DNA of 64,000 bases from Diphasiastrum complanatum (taxonomy: Eukaryota; Streptophyta; Lycopodiopsida; Lycopodiales; Lycopodiaceae): NCBI GenBank assembly GCA_029204225.1, contig CM055098.1, positions 47,307,939 to 47,371,938 of the forward strand, read 5' to 3'. Positions 1 through 64,000 of this stretch are shown here, one piece after another. Position 1 is the stretch's first letter; each line of letters starts with the position of its first letter. The position numbers and the translations under genes are program-made. The notes beneath the pieces were generated by a model. That model had not been told where the DNA came from, searched no databases, and saw only the letters and a list, made by a program, of their open reading frames with translations.

Positions 1-312
1 TTCTTATGCTAGTTGTTGGCAAAAACTTTTGTAGCTAACTTATCTTGGCCAATCTACAACCTTTGGTGTGTGCAACTCTATTGCAAATTTAGAGCTTTAA
101 CTTAAAAAGTTGGTTTTACTATGCTACTTTTTAGACATAATTAATTTCAACCTCTAAGCAAGACCCTCCTAAAGACATGCTTTGGGTTTTTATTGCAAAG
201 GGTCATATGTTAGATACTATCTTCAGGACATTAAGTGATATAAACCTTTTGATAACATCCTAGTTAAATGTGTGGTAGCAAAAGATGCATCTTCAATAAA
301 GCACACATCCAA

Positions 313-620
313 ATTGTGTCCAATGTATCATAAGAGGCCTATTGATATTCCATAAAGGGGAAAAGGGGAAAAAGTGAAACTAAGCTTTCAACTCAAGTTA
401 AGCAACACCTCTCCTCTCTTGGATAGAGTTAGCTAGGTGTGAAATGTGTCCAATGTCTTAAAGTGGAATAGGGTATTGAAATTTCATAAAAATATTAAAA
501 AGAATCCAAGCTTTGAGCTCAAGGAATGTATAATTTAACATGAGCCGCCTCTCCCTTAAGATATGACAACCTAATCTAATGAATAGAGTTATCTAGTTAT
601 GAAATTAAAGGTCCACTCCT
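313..620. repeat. Degenerate tandem duplication upstream of the GRAS gene
   Basis: Two imperfect units of about 150 bases follow one another. Both carry a GTGTCCAATGT phrase, an AAGCTTT..CTCAAG phrase, a CCTCTCC phrase and a phrase like ATAGAGTTAGCTAG. Divergence is high, so the duplication is old. I see no coding potential. The rest of 1-1200 is AT-rich and holds nothing I can name. Confidence 0.35.
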
Positions 621-1739
621 ATGAGTTGGAAAAAACATGCATATTTGTGTCATCTTATGGGTGGGTTGTATTATGTCACATAAACAAACTGAAAGGCAGC
701 TGCAATGTAACCTCTTTTATTGCAAAGCAGCCAATAAAAAACGTGTGAAATGCAAATTATTGCTCAGCCTCTTATTTGTTTATAGAAGGGTGAGCAATAC
801 TTTTTCTTTTCTTTTGATTTTAAGTATGTATGCTGACCCCTTTTGTGTACCAATGTGTCTGTCCCAGCTTTAAAGCAGGAAACTCATGTGGCTCTACAAA
901 TTAGAATTCTACAACGCTGCTAAGGCCTGTCCTATTCTGTACAAACTACAAACCAGAGTAAAATGAGTACCACTTTTTCCTGCCAGCTTCTGCCATTGCT
1001 GGACTCTGGACTGGACCTAACCTAAATGATCATACATTTTCAATTTTAAAATTCAATTTGGCTGCTACAATGTAAGCAGATCTTTCCTCTCTAGGAAAAA
1101 GTTTAGTCAATTTATTATTCACCTATTCTTATTCTCCATATGCTTCAGACATCCTGCTTCCAGTTCAAGTCTCTGACACACCCCATCCATCTATGCCTCT
1201 GACAGTACGGGTGGAGATTCTTACTCTTAGCCATGGCTCTGGAATAAGGCTTAAAAGTTAGAGTGATTAGTGATTATGCAGGAGGAGGAACCAGACGTCA
1301 CCAGAGTGACAGAGTCTGGACTCTGGAGTATAGTACCTTGGAGAATAGTTTTTGTGGGTATGGTTACTGTCCTGGCAGACTCCAGTGGCAAGGTTTGAGG
1401 AGTGTATATCTGATGTGGATTGTACAGCACTCTTACCTCCTAACCGATAGATGTGTGTAGTTGAGGATTTGAAGGGCTCAAGAGAGGGCCGTGTTATAGT
1501 ACAGATCGACCAGTTGGACTGGGTAGGTTAGTTCCTCCTCTCTATCCTACCCACATCACCATGGCTTTCTCTGCTCTGGAGTCTGTGTGAGCCCTGAGAA
1601 TTCGTGCTGTTGTTGCAGCTGTTGCTGCAGGGGAAGATTGTTGTTGATCCAATGCGATCAAGAGAGAGAAAGGGGGGAAGGGAGAGAAAGGGGAGAGAGG
1701 GAATAGGACCCACACACACCTTCATCTCTTTCTGCAAGT

Positions 1740-2618
1740 CTCTTTCGTCGTCTGCGCTATCATTTCACTAGCTTCACCGCTTTACTCAGGATCCGTCACT
1801 TTCCTTGCTAGACCTCACAAACACGGGCTCTCTCTTTCCATTTTCACTATTTCACTCTTGCTCCATCTCTTTCTCGCTCTGTCTCCCTTTTCTCTCTTTC
1901 GCTCTTTCTCCACCTCTGTATCGGACCTCTGTCCCTGTAAGCTGACCTTATAATCTGTTGCTCTATTACCAATCCTTCTCTTCCCGTTCCTGCTTTTTTG
2001 CTTTCATTACAACCAACTCCCTCAGTCTTGTCTCTCTGCTACTTCTGTGTAAGTTTATAGTGATTTTCCTGCTTATAGCATACTTCGTATACTGATAACT
2101 GTGGACACCGATTTTCTTACTGCACTTCTGTGAGGTCAATTTCTTTGCAGCTATTGCAAGGCTAATTGTCTTGCTCTTGTTTTGCCGAGCACTCCATTTG
2201 TGAGGGCAATTTCTTATGCAGCTGTTGCAAGTTTGAGCTTCTGCTGCTGGAATCCAAACACAACACCAGTTTATAATTTGGTTTCATTACCTTGTGGATA
2301 TGTGAAGCTGACCCTGCTGCACAGGCGCAATCTACTCTTGCTCCCATAATATGTGAGCCCATGTTGCTGATCAATTCTAGCGATTTCCTCACCAAATTGA
2401 GAGTCGATCATCAGAAGCTGGATCAGACAACTTTTGTTAGAAAGATTTGTAGCATGGATTGTGTGCGAGGTCAGGAGGAGATTGATGATGCCAAAAATCT
2501 TACATAGATCCAGCCTCTTCAGCCTGACCAAGCAAATCTCCCACTAGAAGAGTTCTTGTAGCTTGAGAGAGAGGGAGAGAGAGAGAGAGAGAGTCCTTCG
2601 AAGAAAAGCATAGTTGCT
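1740..2618 (+). promoter_or_regulatory. Probable leader of the GRAS gene, with a candidate 5'-UTR intron
   Basis: A long pyrimidine-rich stretch (about 1850-2045), common in plant 5' leaders, is followed by a possible donor GTAAGT at 2049 and an acceptor TTTGCAG ending at 2150, which would give a 102-base leader intron. A phrase around TCAATTTCTTTGCAGCT at 2131-2160 is repeated imperfectly at 2201-2231. A (GA)n run at about 2569-2593 sits just before the ATG. No TATA box is convincing. The transcription start is not visible from sequence alone. Confidence 0.4.
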
Positions 2619-4895
2619 ATGGCGCATTTCTATGCAGATAATTCAAGCTTCATGTTCTATCACAGCACACCCTCCACTCGCTCAGACGCTTCTCTCATGG
2701 CTATAGCTCAGCAACTGCTTCAGAAACAACAGCACCATCAACACCAACAGCCACCGCCTGCGTCCGCTGATGGAAGTCAAGGCAGCAGTGGCATGACAGA
2801 AAATCCATGTCCAGTGACTCACTCTTGGAGAGGTGGGAGGACAAACTCCAGCCACGATCCATATTCTCTGCCCATCTCAAGATCCTGCTGCTCAGATGCT
2901 TTTGAGGATTTATCCTCCTCCAGCACCTCCTACTTCCTGGAGCCCACTTCTGTTCTGGATCTCTCTAGCCCATCTCTGGATTCCATGCACTCTCCCTTGA
3001 CTCTCAACGAGCAGCGATTCCAGGAAATCGAGCAATGCTTGCAGGAAGACGTGAGCCTGACAGAAAATCCCGTAATGAACAGATTTTCTACTGGCTTTGC
3101 CACCGAGCTTGCAACAGCTTCCAGCAGCAGACCTACTGACTGTGACGGAGATGTCCTTTACGAATCGGGAAAGATGGCTGACTTAAGAACAACAAGAGGA
3201 GCTACGTATTATCTGGAGGATCTGCAGGCTCTGCGATCTGGACAAAAGATTTTTTCTGATCAGAGCCAGCTGGGGATGGGCGATGGAAGCTCGGAGTGGA
3301 TGGATTGTCTGATGAATGATCTTCATGCAGAAGCGGTTGAAGTTGGAATAGCGTCATGTTTTGAGAGAAATCCCTGTGAGTCCACACACAGCTCGGAGCT
3401 TCCAGGCTATCCCTGCACGCCGGAGGAAAGTTGGAGGGAAGATTTTGCATTTGCTTGCTCTTCGGATCGGATTCCCCACACCTCCTGGACGCGAGACGCG
3501 TGCCCAGTTGATCTGCTCTCCGCATCATCGTCTGATCAGCTTCTCTCTTCTAGTAATTTCACCTCTCTAGCATTGCCACGGCAGCAGCCTCAGTATCCCT
3601 CGCATTTGCTAGCGCTGTCCAAACTTTGTCCACCTCAGGATCGCCCAGCAGGTCACGTTTTTGATAGAAGAGATGCGCTTTGTGTGTTGACAAGGGCAGG
3701 ATTGCTGGGAGTACATCTAGAGAGAAAAGGTGGCGATGAAGGTGTTAGATTGTTGCAACTTCTGATTGATTGTGTGGCAAGTATCGAAACAACCTCCATG
3801 GCAGGATCGTTAGCAACGCCAGGACGAGGAACATCGCATTGCACAAATGCCATGATGAAATTGAGAGAGCTTTCTTCTGCATACAGCGATCCGTTGCAAA
3901 GGGTAGCATCCCATTTCACAGACGCCATGGCTGCTCGCCTGGAAACCGATCCAGCAGCAGCAGCCCATGAACCCTCGAGGGATGAGAGCCTAGAGGATAT
4001 GGTGATGGCCTTTCGAGCGTTCAACGAAGCTTGTCCTTATATTAAATTTGCTCACCTCACAGCAAACCAAGCAATCCTGGAGGCGATGGAGACAGCAGAC
4101 AAGGTTCATATAATCGATTGTGGCATAGTTCAGGGCGTGCAATGGGCAGCTTTATTGCAAGCCTTCGCTACCCGGCCTGCGGGAGCCGTCCCTCCCAAGA
4201 TCAGAATCACCGGCATCGCGAGCCCCAAGCTCGGCACCGACCCATCCGCCGCCCTCGCTGCCACAGCAAAACGCCTCACCGAGTTCGCAAACCTCCTCAA
4301 CCTGCAATTTGAATTCTGTCCAGTTTCCACCAAGCTGGAGGATTTAGACCCATCCATGCTCAGATTAGACCACAACGAAGTCCTTGCAGTAAATTTTATG
4401 TTCGAGCTGCATCACCTTCTGGATGATTCTCTTCAACACCTCCGAAGAACTCTTAGGCTTGTGCAGCTCCTTAGCCCAGCAGTGATCACAGTGGCAGAAT
4501 TTGAGGCCAGCATAAATGCAGCTCCACTCCAGACCAGATTCCTCAACGCCTTCTGCTTCTATGCTGCGCTGTTTGATTCCCTGGATGAAACTATGGCCCG
4601 GGAGGATCCAGAGAGAGTCAAAGTCGAAAGACTATTCTTTGCAAAAGAGATTAAGAACATGATGGCTGCTGATGGGGCAGAAAGAAAAGAACGGCGAGAA
4701 AGTACCGATAATTGGAGGAGACTGATGGATAGAGCAGGCTTCAGGAGCGCACCGCTCAGCTACTATGCTATAAGTCAAGCTCGCCTGCTATTATGGCTGT
4801 ATTGCGAGAATTTTACACTGATGCAAGTGCCTGGATGCCTCTCCCTTTGCTGGCTGGAGCACCCCATTGTCACAGTCTCAGCCTGGCATTGCTGA
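2619..4895 (+). CDS. GRAS-family transcription regulator, SCARECROW-LIKE 4/7 type
   Basis: A single uninterrupted exon of 758 codons, as is common for GRAS genes. Residues 1-350 are a variable Ser-, Gln- and His-rich N-terminus typical of GRAS activation or partner-binding regions. The GRAS domain follows: first leucine-rich part about 350-450, VHIID motif about 496-500 (seen as VHIID then CGIVQGVQW), second leucine-rich part to about 600, PFYRE region about 635-695, and a SAW region ending in VTVSAWHC. FAHLTANQAILEA and GIVQGVQWAALLQA are characteristic of the SCL4/7 branch (family knowledge). GRAS proteins act in the nucleus as transcriptional co-regulators. The ATG lies directly after the GA-rich leader and no longer in-frame start is visible. 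SCL4/7 usually reads DFGIVQG, here DCGIVQG. The gene looks functional. The exact target pathway is not inferable. Confidence 0.93.
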   Translation: MAHFYADNSSFMFYHSTPSTRSDASLMAIAQQLLQKQQHHQHQQPPPASADGSQGSSGMTENPCPVTHSWRGGRTNSSHDPYSLPISRSCCSDAFEDLSSSSTSYFLEPTSVLDLSSPSLDSMHSPLTLNEQRFQEIEQCLQEDVSLTENPVMNRFSTGFATELATASSSRPTDCDGDVLYESGKMADLRTTRGATYYLEDLQALRSGQKIFSDQSQLGMGDGSSEWMDCLMNDLHAEAVEVGIASCFERNPCESTHSSELPGYPCTPEESWREDFAFACSSDRIPHTSWTRDACPVDLLSASSSDQLLSSSNFTSLALPRQQPQYPSHLLALSKLCPPQDRPAGHVFDRRDALCVLTRAGLLGVHLERKGGDEGVRLLQLLIDCVASIETTSMAGSLATPGRGTSHCTNAMMKLRELSSAYSDPLQRVASHFTDAMAARLETDPAAAAHEPSRDESLEDMVMAFRAFNEACPYIKFAHLTANQAILEAMETADKVHIIDCGIVQGVQWAALLQAFATRPAGAVPPKIRITGIASPKLGTDPSAALAATAKRLTEFANLLNLQFEFCPVSTKLEDLDPSMLRLDHNEVLAVNFMFELHHLLDDSLQHLRRTLRLVQLLSPAVITVAEFEASINAAPLQTRFLNAFCFYAALFDSLDETMAREDPERVKVERLFFAKEIKNMMAADGAERKERRESTDNWRRLMDRAGFRSAPLSYYAISQARLLLWLYCENFTLMQVPGCLSLCWLEHPIVTVSAWHC

Positions 4896-6299
4896 GAGCT
4901 TCGTTTCAGGATCTATACTCCCTTCGTTTTCAGTTTCTTTTCTTGTACTGATAGAAACAAAGAAAAGTGCAACGATCACACCGTTGGCAAACAGATGTTG
5001 AGAGCTTATTTGGGGGTGGGGGGGGATGGCGGGGGACAGTTTTTACTTTTGTCCATTATAGCAGTGTATATATTTCCTTCTTTTTTTTTTGGGATAAGTG
5101 TGTCATGTACGCTGGATTTTAATTGTTGTTCTGAATGCTTTATCTTTCCTCTGCTGTGAATTCAGCCTATGAGAGCAATGTGGATTGTGAGTTTATTCTA
5201 CAACCCAATACAGTAAACAAGTCAACTTTTTGCTCGTATTTAGGACAAGCTCCTATTTACCTACAGAAAGCAGAACTCTCTGTTTTATGTTTTGATTCCA
5301 GCAAGCAAACGAGCGGTCACTGGTACCAACAATTTCTGTACAACCTACAGTATCAATGCATTTTCACCTGGATATTTCTTTCTTCTGATTGTCCTTGTCA
5401 CTGTTTGCTTCACAAATATAAGCAGGATCGTCCTTTATATAGCCTAAATGCATTCACCTGCTGGATCATAAAATGCCTTTAACTGCTTATTGAAGACAAT
5501 TGAGTTGATTATAATCTCTTGGGCAGGTTGGTTTTTAGACTGATGAGGCATGACATGTTTGAGTGCTCAATTTGAGTGGCGCTCTTCAAGCTGTGCAATC
5601 AAGAGCATGAAGGCTTCTGACGAGGTCCAATTATGTAGGAAGAACCCGTCACCCAATTAGAATATATAAGCAGCACGGCTTGGTAAAATAGCAACACAAA
5701 GATTTGCTGACATGTAATAGAACTTCTAGAAGTTCGCCATGCATCATTGATTGAAGATTGCTAAAAGAAAAACCTCCTTTTAACAAGGATAAATGTTTTC
5801 ATCCCTCGGTGCTTGTCACTCATACAAAGCTTGTTTAAACAAAATTTGTGAGACACCAATAAGATGTGTAACTTGAGTGTAATCTCATGTGCTAGCTCTA
5901 TGATCTGCTATTCTTCTGTTTTTTTAATTTGTGGTCCACCATTTCTTCTATGATTGACAAACAATTAGTCTTAGGAGATGAAAGTTGTATATTCTCATGA
6001 TCTTGTGGATGAGTAAAGTCCATCTCAAGGAGCCCTTCAACACCATATCACTTATTGGAAGACTTTAGTGGTAAATTTTTTACTTCTAGTGGAAAAACCT
6101 AAGTATTTATAAGAAATGTAGTTGATCTAACAATCAATTAGCAATATGTACACTTAATTATGTGCATCACATAGCAAGGCCAAGCCAAGTTAGGGGGGTT
6201 TTGGCTTGTATGGATTATAGTAGTCAATGTTTGATCTTTAGCCAAGTTTGATCACACATCTAGAATCATCAACAACATAGAAATCGCTACTTTATGCAT
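4896..6299. other. 3' flank of the GRAS gene and intergenic DNA
   Basis: A G-run (GGGGGTGGGGGGG) at about 5011-5025 and a T-run at about 5080-5091 follow the stop codon, and the mRNA 3' end probably lies near here. A short open frame at 5135-5482 has no recognisable domain and looks like chance. Nothing else in this stretch can be supported. Confidence 0.4.
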
Positions 6300-6716
6300 G
6301 CTAGAATTTAGAAATGCATCAAGATCTGATCATAACCACTTAGATCTGACTTAGTATTGTCCCTATTGATCAGGTCTTGTGATGGTTAGATATATGAGTG
6401 AACCAGCTGTGAAGAATTTCAGATCATTAAGATCCAAAATATCCCTTTGATCTATGCTTAGAAAGACAAGCAAATCACCATCCTTGCCAATGTAGAAAAA
6501 CCAATATCTACACTATGAATGAGATGCAAACTCGAATAGATCTTGATCAAACATCAATCAAGACATAAAATAATGTTGATGTTCGTACACAAACAGTAAG
6601 CCACTGTATTTCACACGTGTGGATCTGAGAATAGCATTTAATGAGCATTCCACCAAGATATCAAGTATAGTGCACCAATGGATAGTAAAACCCAAAGAGA
6701 ACCATTTACAAGAATG

Positions 6717-6775
<59 letters not shown>

Positions 6776-7008
6776 ATGTTTTCTCTTCCCATGAGTTACA
6801 TCGTTTTATAGCAGGTCCAAACCTAAATTCAAACTTTGGTTTCCTTCCATAATGAAAACCCTAGTATTTTTGTGACTAGATTCAATGTATTTTGAATCTC
6901 TTCAAAACTCATGTTCTATAGTTTCCCACACTTTCCAAAAGTGTTTATTCAAATGCTTTTAGACTAATATAACTGCTTTTAGTCAATTGCCAAATATACA
7001 AATATGAC
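6300..7008 (-). repeat. Old copia LTR (Copia-0), split by Copia-1
   Basis: The sequence left of Copia-1 joins the sequence right of it (12704-12737) across the CAAAA target duplication. In minus orientation the joined sequence begins TGTGAAATATT directly after a purine tract and the C-terminal codons of a copia pol at 12729-12845. This is the expected order pol, polypurine tract, 3' LTR. The outer LTR boundary (6300) is only a guess. A TTCACACGTGTGG box lies at 6610. Confidence 0.5.
6720..6774. repeat. (AG)n microsatellite
   Basis: About 27 perfect AG units inside the old Copia-0 LTR. Confidence 0.95.
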
Positions 7009-7013
7009 CAAAA

Positions 7014-7276
7014 ACTTAGAATTTGCTTTGCACAGGAACACAGATCATGCTACACAGTAACACAGACAGAAAATCACTCTCCTCACCAAGCTCACATAGC
7101 AACTATATTTCTCAAAATGAAATTACACTGTACATATAGTTGTTCACTCAGACAACCCATGCATGACCCAGGTTGCCGTTGGCGGGACGCGTGTCTCGTC
7201 GACTTGCCTCGTGGCGAGGCCAACTGATCCTTATCCACTGTACAGTAACACAGTGATTCTAACTTTAATTCTAACT
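7014..7276 (-). repeat. Copia-1 3' LTR
   Basis: 263 bases. Matches 12423-12698 over nearly its whole length, with scattered substitutions and one indel. Its ends are ACTTAG...AACT on the plus strand, not the usual TG...CA. Confidence 0.88.
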
Positions 7277-7289
7277 CTCTCCCTTAAAG
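7277..7289 (-). other. Copia-1 polypurine tract
   Basis: Reads CTTTAAGGGAGAG on the minus strand and abuts the 3' LTR, as expected for plus-strand DNA priming. Confidence 0.75.
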
Positions 7290-7329
7290 TAGAGTCACTT
7301 TTTATACAGTCATATACATAGCTTTAAAG

Positions 7330-7833
7330 TCAACAAACTTTAAATACAGAAAGTTTTGATCTAAACTTATCAAACTTTTCTCCAGTAAGTGGCTTAGTGA
7401 AAATATCAGCTAGTTGTTCTTTTGTGCTACAATGAACAACATAAATTTCATGACTTAGCAGCCTTTCACGTATGAAGTGATATTGGATCTCAATGTGTTT
7501 AGTTCTCGCATGGAACACTGGATTCTTTGCTAGCTGAATGCCACTCTGACTGTTGCTATGTAAAGTTGTGGGATTTTTCTACTTTATGCCAATTTTTTTC
7601 AAGATTTGTCTCAACCATATAGCTTCTTGTGCAACACTACACATTGCCTTATACTCTGCTTCTGTGGTGGAAAGAGCAATTGTACTTTGTTTCTTACTAG
7701 ACCAGGAAAAACAATTACCATAAAACTGGAATATATATCTTGTGGTGGATCTACGATCATCATAGTCACCTCCCCAGTCCGCATCCACATAGCCACACAA
7801 CTCAGATAAACCATCATGCTTCCTGTAAATCAA
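7330..7833 (-). pseudogene. Copia-1 RNase H
   Basis: Shows the copia RNase H signatures ADWGGDYDDRRSTT, SWSSKKQSTIALSTTEAEY and, after an in-frame stop at 7576-7578, HARTKHIEIQYHFIRE and the terminal DIFTKPL block. It would degrade the RNA strand during reverse transcription. It lies in the same frame as the upstream RT portion, from which it is parted by another stop at 7840-7842. Confidence 0.85.
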
Positions 7834-7842
7834 GCCATACTC

Positions 7843-9008
7843 TTATGTGCCTTTCACATAACGCAAAATGCGTTTAGCTGCTTTCCAATGCATTTCCGTA
7901 GGTGCTGCCATAAATTGACTTACAATGCCAACAACATAGCATATATCTAGTCTAGTTGTGGTAAGGTAAATCAAGCTCCCTACTAACTGTCTATATAGCG
8001 TAGCATCAAATGACTCTGATTCATCAAGCTTAGAAAGCTTTTTACCTGGTTCAATAGGAGTGTTTACTGGTTTGCAATCCTGCAACCTAAACCTGTGCAG
8101 CAACTCTTTGACATATTTCACCTGTGTTAAACCCACTTCATGTCCTTTTTGCCACACTTCTACTCCAAGGCAGTAATGCATCAGGCTGAGATCCGTCATC
8201 TCAAATTGTTTCATGAGGTCTTTCTTGATTATGTCTATCATCTCTTGATTATTTCCCGTAATAATCAAGTCATCAACATAAAGAGTAATCAAAGCAACCA
8301 TACCATCAAAGCATAAGACATATAGATTTGGATCAGAATGTGTTCTCACCATCCCCTTTGAACGAAAGTAGGCATCAATCCTGCTATACCATGCACGTGG
8401 TGCTTGTTTAAGACCATAAAGCGCTTTCTTCAAGCGACATACTTTATTTTCCTGTCCTTTCGTTACAAAGCCTTCAGGTTGATCCATGAACACTTCTTCT
8501 TCTAACTCACCATTTAGAAAAGCAGATTTCACATCCATCTGATGCAAAGGCCAACCAAAATGTGAAGCTAAAGCAATAAGTAGACGTAGAGTATTCGAGT
8601 ATTCTACTTACACACCAACGCAAAGGTCTCCTCATAGTCAATGCCTTTATTTTGTTCGTACCCTTTGATTACCAATCTTGCTTTGTGCTTTGCTATGCTT
8701 CCATCTGCATGGTACTTAGTTCTATATACCCATTTGCAACCAATGGGTTTCTTGCCAACTGGTGGTTCTACTAAGTCCCATGTGCTATGCTTAGCAATTG
8801 ACTCCATCTCCTCTCCCATGGCTTTGATCCAAATGTCATCATCCTTCACTTCACCATAAGTCGAAGGTTCTTTGCTTTGAATAATGCTGGATAACAGAGC
8901 ATAATTTGCTTCATACCTTTTAGGTAGTATCTTCTCTCTTGTTGATCTTCGTAGCTCTCCCTGGTTAGATGATCCTGGAAAGTCATATATGTCACGGCTC
9001 TCCAACAA
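7843..9008 (-). pseudogene. Copia-1 reverse transcriptase
   Basis: Two adjoining open parts. 8604-9008 carries the RT N-terminus (IGCKWVYRTKY, HKARLVIKGYEQ, GIDYEETFA). 7843-8547 carries QMDVKSAFLNG with a catalytic Asp, YGLKQAPRAWY and the YVDD active site (LYVDDLIIT), then the connection to RNase H. A frameshift at about 8550-8600 separates them. The catalytic residues are present but the frame is broken. Confidence 0.88.
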
Positions 9009-9036
9009 TCTCTCAAACCACTTAGGGAGCTTTCTG

Positions 9037-9975
9037 TCAGGTGATCGGCTTCTTGGTGAAAATGTATCCCACGATACATCTTCTCCTTACGTTTGTCACC
9101 TGCAATTTCAATCCTTCTTGCACCAAAAGGTTGTCCCTACCTCTCCAACCTGTTTCATGAGGTTGAGTAGTAGTATCTTGAGACGTATCCTCATGTTCAT
9201 CACTCGGAAGGTCAATGAATGGATCATCATCAGGTGGTATCCTCACTATACCATTTTTCCTACTGGATGTGTCTATCTTCTCAGCATCTTCGTCTTCATA
9301 CATCTTGGATTCATCAAAGATAACATCTCGGCTTATATGGATTTTGTTTTCGACTGGATCAAAACATCTATAGCCCTTCACGCGATCATCATATCCTAGG
9401 AATATGCACTTGATAGCTTTTACATCAAGTTTACGTCTTTCTTCCTTAGGAATGTGTATAAAGGCCTTACATCCAAAGATTCGCAAGTGGTTCACCTTTG
9501 GCTTCTTCTTTGTGAATGCTTCCTCAGGTGTAATTTTTTGTATGGCAATGGTAGGACTTCTATTTTGAAGATAGACTGCCGTGCTACATGCTTCTGACCA
9601 AAAATCTTTTGGTAATTTCATCTCAGCTAGCATAGATCTGACACTTTCCACAATCGTACAATTTTTGCACTCAGCTACACCATTGAGAGCTGGAGTATGA
9701 GCTTGCGTAAATTGTCTTTTAATCCCACATTGATCACAAAGATCATTGAAGTCATTAGACTTATACTCACCTCCACTATCTGATCTTAGGACTTTGATCT
9801 TCTTACCTGTCTGATTTTCGACCAAGTTTTTGAAGTTCTTGAAGTTATCAAAAGCATCTGATTTCTTCTTCAAGAAGTAGATCCACGTCTTACGTGACAT
9901 ATCATCAATAAAGGTCATGAAATAGAAGGCTTTTCCTAAGGACATGGTCCTCATGGGCCCGCATAAATCTGTGTG
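9037..9975 (-). pseudogene. Copia-1 integrase
   Basis: Begins at an LIHTDLCGP block and continues with FIDDMSRKTW (first Asp), RSDSGGEY (second Asp) and NGVAECKN (Glu), so all three DDE residues remain. FLGYDDRVKGYRCFDP marks the C-terminal part. The zinc-binding GAG-pre-integrase module that should precede it is missing (see the protease entry). Separated by frame changes from both neighbours. Confidence 0.87.
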
Positions 9976-9977
9976 GA

Positions 9978-10535
9978 TTAAATCCAGGATGTTCTTTGCT
10001 CTTGCAACACCTTCAAACCTGGTACGTAAAGTACCTCCCTAATCATCCTGCTTTTGCCATCAGGCAGTTGGATTGAAATTGTGCCTATCCCCTTGATCAT
10101 GCACACTTCACCATTTGCTTGTGAAACAGATGTCCCATTATCCAATGCCTTCAAACTATTGAACCAGTTCTTGTTACCTATCATGTGTCTTGTGGCTCCT
10201 GAGTCAATATACCATGCTTGATCATCTTGATTAGATGACAATGCAGATATGAAGATGCTAGAGTCTTCAATCTCACCTTCATCGACAAGGTTACCAACTT
10301 GTTTTGGTTTCCCCTTGCCTTGTTCCACCAGGAATTTGGGACATTCACTCTTCCAGTGGCCCTTTTTACCACAATGGAAGCACTTGCCTTTCTTTTTAGT
10401 TTTGCTGGAAGATCCCTCATCCTCCTGAGACTTGGCAAATTGTTGTTTAGTCTTCTTCTTGCCCTTGCCCTTGCCTTGTTTTTGGCGTGTTGCAAGTGCC
10501 TGATCATCAGTATTTTGACGTCTAGCTTTCACCAT
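9978..10535 (-). pseudogene. Copia-1 Gag C-terminus (zinc knuckle) and protease
   Basis: Contains a basic region, a CCHC knuckle (CFHCGKKGHWKSEC) for genomic RNA binding, and the copia protease start AWYIDSGATRHM with the DSGA active site. After EVLYVPGLK the frame runs, within a few codons, into the integrase LIHTDLCGP region read one frame over. The whole HHCC GAG-pre-integrase domain, usually about 100 residues, is therefore deleted near 10010-10030. In the same frame as gag upstream, parted from it by a TAG at 10551-10553. Confidence 0.87.
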
Positions 10536-10553
10536 TTCTTGTCGTTGCTCTTC

Positions 10554-11111
10554 CTACATCAAGATTCCTGTGAGCTCGTCAAAGCTTGGCAATCTTTCTC
10601 TTGATGCTATTATGCTCACAAACATCTGATAGGGTTCTGCAATGCCGCATAATGCATTATACATCAGCTCTACATCACGTATGCGCTCTCCAATAGAATG
10701 CAGTTCATCTCTCATTGTCTTGATTTTGGTCATGTACGTCTGAATGTGCTCTCCTTGCTCCATGCGGGCACTATTCAACTTTGACTTCAGAAACATGATT
10801 CTTGACGGATTTGATGTCTCAAACTGCTCCTTTAGCACATCCCATGCCTGTCTGGGTGTAATAGCATCACAAATGTGGGTAATGATGTGATCCTTCACTG
10901 ACAAGTTAATGAAGGTCAAAGCTTTCCTCATCTTTTTGTCGAACACTTTGATGTCTGCTTCATTTGGCGACCTTCTCTCATCACCTGTAATGACTTCCCA
11001 CACATCTTTCTCCATCAATATGTTTTTCATTTTGAATTTCCACACTGCGTAGTTGGAAATCCCATCCAATTTGCTACTTTCACTCAAAATGGACTCTCCC
11101 ATGTTTGCCAT
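10554..11111 (-). pseudogene. Copia-1 Gag N-terminal part
   Basis: 185 codons of a UBN2-type Gag: KLDGISNYAVWKFKMKNIL near the start, a central ITPRQAWDVLKEQFE block and LRDELHSIG-like spacing typical of plant copia capsids. It would form the particle shell. The ATG is the first in-frame start after the long leader. A single TAG separates it from the zinc-knuckle part, so it may once have been one frame. Confidence 0.85.
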
Positions 11112-12409
11112 CGCAAAACTGCTTAAAACTTCTGCCTTAGGCTAAGAACAGTATGTCAAGGCCAACAGTGATGTCAGAAGTTGAAAATAATGACCTGCAC
11201 TTTTTTTCTTACTAGGCCACTCGCCGCTTTTCCACCAATTTGAAAGCCAAATCGGCATCGCCTTCCGAAATGCACTCAGTCGTCAATTCCCAACAATGTG
11301 CCCAGTGGAATGGTGAAACTACTTCTGGCATACTCCGAACACTTTCTCCGCTGCAACCGCTCTGTTTTGTTGTACCGTACTTACAAGTACAGTCTGGGTG
11401 CCCTTCGTTTGGAGGTTATAACCTTTCGTTTGGGTCAAAACGGGCAAAGGACCCAAAAATAGGGACTTTTCTAGCTTTTGAACTGTTTCTTCACTTTGAA
11501 GAAACTTCACTCCTCACTTGTGAAGGGACCCAGCTCAACTTTCAGTATGAAAATTTTTAATGAAGTTGAAGGCCAGAATGCACTTCAATTCTTTAGGACC
11601 CTGTTTAAAGCTCATCCAATGGCTGAACCAAATCTTGTGGTTCACATTTCTCTCCCATCACAGATGCTGGACCGTTGATTCATTTGACAGCTCATCCATA
11701 GGTTCAAAGTACATTTGGGCATCGAACTAAACTCTTGCAGATGCTATGGTCTTCGATACACTAAGCTGAGTGTTGCGTTTGGCTCGCGAACAGCCTACGA
11801 CTTCCCTGCCTGTGGTTGCGCCTTCCTTCCCTGAAAAATGTTGGATCAAGCTCTCTTGTAGGTCATTTTAAACATGATCTGAGGCCTGGAGCAGGGTCGC
11901 CCTACTGAATCCATGACTGTAGAGTGTTCAGTTAGGAAATTCCGTGGAGAAACGGTGATTTTAGCTCAACTTGACAAAGTGGCTTTTTCACCTTTTTACC
12001 GCAAATCTGCTAGGTTAACTGTCTGGAGACAAATCTCCGACACAAACCTCAGAATCTCTCCATGGCTCATTGACAATGTGATTAGCTTCCTTCTTGTCCT
12101 TACGGCATCCAAAACGGTGCACAAATAGCGAAGAAATCACCAATTATGTATAAAACTGTAACCCCAAGTTCGGTTTCAATTTTCAGCTGACTTCGAAATT
12201 GTCAATTTTTCACCAAATTTTTCCCTGTCTGATGCAATGCACAGGCTAATAATCCCTCTGCTGAGCTTAGCAAGCCTCTATAAATTAGAAACTGTGCACC
12301 AGTGCTTCTCTTTCCGTCTTCAACTCGCCGTAAAACCCCGAACTCTCAGAAGACAGTTCTCCCAAAGCTCTCTTCAACGGCGACATTGTACTGTGTACAC
12401 TCCCTGTAC
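11112..12409 (-). other. Copia-1 long leader between PBS and gag
   Basis: About 1.3 kb without a coherent reading frame, though short open runs occur on both strands. This is longer than the leader of the intact Copia-5 (about 0.6 kb). It may hold packaging sequence or captured DNA. I recognise nothing in it. Confidence 0.5.
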
Positions 12410-12422
12410 GGCTCTAATATCA
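12410..12422 (-). other. Copia-1 primer-binding site
   Basis: Plus strand GGCTCTAATATCA differs from the complement of the initiator-Met tRNA site GGCTCTGATACCA at two positions and abuts the 5' LTR. Confidence 0.75.
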
Positions 12423-12698
12423 ACTTAGAATTTGCGTTGCACAGGAACACAGATTATGCTACACAGTAACACAGACAGAAAATCACTCTCCTCAGCAAGC
12501 TCACATAGCAACTGTATTTCTCAAAATGAAATTACACTGTACATATAGTTGTTCACTCAGGCAACCCATGCATGACTCAGGTTGCCGTTGGCGGGACGCG
12601 TGTCCCGTCGACTTGCCTCGTGGCGAGGCCAGCTGATTCTTATCCACTGATAGGACCCACAGTACAGTAACACATTGATTCTAACTTTAATTCTAACT
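12423..12698 (-). repeat. Copia-1 5' LTR
   Basis: 276 bases, partner of 7014-7276. Bounded by the primer site on one side and the CAAAA duplication on the other. Confidence 0.88.
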
Positions 12699-12728
12699 CA
12701 AAATAGTGAAACTAGTTAAAATATTTCA

Positions 12729-12845
12729 CACTCCCTCTTCAACTAGTTTAAGCATAGACTTTGAAAATACTCCCAGTGAAGTCCTATGCTTCATGAACAA
12801 GTCCTTTCCCAATGCCTTAAAGTAGCATTCATAATTGATATAGAG
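12729..12845 (-). pseudogene. Copia-0 pol C-terminal scrap
   Basis: The last ~30 codons, ALGKDLFMKHRTSLGVFS then KSMLKLVEEGV and a stop, are nearly the same as the C-terminus of the intact Copia-5. The match ends abruptly upstream, near a short ECYF-like block. Only the pol tail and the following LTR of this older, related element survive here. Confidence 0.75.
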
Positions 12846-13007
12846 AATAGAGTCCACTTTGGATGCTTCACTATCTCTTACGTCAATTTTACACATCAAG
12901 ATGTAAATAGAACATGAAAAACCATATAGAATGAGATGACTCCTCCATGCTATAAAATTTGAACTCTCTGAAAAATTACAGCAACCAAACAATAATGTGA
13001 GTGATAA

Positions 13008-13184
13008 TCATTTGCTTGCTTGTATCCTCCCTCTTTGTCCTATGTCTCCACCATAAAACTCCATGAATGAGCCTCCATCTCCATCTTGCCACAAGATGTC
13101 ATCATCACTTGATGACTTGGACATGAATGACTGACATAATGAACCTCCAATAGCTTCATTTCCATCAGCAAAACCATCCAAGAA
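13008..13184 (-). pseudogene. Unrecognised open segment interrupted by Copia-2
   Basis: An acidic, Ser- and Gly-rich open run (SSSDDDILWQDGDGG, FYGGDIGQRGR) ends at a TGA at 13008-13010. Its apparent Met start lies within the Copia-2 LTR and is an insertion artefact. Across the element, at 19146-19170, the frame continues a few codons to a possible acceptor (TACTAG on the minus strand). It may be an exon or 3' region of the transposase-like relic further right, or simply chance. No family recognised. Confidence 0.3.
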
Positions 13185-13796
13185 TGTTGAATTCACACGT
13201 GTGGGACGCCCTACACATGTACTTTTGATCTCCTAAGCCCAATAGTACCATAAAGATCAGGCTAGCATTGATTGACAATAGGAAAGCTGATCATACAAGA
13301 AATATTATTGTGTTACAAGCAACATCTGTCAACAAAACACGAAACTACGCACAATAAATGCCTCAACTTGGCTAGAGAGAGAAAATGAAAGTACAAAACT
13401 CGAGTAGAGAGAGAGGGCACAAAGAGCTTGTCTCCAAATTTGCATTACACACAAATTTTGTCATTTCTTAATGAGAGTACATCACATATATATAGATCCA
13501 TGGACTCTCCTCCTACTTTGAGATGAATTGGAGTTATGAATCCACCTCTCAAGCTATCTAGACTTATTCAAGCCACCTCACTATGTCTAATTGTGCCACC
13601 TAGTCTTTTCATGCATTAAATGTGGCATGCAAAGTACAAATGGCAATTCCTATGGTAGCTCGAGTTTCTACTTCTACCTACCTTGAATATTTTATTCTAA
13701 GATGGGTCTTTACTAAGCCAAAACAGCTTAATTCATCTTTGGCATTTTTAGGACCCCTACTCACAACATTAGATAGATTTTTCCAATATTTTGACA
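13185..13796 (-). repeat. Copia-2 3' LTR
   Basis: 612 bases. Contains TTCACACGTGTGGG at 13192 and a tract of GA repeats near 13375-13420. Confidence 0.92.
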
Positions 13797-13814
13797 CTCC
13801 TCCTAAAAATGTAT

Positions 13815-14427
13815 CTAATGTGGATCAAGCATCGATCTTGAGATAAGACCAAGATTAGATCTATGCTTTGAGAAGGCACTTTTGCAAAGTGGCTTTGTGA
13901 GAAGATCAACAATACATGAAGATGTGTCGACATGTTCCTTGTTGATTTCACCTCCAATGAGCTTTTCCCTTACAATATGGTGTGCCACTTCTATATGCTT
14001 GCTTCTTGCATGAAAAAAGAACTTGGGCCGATATGTTGTCACATTTGATCAAGGGAAGATCATCCTCTTTGATGCACTTTAGCTCCATGATTAACCTCTT
14101 GATCCAAACCACCTCTTTAGTTGTTGTAGTGAGTGCTTTGTACTCGGCCTCACAAGAAAATAGAGATATGGTATCTTGCTTCTTTGAAAGCCAAGACACA
14201 AGATTGCCTCCAAGAAAGATAGTATATGCATTAATGGACTTTCGATCCATCTTATCGATTGCAAAATCGGAATCCGAATAGCTGACAATGGTTAGATCTT
14301 CATTCTTGTACAATAAACCATAATCTTGAGTAGAAGATACATATCTTAGAACTCTCTTGGCCATCTTCCAATGTTGGATCTTAGGATCTTGCATAGATTG
14401 ACTCAATTTGTGCACACAATAGCTCAA
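13815..14427 (-). pseudogene. Copia-2 RNase H
   Basis: SDSDFAIDKMDRKSINAY, SWLSKKQDTISLFSCEAEYKAL and HARSKHIEVAHHIVRE are the copia RNase H landmarks, ending in LLTKPLCKSAFSKHRSNLG. A frame change about 14000 divides the last part from the first. It directly follows the RT after the frameshift at about 14430. Confidence 0.86.
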
Positions 14428-15026
14428 ATCGGGTCAGTGATAGTAAGCCAAATTAAATAGCCTATAAGACTCCTATAAAGTGTGATGTCCTCGAAGGATC
14501 GTTCATCAACTTTAATAGGATCTTTTACATGTTGCTCCATGGGAGTATCTATGCCTTTACAATTTTGCATATTTAATTTTCTCAACATAGAAAAGACATA
14601 TCTAGATTGACAAATAAAAGCATACTCTTCATGAAAATCAATCTCAAGGCCTAAAATGTAATGGATCTCTCCTAGATCTTGCATTTTAAATTCTCTTCCT
14701 AATGCATCTTTAGTTTCTTGAACTATTATCAAACAACTTCCACTAAGAATAATGTCATCTACATAGATTAGAAGAATGACAATATTACTACTATCAAACT
14801 TTAAGTACATAGAAGGATCATAGTCACTAAGCACAAATCCTAATGAAAGTAGAAAGTTGTTAAGTCTTGAATACCATGATCTAGGTGCTTGCTTCAAGCC
14901 ATAAAGACTTCTAAATAGCAAACACACCTTAGATTTATCCTTGATAAATCCTTGAGGTTGTTCCATGTATATCTCCTCCTCAAGATAGCCATTCAAAAAA
15001 GTGTTGGAGACATCAAGTTGATACAA
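14424..15026 (-). pseudogene. Copia-2 reverse transcriptase, catalytic half
   Basis: QLDVSNTFLNGYLEEEIYM (first catalytic Asp), YGLKQAPRSWYSRL and YVDDIILSG (active site) are intact over 200 codons. The frame breaks at LTITDPI, where a base or two is missing from the usual LTITRPD block. The fingers region is upstream in the same frame, beyond a stop near 15028. Confidence 0.87.
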
Positions 15027-15029
15027 TTT

Positions 15030-15944
15030 TCACTTAAAAAATAAGGCAAGAGAGGTTATGATTCTTATTGTCACCATCTTTGCTACAGGAGCAAAGGTTT
15101 CTTCATAGTCAAGGCCATATATTTGTGCAAAGCCTTTAGCACATAATCTTGCCTTGCACTTGTTGATGGAGCCATCATGATTGTACTTGATCTTGAACAC
15201 CCACTTGCATCCAATAATATGCATGTTAGGTGGTGGATCCACTAGCTCCCGTGTGTGGTTGGTGATCAAGGCATCATATTCAATCTTCATGGCCTCATAC
15301 CACTCCTTGGTATTGAGGGCTTCTTGGACATCTTTGGGCTCCTCGTGAGAAACAAAATAAGCATAAGTGGAATCAAGATTCACTTGTTTTCCTTTTTCAT
15401 CATAAGTGAGCCTCTTAGGCTCGGATCTCTCCCTCATGGATCTTCTAGGAGTAAAAATCCGAGGACTTCCATCTTCAAATCTCGACTCCTCCATATGTTG
15501 ATTGTCTTCAATAATAAAAGGTGATAGATTTTGAGGTTGCTTGATCTCGGCCCCTCCAAAATTGGACTTTTCTTCCTCATGAAAAACTACATCTCTACTA
15601 TCAATTACTTTAGAAGTAGAGAGCATGTAGATTCGATAGGCTTTCTTGTTGGATGAATATCCAACCATTACTCCTTTGCTTGCACAAGGATCATCATTCT
15701 TTCTCGTTTCCAAGGGAATATGGACAAAGCATATGCATCCAAATACTCTAAGGTGTTCAACCTTAGGTTTCTTCAAATAAAGTGCTTCATATGGTGACTT
15801 TCCTCCAAGTGCAACGTGAGGGAGTCGATTGCAAAGATAGTTTGAACAATTGATGGCCTCACCCCAAAAGTCTTTTGGCAAGGATGCCTCAATTCTAATG
15901 GTTTTGGCACATTCACACAATGTTCTATTCTTTCTTTCAGCCAC
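15030..15944 (-). pseudogene. Copia-2 integrase C-terminus and RT N-terminus
   Basis: Opens at VAERKNRTLCECAKT (catalytic Glu of integrase), passes through the LRVFGCICFVHIP and GVMVGYSSNKKAYRIY blocks, a Ser-rich linker, then the RT start IIGCKWVFKIKYNHDGS and GLDYEETFAPVAKM. The upstream integrase core (FIDDFTRF and RSDGGGEY at about 16010-16185) is in the same frame but parted by a stop near 15950. Confidence 0.85.
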
Positions 15945-16415
15945 CCCATTTTATGATGGTGTATATGCACAAGAAAACTCCCTTTTAATGCCTTCAAACT
16001 CACAATAATCATGAAATTTATTGGAAGTGTACTCACCACCTCCATCACTTCTAAGAATCTTGATTTTGTATGAAAATTTCTTTTCAACTAGAGCTTTGAG
16101 CTTTAGGAAATAGTCAAACACCATAGACTTTGAAGCTAGAAGATATAACCAAGTAAATCTTGTGAAATCATCAATGAAAGTTACAAATCAAGTAGCACCA
16201 CCCTTGCTCTTTGAAGATGAGAAATGCACATCCGAGTGTATGAGCTCTAATGGATGTGTAGTCTTGATATATGACTTTGAAAAAGGCTTCTTATGAGACT
16301 TAGATATGGCACAAGCCTCACATGGCTTGAAATTCTTGGAGATAAGATTAGGCAAGCCAATAGCTTTGGCTTTCTTGATCATGGACACCATAGAACTATA
16401 GTTAGGATGCCCCAA
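15945..16415 (-). pseudogene. Copia-2 pre-integrase zinc module and integrase core
   Basis: 16188-16415 encodes the MGHPNYSSM and CEACAISKSHKKPF parts of the HHCC GAG-pre-integrase module and LELIHSDVHFSS. After one stop the same frame gives FIDDFTRFTWLYLL and RSDGGGEYTSNKF, the two catalytic Asp of integrase, before another stop near 15950. Residues for strand transfer are all still encoded. Confidence 0.82.
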
Positions 16416-16424
16416 CCTTCTATG

Positions 16425-17252
16425 TCATAGTTCCTCCAAAGACATATGAGAAGCAAAAGCACTATTACAAGAGTTAGCATACTCTTTGGGATCAAGCTTG
16501 TAGATTCCACCATATCTAGACCCAAATGCAAGGATCTCATCATGCTTCTTGATTTTACATGTATCAACATTGAAACTCACATCTAGTCCACTATCAAACA
16601 ATTGCCCAACACTAATAAGATTTTTTGTTAACTTAGGAGCAAAAAGTACTTTAGACAGAGAAAGAACTTTTGATGATGAAAGCTTTAAGGGAATAGTCCC
16701 TATGCCTTCAATAGCACACTCATGGTCATTTGCTATGTAGATGGACTTCTTGGCTCCTTCATAAGGTGACATGGATGAAAAAGATTGCTTGGAGCTACAC
16801 ATATGTGAGGAAGCTTCACTGTCGATATACCACAAACCATCCTTCTTGAAAGGTGATGAAGAAAAACTTGAGACCATAAGAGATCCCTCTCCATCACTTG
16901 CATGAGCATCTTCCTTCTCTTCATTAGAAATGTTGGCTTGCTTGAATTGACTCTTCTTCTTGAAGCAATTGGTGGCATAATGCCCCTTCTTGCCACAAAA
17001 GAAGCACTTGATGTTTTTCTTCTTCTTTTTGGATGTGGAAGCTTGAGAGGACTCATTCTCTTCTCCTTTCTCCTTGGAAATAAGATTATTCTTGCTTGAA
17101 GAGGGTTGGTGTTGATTCTTATTTCTTGTCTTGTGCTTGTCTTTGGTAAAGAGAGCTTTACCATCAATGTTGAGAGACAGTCTCTCCATTTTCAAGAGTT
17201 TATACTCTTGTCTTGATTCTTCAGAAATGAGCACACTTTGGAGTGCTTCCAA
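16425..17252 (-). pseudogene. Copia-2 Gag zinc knuckle and protease
   Basis: LESRQEY-like linker, a lysine-rich stretch, the CCHC knuckle CFFCGKKGHYATNC, then protease at LWYIDSEASSHM. The usual DSGAS active-site motif here reads DSEAS, so the catalytic glycine is changed. The C-terminal part (ISVGQLFDSGLDVSF, GSRYGGIYKLD) leads into the pre-integrase module. Confidence 0.85.
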
Positions 17253-17282
17253 ACTTGGTAGCTCCTCCTTAATGGCATAACT

Positions 17283-17846
17283 CTAAACAAGGTTGTCATA
17301 TTCCTCCTTTAGCCCATTAAGTATGACTTGAACAAGTTCATTTTGGTTGATGGAGTCTCCTATGCATGAAAATTCTCTATGGATGTCTTTAACTCTCATT
17401 ACATAAGCTGAAGCACAATCATCACTTCTCTGTACACTTTGAAAAATTTGGTTTCTTAGTGTTAGAAGTCTAGAAGTATTCTTTGCCTCATAGATGGACT
17501 TGAGAGTATCCCAAGCATCTTTGGCATTAGTACAAGCACCAATTTCTCTTAAGATGTCATTTGAGACATTCATCTTAATATAATGTAGAGCCATCCTAGC
17601 TCTCTTTTTGTACTTTGGAATTTCTTGAGGTATTTGTGGTTCTTCTTCAATTCCAAGTACAATATCCATCACATCTTGCAGTATTAAGACAGATTCCATC
17701 CTAACCTTCCAAATTGAGTAATTGGAGGTTGACAATCTTTCACTTGCTTCTAATAGAAAGACACCCATTGAAGACATAAAGAATGATGGAAATAAAAAAA
17801 GTTGGATGAAAAAATTGCTTATCTTCTCACTATAGGAACCAATCAA
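17283..17846 (-). pseudogene. Copia-2 Gag N-terminal part
   Basis: Matches the capsid of Copia-5 and Copia-4 in pattern: LLEASERLSTSNYSIWKVRM, KKRARMALHYIKMNVSND, NAKDAWDTLKSIYEAK and VILNGLKEEYDNLV. The Met used by relatives is probably the one before GVFLLEASERL. A TAG-type stop near 17280 parts it from the zinc-knuckle half in the same frame. Confidence 0.85.
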
Positions 17847-18520
17847 GGGTACAAAACCAAATCCTATGTAAGACTAAGCAAAAAACTGCGAGATAGATCT
17901 CACTAGCTTGACAATCTCTCTAAAACAAGATTTGAATCATCAAAAAAGATGAAGTATGACAAAAGTTATGGTTTTCTAAATTTCACACATGTGAAATACT
18001 CCAAAAATGTCAAATTGACTCAAATACAATCTATCTGTATGAAACAATTTGCCTAGAACCTATAAATTTTGTCTAAATCACATATAGATGAGATTGGTCA
18101 ACTTCTGGATGATTTTTGTGATCATTCAAGCAATAAATGACATGTACTCACGATTTGCCACAGGTCTAGACGCCCTACCTATGACTCTTCAAAAGCTTAT
18201 AGCTTTTGATTGGCTTATCCAATTGTTATGATTCAAATTGCATCAAATTCTAGACATTTTTGGCTTTCTAGTGGGCTAATTTGCATGAAATTTGGATCCG
18301 AGGTGAGAGAGAACCACCAAACTAAAAATGCGTGGATTTCACACGTGCCAGCACCTGAAATTCCGTATAGTACCTGATCTGGACCATTCAAAGTGGTTTG
18401 GAGCTCTAAATCACCAGAAAACTGCAAACTAGCTAGAAAGTAGAATCTAGACAATTCCTAGCTTGAAATTTGATCAAATCTACAAACTTTTTGATTAGAT
18501 TTGCTTGTAAATCTTAGGTA

Positions 18521-18533
18521 GGCTCTGATACCA
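18521..18533 (-). other. Copia-2 primer-binding site
   Basis: GGCTCTGATACCA on the plus strand is an exact match to the complement of the common plant initiator-Met tRNA primer site and touches the 5' LTR. Confidence 0.9.
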
Positions 18534-19145
18534 TGTTGAATTCACACGTGTGGGATGCCCTACACATGTACTTTTGATCTCCTAAGCCCAATAGTACCAT
18601 AAAGATCAGGCTAGCATTGATTGACAATAGGAAAGCTAATCATACAAGAAATATTATTGTGTTACAAGCAAGATCTGTCAACAAAACATGAAACTGAGCA
18701 CAATAAATGCATCAACTCAACTAGAGAGAGAAAATGAAAGTACAAAACTCGAGTAGAGAGAGAGGGCACAAAGATCTTGTCTCCAAATTTGCATTACACA
18801 CAAATTTCATCATTTTCTCAATGAGAGTACATCACATATATATAGATCCATGGACTCTCCTCCTACTTTGAGTTGAATTGGAGTTATGAATCCACCTCTC
18901 AAGCTATCTAGACTTATTAAAGCACCTCACTATGTCTAATGGTGCCACCTAGTCTTTTCATGCATTAAATGTGGCATGCAAAGTACAAATGGAAATTCCT
19001 ATGGTAGCTCGAGTTTCTACTTCTACCTACCTTGAATATTTTATTCTAAGATGGGTCTTTACTAAGCCAAAAGAGCTTAACTCATCTTTGGCATTTTTAG
19101 GACCCCTACCCACAACAATAGATAGATTTTTCCAATATTTTGACA
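18534..19145 (-). repeat. Copia-2 5' LTR
   Basis: 612 bases, partner of 13185-13796. Carries TTCACACGTGTGGG at 18541. Confidence 0.92.
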
Positions 19146-19174
19146 AGAATGCTAGTACAAATCCAACATCAAAA

Positions 19175-19749
19175 TGATCAGTTTTGAGCTAGATAGGTTC
19201 TATTTTGATGACATGCAATAGTTTAGATAACATGCAAAGTCATACTGTATGCATGCAAGCCACATGCAATCAGTGCATGCAACATGCAAAGTAGTTTCAG
19301 TGATCTACACATGTCTAGGCAGTTTTATGAGTTGACATGCAGTACATGCAACATACATGCATGCAGTTACACATGTGGATCTCTGGTAGGTGAATAAGTT
19401 CAGTTAAGTGGACTTTCCATGCAACTCCACTGTAGGAATTCGAGTCTCTCTCATGTAGGAAAAGTCGGGCATGTTTTGCCATATTGTGAATATTGAGATT
19501 TTGGCGTTTTGGACTCTTTCTCTCTCTACCCGAGAGCAACCTCTTTTTCCCATACTCAATACTTAGAATATTTTCTGACATTCATTTCTCATAGTGAAGA
19601 GTTAGATTTTTTCATCAAATGTATGCCATTGTGCTCTTGCCTTAGATGTTTCAAGCATACTGTTCTTTGATCAATCTTGTGCAATAACAACACCTCAATA
19701 AGATCCTGTAAGGTGTGTGATGAAGTTCACATGTGCTAAAAACTTCACA
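19175..19749 (+). repeat. TRIM 5' terminal repeat
   Basis: 575 bases, rich in CATGCA words (19235-19290). Ends CTTCACA before the primer site. Confidence 0.7.
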
Positions 19750-19873
19750 TGATATCAAAGCTCAATGCTTTGAAGAAGTGAGGGTGTATACATCAGATCA
19801 TCAGTGTTTTTTTTTGCAGGAATTCAGATTTGGGAGAGAGATTCAAATTGGAATTGAGCACATATCCTTCTAG

Positions 19874-20484
19874 TGTAGCTCGGTTTTGAGTTAGATAGGT
19901 TCTATTTTGATGACATGCAGTAGTTTAGATAACATGCAAAGTCATACTGTATGCATGCAAGCCACATGCAATCAGTGCATGCAACATGCAAAGTAGTTTA
20001 AGTGATCTACCCATGTCTAGGCAGTTTTATGAATTGACATGCAGTATATGCAACATACATGCAAGCAGTTACACATGTGGATCTCTAGTAGATAAATTAG
20101 TTCAGTTAAGTGGACTTTCCATGCAACTCCACTGTAGGAATTCGAGTCTCTCTCATGTAGGGAAAGCTGGACATGTTTTGCTATATTGTGAATATTGAGA
20201 TTTTGGTGTTTTGGACTCATTCTCTCTCTACCCATGTTATTCATGTTTGATTTTCTCTCTCTACTCAAGAGCAACCTCTTTTTCCCATACTGAATACTTA
20301 GAATTATTTCTGACATTCATTTCTCATAGTGAAGAGTTAAATTTTTTCATCAAATGTATGCCATTGTGCTCTTGCCTTAGATTTTTCAAGCATATTGTAC
20401 TTTGATCAATCTTGTGCAATCACAACACCTCAGTAAGATCTTGTAAGTTGTGCGGTGAAGTTCACACGTGCTAAAAACCTCACA
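19874..20484 (+). repeat. TRIM 3' terminal repeat
   Basis: 611 bases. Its extra length relative to the first copy comes mainly from an added stretch near 20230-20270 containing a second TTTCTCTCTCTAC phrase. Ends CCTCACA. Confidence 0.7.
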
Positions 20485-21279
20485 CCCATGCACTTTTAAT
20501 TGCATCCACAAATGCATTGGTTGTTTTTTGTATCATTTGTATATCAGTATTTGAAAATTTATCTTTTCTCAAGTATTTCACCATGTTGTCTAACTTTTTC
20601 CAAACTTCTACCTTGTGTATACGAGTAGAACCTTTTTCTTCGAAATCTTGAGTTGCTGCAATAATTTCTCTCCAATCCATGTATTGAACCTTGGATTGTT
20701 TGCCAGAATAATTTGATAAAAATCTTTGAGCTTTAGATCCTCCAATGCTCGGCTTGCATGGAATATTTCATGTTTTACCTGATAGCTTGTCATCTTTTTT
20801 TATTTTAATGTGGCCTTTATGTAAGCCTGCTTTGGGCAACACATCCTCTAATCTGGAAATAGCTTCCTTCGTAGAGGCCTCTGGTTCGGAATTCCATGCA
20901 AACAAGATGTGAAGATAAATTATTCTTTCTATAATATGCACCTCCGCATGCAATGTACAAATATGAACATTTCGTAGAGGAATTGGTAATACATGTTTCC
21001 AATTAGGATCTTCTCGATCTCTTGATATTCATGTACTCCTTGTCATGTCTTTTGTTGTTTTCATGCAGTACAAACAAGGGTGTTTAGAGTTAGCACCATG
21101 AGATACATTGAACATACATTCTAACTTGTCTTCAGATCTCCTACTAAATGCCATTCAATGTTGAAAGTGCCAATTCCAAGAATATTGAGTGGAACTCCCT
21201 CCATGTGATTTTTTATGGTGGCAGGATATGATGTTCTATTAAATATCCTTGAGAGAATGTCATGGTCTTCTTTCAGCAC
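20483..21279 (-). pseudogene. Transposase-like relic, exon 3 (catalytic-looking region)
   Basis: Starts after a good acceptor (CTTATAG) at 21279, in phase with exon 2. The frame gives VPLNILGIGTFNIEW then HLVGDLK (about 21130-21160); one base out of frame comes CMFNVSHGANSKHPCLYC (about 21065-21120), then HAEVHIIERII, KPSIGGSKAQRFLSNY, MDWREII and a terminal IKSAWV. The spaced W..GDLK...GANS..PC.YC pattern reminds me, from memory only, of uncharacterised transposase-like proteins scattered in eukaryotes. One frameshift (about 21120-21130) and stops at 21029 and 20768 break it. The TRIM begins immediately after the last codons, so the natural C-terminus is lost or displaced. Confidence 0.5.
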
Positions 21280-21801
21280 CTATAAGAGAATACAAAAACG
21301 TGATTAGCCTCACAGTATTAGCACATAGAAGATTTTTCATATGAAATCCATATTCAAATGATTGTCTCTATTTATTATGCAAAGGAACTGCTATACCTGA
21401 AATGCTGCCAACTACCAGATATCATTTTTTGATTGAGCACTGAAATTGAGACCTTCTCAGTCTTTTGAATTTGAAAGTGCTCAATTCATGATCGTGAAAC
21501 TGACTGATTCCATCTTTTGTTCTTTTATAATTTCAAACTCATTAACTTGAGAGCAACTATCAACTTGTTATTGACATTCTCATTTGTAATACCGTAAAAA
21601 ATTATGATGAATGTTAATAACTGATTAATGTCAATAAATAAATTGTTGGAATTGCTATAAGCTAGACTTTCTCCTTTCAAGCAATACACTTCATTGATAT
21701 GAGATGGATTACCAACTATTGTCTGCATACCTTGGTTTAACATGTCTTTTTTTTTTTTTAAGATGAAATGGTCGTGGGATTGGAAACTTTTTAATATTTA
21801 C

Positions 21802-22066
21802 CTGTGCAAATGCCTCCTTTATCATTTTAAACATTGTTGCATATGCTTCCCTACTGATGCTAGAAAAGTCACATGCCCCTTGAAGCAATGTAGTGTGTAA
21901 TATTTTTCCAACTTCATCCATAATGCTATCAGTAACTGAAGCGTTAATCTTTTCCATTTTGTTATTATTTAACATTGATTTCATAGATTTAGAAGTCAAG
22001 ATAGAGCCTAGTGAGTTTCCAGTTGAAATCTCATCGGCCAAATGGTCTTCAACAACCAATGCTGAT
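21802..22066 (-). pseudogene. Transposase-like relic, exon 2
   Basis: A 265-base open exon with acceptor TTTGCAATGCAG before 22066 and donor GTAAAT after 21802. It joins in phase to exon 1 (a split Lys codon) and to exon 3. It encodes SALVVEDHLADEIS, MEKINASVTDSIMDE and SREAYATMFKMIKEAFAQ, with no stop. The agreement of phase at both junctions is good evidence for a real spliced gene. Confidence 0.55.
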
Positions 22067-22246
22067 CTGCATTGCAAACATAATGTTCATGAAAATGTCA
22101 GTAGAAATTAGGACACTCATAGTATTCACAACAGTATATAATAAGCAAATCAACATAAAGTTGAAATGAACAAATAACAAAATTAGTGATTATGAATGAA
22201 TCAAAAAGTTCAAGCAATATTCAAAACCAAATAAGCTATAACTTAC

Positions 22247-22719
22247 TTGAATGTACGGATTCGTCTTTTTCTATGACCTCCTCTGGATGATAGATCACAT
22301 ATATCCTTGTTTACCAGTCTTTTCTTCTTGTTGCTTTGGACCTTTCTGTTGAGCACATCCATATCTTTAACAAGAGACAAATATGAGATACACATGGATT
22401 GAAATGCAATTTTTATCTCATCATTACTAGTTGTAGAATGATGCAAAGAAGATTTCAACCTTTGGATCTCCTCCTTGAGCATCTCATTTTCATCCAAGCA
22501 AGTCTTCATCTTTGTAGATTTTTCTTCGCACTCCTTTGATATTTTCCTTGATTCCTCTTCTAAAAAATGTATTCTTTGCATTGAACGTGCATTCCCATAG
22601 AGCATCAAATTCTCACAGTAACCCAAAAGGCCATTTTTACCATGACACATATAGATTATTAACTGACTCACCGAATGAAAATCTGGATGTTGCAATGAAC
22701 ATGGATCAATAGGATACAA
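22247..22719 (-). pseudogene. Transposase-like relic, exon 1 region (coiled coil)
   Basis: Ends at a strong donor GTAAGT (22241-22246). Encodes a charged heptad-rich stretch (FLEEESRKISKECEEKS, ENEMLKEEIQRLKSSL), likely coiled coil, followed by a basic block RGGHRKRRIRTFK that could be a nuclear signal. The Met near 22719 may not be the true start. An upstream open run at 22768-23073 could be another exon but has no recognisable feature. Confidence 0.5.
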
Positions 22720-23284
22720 TGTTCATGATGACCATAAATCTACATGCTTTAGCTTTTCCTCTCTGTATCAGGCCATATCAGAAGTTGACAATTTGGGTTG
22801 CTTTGAATTTCTTGTCTTGAGCGAGCATACTCTGGTCATAGATCCACATGAAGATGATAAAGCTTTTTCATCAGTACAGTAGTATAGTAACAAACAACAC
22901 AATGACAATAACAAAGCTGGAGATGGCACTAACGACTCTGCTATAGATAGAGATGGCGCTAAACACTTTTTTTTGGTTCTGGAGATAGAAATGGTGTAGG
23001 TTTTTTTTAGAAATATCACTCCTAATTCAAATTTTTGAGTGTTCCCAGCTATTGGGAGGGAATATTTCAGCATTTTAAAAAAATTATATTTTAACTATGG
23101 TTAAGTACCAGTGAAGTTTGATGTGACTAAACTAAGGTGCATTCATTTACATGGAAAGTAGTGCGGATAGTTGTGTAAAGAAGTTAGAAAATGATATTAG
23201 AAAATTATATTTTTGTCTCTCCTACATGGCATTTCTTATAGGGCCCTCTTTGGGCCCATATTTTCTCTAATGGTTCTGCAAAGT

Positions 23285-24161
23285 CTGTCAAAAAGACAAA
23301 CAACATCAGAATCCATTCAGACATGAGGGAGTTCGTCCACTCAAATGTCTGTAGATCGATGAAAGTGGATTCGCTCTCAGGATCGAGGTATTTCTTGACG
23401 TTCACTGATGATTACAGCCGGATGACAATGATCTACTACCTAAAGAAAAAATCTGAAGTGTTTTACTCTTTCAAGATGTTCATGACATTTGTAGAGAGAC
23501 ACACCTCAAGAAAGATTCAGATCATCAGATCTGATAATGGAGGTGAGTACAAGAGCACAAAGTTTTCTAAATTCTGCCAAGAACAGAGAATAGAGCATCA
23601 ATTCACTCCTGTGTACACACCCGAATATAATGATGTCACAAAAAGAAGAAACATGACGTTGGTCAAAGGAGCCAGATGCATAATGGCATAGGCTCAATTG
23701 CCAAGTCAATTCTGGAATAAGGCAATAGTTGCAGTAGTACACCTGTAGAACAGGTCTACAATGACAGCCTTGGAAAACAAGACACCATACGAAATGTGGA
23801 CAAATAGAAAGCCTGATCTATAATACGTGCATGCATTTGGATGTGCAGCATACAAACACATTCCAAAAGAAAAAAGAAGCAAGCTCGATGAGAGCAAACA
23901 ATCATGGTCGGGTACTCGAATGGATCACAAGTGTATAGACTCTACAATCCAACCACAAAGAAGGCTGTTTCGAGTAGAGATGTGAAGTTCGATGAGTCCA
24001 CATTCCTTGGACTGAAGGATGAAAAAGGCCATGAGATCTTCACATTGCTTCCAATTCAAGAGGGAGATCGAGGACAAACGTCAAATCAGAATGCTGAGCC
24101 CCAGACTCTAGAGCAGCAAAAAGCAGCAGATCAACCCCACGAACAAAAAGCATTCGAGTAG
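23285..24161 (+). pseudogene. Copia-3 integrase
   Basis: SLSGSRYFLTFTDDYSR (first Asp) and IIRSDNGGEYKS (second Asp) are present. The usual NGVAERKNRT reads NDVTKRRNMT, so the catalytic Glu is Lys and strand transfer would be dead. HAFGCAAYKHIPKEKRSKLDE and VGYSNGSQVYRLYNP mark the C-terminal part after stops near 23692 and 23750-23825 and a frame change near 23900. Confidence 0.85.
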
Positions 24162-24331
24162 TGATGAAACGGACCTAGAAGGTCAACAAGACAAAGAAGA
24201 CCTCCGAATCAAAATGCTGACAATCTTTAGTAGAGCGAAGACACAGAATTTGAGTATTGCAGCTTCACTGAAGAGCCAACAACATATCAAGAAGTTGTCC
24301 AGAGTCCAGAGGGGAATTTTGGAAGTAGGCA

Positions 24332-25303
24332 ATGTTAGAGGAGATCGAATCAATGAGGCGAAACAAGGCATGGACACTAGAGCCACTGCCAGAAAATAAA
24401 AAGATTGTCGACTGTAAGTGGATATACAAAAGAAAAATGAAATCAGATGACACTGTTGGATGTTACAAAGCAAGGCTTGTCGAAAAGGGCTACACACAAA
24501 GGTACAGAGTCGACTATTTTGATAGGTATTCGCCAATTGTCAAAATGACAAGCATACGACTGCTCCTTGCATATGCTACACAACACAATCTGGAAATTCA
24601 CCAGATTGATATAAAAACAGCCTTTCTCCACAAAGATCTAGAAGAAGAAATCTTCATGAAGTGGCCTGAAGGATTTGAAGATCCCGACAATTGACAATAT
24701 GTTTGTCGGCTGCAGAGATGCATTTATGGTCTAAAGCAGGCATCATGAGCTTGGTACAAGAAGATCGATAGTCTTCTGAAGTCTCTAGATCTCAATCCTA
24801 TACAAGTAGACTACAATGTCTACATAAAGAGCGTAGAAAAAGATTTTGTGATTCTGACTATTTTCATGGATGATTCTTTTATGATAGGAAACTCCTTGAT
24901 GCTAGCTAAGGACATGAAGAGTCTAATTTCTGAAAATTATGAAATCATAGATCTGGGAGAAGCAACAAAATGCCTTCGGCTAGAGATCAGAAGAGATTGA
25001 ATAAAAGATGAAATGCACTTCAGTCAGTCAGAATACGCCAGAAAAATGCTGAAGCAGTATCAAATGATCGACTGCAAAAAAAAGACCACAACAATGATAG
25101 CTAGAGCTAAATTGACAAAGCAATATTGTCCAAAAATAGAGGAAGAAAAACAGAAGATGGAAGCTATACTCTATCAAAACCTAATCAGTAGTTTGATGAT
25201 GTACCTAACAATTTGTCCCAGACCCGATTTGACTTTCTTTGTTTATGCTTTAAGCCAATTCTCTTCCAATCCTGGCATGGCGCATTGGCAAATGGCAAAA
25301 TGA
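24332..25303 (+). pseudogene. Copia-3 reverse transcriptase
   Basis: VDCKWIYKRKMKSDD, YKARLVEKGYTQ, IHQIDIKTAFLHKDLEEEIFM, CIYGLKQAS and an active site FMDDSFMIG in place of the usual YVDD. The downstream part has YARKMLKQYQMIDCK and LMMYLTICPRPDLTFFVYALSQF. Stops near 24692, 24747 and 24998 divide it. Confidence 0.83.
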
Positions 25304-25860
25304 ATCCTACAATATCTGAAGAGTACTCAAAATATCAATTAACCTACAAAGTAGACAACAAAAATGAAGGACTCGAGCTGCACCACTACAGTGATGCAAG
25401 TTGGGCGAGCTGCAAAGATGATAGCAAGTCCGTAACAGGAGGATGTCCAATGTGTGCGAAACAACAATCAGCTAGATATGCAGAAAGAAAACCTTGGTAG
25501 CTCAATCCTCATGCGAAGCTGAATACGTCGCAGTTTCAAAGATGACGAACGAGATAGTTTGGTTGCAGATGATGTTGGAGGCAATTGGCATAACACAAGG
25601 AGAACCATGCATGATGATGATAGATTGTCAAAGTGCCATATACATATCCCAGGATCTTGTCTTCCATTCAAAGACAAAACACATACCTCTGAAGTACCAT
25701 CACATTTGAGATTCGATCTCGAAAGGAGAGCTCCAGGTCCAGTACATAAAGTCTGAAGACATGATTTTATATCTACTCACGAAGCCGCTCGACAAGCCAC
25801 TCTTCGCAAAGCAAAGAAAAGCAATTGGATTAAACATACAAAGTTGCAAGGTTCAAGAGG
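25304..25860 (+). pseudogene. Copia-3 RNase H
   Basis: LHHYSDASWASCKDDSKSVTGG and, one frame over, VAQSSCEAEYVAVSKMTNE and FHSKTKHIPLKYHHI. A deletion and frameshift between them removes the usual SW..KKQ block (near 25460-25495). Confidence 0.82.
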
Positions 25861-25863
25861 GAG

Positions 25864-26574
25864 TGTCAAAAAATGTGAACTCCTGCAACTTTGTCATGAA
25901 GCGAAGTTAAACGACACGAAGCGAAGTGAAGGTCGAATGGCGAAGAATTCGCGAAAGTCAAACATATCTCAAAAATCCCAAGACATGAAACAAACTGAAG
26001 CTCGAAGGTCGAATGATTTGCGAAATTCAAACATACCTCCAGGACCAAAAGACATGACACGACACGAAACAAAAAGAAAATGAAAGAAAATCTTTCGTGC
26101 TGCCAGCTGGCAGCTCAATGGGTGTGGTGTCTTGTACTTCATGCTCAATTGAAATAGTTAGCAATAACAGAGAATAACTAACGAAAGGTTTAACGTTAAC
26201 TACTCTTGTAATTCTGTGTTTAGCTATTTTGTAAACTCCACAAAGTGGAGATATAAACGCAATTTTGGATCAACACAGAAAGAATTTTTCAAGAGAGAAA
26301 AAGAAACGAAAATATTCTGCATAAAACTGCGCCAATGAGCAAAACACAATGATAGAGCTAAGCGTTAGGCCGCCAATGAGTGAGACACTGATCATCTTGC
26401 TCTAAACACAAAAACTGATAATACAGTTGCTCTCTTTTGCCCATCTCTTTAATTTTCGTTGTCTTGATTGCTAGAATGATTTATGTTTAGTGATTTGTAG
26501 TCACATGCCTAGGATTCTGTAAGCTTCTGCATAAGAAAACCAAACGAAAACAATCTGTTTGCGAAACAAATCCA
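25864..26574 (+). repeat. Copia-3 3' LTR
   Basis: Begins TGTCAAAAAATGTG right after a purine tract and ends AACAAATCCA, as judged from where similarity with the inverted copy (31429-32160) stops. Contains a short internal repetition of GAAG.TCGAA.GGCGAA-type words near 25900-26000. Confidence 0.82.
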
Positions 26575-28063
<1,489 letters not shown>

Positions 28064-28900
28064 ATGGACAAAGATGATGTTCCATTGACTAGAGACATGG
28101 AAATATGTCCGGCATCACCAGGTAGTGATGACTCGAAAATCCGTCCAGCATCACCAGATAGTGATAAGGCCCTCGATTCTAATAAATTATTGCACACTCT
28201 GGGCAAAGCAATACTGGAACTTCACCAAAGTAATAAGCAACGTGATAACCAAATGCAAAACCTCTTTAACCAACTACAAGCTATCACCTCAACTAACTTG
28301 GGCTATCAACCAAAAGTATTTTCTGGTGATAAAAAATTCAAGCGCCCGGAAGTTGTTGAGGAGAGTGAATCGTTGGACGAGCTATTTTAGCTTGCACAAT
28401 GTCTAGAGAATAAGTAGATATCCTCGGTTCTATTGTTTCTGGAAGGCAAGGCCTCCTCTTGGTGGAGGGAACTTTCCACGAAACTGGTGACTGGGTTGAA
28501 TTCCTAACGGAATTCCTGTTGGAAGTAAATCTGATTTATGCGATGGTTAGATCTACACACGATGTGGTGTACTATAAAGAGGATCATCCACTTTTTAAGT
28601 TTCTACCAAAGCTTCAAACGGAACTAGTTACAAGAATGAATGCACTAAGGCTTACCCGACTAGTGCTCGAAATGGAAATGAAACTATCTAAAAATAAAAA
28701 AATAACCAATTCTTGTTAAGGCTTACCCAACTAGCAAGGCATCTAAACTAGGACCTAGATTAACACCCAAAAGGGGAGGAAATAAGTTGTGGCTAACTAA
28801 TAATCAACAAATAAATCATGCCACAAATAAACCAATGAGAAGGAAGCAAGAGGAGGCTCGAGCACCTTCCCTCAAGCTATGCACCTTCCCAAAGGGAACA
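28064..28900 (+). pseudogene. Decayed gypsy-type Gag
   Basis: MDKDDVPL opens a frame with an internal PASP..D repeat, then a LFLEGKASSWWREL block, the retrotransposon Gag signature (G.A..WW), preceded by stops at 28388 and 28415 and followed, one frame over, by DWVEFLTEFLLEVNLIY. Basic RRKQEEARAP near 28840 resembles the segment before a zinc knuckle, but no CCHC is visible. No pol follows on this strand. Only a Gag remnant remains, so which gypsy lineage it comes from is not clear. Confidence 0.6.
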
Positions 28901-29340
28901 TAAATAAAATAGAGAGATATTCTCAAAATAGAAGGCAAGATAACTTTATCTCAAAAGTGTTATTTACATGGCAAATACCTCTCCTTCTATGGCAAGGAGG
29001 GTTTTCCATAAGTATCCACTAAGCCTTGGTGGTGCAGGTAAGGCCATGCACTGTTGATTGTTCAGCGAGCCATACCTTGGTGCCGCATTGGGTGCCCCTT
29101 GATGATAAAGATAAGAGGTTTGATAGGGATTCCTCTTCTGTTGTATGATCCGGGGGTTAAATGGGAAAAATGTTGTCCGTGCGATGATGCATTGCACAGA
29201 TGGGAGTATCGGATCTAGATGCAAAGAAGACAACTGAGGGTAATCAGAGAAAACGACACGCTTGAAATCGATATCCAGCCAAGCAATCGTAAATTTGCGT
29301 GAAAATTTGAGCCGAAAAAGACCTATTCATAAAAAAAAAT

Positions 29341-29625
29341 TTGCACGTGTGGCGGAGTGGGAAGGAACACGTGTCGACTTGTGATTGGTCAAGATTAATG
29401 CGCCGTACCTAGAATGATTGATCTGACATCTGTCACATGCGAGAATGACACGCATCGAGGACGGATTGGTGCACATGTCCCAGCCCACGTGGCCTCATAA
29501 TTGGGTCATCATTGTTAGTATGGACATCCACGTGGACCAATCATCTGACGACACGTGTCTCGGCCATTTTTTCACATATGCAAAAATTTCGTTTATATAA
29601 GTCCTCGAAATTTTCATTTTTTTTG
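29341..29625 (+). promoter_or_regulatory. Promoter-like region of the H3-like gene
   Basis: Five ACGTG boxes (near 29345, 29368, 29486, 29528 and 29550, the fourth a perfect TCCACGTGGA palindrome), several CCAAT/ATTGG boxes (29384, 29464, 29537) and a TATATAA at 29594-29600 lie in the right order and spacing for a plant RNA polymerase II promoter. The expected start would be near 29625. A phrase like CCAATATCGCTYTCRAGCGC occurs twice in the leader (29647 and 29730). Activity is inference. Confidence 0.55.
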
Positions 29626-29909
29626 CAAAATTTTTGGTTTTCGATCCCAATATCGCTCTCAAGCGCGCTCTCTCACCGTTCAAGCTTCCGCCCTCTCACA
29701 GTGTGCTCGAGTCCTATGCCGCTGGTAGTCCAATATCGCTTTCGAGCGCACATCTCTTTTCTTAAAATAATCTGTTTAGATCTTGCGCTCGAAACCAATA
29801 TTCAGTTCTGGTATTGATCTCAAGCACCCTTTTGTTGCAATTTTTTTTGTTTTCATCCACTTTTTTTTTGTTCAATTTTTTTTTTGTTAATTTTCTTCTT
29901 CTGAGAATA

Positions 29910-30941
29910 ATGGCCATGACCAAATCCACTACCCGTGCCATAATCACTGTATAGCCATCCCATTCTCATGTTCCCCCTGGTACTGGCCGTAGGCGTGGCA
30001 GGAAGCAGGTCTGGCTGAAGGAGATCAAAAAATTCCAGAGATCAACTGAATTGTTGATCTCTAGAGCTCCTTTCGGCCGATCTGTACGGAATGTCACTCT
30101 GTCACTTGGGCTGAATGTTCGTTTTGAGCTGATAGCCATGCAGGTCTTACAAAGTGCTGCAGAAGATTTTCTGTCCCAGTTTTTTGAGGATACTTGTCTT
30201 TTCGCATTGCATGGTAAGCGTGTCACCATCAAGCCAAAGGATTTCATCATTCTCAAAAGGCTTTGGGACAGATATTTTGTTCTGCATGTTGATAATGCCA
30301 GCACCTCCAGAGACCTGCCTCTGGATAGAACCAACTTGTCGACTACCTTTAGGAGGAAGAGGAAGCAGCCTGTCCCCAAAAAGGCTGAATCTCGAAGGCC
30401 AGTTGCTTCCCTTCCTCGTCTTGTTATTCATCCAGCTCCTCAGCAGGTTTCATCACCAAAAGTGTCAATCACCTAAGAGGAGCTACATAAAATAACAGAG
30501 AAATCTGTAAATATTGTTTCCACTTCTGTTTCTGCTCCTATACATAATCTTTTTGTTAGAGTTCCATACGATCCAGCCCAACTTTATTTTGATTTTGACC
30601 ATTATAATCAATACGAGGCCTACCTAGCTAATAAAATTGATCTTCTCGGCAACTTTTTTGATTTTTTTCTTCCAGATACACGTACAAGCTTTAGATTAGG
30701 TCCCAAATTTTGTGCCAAATTGAAAGATAAAACCTCAAAAATTTCAAATGTAATAGTAGAAGCCGAAGTTTCTTTTTTGCTAAATAGTATTAGTTTTGAT
30801 TCCCATGGTACAATTTTTGCTGTTAGTCCATTTTTCATGGGAGCAATAAAGGCGAAAGAAGCCAATTTTGAAAAGGTTGTCTATTTTATCGAATGCAATC
30901 CTGTGGCAAAAATTTATCTGATTCCATATGAGAATAGGTAA
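29910..30941 (+). pseudogene. Histone H3-derived domain joined to an unknown C-terminal domain
   Basis: One frame of 343 codons from the ATG at 29910, with stops only at codon 15 (TAG, 29952) and codon 189 (TAA, 30474). The start MAMTKSTTRA parallels MARTKQTARK of H3. PPGT then LKEIKKFQRSTELLI, RSVRNV, VRFE, QVLQSAAEDFLSQFFED and LHGKRVTIKPKDF follow the alpha-N to alpha-3 helices of H3. About eight residues (GRRRGRKQ) are inserted before alpha-N, and loop 1 has canonical H3 length, not the longer CENH3 form. After codon ~118 comes a basic tail (FRRKRKQPVPKK), then about 150 residues unlike any histone (VPYDPAQLYFDFDHYNQYEAY, GNFFDFFLPD, IYLIPYENR). The frame ends at a consensus donor AG|GTAAGG (30936-30943), so an exon may follow. 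Surroundings are retroelements. It may be a captured or diverged host histone. Confidence 0.72.
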
Positions 30942-31428
30942 GGATTGCTCTTTTGTTTTTGTTGCTTTAATTTTGATTGTTGCATGATTTTGTTTTAATA
31001 AGTAAGGAATTCTTTTATAAATATGGATTTATCGATATTCGTATTTTGGTTGTTGCAATCGGCATTGGAGCCTAAACATTCTGTCTGTAAAGATAAATAA
31101 AGAGGGAGTATCAAATTTTCTATGTGTGCAATCTTCAATCTTCATGAGTAGATCTTCATTGATGGACAAAATGATGATTACCATTGCACGCTCATCCTTT
31201 TTTATCCACTCAGCTCTCCTCGGGTCTCTCTCTGGAGGCTGCACCTCTGAGAGTTTGGTCACCAATCAGATGCCTTCACTATCAGAAGTGTTTTGATTTT
31301 AAATTTCCACACCCTGTACTTTCTGCCATCAAGACTGATTGCTATTCTTGTCTGGATCGTTGTAGCCATATTATGTTGCCTAGAGAATTAGTGTTTAAAT
31401 ATCAGTAGTGATAACCTCATAGAGTGAG
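30942..31428. other. Unassigned stretch downstream of the H3-like frame
   Basis: T-rich at first (possible intron), then a mixed region with no recognisable exon. Ends at the inverted LTR copy. A 3' exon of the H3-like gene, if any survives, should be sought here. Confidence 0.3.
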
Positions 31429-32160
31429 TGGATTTGTTTTATGAACAGATTGTTTTTGTTTGGTTTTCTTATGTGGAAGCTTACAGGATCCTAGGCACAC
31501 GACTACAGATCACAGAACATAAATCATTCTAGCAATCAAGATAATGAAAATAAAAGAGATGGACAAGAGAGAACAACTGTATTGTCAGTTTTTGTGTTTA
31601 GAACGAGATGATCAGTGTCTCGCTCGTTGACAGCCTGACACTTAGCTCTATCGTTGTGTTCAGCTCATTGGTAGACTTTTATTCACAGCTATTTTCATTT
31701 CTTTTTCTCTCTTAAAAAATTCTTTTTGTGTTGATCCAAAATTACGTTTATATCTCCATTTTGTGGAGTTTATAAGATAGCTAAACATAGAATTACAAGA
31801 GTAGTTAACGTTAGTCAACTAGTTAGTTATTCTCTGTTATTGCTAAGTATTTTAGTTGAGCGTGAAGTACAAGACACCACGTCCGTTGAGCTGCTAGCTG
31901 GCAGTGCGAAATATTTTCCTTTGTTTTCTTTTTTTTTTTTGTGTCATGTCATGTCTTTTGGTCCTAGAGATATGTTTTAATTTTGCGAATCATTCGACCT
32001 TCGAGCTTCCCTTCATTTTGTGTCTTAGAGTTTTTGAGGTACGTTTGACTTTCACGAATTGTTCGCTATTCGACCTTCACTTTGCTTTGTGTCACTTCGA
32101 CCTTTGCTTTGCTTCGTGTCGCTTTGCGACAAAGTTGCAGGAGTTCACATTTTTTAATAG
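31429..32160 (-). repeat. Inverted copy of the Copia-3 LTR
   Basis: Reverse complement resembles 25864-26574 along its length (shared words include GATCCAAAATT, GTTAACGTTA, GACATGAC and AGCTCAACGG-like segments), with substitutions and small indels. It is adjacent to GCTTTGATACCA (32161-32172), which looks like a copia primer site, although a primer site should not border this end of the LTR. Confidence 0.78.
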
Positions 32161-32172
32161 CTTTGATACCAA

Positions 32173-32667
32173 TATAAAGTCCTACACATAGGATACTATT
32201 CTAAGCATACCAATCAAAGCAACAACACAAGGGAACGGGTGGTAGATAAACCAGCCCAACCAAACCTAGATCGTGCGAATCTAGCCCCTAAGATATGGAT
32301 CAATCATAGTATGGAAAGAAAAATCACACTAGCAGCATGTAGCTACCAATCACAGAATCAAGCATACACTAGTGAGAACCCAATAGGTATACTTATACCC
32401 TCCAAGGCCCATGCACCACTAGTAGTGCACTGTGACACCTCACTGGAAACCTTTGTAGCCTATCTGGGCCATGTCATCCAGTTCACTAATGACTCATTGA
32501 TAGACCCATACCAACTCCACCACCATGTGTTAGACCTACAACTATTAATTATGACCATGTACACATAAGGGCCCCAATTCCCTTATAGTCACAATTAGCT
32601 TAAGGGTTTTTGGTCTACCGGTCCCTAGTGTGGATACGCTACCCGAGACTAGTCATGGGCATGACAA
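32173..32667. other. Unidentified repeat-like segment
   Basis: Bounded by a primer-site-like word on the left and a copia fragment on the right, so it may be an LTR of an unrecognised element. No partner copy in the window. An open frame at 32239-32568 is not recognisable. Confidence 0.3.
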
Positions 32668-33063
32668 TTATTACTCTTCATGATATGTCATATGTGATGT
32701 AGCTCTAGTATCAATCCACCAAGGATCATTGTCTCCATGATTAGCCAATAAACAAGATGACATTACCAAAGCATCATTTGAGATTTGTTCATCAACACCA
32801 TCTTCATCAATAGTTAGATTGGTTTGCTTCTCACCTTGATCTCTCTTCTTCTTGAAGCAATCAGTAGCAAAATGCCCTTTGATTCCACAATAGAAGCATT
32901 TTAACTTTGACCTATCTTTTTTTTTACCAACAAAAGTAGAAGGCTAACCTTGATCTTGACCATTTGACCACTTGCCTTTGCCATTGCCCTTGAATTTTCC
33001 TTTGATGAACATGGCCTCTTCACTTTTTCAGATGTTATTATAGAACCACCTCTTGCTTGAAGC
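32668..33063 (-). pseudogene. Copia Gag zinc-knuckle and protease scrap (Copia-5 family)
   Basis: On the minus strand: KLKCFYCGIKGHFATDCFKKK, QTNLTIDEDGVDE, VMSSCLLANHGDNDPWWID. These match the corresponding part of the intact Copia-5 almost word for word. The protease active site reads DTRAT where Copia-5 has DSGAT, and a stop plus frame change lies in the lysine-rich linker. It ends sharply against an oppositely oriented Gag segment at 33063. Confidence 0.8.
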
Positions 33064-34160
33064 CTACAAATTAGCTTGAATAGCCTTGGAGATGAGTTAT
33101 CCAATCTTGTACAAAGCTTTGCTATTCAAGATGCACTACCTTCCATAGACAAGCTTCATAGCGTGCTTGTAGCCGAGGAGAGTAGGATCCTTCATGTCAA
33201 GCAAAGGATTGGATCCTGAAAGTTGCATGATGGTGATGAGAAGGCCAACTTCTCAAGCAAGGGAAAGGCAAAGTCAAAGAAGAAGATCCAACACAAGGAG
33301 ACCAAGAATGATGATCAAGCTCCAAATGTGGAAAGAAGAACAAAGCCAAACTCAACTGATTTTTTTGTGGAAAGAAGGGGCACTTTGCATCCGAGTGTTT
33401 CAAGAAGAAGTATGCACAAGGAGAGAGCAAACAAGGCAACCTCACTCTTGAGGAAGATGAGGATGAAGTGGATTCATCCTTGATGGCTTCTACATCAACA
33501 TCAAAGAGCTACTCCAATGACACATGGTGGATTGATAGTGGGGCTAGTTCCCACATGACATTCCAAAAGGAATTTTTCTCAACTCTTGTACCTTTTGTAG
33601 GTTGTAAAAAGTCTATTCTAACAGCAAGTGATCAAGAATGTAGAATAGATGGAGTGGGAACTATTCTCTTAAGTCTTGGATCCTCTAAAAGAGTAGATCT
33701 TGATAATGTACTCTATGTTCCTACACTCACTAAGAATTTGTTAAGTGTAGGACAATTGATGGATGATGGCTTAGATGTCCATTTTAAGCAAGGAGTTTGC
33801 TCCATAATGATGAATAATACTTGCATTGTAAAGGGATTCAAGCAAAGAAGGCTTTTTAAGCTTGATGCTAATGTTTTTCTTGGAAGTGTGAACATGGTGA
33901 AGGAGGAGCTCAATCAAGTGGAGCTTTGGCATAAGAGGTTGGGCCACCCCAACTTCAAATCTATGGAGATGCTATGCACCAAGGATCTTGCTCTCGGCCT
34001 TCCAAAGACACTCTCAAAGTGTGGAAAAAGTTGTGAAGCTTGTAGCCTCTCAAAGGCACACAAGCTACCTTTTGATATCTCTTCCACTAGATCTACAAAA
34101 GCATTAGATCTTATTCATAGTGATGTGCACTCTTTTTCTCAAGAATCTAATGGAGTAAAG
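33064..34160 (+). pseudogene. Copia-6 Gag C-terminus, protease and pre-integrase module
   Basis: SLGDELSNLVQSFAIQDALPS and LHSVLVAEESR are late Gag. A stop near 33220 and a frameshift in the zinc-knuckle region follow (the knuckle nucleotides remain at about 33355-33400). From 33468 the protease is clean: WWIDSGASSHMTFQ, with DSGAS intact, then LLSVGQLMDDGLDV, LWHKRLGHPNFKSM and CEACSLSKAHKLPF (HHCC zinc module) and LDLIHSDVHSFS. Confidence 0.83.
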
Positions 34161-35218
34161 TGTTTGAAGCTTTTGTTAAGTTCAAAACTCTAGTTGAAAA
34201 CCAACTTGATGCTAGAATTAAAGTATTGAGGAGTGATAATGGTGGAGAGTATATCTCCACCAAGATGATAGAGTTTTGTAAATCCAATGGCATTAAGAGA
34301 GAACTTACATGTACTTATAGTCCTCAACAAAATGGAATAGCCAAGAGGATGAATAGAAAACTATGTGAGTGTGCTAAGGCTTTAAGGTTAGATGCATCTC
34401 TACCTAAGTCCTTTTGGGGAGAGGCTATTATTTGTGCAACTTATTTGTGTAATAGATTGCCATGTAAGCCCATTGGAGGCATAACATCTTATGAGGCTCT
34501 ATTTTGTAAGAAGCCGAATCTTAAAGATCTAAGAATTTTCGGATCTACTTGCTATGTTTTTCAAGCATTAGATACAAGAAAAAAGGATGATCCTACTTCT
34601 ATTAAAGGGATTTTTGTTGGTTATGCTGGAAATGGCAAAGGATATAGAGTCTATAATCCTATCACTAAGAGGATTTTAGTGAGTAGAGATGTTACTTTTG
34701 ATGAAGGTAACTACTTCAAGTTGAATGAGAAAGCTTCTAATCCATCTTATGTCAAGGATCTTGTAAGGTTTGAGGAGGAGCCTACATGTGATCAAGATCT
34801 TGAAGATCCATCTCAAGATCCAAGGACTCCAATGAGATCTACAAGAAGGAAGGTCGAGCCCTCAAGACTCACCTATATTGACAAAGGTGAACAAAGGGAA
34901 GATCTACATTCACTTACCTCTTACACTTTTCTTACTTTTATGTTTGATGAGCCAAGTTGCTTTGAAGAAGATATGGAGTCACAAGAATGGAAAGATGCCA
35001 TGCAAAAGGAGTATGATGCTCTTATGGAAAATCATACATGGAAGCTTGTGGACCTTCCTCAAGGAAGAAAGCCACTTGAGTGCAAATGGATCTATAGATT
35101 GAAGTACAATCAAGATGGGAGCATCAACAAACACAAGGCGAGGCTAGTGGCAAAGGGATTCTTGCAAACCAAGGGAGTAGATTTTGGTGAATCCATAAGG
35201 TTTAGAGCAAGTACCTAG
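34160..35218 (+). pseudogene. Copia-6 integrase and RT N-terminus
   Basis: Integrase resumes at FEAFVKFKTLVENQ: the block holding the first catalytic Asp (FIDD) is deleted at about 34153. RSDNGGEYIST keeps the second Asp. NGIAKRMNRK has Lys in place of the catalytic Glu. After a linker, RT starts at LECKWIYRLKYNQDGS. At GVDFGES the frame jumps to the GLEQVPRAWY region, so about 85 residues of RT fingers and palm, including the first catalytic Asp, are gone. Confidence 0.84.
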
Positions 35219-36285
35219 AGCTTGGTACTCTAGGTTGAATACCTTCTTAAACTCTATTAAGTTTGTTGTAAGTGCTTATGATCCTTCTTTGTACTTAAGA
35301 TTTAATGATGATAAAATCATCATTCTCATTTTGTATGTTGATGACATTATCCTTAGTGGAAATGATCTTGATGGTATACAAGAAGTGAAAGTAGCATTGT
35401 TTAAGGAGTTTAAGATGGTAGATCTTGGTAATCCTCATTTCATATTAGGAATAGAAGTTTCAAGAGGCAAGGATTTGAGTTTTATTTGTCAATCCAAATA
35501 TGCTTCTTCTATCTCAGAAAAGTTTGAAATGAAAGATTGTAAAGGAGTAGAAACTCCTATGGAGCAAAATGTAAAAGTTTTCAATAGTGATGATGAAGCA
35601 TCCTTTGAGGACATCACACTATATATGAGACTTGTAGGCTCTTTGATCTATCTTACTATATCTAGACCTGATCTAAGTTATAGTGTAGGCAAACTAAGCC
35701 AATCTATGCAAAATCCATTGGTTTGTCACTAGAAAAATACAAAAAGGGTGTTGAGGTACATCTCGGCCACCAAAAACTTTGATATTTTATATGATTGATC
35801 TAATCTAGCCTTAAGGGCATATTTGGATGCTAATTTTGCATGTGATAGGGTGGATAGGAGGTCCACAAGTGCTTTTGTTACCTTTGTTTGCAATGGCATA
35901 GTGTCTTGGCTTTCCAAAAAGCAAGATACTATCTTTCTATCTTCAACAGAATCGGAATACAAGGCACTAACATCCACAACAAAGGAGATTCTATGGCTGA
36001 AGAGGCTTTTGGTGGAATTACAATTCATGGAGGCCGAGGAGCAGCCAACAATATTTTGTGACAACCAATCCCACATTCCATGCAAGGAGCAAGCACATAG
36101 AGATTGCTCACCATTTTGTGAGGGAAAAGCTTCAAGCAAAGGAGATCAAGCTACATCATGTGTCTTCTTCAGATTGCCTTGCTGATATACTCACTAAAAT
36201 CTTGCCAAAGGCTTCATTTATCAAGTTAAGATCAGCCTTAGGTGTTGTAGATAGATGTACTATAGTTGTATCATGTAAAAATTGA
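35219..36285 (+). pseudogene. Copia-6 RT palm and RNase H
   Basis: ILYVDDIILSGNDL (YVDD intact), FICQSKYASSISEKFEMKDCKGVETPMEQ, LTISRPDLSYSVGKLSQSM. A stop near 35730 precedes RNase H, where DANFACDRVDRRSTSAF, SWLSKKQDTIFLSSTESEYKAL and, in another frame, HARSKHIEIAHHFVREKL are seen. Confidence 0.84.
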
Positions 36286-36291
36286 GGAGGA

Positions 36292-36905
36292 GTGTTAGAA
36301 TTTAGCAATTTCCATAAGGTTTTTGATGAATATTAGACATCTATGTGGATTCACACGTGTGAGGACCTGTCCACACGTGTGAAATGACACTTGTAATATT
36401 CAGATCTATTTTGATTAGCTTTCATTTGAGTCTAATATGACATCTCCTAAATTATAAGAGTTAGGTCCTAGATTGTAGGAATCTAGAAGGTCAACACAAA
36501 CCACCAATGGATAATGTGGCAAACTTGATAGATCTTATCCAAAGTGGATATGGATAAGTACAATGAGCTGTCCTACACGTGCTGGATGCAGCTTAGAGAG
36601 ATATTATGATGAATTTGTACTTGATACATGATGGATCCATTATTGAGCTAATGATGAGAAATCTTGGTTTGTGAAGCTATCATTGTGTTTTGACTCTCTT
36701 AAGCACTTTCTTTGTGGATGAATGCTTTGTATAATAAGTAAATTATTTCTCTGTTATCAGACCGTATAGTAGCTATACTTCACACATGTGAAGCCGTGGA
36801 TCATCTTTTTTTATTGTTCTTGCTTGGAAACACAAAGATTGTCAAGTAGAAGCTAGATTTGGAAGCTAGTCTTGATATAGATCAAGATCCTAAGTTACCA
36901 ATCAC
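36292..36905 (+). repeat. Copia-6 3' LTR
   Basis: Three palindromic boxes: TTCACACGTGTGAG at 36350, CCACACGTGTGAAA at 36371 and TTCACACATGTGAA at 36779. The right boundary is uncertain. Confidence 0.65.
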
Positions 36906-37084
36906 TCTTTTTGATCATTTGTAGATCAATTTCAGTCCATAAACTCTGAAATTCGACAAATAACAGTTTGGAGGATGGATGGAGACGTGGGAGGTGAGGA
37001 GCCTTGTCGAGGCGGCGAAAGGTTGATGAGGTTCATCCAAACAAAGGTGTCGGGAGAGAGTTGTGTGTCGGCAGAGAGTTATAT

Positions 37085-37877
37085 CACTAGAAGAAAAGGT
37101 AACAAAAATTGCGGCAAAAAATAGCAAAAATTGTGAAATTTTTTGCAATTTTTGTCTTTTTTTGTCAAAAAAAATTGCGGTAACGGTTACTGCAATTTTT
37201 TTGAAAAATTCGCAATTTCGGTCTTGCAATTTTTTTGGCTAATTTTCTATAATTTTTATGGCTAAATTAATAATAATAAAAAATTCAAAAACTCACCTGC
37301 AATTTTTTGACATGATAATTGCAGATTTATTTCTGCAATTTGTTTGGCTGATATTTTTTGCCAAATTTTTTGGGCAAAAATTGTCAAAAAATTGTGAAAA
37401 TTCATTTTCGCAATTGTTGTGGCAAAAATTGTGGATATATTTTCGCAATTTTTTTGCATAAATTGCGGATATATTTTCGCAATTTTTTTGCATAAATTGC
37501 GAAAAAAATTGCAGAAACTCATTTTCTCAATTTTTTTTAAAATAGTGTCAAAAAATTGTAGAAAATAAATCCGCAATAGAAAATAAAAATTGCAAAAAAC
37601 GGATTTATTTTCCACAATTTTTATACACTATTATGAAATAAAATTGCAAAAATGAATTTCCGCAATTTTTTTGGCAATTTTTGCCAAAAAAAACTTTTGT
37701 TGGCTAATATTGAAGATAATATCACCAATACAATTGCAAAAATGTTCCCAAGTTTTTGTTTAGAATTGCAGAATTGTTGCAATTGTAGAAGAAGCCTCGA
37801 CTAATTTAGAGACAAATTTTGGCTAAAATAACGAAAATAAATAATTGGCCTTGCACATTTCTTATAACTTTGTAGTG
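37085..37877. mobile_element. CACTA-like non-autonomous DNA element
   Basis: Starts CACTAGAAGAAAA and ends with the inverted CACTA (TTTGTAGTG) at 37877. The interior is packed with short direct and inverted copies of GCAATTTTTG and CAAAAATTGC, like the subterminal arrays to which En/Spm-type transposases bind. The flanking triplets TAT and TAA do not match, so a target duplication is not shown. No transposase is encoded. Open frames across it are products of the repeat. Confidence 0.45.
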
Positions 37878-38442
37878 TAAATTGTTGTGGAGCTTGATGT
37901 GCAAACAATTGATGGTATGAGACTTCATGGATTCCATAGCATAAAGCTTGGATTCAATCTGAGTCCTTACTAGAAAATGTAACACTTTTAAAAGTTAACA
38001 AGGGGTCTCAACGTCTATATATCTTGGCGTAGTTTGTCAATTTGTCAGCTAGTTATAAGAACTCATATTGAATTCCTTTTTGCTCAACATGTACAATATT
38101 TATATGTAAGGAATCCAACAATCACAGTGCCATATTCTAGTATATATACATACAAACTATCTCTATTGCAAACATTTGGAACAACTCTTACATAGCCTAC
38201 ACATATCGATCATTTATAATTAGTATGATTAGAGAATCTCAGTCCAAAATTAAAACAACAAATTAAACCACCCAATCAAATGGACCAAAAGAGAGAGAAT
38301 TTTCTCATCATACACAAATATTTTTTGTTAAAATACATCGACATGTCAAGTGTCTCATACAATCTCTTAAAATAGAAACTATAAAGGCAATTTAGGCCTT
38401 CAATAATGTTGCGATCAAAATTGTATAAAATGTTGCACTTGT
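37878..38442. other. AT-rich interval without recognisable features
   Basis: Lies between the CACTA-like element and Copia-4. I see nothing in it. Confidence 0.4.
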
Positions 38443-38980
38443 TGAGAACTTTTCACACGTGTGAACCAGCTGCAAGCACAAAGGATCAAGAGAATGAATG
38501 ATTGCACACTAAACTAGCTTCTATTCCAAAAAAAAATGAGATGAAAAACATTGGCAAGCTAGTTAGCATGAAGGCAAGAGCATTCATCACAATCTAACTA
38601 TCATTACACCTCAAATGGATCAAATGGAAGCTTTACTTGAAGGAGCATATTCTTGTGGTACAAAGCCACCTTATTTATAGTACAAGAGGCCTTCTAGAAC
38701 TCGTGGAGAGAGAGAACAATCTAGATGCCACATTGCCTCTACCTCTCTACTAGATGACAAAAATAAGACTTGAGAATCTCTCTTTCTGAGAATCCTTTGA
38801 CCTACAAGAGTAGCCTCAAATGCTTCTTGATAGGTTCTAGACCTACACATCACTATGAAGACAAAAAATTAACTTGACTCTTATTGGAAAGTTACTAGAC
38901 TAGTCTACCTCAAGTTTGGACAAACCCCAAAACTTGAATCTCTAAGTTCTATATTATTTTAATTTTACAATATTTTCACA
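38443..38980 (-). repeat. Copia-4 3' LTR
   Basis: 538 bases. Begins TGAGAACTTTTCACACG on the plus strand and holds a perfect TTCACACGTGTGAA at 38452. Confidence 0.9.
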
Positions 38981-39002
38981 CTCCTTAAAATAAAAATAAT
39001 AT

Positions 39003-39530
39003 TTACAATACTAAGGACTTGGAGATCAAGCCAAGATTTGATCTATGTCTTTCAAAGTCCTTCTTAGCTAGAGGCTTGGTGAGTAAATCTGCATAACAAT
39101 TTGAAGTTGATACATGCTCAAGGAGAATCTCACCATCCATAACTTTTTCTCTTATATAGTGGTGTGCTACCTCTATGTGTTTACTTCTTGCATGGAAGAT
39201 TGGATTACTTGCAAGATATTGGGCCGAGATTCTATCACATTTGATGCAAGGTATTTCCTCCTCTTGAATGATCCCGAGCTCCAATAGTAATCTTCTGATC
39301 CAAATGACTTCCTTTGTTGTGATAGTCAAAGCCTTGTACTCGGCTTCACATGAGGATAAGGAGATAGTGTCTTGCTTCTTAGATTGCCAAGAGACAATAT
39401 TACCTCCCAAAAATATTGTATAAGCACTAGTGGACTTTCGATCCACCTTATCACCTGCAAAATCCGAATCTGAAAAGGCAACAAGACTTAAATCATGTCT
39501 TTTAAAACAAAGTCCATAGTCTTGAGTAGA
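39003..39530 (-). pseudogene. Copia-4 RNase H
   Basis: LVAFSDSDFAGDKVDRKSTSAYTIF, SWQSKKQDTISLSSCEAEYKAL and HARSKHIEVAHHYIREKV are well conserved over about 170 codons, ending in LLTKPLAKKDFERHRSNLG. The frame is open here, so decay of the element is concentrated upstream. Confidence 0.86.
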
Positions 39531-39534
39531 TGCT

Positions 39535-40115
39535 CTAAGGAGATCTTGGTATTAGAAGTAAATCCAAGTTGCTTCCACATAATAGAATGTCATCAACATA
39601 AATAAGTAGCATGATTATATCATTACCAACATGTTTAAGATATAATGATGGATCATATGAACTTATCTTGAAACCAATAGAAAGAAGATAAGTGTTCAAC
39701 CTCTCATACCAAGCCCTTGGAGCTTGTTTCAAGCCATAAAGACTTTTCAAAATCCTTTGCCATTCACAAAAAAACTTGGAGGTTGATGCATATATATTTC
39801 TTCTTCTAAGTAACCATTTAAGAAAGCATTGGAAACATCAAGTTTAAGCATTTTCCAATTATAAAAGCAACAAATAGTAATGAGAATTCTAATGGTTACC
39901 ATCTTTGCTACGGGAGCAAAGGTTTCTTCATAATCTATGCCTTTGATTTGGGCATAGCCTTTAGCACAAAGCCTTGCTTTGAACTTATTGATTGATCCAT
40001 CATTATTGAGCTTGATTCTATAGACCCACTTGCATCCAATGACATGCTTGTCATTAGGTGGATCTACAAGTTGCCAAGTCTCATTTTGCATCAAAGCTTC
40101 ATACTCGGCTTCCAT
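39535..40115 (-). pseudogene. Copia-4 reverse transcriptase
   Basis: VIGCKWVYRIKLNNDGS, GIDYEETFAPVAKM, KLDVSNAFLNGYLEEEIYM, then, after a frame change near 39750, YGLKQAPRAWYERL and IYVDDILLCGSNLDL. The RT thumb and connection are deleted near 39540: the frame passes from just after YVDD to the RNase H border. Confidence 0.85.
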
Positions 40116-40133
40116 AGCTTTGATCTAATCCTT

Positions 40134-40900
40134 TTATTGAAGAACTTCCTCCACACTTGATGGTTCTTCAATGGAAGTGTGAAAAGCATGTAGAGAACTT
40201 GAATCCTCCACTTGTTTGTCTTTTTTCAAGTAGGTGAGTCTTCTAGGCTTGGGTCTCTCTTGGGTTGATCTTCTTGGAGTCATTGATATACTCAGCTTCT
40301 CTTGTGATCTTGGCCCCAACAAGTCTTCATCTTGATCAATACTTGATGAAAAGACTCCTCCTTGATAAATAAGCTCTTAAGATTCCTGCACATTGTCCTT
40401 CATGTACATTCGATCTTCATGGAAGATCACATCTCTACTTATCATAGTTTGATTAGTAGATGGAACAAAAATCCTATAGGCTTTACTTGAGTAGACTATC
40501 ATAATACTTTTAAGAGCATTAGCATCTTCTTTTTTTCTTGTTTCAAGAGGTTTATGTACAAAGCATACACATCCAAATGCTCTAAGATGATTGACCTCAG
40601 GTTTCCTTCCATACAACTTTTCTTAAGGTGAAATATCTTCTATAGCATGATTTGGCAAGAAATTGCAAAGATAGTTAGCACATCCTATTGCTCCTCCACA
40701 AAAATCTTTAGAAAGAGAGGCTCCTAGTGTAAGTGCCTTTGCACATTCACATAGAGCTCTATTTCTTCTATCGGCCACTCCATTAGATTGAGGAGAGTAG
40801 GAACAATTGAAATCTCTTCTAATGCCAAAATCATTACAAAAGTTTATGAACTTTGTGGAGATGTATTTCAATAAATGTTATAAAACATGTAGCTCCACCC
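40134..40900 (-). pseudogene. Copia-4 integrase
   Basis: A deletion near 40865-40885 joins TCFITFI to EYISTKF and removes both catalytic Asp segments. The Glu position reads NGVADRRNR, Asp in place of Glu. HLRAFGCVCFVHKP and the linker with PRRSTQERPKPRRLTY remain. Stops and frame changes near 40620 and 40375 add to the decay. Confidence 0.82.
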
Positions 40901-41863
40901 TTGCTCTTGGTGGATGAGAAATGGATGTCGCTATGGATGAGTTCCAAAGGTGCTTTGGACTTGATGGTTGATCTTTGATGTGGCCTTGCATGTGATTTGG
41001 CCAATGCACATGCATCACAAGGACTTGGCTCCTTGATCGCACATAGATTGCATGGCCTTGGAGTTGGGATGGCCCAACCTCCTATGGCATAGATCTTCAT
41101 TTGAAAGCTTTCCCCTTGTAGCACAATATCCAAGCAAAGATTAGCATTTCCATTTCCATCAAGCTTGAATAACCTCCCAAAATGAGAACATGATGCTATT
41201 ATATCATCATCTTTTGTGATCAAGCAAGTACCATCTTTAAAATCTACTTGTAGACCATCATCATTGAGTTTGGCCTACACTTATTAGATTTTTAGTCAAA
41301 CTATGAACATAGAGCACATCGTTGAGATCAAGCTTATCTAGAGATATGCTTCCTATGGCTTCTATCATACATTCCTCATCATTTGTTGTATAGATACAAC
41401 TTTTAGATCCTTTGTATGGTGCAAGATTACAAAAAGAGTTTTTATCACTACTCATGTGGGATGAGGCACCACTATCTAGCCACCATACATTAGAATGCTT
41501 GAAAGAGGAAGATGAAAAGTTAGACATCATAAGTGAATCTTCTTTGTCACAAGGAGATTCATCTTCACAAGTGATGTTGGCTTGCTTTTTCCTTTTGTAG
41601 CATTGGGAGGCAAAATGCCCCTTCTTGCCACATGAGAAACAAGTAACCTTGTACTTGTTCTTCTTCACATTGGATGAGCTTGATTCCTCCTCGGATGTCA
41701 TCCCCATTTCTTTTGTGTTGTCCTTGGAGCTCTTGCCATTCTTCTTGTCTTTTCTCTTCTCCTTGGATTTGGTGAAGAGTGCTTGATCACTTCCTCCATC
41801 CTTGAGAGATAATCTCTCAAATCTTGCCACTCGAGTTTGATGCCTAGACTCCTCGACTATCAA
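40870..41863 (-). pseudogene. Copia-4 zinc knuckle, protease and pre-integrase module
   Basis: CFSCGKKGHFASQC (CCHC knuckle), VWWLDSGASSHMSS (protease active site intact), LTKNLISVGQ, then a frame change near 41260 and CDACALAKSHARPH plus LELIHSDIHFSSTKS. The first half of the HHCC module is poorly preserved. Confidence 0.82.
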
Positions 41864-41880
41864 GGCTCCTTGTAAGACTT

Positions 41881-42399
41881 TTAAAGAGGGTAGGTTGCAT
41901 AAGATTGAACAATGGTATCAAAATCCTCACTTAATCCATTCAAAATAACTTGAACAATTTCTTTGGATTTGATAGAATCATCTATGCAACAAAGATCTTT
42001 ATGGAGATCCTTGACTCTAGAAACATAGGATGAAGCACTTTCATCCTTTCTTTGAAAATTTTGAGAAATCATATTTCTTAGAGTAAGGACTCTTGAAGTG
42101 CTTTTAGACTCATAAATGGATTGAAGAGTACTCCATGCTTCTTGAGCATTGACACAAGAGCTAATCTCTCTTAGAACCTCATTAGAGATATTTAGCTTAA
42201 AAACATGAAGAGCAACACGTGCTCTTTTCTTGAATTTGGGAATTTCTTGAGGATTAGTAGGCTCCTCCTCATTCCCATTCACTATATCTATTAGATATTG
42301 AAGTACAAGAATGGATTCTATCCTCACTTTCCATGTACCATAATTTGTAGAAGTGAGTCTTTCACTTTGTTCTAATAGATAAGATCCCATTGAAGTCAT
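41881..42399 (-). pseudogene. Copia-4 Gag N-terminal part
   Basis: LLEQSERLTSTNYGTWKVRIES, FKKRARVALHVFKLNISNEVL, NAQEAWSTLQSIYESKSTSRV and VILNGLSEDFDTIV, colinear with the Copia-5 capsid. Open for 172 codons. The break to the zinc-knuckle half comes at a stop and frame change near 41865-41880. Confidence 0.86.
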
Positions 42400-43135
42400 G
42401 CCTAGAAAATTGATTTTGGCTTACTAAATGAATGTTTTCAGAGGTTCAAAACTAATCAAATGTAAACTATTGATCACTTGGAATCAAGTAACAAATTATT
42501 GAGAATTCAAAGAAGGCCAAAAATAGCAATTTCGAGGTGCTAGTCAAAACTTGCACTTAATTTTTCAAAGCAAAAGTGGATGAAGTAAATCTGAGTTCAC
42601 ACGTGTAAAATAGCTTAAAAAAGTCAGATTTATCATTTAGAAAGTTTCATCCATTCATAGGATCATATATCCAAACAATGCTTCTTAGATTGAAGAAAAA
42701 TGAAAAATAGTCAAAATAAGCTATTTTGACTCCTCCAATAAAGGATCTTTGATAGTACAGCCTTCAAGCATGTAAAACTCTGTTTTTCTTCTTCAAGATG
42801 CCTCACTTTGAGTGCAAAGAACTCTCCTTAGATCCACCAATCCTCTTGAGGTCACTTGCATCACAAGCTACACTTGATTAGCTTTCCATTCATATGCGAC
42901 ATGGATGGAAAAGATGAGAAGTAACATAGCCCCCACTCTATCTTGATTAGAGGCCTCACATGTGCTACTACAGTAGGCCGTACAACTCTTAAATCAGAGA
43001 AAAAAATACATTAATAAGTGATGTTTGGAGTGGATCTAGTTAGCTCAAAATCGAGTGCTAGTAAGAGGCCAAATTTCAACAACAATGATGAGAAGTCATT
43101 CCATTTGACAAAGCAATGATTAGATGTGTATTCTC
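42400..43135 (-). other. Copia-4 leader
   Basis: Non-coding interval between gag and the primer site, cut by Copia-5 at its far end. It contains TTCACACGTGTAAA at about 42597. Confidence 0.6.
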
Positions 43136-43140
43136 CTATC
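43136..43140. other. Target-site duplication of Copia-5, left copy
   Basis: CTATC, identical to 49002-49006 on the far side of the element. Confidence 0.95.
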
Positions 43141-43793
43141 TGTGAAAAATTGTCAACTAGTAGTATTTTCCTAACTTGAGATTTTGTAGGCCTATGGCCA
43201 AATAAAAGTTAGAGATAGGTTCATACATGTATGTAGAGGCCCAAAGTATGTGTACACTACTTTTGAGGTCACATTAATTAGAGGAGGTCGAGTGTGGAGC
43301 TCTTCTATTGGCTCATAATTTGGTGCATTCCTATTTGACCAAATTTCTAGGTAGATGGGTGAAGCCTATTGGACCCCAATTTTAGCCTATCATAAGACAA
43401 GTGGCCAAGAGGCACTATGGCTGCTATAAATAGCCATCTCCACGAGTATGTACACATCTCATTTTCATTCTATTGAATGAATGTTATGCTCTTTGAAGAT
43501 CCATCTTCTTCTCTCTCACTTTTTTGTTCATATCTTGCATTCTAGCCACTAGAATTGTGATTTCTTTGTTGCTATGGCTTCACACGTGTGAAATGCAGGT
43601 TGTAGGCTCTGAAGTACGGACAGGGACAGCAAGTTTCTGTTTGTGGAAGCTTATGATCAGATCTTGATGTTTAGTTGATGTTTAGTATGCTTAACATCAC
43701 AATTTCTATCATTTTTTCAATCTAGATGTGCATAACTTCCATGGCCAAGATCTTTATGAAACTTTAGCATCTTTTGGATCTGAGTTTTTCACA
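43141..43793 (+). repeat. Copia-5 5' LTR
   Basis: 653 bases, TG...CA. TATAAATA at 43425-43432 would place transcription start near 43455-43465. A perfect TTCACACGTGTGAA lies at 43579-43592. Confidence 0.97.
43425..43432 (+). promoter_or_regulatory. Copia-5 LTR TATA box
   Basis: TATAAATA in the middle of the LTR. The same motif is in the 3' LTR. Confidence 0.75.
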
Positions 43794-43805
43794 TGGTATC
43801 AGAGC
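43794..43805 (+). other. Copia-5 primer-binding site
   Basis: TGGTATCAGAGC, the standard plant copia site complementary to the initiator-Met tRNA 3' end, immediately after the LTR. Confidence 0.95.
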
Positions 43806-44402
43806 ATTAGGCGGCCAAATGTGCAGGTTTTGCCAGATTTAGAAGAGATTTGTGGGCGAGTTTGCTTTTGTAGCATTCCAATCAAGTTTCTAGCTAAAAA
43901 TCTTGTTGATTTATGTGTAGAAATTGGATCTTTGTGATCAAAACATCATTTGTATGCATTTCAATTGAAGTAGGGCGAATTCCCTCTGTACTTATCAGAA
44001 TAAGGAGACAAAATTTGTTTTGGAAAGAGGGAGATGCAAGATCCAACAAGATCCTATTAGTTTTCCATTCTAGCATATAGTTTTTTGATTCAATTTCTTG
44101 CTTCTTCATGTCAAAAACTTCAAAATTGATGTAACCCTCTGATTTTCAGTTTGCTGAATGATTCAAGAGTGTATTTCAATCTTAGGAGTGAGGGAAAAGC
44201 AAGTATATTGAGGTTTGGTCTTGGTTTGATCAAGAAATCATAAAACTAGTGGCTAAAATTGAGGAAAAAGTGAGGAAAAGAGAGAAAAAGTAAGGTTTTA
44301 GGTTCCAAATCTTTGTGATTTCTTCTTGTGTTTCATTTGTTGATTCAAGAGAGTGCTTAGTGCATTGGAACAGGTCAAAGATCAGAGATCAATCATTGCA
44401 AC

Positions 44403-47400
44403 ATGGCTACAAATGGAGGCTACATGTTGGAAAGCAATGATAGGCTTACCTCCCTCAACTATTCTACTTGGAAAGTAAGGATGGAGTCTTTGCTTGAGAT
44501 GAATGAGTTGATGGATATTGTTGTAGGTGTGGAGGAGAGACCTTTGGCACCTCAAGAACAATTGAGGTATGACAAGAGGGCAAAGAAAGCCCTTCACATG
44601 ATCAAGATGAATGTGACAAATGAGCTTATCAAAGAGGTTGGTAAGTGCACATCATCTAGTGAAGCTTGGGAAGCCTTGAAGAAGGTTTATGAATCCAAGT
44701 CTACTTCTAGAGTGTTGACTTTAAGAAGGCAAATCTTTTCTTGTATGCAAAAGAAGAGTGAGAGTGGACATGCTTTTGTTTTGAGAGTTAAAGCATTGAA
44801 TGATGAGTTAGCATGCATTAATGATGGCATAAATAATGAGGAGCTTGTTCAAGTGATTCTCAATGGCTTGTTGGATGATCATGCTAATCTTGTTCAAAGT
44901 TATGCTATCCAAAAATGTTTACCAAGTGTTGGAGACTTGCAAGAGGTCTTGTTGGCTGAAGAATTCAGGTTGCAAGCAAGAGTGGGAGCATCTTCTACAT
45001 CTCAAGGAGGAGAAGAGGAGGCAATGTTCTCTAAAGGCAAGTTCAAGGGCAAAGGTAAAAGCAATTGGTCTAAAGGGCAAGACCAAGGTGAGCACTCTAC
45101 TTTTGGCAAAAAGAAGGATAGATCTAAGCTAAAATGTTTCTATTGTGGAGTCAAAGGGCATTTTGCTAGCGATTGTTTTAAGAAAAAGAGGGATCAAGGG
45201 GAAAAGCAAACCAATCTAACTATTGATGAGGGTGGGGATGAGCTTCTTTCAAATGATGCTTTTGTTATGTCATCTTGCTTGTTGGCTAATCATGGAGACA
45301 TTGATCCTTGGTGGATTGATAGTGGAGCCACTTCTCATATGACATATCATAAAGAGTATTTTTCATCTTTAATGGCATTTGATGGTGATAGGAAGGTAAT
45401 CTATACCGCAAATGATGGTGAGTGTGCAATCAAGGGGATTGGCACAATTCCTATTTCACTTTCTACAAATAGGAATATAGAATTGAAAGATGTTTTGCTC
45501 ATTCCATCCATTACCAAGAACTTACTTAGTGTAAGCCAAATGCTTGACAAAGGATTCAAAGTTGAGTTTGATGGTGATGCTTGCTTGATCAAAAAGGGGT
45601 GTAGTATCATTGCAAAAGGGAAAAGGCAAGGGAAATTGTTCAAGCTTGATGCATGTGTTGTTGCTAACCAAGTTGGATGCATGGCAAATGAACAAATGTC
45701 AATTCAAGAGGTATGGCATAAAAGGATGGGACATCTCAACTACAAGGCCTTGGAGGAAATAGCCAAAAAGGAGGTAGTAAGGGGACTTCCCAAGTCTCTT
45801 ACTTGCTTGAATCATGTTTGTGAAGAATGTGCTTTGTCTAAATCACATAGATTGCCATATACTAGATCTATATCTAGATCTAAGATGCCTTTTTCTCTCT
45901 TGCATTCGGATATTCATGGTGTTACTACAATTAGCAATGGAGGTGCTAAGATGTATGTAACTTTCATTGATGATTTTAGTAGATTTTGTTGGGTTTATCT
46001 ACTAAAGAGCAAGGATGAGGTGTTTGATGTGTTTGTCAAGTTCAAAGTTGCTATTGAGACTCAATTTACAACCAAAATCAAATGCTTGAGGAGCGACAAT
46101 GGTGGTGAATACATTTCTAACAAATTCAAAGCCTTTTGCGATGAGCATGGGATCAAGAGGGAGTACACATGTCCAAGAACACCACAACAAAATGGAGTGG
46201 CCGAGAGGAAGAATAGAACCTTGTGTGAGAGTGCAAAGGCAATGAGATTGAATGCTAATCTTCCTAAACCTTTTTGGAGTGATGCTTTGTTGTGTGCAAA
46301 TTTCCTATGCAATAGATGGCCAAGTGTTGTATTGGAAGGAAAAACCCCTTTTGAAGCTTTGTTTGGTATGAAGCCTAATGTCAAGTTTCTAAGAACTTTT
46401 GGATGCATTTGCTACTTCAACATTACTCTTGATGATAGAACTAAGGAGGATCCATCTTCAAGAAAGGGCATTTTTGTTGGTTATAGTGAAGTAAGCAAAG
46501 CATATAGGATTTATGTTTCTTCAATCAAGAAAGTGTTCACAAGTAGGGATGTCATTTTTGATGAAAGTAACATTCCAAAAGTTGTTTCAAGTGATGATGG
46601 TGTTGTTGCAACTAATGTGCTTGATGACAATGGAGTTGATGACACATTGGATGTGGATGTTGAAGAAGCCTCTTCAAGTCAAATTCCAAGGAGAACTCCA
46701 AGGCATAAAGTGAAACCCTCAAGGCTCACTTATGATGGCAAAGGTAAGCAAGTGGTGGATGGATCCAACTATGCTTTCCTAACTTCTTTTGATGTACCTT
46801 CATGTGTAGATGAAGCAAGGCAAAAAGAGGAATGGATCCAAGCAATGGATCTTGAGTTTGAAGCACTTATGAAGAACAACACATGGAGATTGGTGGAGCT
46901 TCCAAAGGGCAAAAGTGCAATTGGATGCAAATGGATCTTCAAGGTAAAGACAAATCAAGATGGATCTATCAACAAGTTGAAGGCAAGGTTGGTGGCTAAA
47001 GGTTATGCTCAAGAGCATGGCATTGACTATGAGGAAACCTTTGCACCCGTGGCAAAGATGGTGAGCATAAGAGTAATCATTTCCCTTGCAACTCTTTATG
47101 GATGGGATCTTTGGCAATTAGACATTTCTAATGCTTTCTTGAATGGTGATCTTGAAGAGGAAGTCTACATGGAGCAACCCGAGAGCTATGTTTCTCATAG
47201 CAAGCCTAATCATGTGTGTTTTCTACAAAAAAGTTTGTATGGTCTTAAGCAAGCACCAAGGAGTTGGTATGCTAGGCTTAACTCTTTTCTACTTTCTCAA
47301 AACTTCACTATGAGTGAGTATGATCATTCACTTTACTTTAGAATTAGTGCTAATGATGTTACAATCCTTCTAATTTATGTGGATGACATTATTTTAAGTG

Positions 47401-48353
47401 GAGGGAACAAGGAAGATATAGAAGATATCAAGAAAGCACTAAAAAAGGAATTTGAAGTGCATGATCTTGGTCTTTTGAGCTATATCTTAGGAATAGAAGT
47501 AATTAGAACTTCTCAAATCACTTTTATTTCACAAGAGAAGTATGCTATTTCTATTCTCAATAGATTTCATATGGTAGATGCAAATCCTATTGATACACCT
47601 ATGGAATCACATGTAAAGCTAACTATAAGAGGTAATGAAAGATCCTTCGAGGACATTACTCTCTATAGGAAGCTAATAGGTTCTCTTATATATCTAACCA
47701 TCACAAGACCTGATTTATCTTATTGTGTTGGTAGATTAAGCCAATTCATGCAAGATCCTAGCATAGAACATTGGAAACTAGGAAAGAGGATCTTGAGATA
47801 CATCTCGGGAACAAAAGATTTTGGCATTGTTTATAGAGGCTCATCACCTAACTTATTTGGTTTTTCAGATTCAGATTTTGCAGGAGACCTTATGGATAGA
47901 AAATCCATAAATGCACATGCTATTTTCATAGGTGATGGAGCTATCTCATGGATGTCGAAGAAACAAGCAACTATATCACTTTCTTCTAGTGAGGCCGAGT
48001 ACAAAGCTTTGACATCATGCACAAAGGAGATGGTGTGGATCAAGAGGATGATTATGGAGCTTCATTTGCTGGATTTTTCAGAGAGTCCAATCATCTTTTG
48101 TGACAACCTTTCAGCCCAAAGTCTAGCAAGCAATCCGGTTTTCCATGCAAGGAGCAAACATATCGAGGTGGCTTACCATTTTGTGAGAGAACAAGTGTTG
48201 GCAAAAGAGATCAAGCTTGAACATGTCCCATCAAAGGAATGTGTGGCTGATATCTTTACCAAAGCATTGGGAAAGGACTTATTTTTCAAGCATAGAACAA
48301 GTCTTGGTGTACTTTCTAAATCTATGCTAAAACTAGTTGAAGAGGGAGTGTGA
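44403..48353 (+). CDS. Copia-5 Gag-Pol polyprotein
   Basis: Single frame of 1316 codons. Gag 1-240 (LESNDRLTSLNYSTWKVRM), CCHC knuckle near 244 (CFYCGVKGHFASDC), aspartic protease near 301 (DPWWIDSGATSHM), HHCC pre-integrase module near 438 (WHKRMGHLNY) and 470 (CEECALSKSH), integrase with D near 522 (FIDDFSRF), D near 565 (RSDNGGEY) and E near 600 (NGVAERKNRT), reverse transcriptase with YVDD at about 992-995, and RNase H near 1155-1300 (SDSDFAGD, SSSEAEYKAL, RSKHIEVAYHFVRE). All catalytic residues are present. The leader is about 600 bases. The stop TGA (48351-48353) lies inside the 3' LTR. The product should assemble into virus-like particles and process itself. No separate Gag stop exists, so the Gag:Pol ratio must be set in some other way. 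Confidence 0.97.
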   Translation: MATNGGYMLESNDRLTSLNYSTWKVRMESLLEMNELMDIVVGVEERPLAPQEQLRYDKRAKKALHMIKMNVTNELIKEVGKCTSSSEAWEALKKVYESKSTSRVLTLRRQIFSCMQKKSESGHAFVLRVKALNDELACINDGINNEELVQVILNGLLDDHANLVQSYAIQKCLPSVGDLQEVLLAEEFRLQARVGASSTSQGGEEEAMFSKGKFKGKGKSNWSKGQDQGEHSTFGKKKDRSKLKCFYCGVKGHFASDCFKKKRDQGEKQTNLTIDEGGDELLSNDAFVMSSCLLANHGDIDPWWIDSGATSHMTYHKEYFSSLMAFDGDRKVIYTANDGECAIKGIGTIPISLSTNRNIELKDVLLIPSITKNLLSVSQMLDKGFKVEFDGDACLIKKGCSIIAKGKRQGKLFKLDACVVANQVGCMANEQMSIQEVWHKRMGHLNYKALEEIAKKEVVRGLPKSLTCLNHVCEECALSKSHRLPYTRSISRSKMPFSLLHSDIHGVTTISNGGAKMYVTFIDDFSRFCWVYLLKSKDEVFDVFVKFKVAIETQFTTKIKCLRSDNGGEYISNKFKAFCDEHGIKREYTCPRTPQQNGVAERKNRTLCESAKAMRLNANLPKPFWSDALLCANFLCNRWPSVVLEGKTPFEALFGMKPNVKFLRTFGCICYFNITLDDRTKEDPSSRKGIFVGYSEVSKAYRIYVSSIKKVFTSRDVIFDESNIPKVVSSDDGVVATNVLDDNGVDDTLDVDVEEASSSQIPRRTPRHKVKPSRLTYDGKGKQVVDGSNYAFLTSFDVPSCVDEARQKEEWIQAMDLEFEALMKNNTWRLVELPKGKSAIGCKWIFKVKTNQDGSINKLKARLVAKGYAQEHGIDYEETFAPVAKMVSIRVIISLATLYGWDLWQLDISNAFLNGDLEEEVYMEQPESYVSHSKPNHVCFLQKSLYGLKQAPRSWYARLNSFLLSQNFTMSEYDHSLYFRISANDVTILLIYVDDIILSGGNKEDIEDIKKALKKEFEVHDLGLLSYILGIEVIRTSQITFISQEKYAISILNRFHMVDANPIDTPMESHVKLTIRGNERSFEDITLYRKLIGSLIYLTITRPDLSYCVGRLSQFMQDPSIEHWKLGKRILRYISGTKDFGIVYRGSSPNLFGFSDSDFAGDLMDRKSINAHAIFIGDGAISWMSKKQATISLSSSEAEYKALTSCTKEMVWIKRMIMELHLLDFSESPIIFCDNLSAQSLASNPVFHARSKHIEVAYHFVREQVLAKEIKLEHVPSKECVADIFTKALGKDLFFKHRTSLGVLSKSMLKLVEEGV
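48339..48348 (+). other. Copia-5 polypurine tract
   Basis: GAAGAGGGAG directly before the 3' LTR. It also encodes the last residues of the polyprotein. Confidence 0.9.
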
Positions 48354-49001
48354 AAAATTGTCAACTAGTAGTATTTTCCTAACTTGAGATTTTGTAGGCC
48401 TATGGCCAAATAAAAGTTAGAGATAGGTTCATACATGTATGTAGAGGCCCAAAGTATGTGTACACTACTTTTGAGGTCACATTAATTAGAGGAGGTCGAG
48501 TGTGGAGCTCTTCTATTGGCTCATAATTTGGTGCATTCCTATTTGACCAAATTTCTAGGTAGATGGGTGAAGCCTATTGGACCCCAATTTTAGCCTATCA
48601 TAAGACAAGTGGCCAAGAGGCACTATGGCTGCTATAAATAGCCATCTCCACGAGTATGTACACATCTCATTTTCATTCTATTGAATGAATGTTATGCTCT
48701 TTGAAGATCCATCTTCTTCTCTCTCACTTTTTTGTTCATATCTTGCATTCTAGCCACTAGAATTGTGATTTCTTTGTTGCTATGGCTTCACACGTGTGAA
48801 ATGCAGGTTGTAGGCTCTGAAGTACGGACAGGGACAGCAAGTTTCTGTTTGTGGAAGCTTATGATCAGATCTTGATGTTTAGTTGATGTTTAGTATGCTT
48901 AACATCACAATTTCTATCATTTTTTCAATCTAGATGTGCATAACTTCCATGGCCAAGATCTTTATGAAACTTTAGCATCTTTTGGATCTGAGTTTTTCAC
49001 A
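48349..49001 (+). repeat. Copia-5 3' LTR
   Basis: 653 bases, same as the 5' LTR as far as I can read. Followed by CTATC (49002-49006). Confidence 0.97.
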
Positions 49002-49020
49002 CTATCAAGATCTAATACCA

Positions 49021-49569
49021 TGAGAACTTTTCACATGTGTGAACCAGCTGCAAGTACAAAGGATCAAGAGAATGAATGATTGCACACTAAACTGGCTTCT
49101 ATTCCAAAAACAATGAGATGGAAAACATTGGCAAGCTAGTTAGCATGAAGGCAAGAGCATTCATCACAATCTAACTATCATTACACCTCAAATGGATCAA
49201 ATGGAAGCTTTACTTGAAGAAGTGTATTCTTGTGGTACAGAAACACCTTATTTATAATACAAGAGGCCTTTTAGAACTCGTGGAGAGAGATAGAACAATC
49301 TAGATGCCACATTGCCTCTACCTCTCTACTAGATGACAAAAAGAGAGATGGATAAGACTTGAGAATCTCTCTTTTTGAGAATCCTTTGACCTACAAGAGT
49401 AGCCTCAAATACTTCTTGATAGGTTCTAGACCTACCCAACACTATGAAGACAAAAAACTAACTTGACTCTAATTGGAAAGTTACTAGACTAGTCTACCTC
49501 AAGTTTGGACAAACCCCAAAACTTGAATCTCTAAGTTTAATATTATTTTAATTTTACAATCTTTTCACA
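49021..49569 (-). repeat. Copia-4 5' LTR
   Basis: 549 bases, partner of 38443-38980. Its palindrome has one change (TTCACATGTGTGAA at 49030). Confidence 0.9.
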
Positions 49570-49574
49570 TTGTC

Positions 49575-50368
<794 letters not shown>

Positions 50369-50679
50369 ACAACAGATGGCCAACTATACAAATTTGCACT
50401 TACCTGAGAAATTTGTTAAGAAGAGCCCACCTTCAAGCATAAAGTTGACTCTCTACTTCTTTTAGAAGAGAGGCTCTTTCTGGTTGGCATCTTTTCGCTA
50501 ATCTATTTCGAAAGTAGTATGCAAAAGTTTTGAATATCATTGTAATTGAAAATTTGTGGATTAAGCTAAAAACAAAGCAAACCTCAAATTCATTAGTTGA
50601 CACACGAGGCCAAATCATAACAAAAAAACAATAAATTGAAGGTTAATTTATTGACTGCATAAACTTACATGGGCCACTT

Positions 50680-51450
<771 letters not shown>

Positions 51451-51785
51451 GTAGCTCATCATCAGGTAGGGCTGCAGTCTCGTTTCCCGTGATTCACGAC
51501 ACATGATCTTCCATACAATGCTGCTTTCCCTTGCGAATAACTATCCAAAAATAAAACTCCAACAATAGAAGTAACCAATGAGTGATTCTCCCTGTGTTGC
51601 AAGTTTTATTAAATGTGAATTTACAAAGTGCGAATAGGCCTTTACATGAATTTAGGCATTATACCACATTTGCATATATAAAAATTGAAATTTTTTACAA
51701 TATATAACAAAACTTGGACAATGTGAAATTATGAGGCTCCACATATCCCCTCCCTCAGTTGTGCAGCGGCTCGCAAACAACTTAT

Positions 51786-51985
51786 CTACATCTTTCGATG
51801 TCGCTTTCTGCTAGCTAGCTTGCTGTGGAAAATGGCCTTAGCTTGGGCTTCGTTCTCTTCATTCACTTGCTCCAATGTCATTCCTTCTGTAGCCAGGAAG
51901 TAGTTGTTCTTCTGGTTATAGTCTTCTCGAAATGACAAATTTGGGTAACCCCCCATTCCTTGATTTCCATTGGTGCAAGAGAGTT
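51786..51985 (-). pseudogene. Short coding-like segment at the end of the gypsy element
   Basis: Minus strand, about 63 open codons ending at TAG 51786-51788: LSCTNGNQGMGGYPN, FREDYNQKNNYF, MTLEQVNEENEAQ and a basic tail LASRKRHRKM. Its composition looks like a genuine charged C-terminus. It may be the tail of the extra frame at 52066-52681, from which frame breaks separate it. No family recognised. Confidence 0.35.
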
Positions 51986-52065
51986 ATCAGTCAATGTATT
52001 ATTCACAAGGTGCATGTATCAACTATCCTCAGTCAGGATTTCTAACATCTCGGCAAAAGGGACAA

Positions 52066-52681
52066 TTAGTGAAAGGGCAGCATATGTATATTCGGAAAAC
52101 TTTTCTTAATGTACAGTTGAACAGACAAAAGGGCATATGAAATAAGGGAAGCAATATTTACATGGTTATAAGTGTAATATGGTTTGGTTATTGAATTAGT
52201 GGAGCAAAGTATATTATTTGTTTTTACTTCTTCCAAATAGTGAGAATAGTTAGCTTCCCAATCTGTGTAGATTTCCCACAGATTAGGGAATAGTAACTGA
52301 TGAGAAACTCGGGAAGGAACTGATTTAAAATTAGAAATAATTTCCTTAACATAAAAAATGTTAACTGATTCTAACTTATTCAGATACTCATCTAGAGCTG
52401 GAAAAATATTATTTTCAAATGTTTTTAGGTATTCTAAAATGTATATATACAAGGATCCTGCGATCACATGAATATAGTTAGTTTGCACATTGAACTTATT
52501 CTGAACAATGGCAAGGGCAAGGATTTCTTTTTGATGCACTGTTAGTTTGGCCCAAAGAGAGTTTAAGTTAGAAAAAGTCCAAGGGTTTTTCCATTGTGTG
52601 GCCGAAAAGTTTAGGTAAAAAAAGGTAATTATCCATTCTCCACTGGAGTTCTGGACTACAAAAGGCTGGAAGAAAGAATGT
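52066..52681 (-). pseudogene. Extra reading frame downstream of gypsy pol (ORF3)
   Basis: About 205 open codons after the integrase: QNSSGEWIITFFYLNFSA, HVIAGSLYIYILEYL and NIASLISYALLSVQLYIKKS are hydrophobic runs that could be membrane segments. Athila elements carry an env-like frame at this place, and that is the obvious comparison. Sequence identity with such frames cannot be judged by eye. A possible earlier part (LPAFCSPELQWRMDNYLFLPKLFG, other frame) suggests a frameshifted longer protein. Confidence 0.45.
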
Positions 52682-52975
52682 TAGTTCTTGCTGAAATGTC
52701 TAAAATTCTGACCTAAGTAGTGAATACACTACCTTATTCTTCTTTACAACCGCTCCACTGTGTGACGCCTGAGCTTGATATGGAATAATGCTTAGTATCT
52801 CAGGCGGATTAGACTAATATTAAATGGAAGCGTGCCCTTCATTTTGAAGGTACATACCCATTAATAAAGTGTCTAGTCCTAAAAACAAAAGTAAATAAAT
52901 AAATAAATAAACAAAATACACAAATACTTTGCTTAGTAGTTAGAAGCAAAGACTATCATTTTCTTTGTTGAAATG

Positions 52976-53340
52976 CAAAAAATGCGAAGGTGTCGGAGTT
53001 TTCACATATTTCGACGGTCTTGGTAATATGAGAACATAACGAAAAAGGTATATGCAAAATGATGCGCAACATTCTGGCAAGAAATGGAATAAAGAAAAAT
53101 CTCAAAAAATGCGATGGTAGAAGTGTCGCAATTTCTGTATTTCTAAAAATGGTGAATTTACTTAATACACTGTATTCCAATATAGTGTCGGGTTTTTTGC
53201 AACAATGAAGCAATGCTTTCGGCATTTTCGCAAAAATGTAGAACCTCAAAATGTAGCGGTGTTGAAAAATTTCACTACATATATGGGCAAAGAATGCGAA
53301 GGTATCGGGTTTTTCACATATTTCAGTGAAAATAATTGGA
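52976..53340. repeat. Cluster of short GCGAAGGT(G/A)TCGG repeats
   Basis: Phrases like AATGCGAAGGTGTCGG.GTTTTCACATATTTC occur at about 52983 and 53296, with shorter or altered ones at about 53107 and 53187. Similar words recur at about 63889 and 63963. They lie between the end of gypsy pol and the extra frame. Confidence 0.55.
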
Positions 53341-53384
53341 CAAAAAAAATGACTTTTGAGAAACTGGTCATAGTAGCACTTCAC

Positions 53385-54500
53385 CCTTGAGCCATTTACT
53401 CGAGTGTCAAGTAAATGTCCTTCAAGATCGGCTAACTGAAGTGATCCATTGTTAAAAACTTCTATGACTTTGTAAGGTCCCATCCATCTGGTATGTAATT
53501 TTCCAGGAAACAACATGTGTCTATTATCATACAAAAGCACATAGTCCCCTTGTTTAATTTTTATTTTCTTAATGGATTGGTCAAAAATTTCTTTTCTTTT
53601 ATTCTGAACTCATTTAGTCTCGATAAATGAAAGACGTTGCATCAAAGAAATAATCCGCTTCCGAAAACTATCGTGTTCATCCATTTGCTCTTCATTACTA
53701 ATGCGAAACGTCGGAACTCCGAATTCTATTGGTAGTATGGGATGCATTCCATATACAAGATAGTATGGAGTTTGCCTAGTTATAATCTTTTCAGCAGTTT
53801 TGTATGCCCATAAGACAAACAGGAATATCTAATCCCAATCAGAAAAATGTGTTTCCGTTACTTTATTCAAAATTTTACATAGAATTCCATTTGCCCACTC
53901 TGTAAGCCCATTTGCTTTTGGATTATATGGAGTGGTTTGGCGATGTGTAATAGAAAAATATGACAACATGGCCTCAATGGTCTGATTAAGAAAATGGGTT
54001 CCCCTATTGCTAACGAGTTCCAAGGGACAACCATATCGCGTGATAATGTTTTGTAATAAAAACTTTGCTACAGTCTTAGCATCATTCTTAGTTGTGGCTT
54101 CGGCCTCTACCATCTTGGTAGCGTAGTCTGTGGCAACGAGAATGTAATGACGACAAGTTTTACGTGTGATCGGTTTGATAGGTCCTACAAAATCTATCCC
54201 CCACTTCTCAAAAGGTGCTAAGGGAATAATTGGAGTAAGCGGCCAACATGTCGTGAAGTTGGGTTTCCCCATCCTCTGGCATGCATCACATTTTTGAATG
54301 AATAATTTAACATCTCTATAGATGGTAGGCCACCAATATTTATCATTGAAAATCTTTTTTGTAGTATTTTTAAGAGTATAGTGACCCCCTGAATCTTCTT
54401 CATGTAATGCACTTATTACAGCGGTTGTCTCGGTTGGTTCTAAACATTGGCGGAGACTATTGTCAGCTCCTAATTTATACAATATTCTATTTACAATCAT
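53385..54500 (-). pseudogene. Gypsy integrase and pol C-terminus
   Basis: Zinc module H..H..C..C (LHEEDSGGHY to CDACQRMGKP), core WGIDFVGPI (first Asp), then SNRGTHF where the second catalytic Asp is Asn, and NGLTEWANG (Glu). After a stop near 53830 the rest continues with KTAEKIITRQTPYYLVYG and GPYKVIEVFNNGSLQLADLEG then VNGSRVKCYYD. No chromodomain. The D-to-N change and the stops mean no activity. Confidence 0.86.
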
Positions 54501-54539
54501 ATAAGGTCCTACTTTTGGAAAAAAAAAAACAGTTTTTTG

Positions 54540-55340
54540 CTATTTATTAAAATGTTCAAGATATATGTGGTCCTGTAAGAAGTTAATAATGTCCATTGAT
54601 GTTTCCGATTGGATACGCATTATATGTTCATCTGGATATTCATCATAAATGGGTTCTAACTGATTTTTCGTTTGGAGGCGGGATATATAATCAACATTTT
54701 GATGATCCTTGCCTCTTCTTAATTCTAATTCATAATTGAACTCATCTAATAATAATACCCATCTAGCTATCCTACCCAAAAGATCAAGTTTATTCACTAA
54801 ATGTTTTAATGCGTAGTGATCTACGTGAAAAACAAAAGGGTATCCTAAAAGATAATGTCTAAATTTATTTACTGAATAAATCATCCCTAGTGCTTCTCGC
54901 TCTGTAGCGAAATAATTCTTTTCTGATGCAGCGAGTTGCCTACCCGCATAGTAAATTGGATAATCTATATTCTGGTCATCTTTCTGACTAAGTACTACAC
55001 CTATTGCAAACAATGATGTGTCTACATATACATTTTGGCCCAATTTGGAGGTCTAACCCCAGTGGCTTCTGCTAATGACTGTTTCAATTGATCAAAAGCT
55101 TGTTGATGGTCCTGTGACCAATGGTACTCAACAAAAATTTTTAATAAACTTGTTAAAGGAGTTACTATTATAGCATAATCTTTAATTATCCTACGATAAT
55201 AACCTACATGTCCTAGAAAATCTCTAAGCTCTCTTAAATTGGTCGGTTCTAATAATTCTAAAATCATTATTATTTTTTTGATGTCGGCTTGTATACCATC
55301 CTTCGAAATATTATGTCCTAACATGATGTCTTCCCTCATC
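54540..55340 (-). pseudogene. Gypsy RNase H with RT thumb/connection
   Basis: LRDFLGHVGYYRRIIKDYA, LTSLLK and FDQLKQSLAEA belong to the RT connection. YVDTSLFAIGVVLSQ, IYYAGRQLAASEKNYFATEREALGMIYSV and FVFHVDHYALKHLVNK are RNase H. A frame change near 55030 separates them. The terminal RGKDHQNVDYISR is the typical end before integrase. Confidence 0.87.
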
Positions 55341-56100
55341 CCTCAGAAACACTTGGCTGAATCCAATTTAAGAGATGTCTCTTGACATCTTCTCAATGTT
55401 TTCTTTGTCTAAATGGTCTTTAGTTGATGAATAGACACAAAAGTCATCCATAAAAATTTCTAAAAACTTCCTTAAATTTTTTTTGAAAAATATTTGTCAT
55501 CATACGTTGAAATGTGGCAGGTGCATTACAAAGACCAAAGGGCATTCGCGTATACGCATACGTCCCCCAATCATTGGTGAAATTGGTCTTTGATCTATCT
55601 TCCTCTTTTATAAAAACTTGGTTATAACCTGAGAACCCATCTAAAAAGCTATAACGTTCATGACCAGCTACCTGGTCAAAAATAGTATCTATATACGGCA
55701 GAGGATGATAATCCTTTGTTGTAGCAGCATTTAGTTTTCTAAAATGTTAGGCAAACTCTAATCTTGCCCGTCTTCTTCTTAAGTACTATAACTATTGGTG
55801 ACACCCACTCACTGCTTAGAACAAGATATATAATACCCGCTCTAAGACATCTTTCATCTTTTACTAACAAGGAGTACTTTGGATTCAATCTATATTGGCG
55901 TTGCCTAACATATATTGTTCCCTGAATAAGATCTTTTCTATGTTCGCCCCATTTAACTGGTATTCCTATTAAATCATCCATTGACGAAGCAAATATGTTT
56001 TGGTATTTTTGAAAAAGCATTATATACTCTTCACGTTCCTGGTCCGGTTGGTGTTTATATAGATTCAAAACCTTACATTTATTAGTTTCTATTTCTACAT
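55341..56100 (-). pseudogene. Gypsy reverse transcriptase
   Basis: EWVSPIVIVLKKKTGKIRVC, then, after a stop near 55740 and in the next frame, DYHPLPYIDTIFDQVAG, YSFLDGFSGYNQ (first Asp), FTNDWGTYAYTRMPFGLCNAPATFQR and FMDDFCVYS, the active site with FMDD in place of YxDD. A frameshift near 55490 lies just before FMDD. Confidence 0.86.
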
Positions 56101-56844
56101 AACCTTCGGTCAGGCTCGCTTTGGTTTCACCCAGAACTTCCCTTGACTCGGATGTTGTTGGTATTTCCTCTTCCTCGTCAATCTCATAGCATTCTATGAA
56201 ATTGATCCAGGATTCAGCAGGTCTAGCTAACTCCTCACCCCATTTCAAAAGGTGGTCTCCTATTGGACTGGTTGTGGGAATACCTGGAAAAAATATATGT
56301 TTGGTAGACCAATTTATAATAGCCTCTATTTGATATAACCATGGTCTTCCAAATAATATTGAATAAGGTGGTTTATCTACTGGGATTATGACAAGGAAAT
56401 TCATACAAACGTCTCTATCTCTATAACTACGTTATTACCTTTGAGCTCGCCTACTGGTATACATTTGGATGCGTCTGCTAAATGAATATCATGATAAGTA
56501 ATAGGTTGTATCTGGTTTTCTAATCCTAATTCCTTAACCATTGTTTCTGTTATTAAGTTGATACTGGATCCTGAGTCTATTAGTATTCTATCTATAGTCT
56601 GATCTCCTATGATAGCACTAATATTTGGAACTCCACAATCTCCTCTATCTACATATTCAACCCTATTACTGTATGCAGGTATACTTAGTGTCAAAAATCT
56701 CTCCCCTTCCTCAGTCCCTACTGACTGAAGCTCTTCTTCCTTCGAAGTATTTCTCGAGGAAGATGTAGGTGTCTCACCTTCGTACTTATCCTTTTCCCAT
56801 GATATGGAAATTCTTTTGTGACTTCTCCTTGTTGGTGTCTCCAT
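56100..56844 (-). pseudogene. Gypsy aspartic protease, second copy
   Basis: IGDQTIDRILIDSGSSINLIT carries the DSGSS active site (about 56560-56578), followed by VKELGL, HDIHLADASK and, past a stop at 56401, ILFGRPWLY near 56340. It leads into the linker before RT. Preceded by a Ser-, Glu- and Lys-rich segment and by a 24-base tandem duplication (about 56856-56893). A second protease domain lies just upstream. Confidence 0.8.
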
Positions 56845-56919
56845 TTGGTCTCTGATGGTAATCTCCTTCTAGTCTCTGATGGTAATCTCCTTCTTCTTCC
56901 AGTGGGTTATAACATCGGC

Positions 56920-57626
56920 CTGCTAGAGCCATGGTCGTCCTAACAACACTTTATATGATGATTGTCTCGTGGGTTTTAATATTATAAAATCCATCAGAAA
57001 CTTATAGTCTCCAATATAAACTATAACTTGAGACAATTCTCCTATTGGTGACTTCTAGTTGCATCAGCTAATCTTAAATGTCTTAAGGTGGGTGCTATTC
57101 TATGATGAATGCCTAATTCATATGTTGTCTCTTTAGTCATTATATTTACACTAGATCCGGAATCTATGGGTACACTATCTAAGGTGCAGCCATTAATTAC
57201 TACATGAATCTCTGGTTGGCCTTCGTCACCATAATTAACTAATCCTACGTTGACTATTGGTAACTTTGCTTTTCTTCTCTTTTTATTTTGCAAAAATTGC
57301 TTAATTTCTTTCTTATGATATTGATTATCATCTAATAACTGTTTAAAAGTTATATTGGGCATTCTGGAAACAAGGTCTTTTACAATATTATAAGAACGGT
57401 TTCTAAGTGGCGACAGATCTCTAGGTATCTTGCTACTTATAACTGGATCTGAAAATGTTACTTTTTTTTTGTCTAAAAGTTTTTTAGGTTCTGACCTAAT
57501 ATCAACATCATAATGTTTTTCACTAGACCTATCGAGATTCAATTCTTTATTACTAAGAATTTTTACTAACTGTTTTGGGACCTCCGCTTTTTTTGTCGCA
57601 TTTTTTGCGTTTTTCGCAATTTTCAT
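56920..57626 (-). pseudogene. Gypsy aspartic protease, first copy
   Basis: VINGCTLDSVPIDSGSSVNI (DSGSS at about 57151-57165), YELGIHHRIAPTLRHLRLADA, then after a frame break near 57045 SPIGELSQVIVYIGDYKFLM and VLLGRPWL near 56930. It has the same DSGSS...ADA...GRPWL order as the second copy but differs in detail. The upstream linker has FKQLLDDNQYHKKEIKQFLQ and a basic KNAKNATKKAEVPK start. A tandem protease is unusual (see findings). Confidence 0.78.
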
Positions 57627-58860
57627 CTTAGTTTTCTTATCTTTAAGATTAAAGAATCTTTACTACTTCTTGTAGTTACTTTATTTATCTTTTCGCCTAA
57701 ATCTGGCCATTGATGGTCATGATCTAATAATTCAGACTCTACTTCTATCCTCTGAACTATCATGTCAGTGTTAGTCTTAAATGGCCAAGGGTCATCATCC
57801 CCAGGCGAGTTTATAGACCTTGGTTTAGACCGTGGTTGTTGTGGCTGAGGACATTTAGCAGTGACATGCCCTTCACCTTTACAGTTAGCACAGAGCGGCA
57901 CATATCCTACTAACCTCTTGGTTTCAGGGCAATCAGGCGAACTATGACCGAGGCTCCACAATTATAGCACGGACCCCTGATTCTGGGTGGTGAAATGGAA
58001 TCTCTTGTTCCGCCCCTTCGCTAAATAGTGTACTGTTGACTAGTACACTGTTTCGGTATAATGGTTTTTTGGTTAGTAGGAGTTGCAGTATAAGCTACCT
58101 CCTCATGATGATTAATCGGACAGAGGAATAGCTCATCTTCTAAATAGTTAGTCTGTAAACTAGGACAGTTGGTCTTAGAATGACCTTCCTTCCCACAAGC
58201 GGTGCACCAAACGTTGGCATTAGGCTTCGCTTTCTTTTGCTTGGCTTTAACATCAGACATTTGGACCTTTAAATCACTTATTTCTTTTGCTAACAACTCA
58301 ACACTTTTCCTTAATGGATCCATCTTTTCAGATTCCTCTATTCTTTTCTTCCTATCTGAGTTCCTATTCTTGGATTTCTTTTAAGAAGATTCTTCTTCTA
58401 ATGAAAAAGAATAAGATGAATACTCAGAAGATTCTTCCTCATCCACTGAATCAGATTTTGATTCAGACTCAGTAGATGAATCAGACTCTTCTGTACGTTT
58501 CAATTTATGTTTTTTACTACTTTTTCTTTCATTTCTCCGTCTATGAAAAATTCGAGAAGTTTCGTAATTCTTGGCAGAGGCAATGACATCTTCCAAAGAA
58601 GTCGTCAAACCCTATCAACAATAACGATCCATTTTCTTAGGCAACCTGCCCAAGAGCCATTCATTTTGCATAGGAACTGAATATTGGGCTCCTAACTTTC
58701 CTATTAAATTCTTAACCCTACGAGTATACTTCCTAAGTGATTCCTTCAGTTTTTTCTCAACAGAGTTAAGTCGAGCCAACAATCTAGTGGAATATTCTAT
58801 CTCCCTAAACTGTTTAAGGAATGCTACTTTTAAAGCATTCCAAGTATTAACTGTTTCCAA
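57627..58860 (-). pseudogene. Gypsy Gag C-terminal half with zinc knuckles
   Basis: LNSVEKKLKESLRKYTRRVK, then a Ser/Glu-rich acidic linker, then CTACGKEGHSKTNC (CCHC knuckle 1), a C.NCG..V region (probable knuckle 2, frame-shifted near 57960) and CANCKGEGHVTAKC (knuckle 3). Three knuckles are more than usual for gypsy Gag. Stops near 58612, 58381 and 58021 break it into pieces. Confidence 0.8.
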
Positions 58861-59465
58861 ATCCTAGCCTGTTTCCATAGAAGACCTGGAAAAATTCTAA
58901 CTTTGTCCTCTTCAATATGTTCTTTGTTTGCTATAGTAATGGATTCAAACTGCGACAAATAACTATTTGCATCTTCAGATGATGATCCTTTAAAGAAATC
59001 GTATTTGATTTTTGTAGATGTGGGTGGCGCTGGGTTAGCCATATTAACAGATGGTGGTGAACTAGGTGAACTTGGAGGATCAGAATCTAGACTACGCTCC
59101 GACAATGGTTCTGAAAAAGAAGATTTTGATTTTGAACTTGGTTCGGAAGTAGAATCAGATGAATCTGATTCAGGTGAATATGTAGAAGTTGGTTTTTCAA
59201 CGAATCTTCTCTCAAATGAATCTACAAATGTTGTAGTGGCATTTAGAAGATCATTAAACGCTTCAGGTGTTAATCTTGCTCTAACTAGTGAGTTTTGCAA
59301 ATTTTGCAAATACAAATCTCTAGATTTTCTATATGCTTCTAATTGATGTGCGTGCTCTAAACATTTCTGTTTAATAATTGCTTGAGAGTATTTTCTTGGC
59401 ATCATTACATGAGAAAGATTTGTAGATGTAATACACTTAAAAATATTGCAAAAGGTGATATTCAT
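58830..59465 (-). pseudogene. Gypsy Gag N-terminal half
   Basis: An open frame of 211 codons begins two bases after the primer site. Contains coiled-coil-like AIIKQKCLEHAHQLEAYRKS, a long Ser/Pro-rich stretch, then KIKYDFFKGSSSEDANSYLSQF, which is the start of a retrotransposon Gag domain; the frame is lost near 58860. The true start may be the later MPRKYSQ. Confidence 0.72.
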
Positions 59466-59466
59466 C

Positions 59467-59484
59467 TCCCCGACAACGGTGCCA
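59467..59484 (-). other. Gypsy primer-binding site (tRNA-Asp type)
   Basis: Minus strand TGGCACCGTTGTCGGGGA differs at two positions from the TGGCGCCGTTGCCGGGGA site of Athila-type elements. Confidence 0.85.
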
Positions 59485-60155
59485 AATTATGTGGTGGCCT
59501 AGTCGTTATAGATTTCCACAAAATCGATGAATCAAGTAGTATAAAAAGTTTAATCGTACCCAAGAGAGATAAAAATCTCATCTTTTGCATGGTAATTGTA
59601 TATATGATGGTAAACGGACTGTGATGTGTAATATTCACAATGAATACTACAGCGACATATCTGGTTATCCAAAGATATTTGGGTAAATTGGCATCCATGA
59701 ACACCAATGATAAAAGGATTTGGTCAAGGTCTGCGGTTATAAAGATTACTTTATCTTTAGGCTCTTCAGGTATCAGATGAGCAATCAGATCAGATAGCAA
59801 CTAGCAAACAGATTCATCAAATAGAATCACATTAGCTAAAGATTCTTCTTAATCAAACATAGAGAATTTGTTCTTATCGTAGGAAGCAAACAGAACAGAG
59901 CATCAAACAATCTCACTATCTGAACACATAGCTCATTCAATATTGAAGGAAGTTCTGCTAAAAGTTATGCTTAACAACTTCGGCAATTCCCTGCGCACAT
60001 TAGTCAAATTGTTGCTTGCTGGTGACGCCTGAAAATCCATGTTAGAGTAACTGAAATTCAGTAAGACATGGGAAATCTGTGTAATGCAAAAAGAGTGTAT
60101 TCGCTCAAATGATAAATAAATAATTCTGTGAAAGATAGTAGAGAGAAAGAATGCT
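59485..60155 (-). repeat. Gypsy 5' LTR (boundary uncertain)
   Basis: Everything between the primer site and the point where Copia-7 coding resumes. No second copy in the window, so the outer boundary rests only on the end of the copia frame. Confidence 0.5.
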
Positions 60156-60800
60156 TCATAAACTATGCCAAAGTCTTTTGTAGCCGAGATGTACCTTAAC
60201 ACCCTTTTTGCTCCTTTCCAATGACATATTAATGGGCTTTGCATGTATTGAATCAACTTGCCAACACAAAAACTAAGATATGGTCTAGTGATGGTTATGT
60301 ATATCAAGGAACCAATAAGCATTCTATAGGTAGCGATGTCCTCAAAGGATGCTTCATCACTTTCCTTAGAAACTTTTACACTTAGTTCCATAGGAGTTTC
60401 AACTCCTTTACAATCAATCATGCCAAATCTTGCTAAGATTGATCTAGCATACTTAGATTGACATATGAAGGTAAAATCATTATTTCTAGGGACTTCTATT
60501 CCAATTATAACTTTAAGAATCCTAGATCTACCATCTTAAATTTACTAGACAAGGGAACTTTTACATTCTTGATGCCATCTAGATCATTTCCTGTGAGTAT
60601 AATGTCATCAACATATAAAACTAAGATAATGATCTTTCCATCATTACATTTGTAGTACAATGATGGTTCATAAGAACTTACAAAAAATCCAATGGAAATA
60701 AGATAGGAATGCAACCTAGAGTACCATGCTCTTGGTGCTTGCTTGAGTCCACAAAGACTCTTCTTCAAGAAACACACCTTGTCTTCTTCTCCATCTTACT
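60156..60800 (-). pseudogene. Copia-7 reverse transcriptase fragment
   Basis: CFLKKSLCGLKQAPRAWY, LVLYVDDIILTGNDLDG, FKMVDLG, then in another frame DCKGVETPMELSVK, YRMLIGSLIYITITRP and VLRYISATKDFGIVYEA, after which foreign sequence begins. YVDD is kept. The N-terminal third of RT is missing. Confidence 0.84.
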
Positions 60801-60828
60801 CTCCTCTTGACCTTATACACTCGGATGT

Positions 60829-61425
60829 TCATTCATTCTCACATGACAAAGATCTCTTGAAAGGAAGCTTATGAGATCTGGAGAGTCCACAAGCTTCACA
60901 AAGCTTGCCATACTTGGATATGATTTTGGGAAGTCCTCTTGCTAGCTCCTTTGTCACCATGGTCTCCATAGCTTTGTAGTTATGGTGGCCTAACCTTTTG
61001 TGCCATAATTCCACTTGAGTGAGCTCCTCCTTTGCCATGTTCACACTTCCAACCATCACATTGGCATCAAATTTGAATAACCTCCCTTGCTTGAAACCAC
61101 TAGCAATACATTTTTCATCTTTCAAGATATAACATGCTCCATGCTTGAAATGTACATCTAATCCACTATCCATAAGTTCTCCTACACTGAACAAGTTCTT
61201 TGTAATTGAAGGTACAAAAAGAACATTGTCTAGATCTACTTTTTTAGATGATCCTAGACATAAAGGAATGGATCCGAGGCCTACAATCTCACATTCTTGA
61301 TCACTTTCAGTGAAGATAAATCTCTTAGAACTATTGTAAGAAAGTAGATTAGAAAAGTAGTCTTTTTGGTGAGTTATGTGAGAGCTTGCCCCACTATCAA
61401 TCCACCAAGTGTCTTGATTAAACAC
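60829..61425 (-). pseudogene. Copia-7 protease and pre-integrase module
   Basis: TWWIDSGASSHITHQ (active site intact), SVGELMDSGLDVHFKHG, LWHKRLGHHNYKAM and CEACGLSRSHKLPFKRS. It ends at an inverted segment (about 60805-60843), after which integrase is absent. Confidence 0.85.
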
Positions 61426-62606
61426 TGTTTTAGTAAATTTGGGTCAATTCCAAGTCCCATTCTTTTCTTTTATGAGGTCCTATGCTCAAAATTATGTTCA
61501 ATTGCACAAACTTGACAAGGACCTATAGTCGAACTTAAGTTCAAGCACATGCTCCTTTGTTCAAACTTAAGTTCGAGCAGACAAGCATGTACTAGAGAGG
61601 ATAAAGAGAAAAATTAATTTGTTCCAAAATCAAGAAATTCTCCCGAAATCACTAAAACAGTGTTATTAGATGTTAGTGGTGAGGATACCATCAAAGATAG
61701 ATTGCCTTCTTCCTCTTCCTCAAGCACAAGATTGCCTTGATTGTCCTTCTCTTGGGCATTCTTCTTCTTGTAACACTCAGATGCAAAATGTCTCTTTTTT
61801 CCACAGAAGAAACACTTTAGCTTCTTCTTGTCCTTATTGCTCTTGCCTTTGGAACTTGATGCTCCATCTTTGTTCTCCATCTCCATGTCTTGAGTCTTCT
61901 TGGATGGAAATTTCTTCTTCTTGCCTTTCAAAGAAAAGTTAGCTTTTTCATCACCATCATTCAAAGATAAGGAACTCATCCTACTTTTGATATGAAGCAT
62001 TCTACTCTCCTCACTAACAAGCACACTTTGAAGTTTTTCAATACTAGGAAGTGAATCTTGAATAGCAAATTTTTGAACAAGATTGGAATAATCATCTCCT
62101 AATCCATTCAAAATGATTTGAACTAATTAATCATCTTTGATTTTATCATCTATAGAAGACAACTCCTTATTCAAAGATTTGATCCTAAAGACATAATTTT
62201 GAGCACTTTCACTACTTCCTTTCACGCTTTGAAGGATTTGATTCCTAAGCATGAGTATCTTTGAAGTGTTCTTGGATCCATAAATGGCTTTTAATGAATC
62301 CCATGCCTCTTTGGATGTGGTACAAGATGAGATTTCTTTCAAAAGTTCATTACTTACATTCATTTTTATGCAATGTAATGCACCTCTACATCTCTTTTTG
62401 TACTTAGCCAATTCAACTCCTCCTTGAGGTTCTACTTCCACCTCAAGTACTATGTCATAAAGATCATGAATTACAAGCAAAGACTCCATTCGAACTATCC
62501 AAGTAGCATAATTAGTGGATGATGGAAATTTAGATTCTAGTCTCAAACTTGCAAAATCGCTCCTTAATCTATGATTTTCAGCAATTTCTCTCTTCAACCT
62601 CAACAT
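61426..62606 (-). pseudogene. Copia-7 Gag
   Basis: 62127-62606: SSTNYATWIVRMESLLVIH, ALHCIKMNVSNELL, SKEAWDSLKAIYGSKNT. 61614-62111: LGDDYSNLVQKFAIQDSLPS, VLVSEESR, and the knuckle CFFCGKKRHFASEC, CCHC intact but with Arg for the usual Gly before His. A stop separates the two halves near 62125. About 190 bases at 61430-61613, without a match to relatives and containing repeated AAGTTCGA words, split Gag from protease. Confidence 0.83.
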
Positions 62607-62988
62607 ACACTTAAAAAATCAGAGAAGATCAATTAGTGCACCTAATTTAAGCTTCAATTTTAATTTTTCTGACTGATTTAATCCAAGAACTAATCAAGGG
62701 ATTAGATTCACTATAGAAAATGCTTGATTCTGCACCAAAAATCACTCAAATTGGGTATGTGAGTCAAATTCCACAAATTTTTTAAATTTCTCCATCAAAA
62801 TTGGAGCTGTATGGCCTCACATGTGTGAAAAGGATTCCTACAGCCCACGACAAGATCTGGACCCAAAATTTTGTAAATAGCTATCAAATCCAACTCGCTA
62901 TACAAAATTTGACTAGTTTCCAAAAAATTGCTAATTTTGGCTTTGATTTGGATTAACCCTATCAATTTCAACAAAACCTCTTGTACTA

Positions 62989-63001
62989 GGCTCTGATACC
63001 A
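62989..63001 (-). other. Copia-7 primer-binding site
   Basis: GGCTCTGATACCA on the plus strand, exact iMet-type complement, touching the 5' LTR. Confidence 0.9.
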
Positions 63002-63850
63002 TGTGAAAAAAATAAAAAGGACCAAGAGTGGATCCTAATTTGATCCTCAAGAGGGATTGGTTGTCAGATTACTTGATCTATCAATCTACTTGAGATAAAG
63101 ATCAATCTAGATCAATTCTAGACACAAAATCCTAACAAGAACAATCATTAATTGAAGGTAGGTGTACTTTCTGGTTTCACACGTGTGAAACACTGTCTGA
63201 GTAAAGACTCCAACCTGAAAATCAAGTACACATTGATAGAACCTCAAAACAATCAAAACAAATGTAGACAAATGGAGAGAATCACTCAAAATTGCTTCCA
63301 AACCCAAGATTGGTGTCTCACATTGATTATGGCCAAATAAGCCTCTATATATACACTTTTGGAGCTCGAGGTACTGATCATGCATCAGATCTCACACGTG
63401 TGAGAATGCCTTGTGACCATCATGCAATTTGACACTTGGATCAAAACTTTCCATTTTGGACATTTTTGGTCTATTTTCCTACTATACGGAGATCTTCATG
63501 GAAATCTTCTAGAAGCAAAAACTCGCCTACTTCAGCTATTTCCACACGTGTGAGTTGTCCTCTACACAATGTGACACCTATTCAAAATATTTGGCTCATG
63601 CAATCATTAGATTGGTGCCATGTGTCATATCTCTAGAAAACTAGTTTTTGGCCATTTTACCCACTAGAACTTGAATTAAATCATATGTACAACATATATG
63701 ATTATGGTACATGAAAAGTACACTAGTTTCACACGTGGGAACAGGCTCCACACATGTGTGTGTATCCTATATACAAGATTTTTGGCCTCTACCAAGCTTA
63801 TTTTTTGCATTTTTCACAGTTGGGAACGTTTCTCATTCAAAATAGACAAC
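63002..63850 (-). repeat. Copia-7 5' LTR
   Basis: Starts TGTGAAAAAAAT on the plus strand. Contains palindromic boxes at 63176, 63391, 63541, 63728 and about 63751. The outer end is not determined. From about 63885 GCCGAAGG words appear that also occur near 53 kb, so another element may begin there. Confidence 0.65.
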
Positions 63851-64000
63851 CTTCAGTATTTTTTCTCTCTTTGCATTTGTGCAAAAAAGCCGAAGGTGTT
63901 GAAAAAATTGATATTTTTGAACTGTGCATAAGTTGACTTCTTCAAAATAATTGAACGGAAGAAGCCGAAGGCAAGTGTCGTAGTTTTCAGAAAAATGTGA

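Follow-up and report, generated by a model that had tools for sequence, protein, structure and literature searches.

At positions 29910-30941 on the plus strand of the window (the whole stretch of 64,000 nucleotides of Diphasiastrum complanatum DNA that was analysed), translation gave a reading frame of 343 codons and a terminal stop, with in-frame ATGs at codons 1, 3, 77 and 310. Two stops interrupt the frame, and both these and the coordinates agree with an earlier note on this DNA. The features of the locus and its flanks are as follows.

25868-26574, plus strand: copia-type LTR of the left flank, with a pol-like end and a purine tract before it (by eye)
29344-29557, plus strand: five CACGTG (G-box) sites upstream, from a word count
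29910-29951, plus strand: H3-type N-terminus MAMTKSTTRAIITV, the top ATG match to MARTKQTARK
29952-29954, plus strand: in-frame TAG, codon 15 of the translated frame
29985-30263, plus strand: histone H3-like fold, alpha-N to alpha-3 (Pfam, PDB phmmer, AF2)
30264-30473, plus strand: basic C-terminal tail, matching O6H91_10G071800 and containing RRKRKQPVPKK (by eye NLS-like)
30474-30476, plus strand: in-frame TAA, codon 189, with a shift of base composition nearby
30477-30938, plus strand: second coding-like stretch of 154 codons, with a coding signal
30935-30943, plus strand: splice-donor-like TAG/GTAAGG over the terminal TAA (7/9, weak)
30939-30941, plus strand: terminal TAA, end of the 343-codon frame
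31429-32155, minus strand: LTR of the same copia family, inverted, on the right flank, 84% identical to the left-flank LTR

The first ten residues, MAMTKSTTRA, are identical to MARTKQTARK at 6/10 positions, the top value among the 2,944 ATGs of the window (both strands), where three other ATG-led decapeptides reach 5/10; the H3-like N-terminus read in the earlier note is thereby borne out. Compared with H3 by eye, MAMTKSTTRAIITV retains A1, T3, K4, T6 and R8 and lacks R2 and K9. Because this is the best ATG match, the frame very likely starts at the original H3 gene start, and codon 15 was very likely once coding. Ahead of the T45 equivalent, 32 codons were counted by eye, versus 45 in H3. The copy at this locus is a pseudogene: its TAG at codon 15 would leave a peptide of 14 residues and the ATG that follows in frame, at codon 77, lies within the fold, so that the present copy can no longer act as an H3.

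Codons 16-188 (173 residues) matched Pfam Histone (PF00125) over residues 11-97 with E 3.5e-23 and 82.6 bits (cut-off 26.4 bits), and a phmmer search of the PDB, which returned 176 distinct sequences at E 0.001, gave a plant-type H3.1 as the best match (residues 18-103, E 9.3e-20; best 60 of 176 examined). From Pfam and the best 60 of 176 PDB sequences, the region is a core histone fold with H3 as its nearest class, in agreement with the domain proposed before. Arabidopsis H3.1 is identical at 42/86 fold positions (49%), and identity amounts to 42-49% for each aligned H3, H3.3, CENH3/CENP-A core and database protein, the rows of the alignment being H3.1, H3.3, seven database proteins and three cores of CENH3/CENP-A. 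AF2 modelling of the first half (8-row alignment) led to helices at 17-36, 39-51, 55-87 and 94-115, in the order known from H3, the last one being longer and the tail unfolded; confidence in the model is middling (mean pLDDT 58.2, pTM 0.31). Between PGT and alpha-N, an insertion of eight residues is found in one possible alignment; the insertion before alpha-N claimed earlier fits that alignment, and others are possible. Among 33 H3 positions chosen by known role, 18 are kept, including R69, R72, R83, F84, H113, K115, R116, T118, K122 and D123, and 15 are altered, including R49, R52, R63, L65 and C110. In a tree of 13 rows, the branch measures 2.1-2.3 changes per column and has no supported partner, 6/10 inner branches being open. 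Because of the altered positions and this very long branch, the nucleosome competence of the predicted fold is not assured. When an H3 core drifted neutrally to equal identity, 192/2,000 simulations stayed stop-free over 86 codons, and changes as mild as those observed arose in 4.5% of neutral simulations; as the stretch was selected for openness, this is only modest support for a coding past of the fold, and drift simulations cannot date the decay.

Core H3 stops a few residues beyond alpha-3. The ordinary H3 ending was not found here, since 70 further codons follow the end of the PDB match before the inner TAA. Fifty residues of this tail (30267-30416) are 76% identical to a Diphasiastrum complanatum hypothetical protein, O6H91_10G071800 (P0006), in a match that spans 29% of the query and was one of six, the remaining five being H3-like proteins with about 48% identity. 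What O6H91_10G071800 shares with the window gene is the 50-residue tail, whereas the predicted protein of 99 aa contains no histone fold according to Pfam, and its alignment over the full length is weaker (61%). Its terminal letters NHPAP resemble the IHPAP of the window by eye, and the alignment leaves them unpaired. The tail thus recurs elsewhere, in O6H91_10G071800, and as this protein shares the tail alone, the window gene is the single known sequence that combines fold and tail. By this one tail match, the window would belong in or near Lycopodiaceae.

The second stretch contains no stop in frame versus 11 and 19 in the other plus-strand frames, and 0/4,000 simulated sequences were stop-free. 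Its period-3 power of 4.86, versus 0.74 in shuffles, was reached by 0/1,000 shuffles and by 1/2,000 simulated stop-free sequences. Equivalent tests of the first half were weaker (11/4,000 and 17/2,000); both halves had been picked for these tests because they are open, and the figures are uncorrected for that choice. Because the sole ATG of the second stretch is frame codon 310, near its end, it needs an external start, which either the histone frame or an exon joined by splicing would have to supply. No relative was found at E 1 in the protein set (18 candidates, lengths about 85-270 aa) and none in NCBIfam, Pfam gave no domain and no match at E 10, and AF2 modelling of the second half alone was uninformative (pLDDT 40.4). 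Several candidates were tried and rejected: a CpcJ phycobilisome-linker likeness of the second half (E 0.012) was deemed chance given the Pfam result; a viral origin found no support in viral_contigs scans, in which 9 pattern matches for the second half and 20 for the first led to 0 confirmed, nor did the second half have a relative among phages, all of these scans being weak as they reach close relatives only; and an intron that spans 30446 to about 30557 and deletes the inner TAA would disrupt the frame (by eye).

There is a break in base composition near 30484 (30419-30502), where GC falls from 0.47 to 0.32 with a lnL gain of 12.4, compared with maxima of 10.4 in 300 permutations and 3.0 in 8 control stretches. 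Third-position GC is 79/173 before and 35/154 after the inner TAA (p 1.6e-5), and as the difference at fourfold-degenerate sites is not significant (34/88 versus 15/59, p 0.11), the shift is partly one of amino-acid content. Because of this break, the histone and the second stretch as one protein are unproven; of the non-histone half described in the earlier note, the coding-like character and the shared frame stand, and the single protein is a possibility. The donor-like site over the terminal TAA may indicate a true end of the coding region other than 30941, which is weak evidence because an equally scoring site (7/9) lies within the fold at 30214.

A true fusion, in which an H3 variant had an extra domain of some 150 residues added to it in a macroH2A-like layout and the copy died recently, would account for a frame that continues unshifted through the inner stop (a 1 in 3 chance) and runs over 343 codons without frameshift, and for a second half with a coding signal and no ATG before codon 310. 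It does not account well for the composition break near the inner TAA, for O6H91_10G071800 terminating within its tail, or for a search with the full-length frame (2,070 candidates, about 189-600 aa) in which both matches at E 10 covered the histone part only, and we regard it as possible but rather doubtful. MacroH2A consists of a histone fold, a basic linker and a further domain. This layout of macroH2A may be shared in part by the window gene, with its fold, basic linker and possible further domain, whereas macroH2A is an H2A, not an H3, and Pfam detected no domain in the second stretch. A clubmoss family of H3 variants in which one protein unites the histone fold, a basic tail and a novel domain with a fold of its own, as the H3 counterpart of macroH2A with a freshly broken member at this locus, is a tentative proposal that we would not expect to hold. 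The AT-rich 154 codons are either a fused ancestral domain or, somewhat more likely, an exon or a piece of coding sequence with a different origin. Outside the window, on a 23-kb contig, the C-terminus of P0008 (532 aa) has an H3 fold, and its long N-terminal portion has no Pfam match above cut-off; judged from this predicted protein, it is an H3 fusion of a different kind.

CENH3 has a longer loop 1 than H3. The window gene could be a CENH3 paralogue or its pseudogene, and 4 of the 24 fold columns that separate two H3s from two plant CENH3s are indeed CENH3-like (A, T, L, D), with KDF and RL common to Arabidopsis CENH3 and absent from rice CENH3. However, 6/24 columns are H3-like, including both loop-1 columns, and 14/24 are neither, in a count that uses provisional CENH3 sequences, for which the best 60 of 176 PDB matches offered no Arabidopsis CENH3 entry as a reference, and omits six columns beyond the H3 row ends. 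Loop 1 has H3 length, as the earlier note had claimed, and is unextended, two residues shorter than in the two plant CENH3s; the tree supports no grouping with CENH3s (13 rows, long branch). The N-tail is short, while PMC4357034, the source used here for plant H3.1, H3.3, H3-like and CENH3 criteria, names a long N-terminal extension for CENH3. A centromeric H3 is therefore improbable. The same source gives A31 F41 S87 A90 as the signature of plant H3.1 and T31 Y41 H87 L90 together with introns as that of H3.3. The window gene has I87 and Q90, R or V at 41 depending on the gap (by eye), an unalignable position 31 and a fold in one open frame. As neither signature is present, the gene fits the plant class 'H3-like' in the terms of PMC4357034, a loose and heterogeneous class with which it shares the H3 fold, a degenerate N-terminus and deviation at the H3.1/H3.3-defining positions 31/41/87/90. 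It differs in its identity of only 49% to H3.1 in the fold and in its long C-terminal tail, neither of which is mentioned in the available text of PMC4357034.

The gene sits in a 4.85-kb interval between two inverted LTRs of one copia family. No direct-orientation LTR pair enclosing it, as expected for LTR cargo, was found: direct pairs spanning the gene occur only at a distance (about 13.8-17.8 kb paired with 39.0-42.4 kb, 65-71%) and represent pol-type similarity between other copia elements rather than element ends. A TIR transposon was rejected, as the inverted arms are LTRs. Within 30901-31430 there is no run of at least 8 A, and exact repeats of 10-20 bases flanking the frame within 29001-31430 are limited to one 10-mer; the poly-A end and target-site repeats of a processed retrocopy are thus absent, and an old copy could have shed both. 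That a mobile element captured and spread the histone, the alternative raised in the earlier note, is very improbable, as the LTR-dense neighbourhood and the inverted 700-base arms on both sides of the gene would fit it, but these arms are LTRs by their flanks and opposite in orientation, no direct LTR pair surrounds the gene, the frame holds no element domain and a poly-A run is missing.

Elsewhere in the window, 43141-49001 holds a seemingly intact copia element with a 1,330-codon frame (gag, zinc knuckle, integrase and RT domains), whose LTRs of 653 bases are 100% identical and point to a very recent insertion; it is nested in an older pair, 38443-38980/49021-49569 (93.6%). At 28059-28720, a CT repeat and an acceptor-like site precede a broken gag-like frame (LEGKASSWW; by eye), with no convincing Pfam match. 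Apart from the histone, the ORFs scanned gave a single match to a host gene, the open 777-codon GRAS-family frame at 2562-4892 (Pfam E 5.7e-113).

Of the CACGTG sites, 23 occur in the window versus 2.8 expected, and 5/23 fall within 214 bases upstream of the gene, followed by TATATAAG at 29594 (by eye); more clusters lie at 63180-63737 and 36354-36581. As the window is rich in CACGTG and several sites fall in LTRs of other elements, the upstream cluster is weak evidence for a putative promoter of the gene's own. Taken as a whole, the surroundings favour a gene with its own promoter rather than a processed or element-borne copy, which is unproven.

The locus is probably a decayed copy of a clubmoss (Lycopodiaceae) host H3-like gene, with LTR elements around it and not as its carriers, and the diverged and now broken host H3 variant that the earlier note offered as an alternative gains support from a relative of the tail in Diphasiastrum complanatum. 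The intact ancestor of this H3-like gene probably encoded a protein of about 190 residues, whose diverged H3 fold lay between an N-terminal tail that was short and degenerate and a C-terminal tail that was basic. Such a protein may have taken the place of H3 in a subset of nucleosomes, where its retained fold would pair with H4, and would have presented an N-tail without K9 and an extra C-terminal arm extending out of the core. The LTR elements would have inserted around the gene without carrying it along.

Few proteins are as conserved as H3, for which long C-terminal extensions are scarcely known. Among the titles and abstract openings covered, no lycophyte H3 with a long C-terminal tail was found, and the available text of PMC11687628 describes lycophyte centromeres and chromosome evolution as significantly understudied. 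A single dead copy poses the question of a tailed H3 family without answering it. Should the fusion with the second half be genuine, the product would represent a new type of chromatin protein. A family of tailed, fast-evolving H3-like proteins in lycophytes, if it exists, would offer a natural test of the amount of change that H3 can tolerate while remaining in use.
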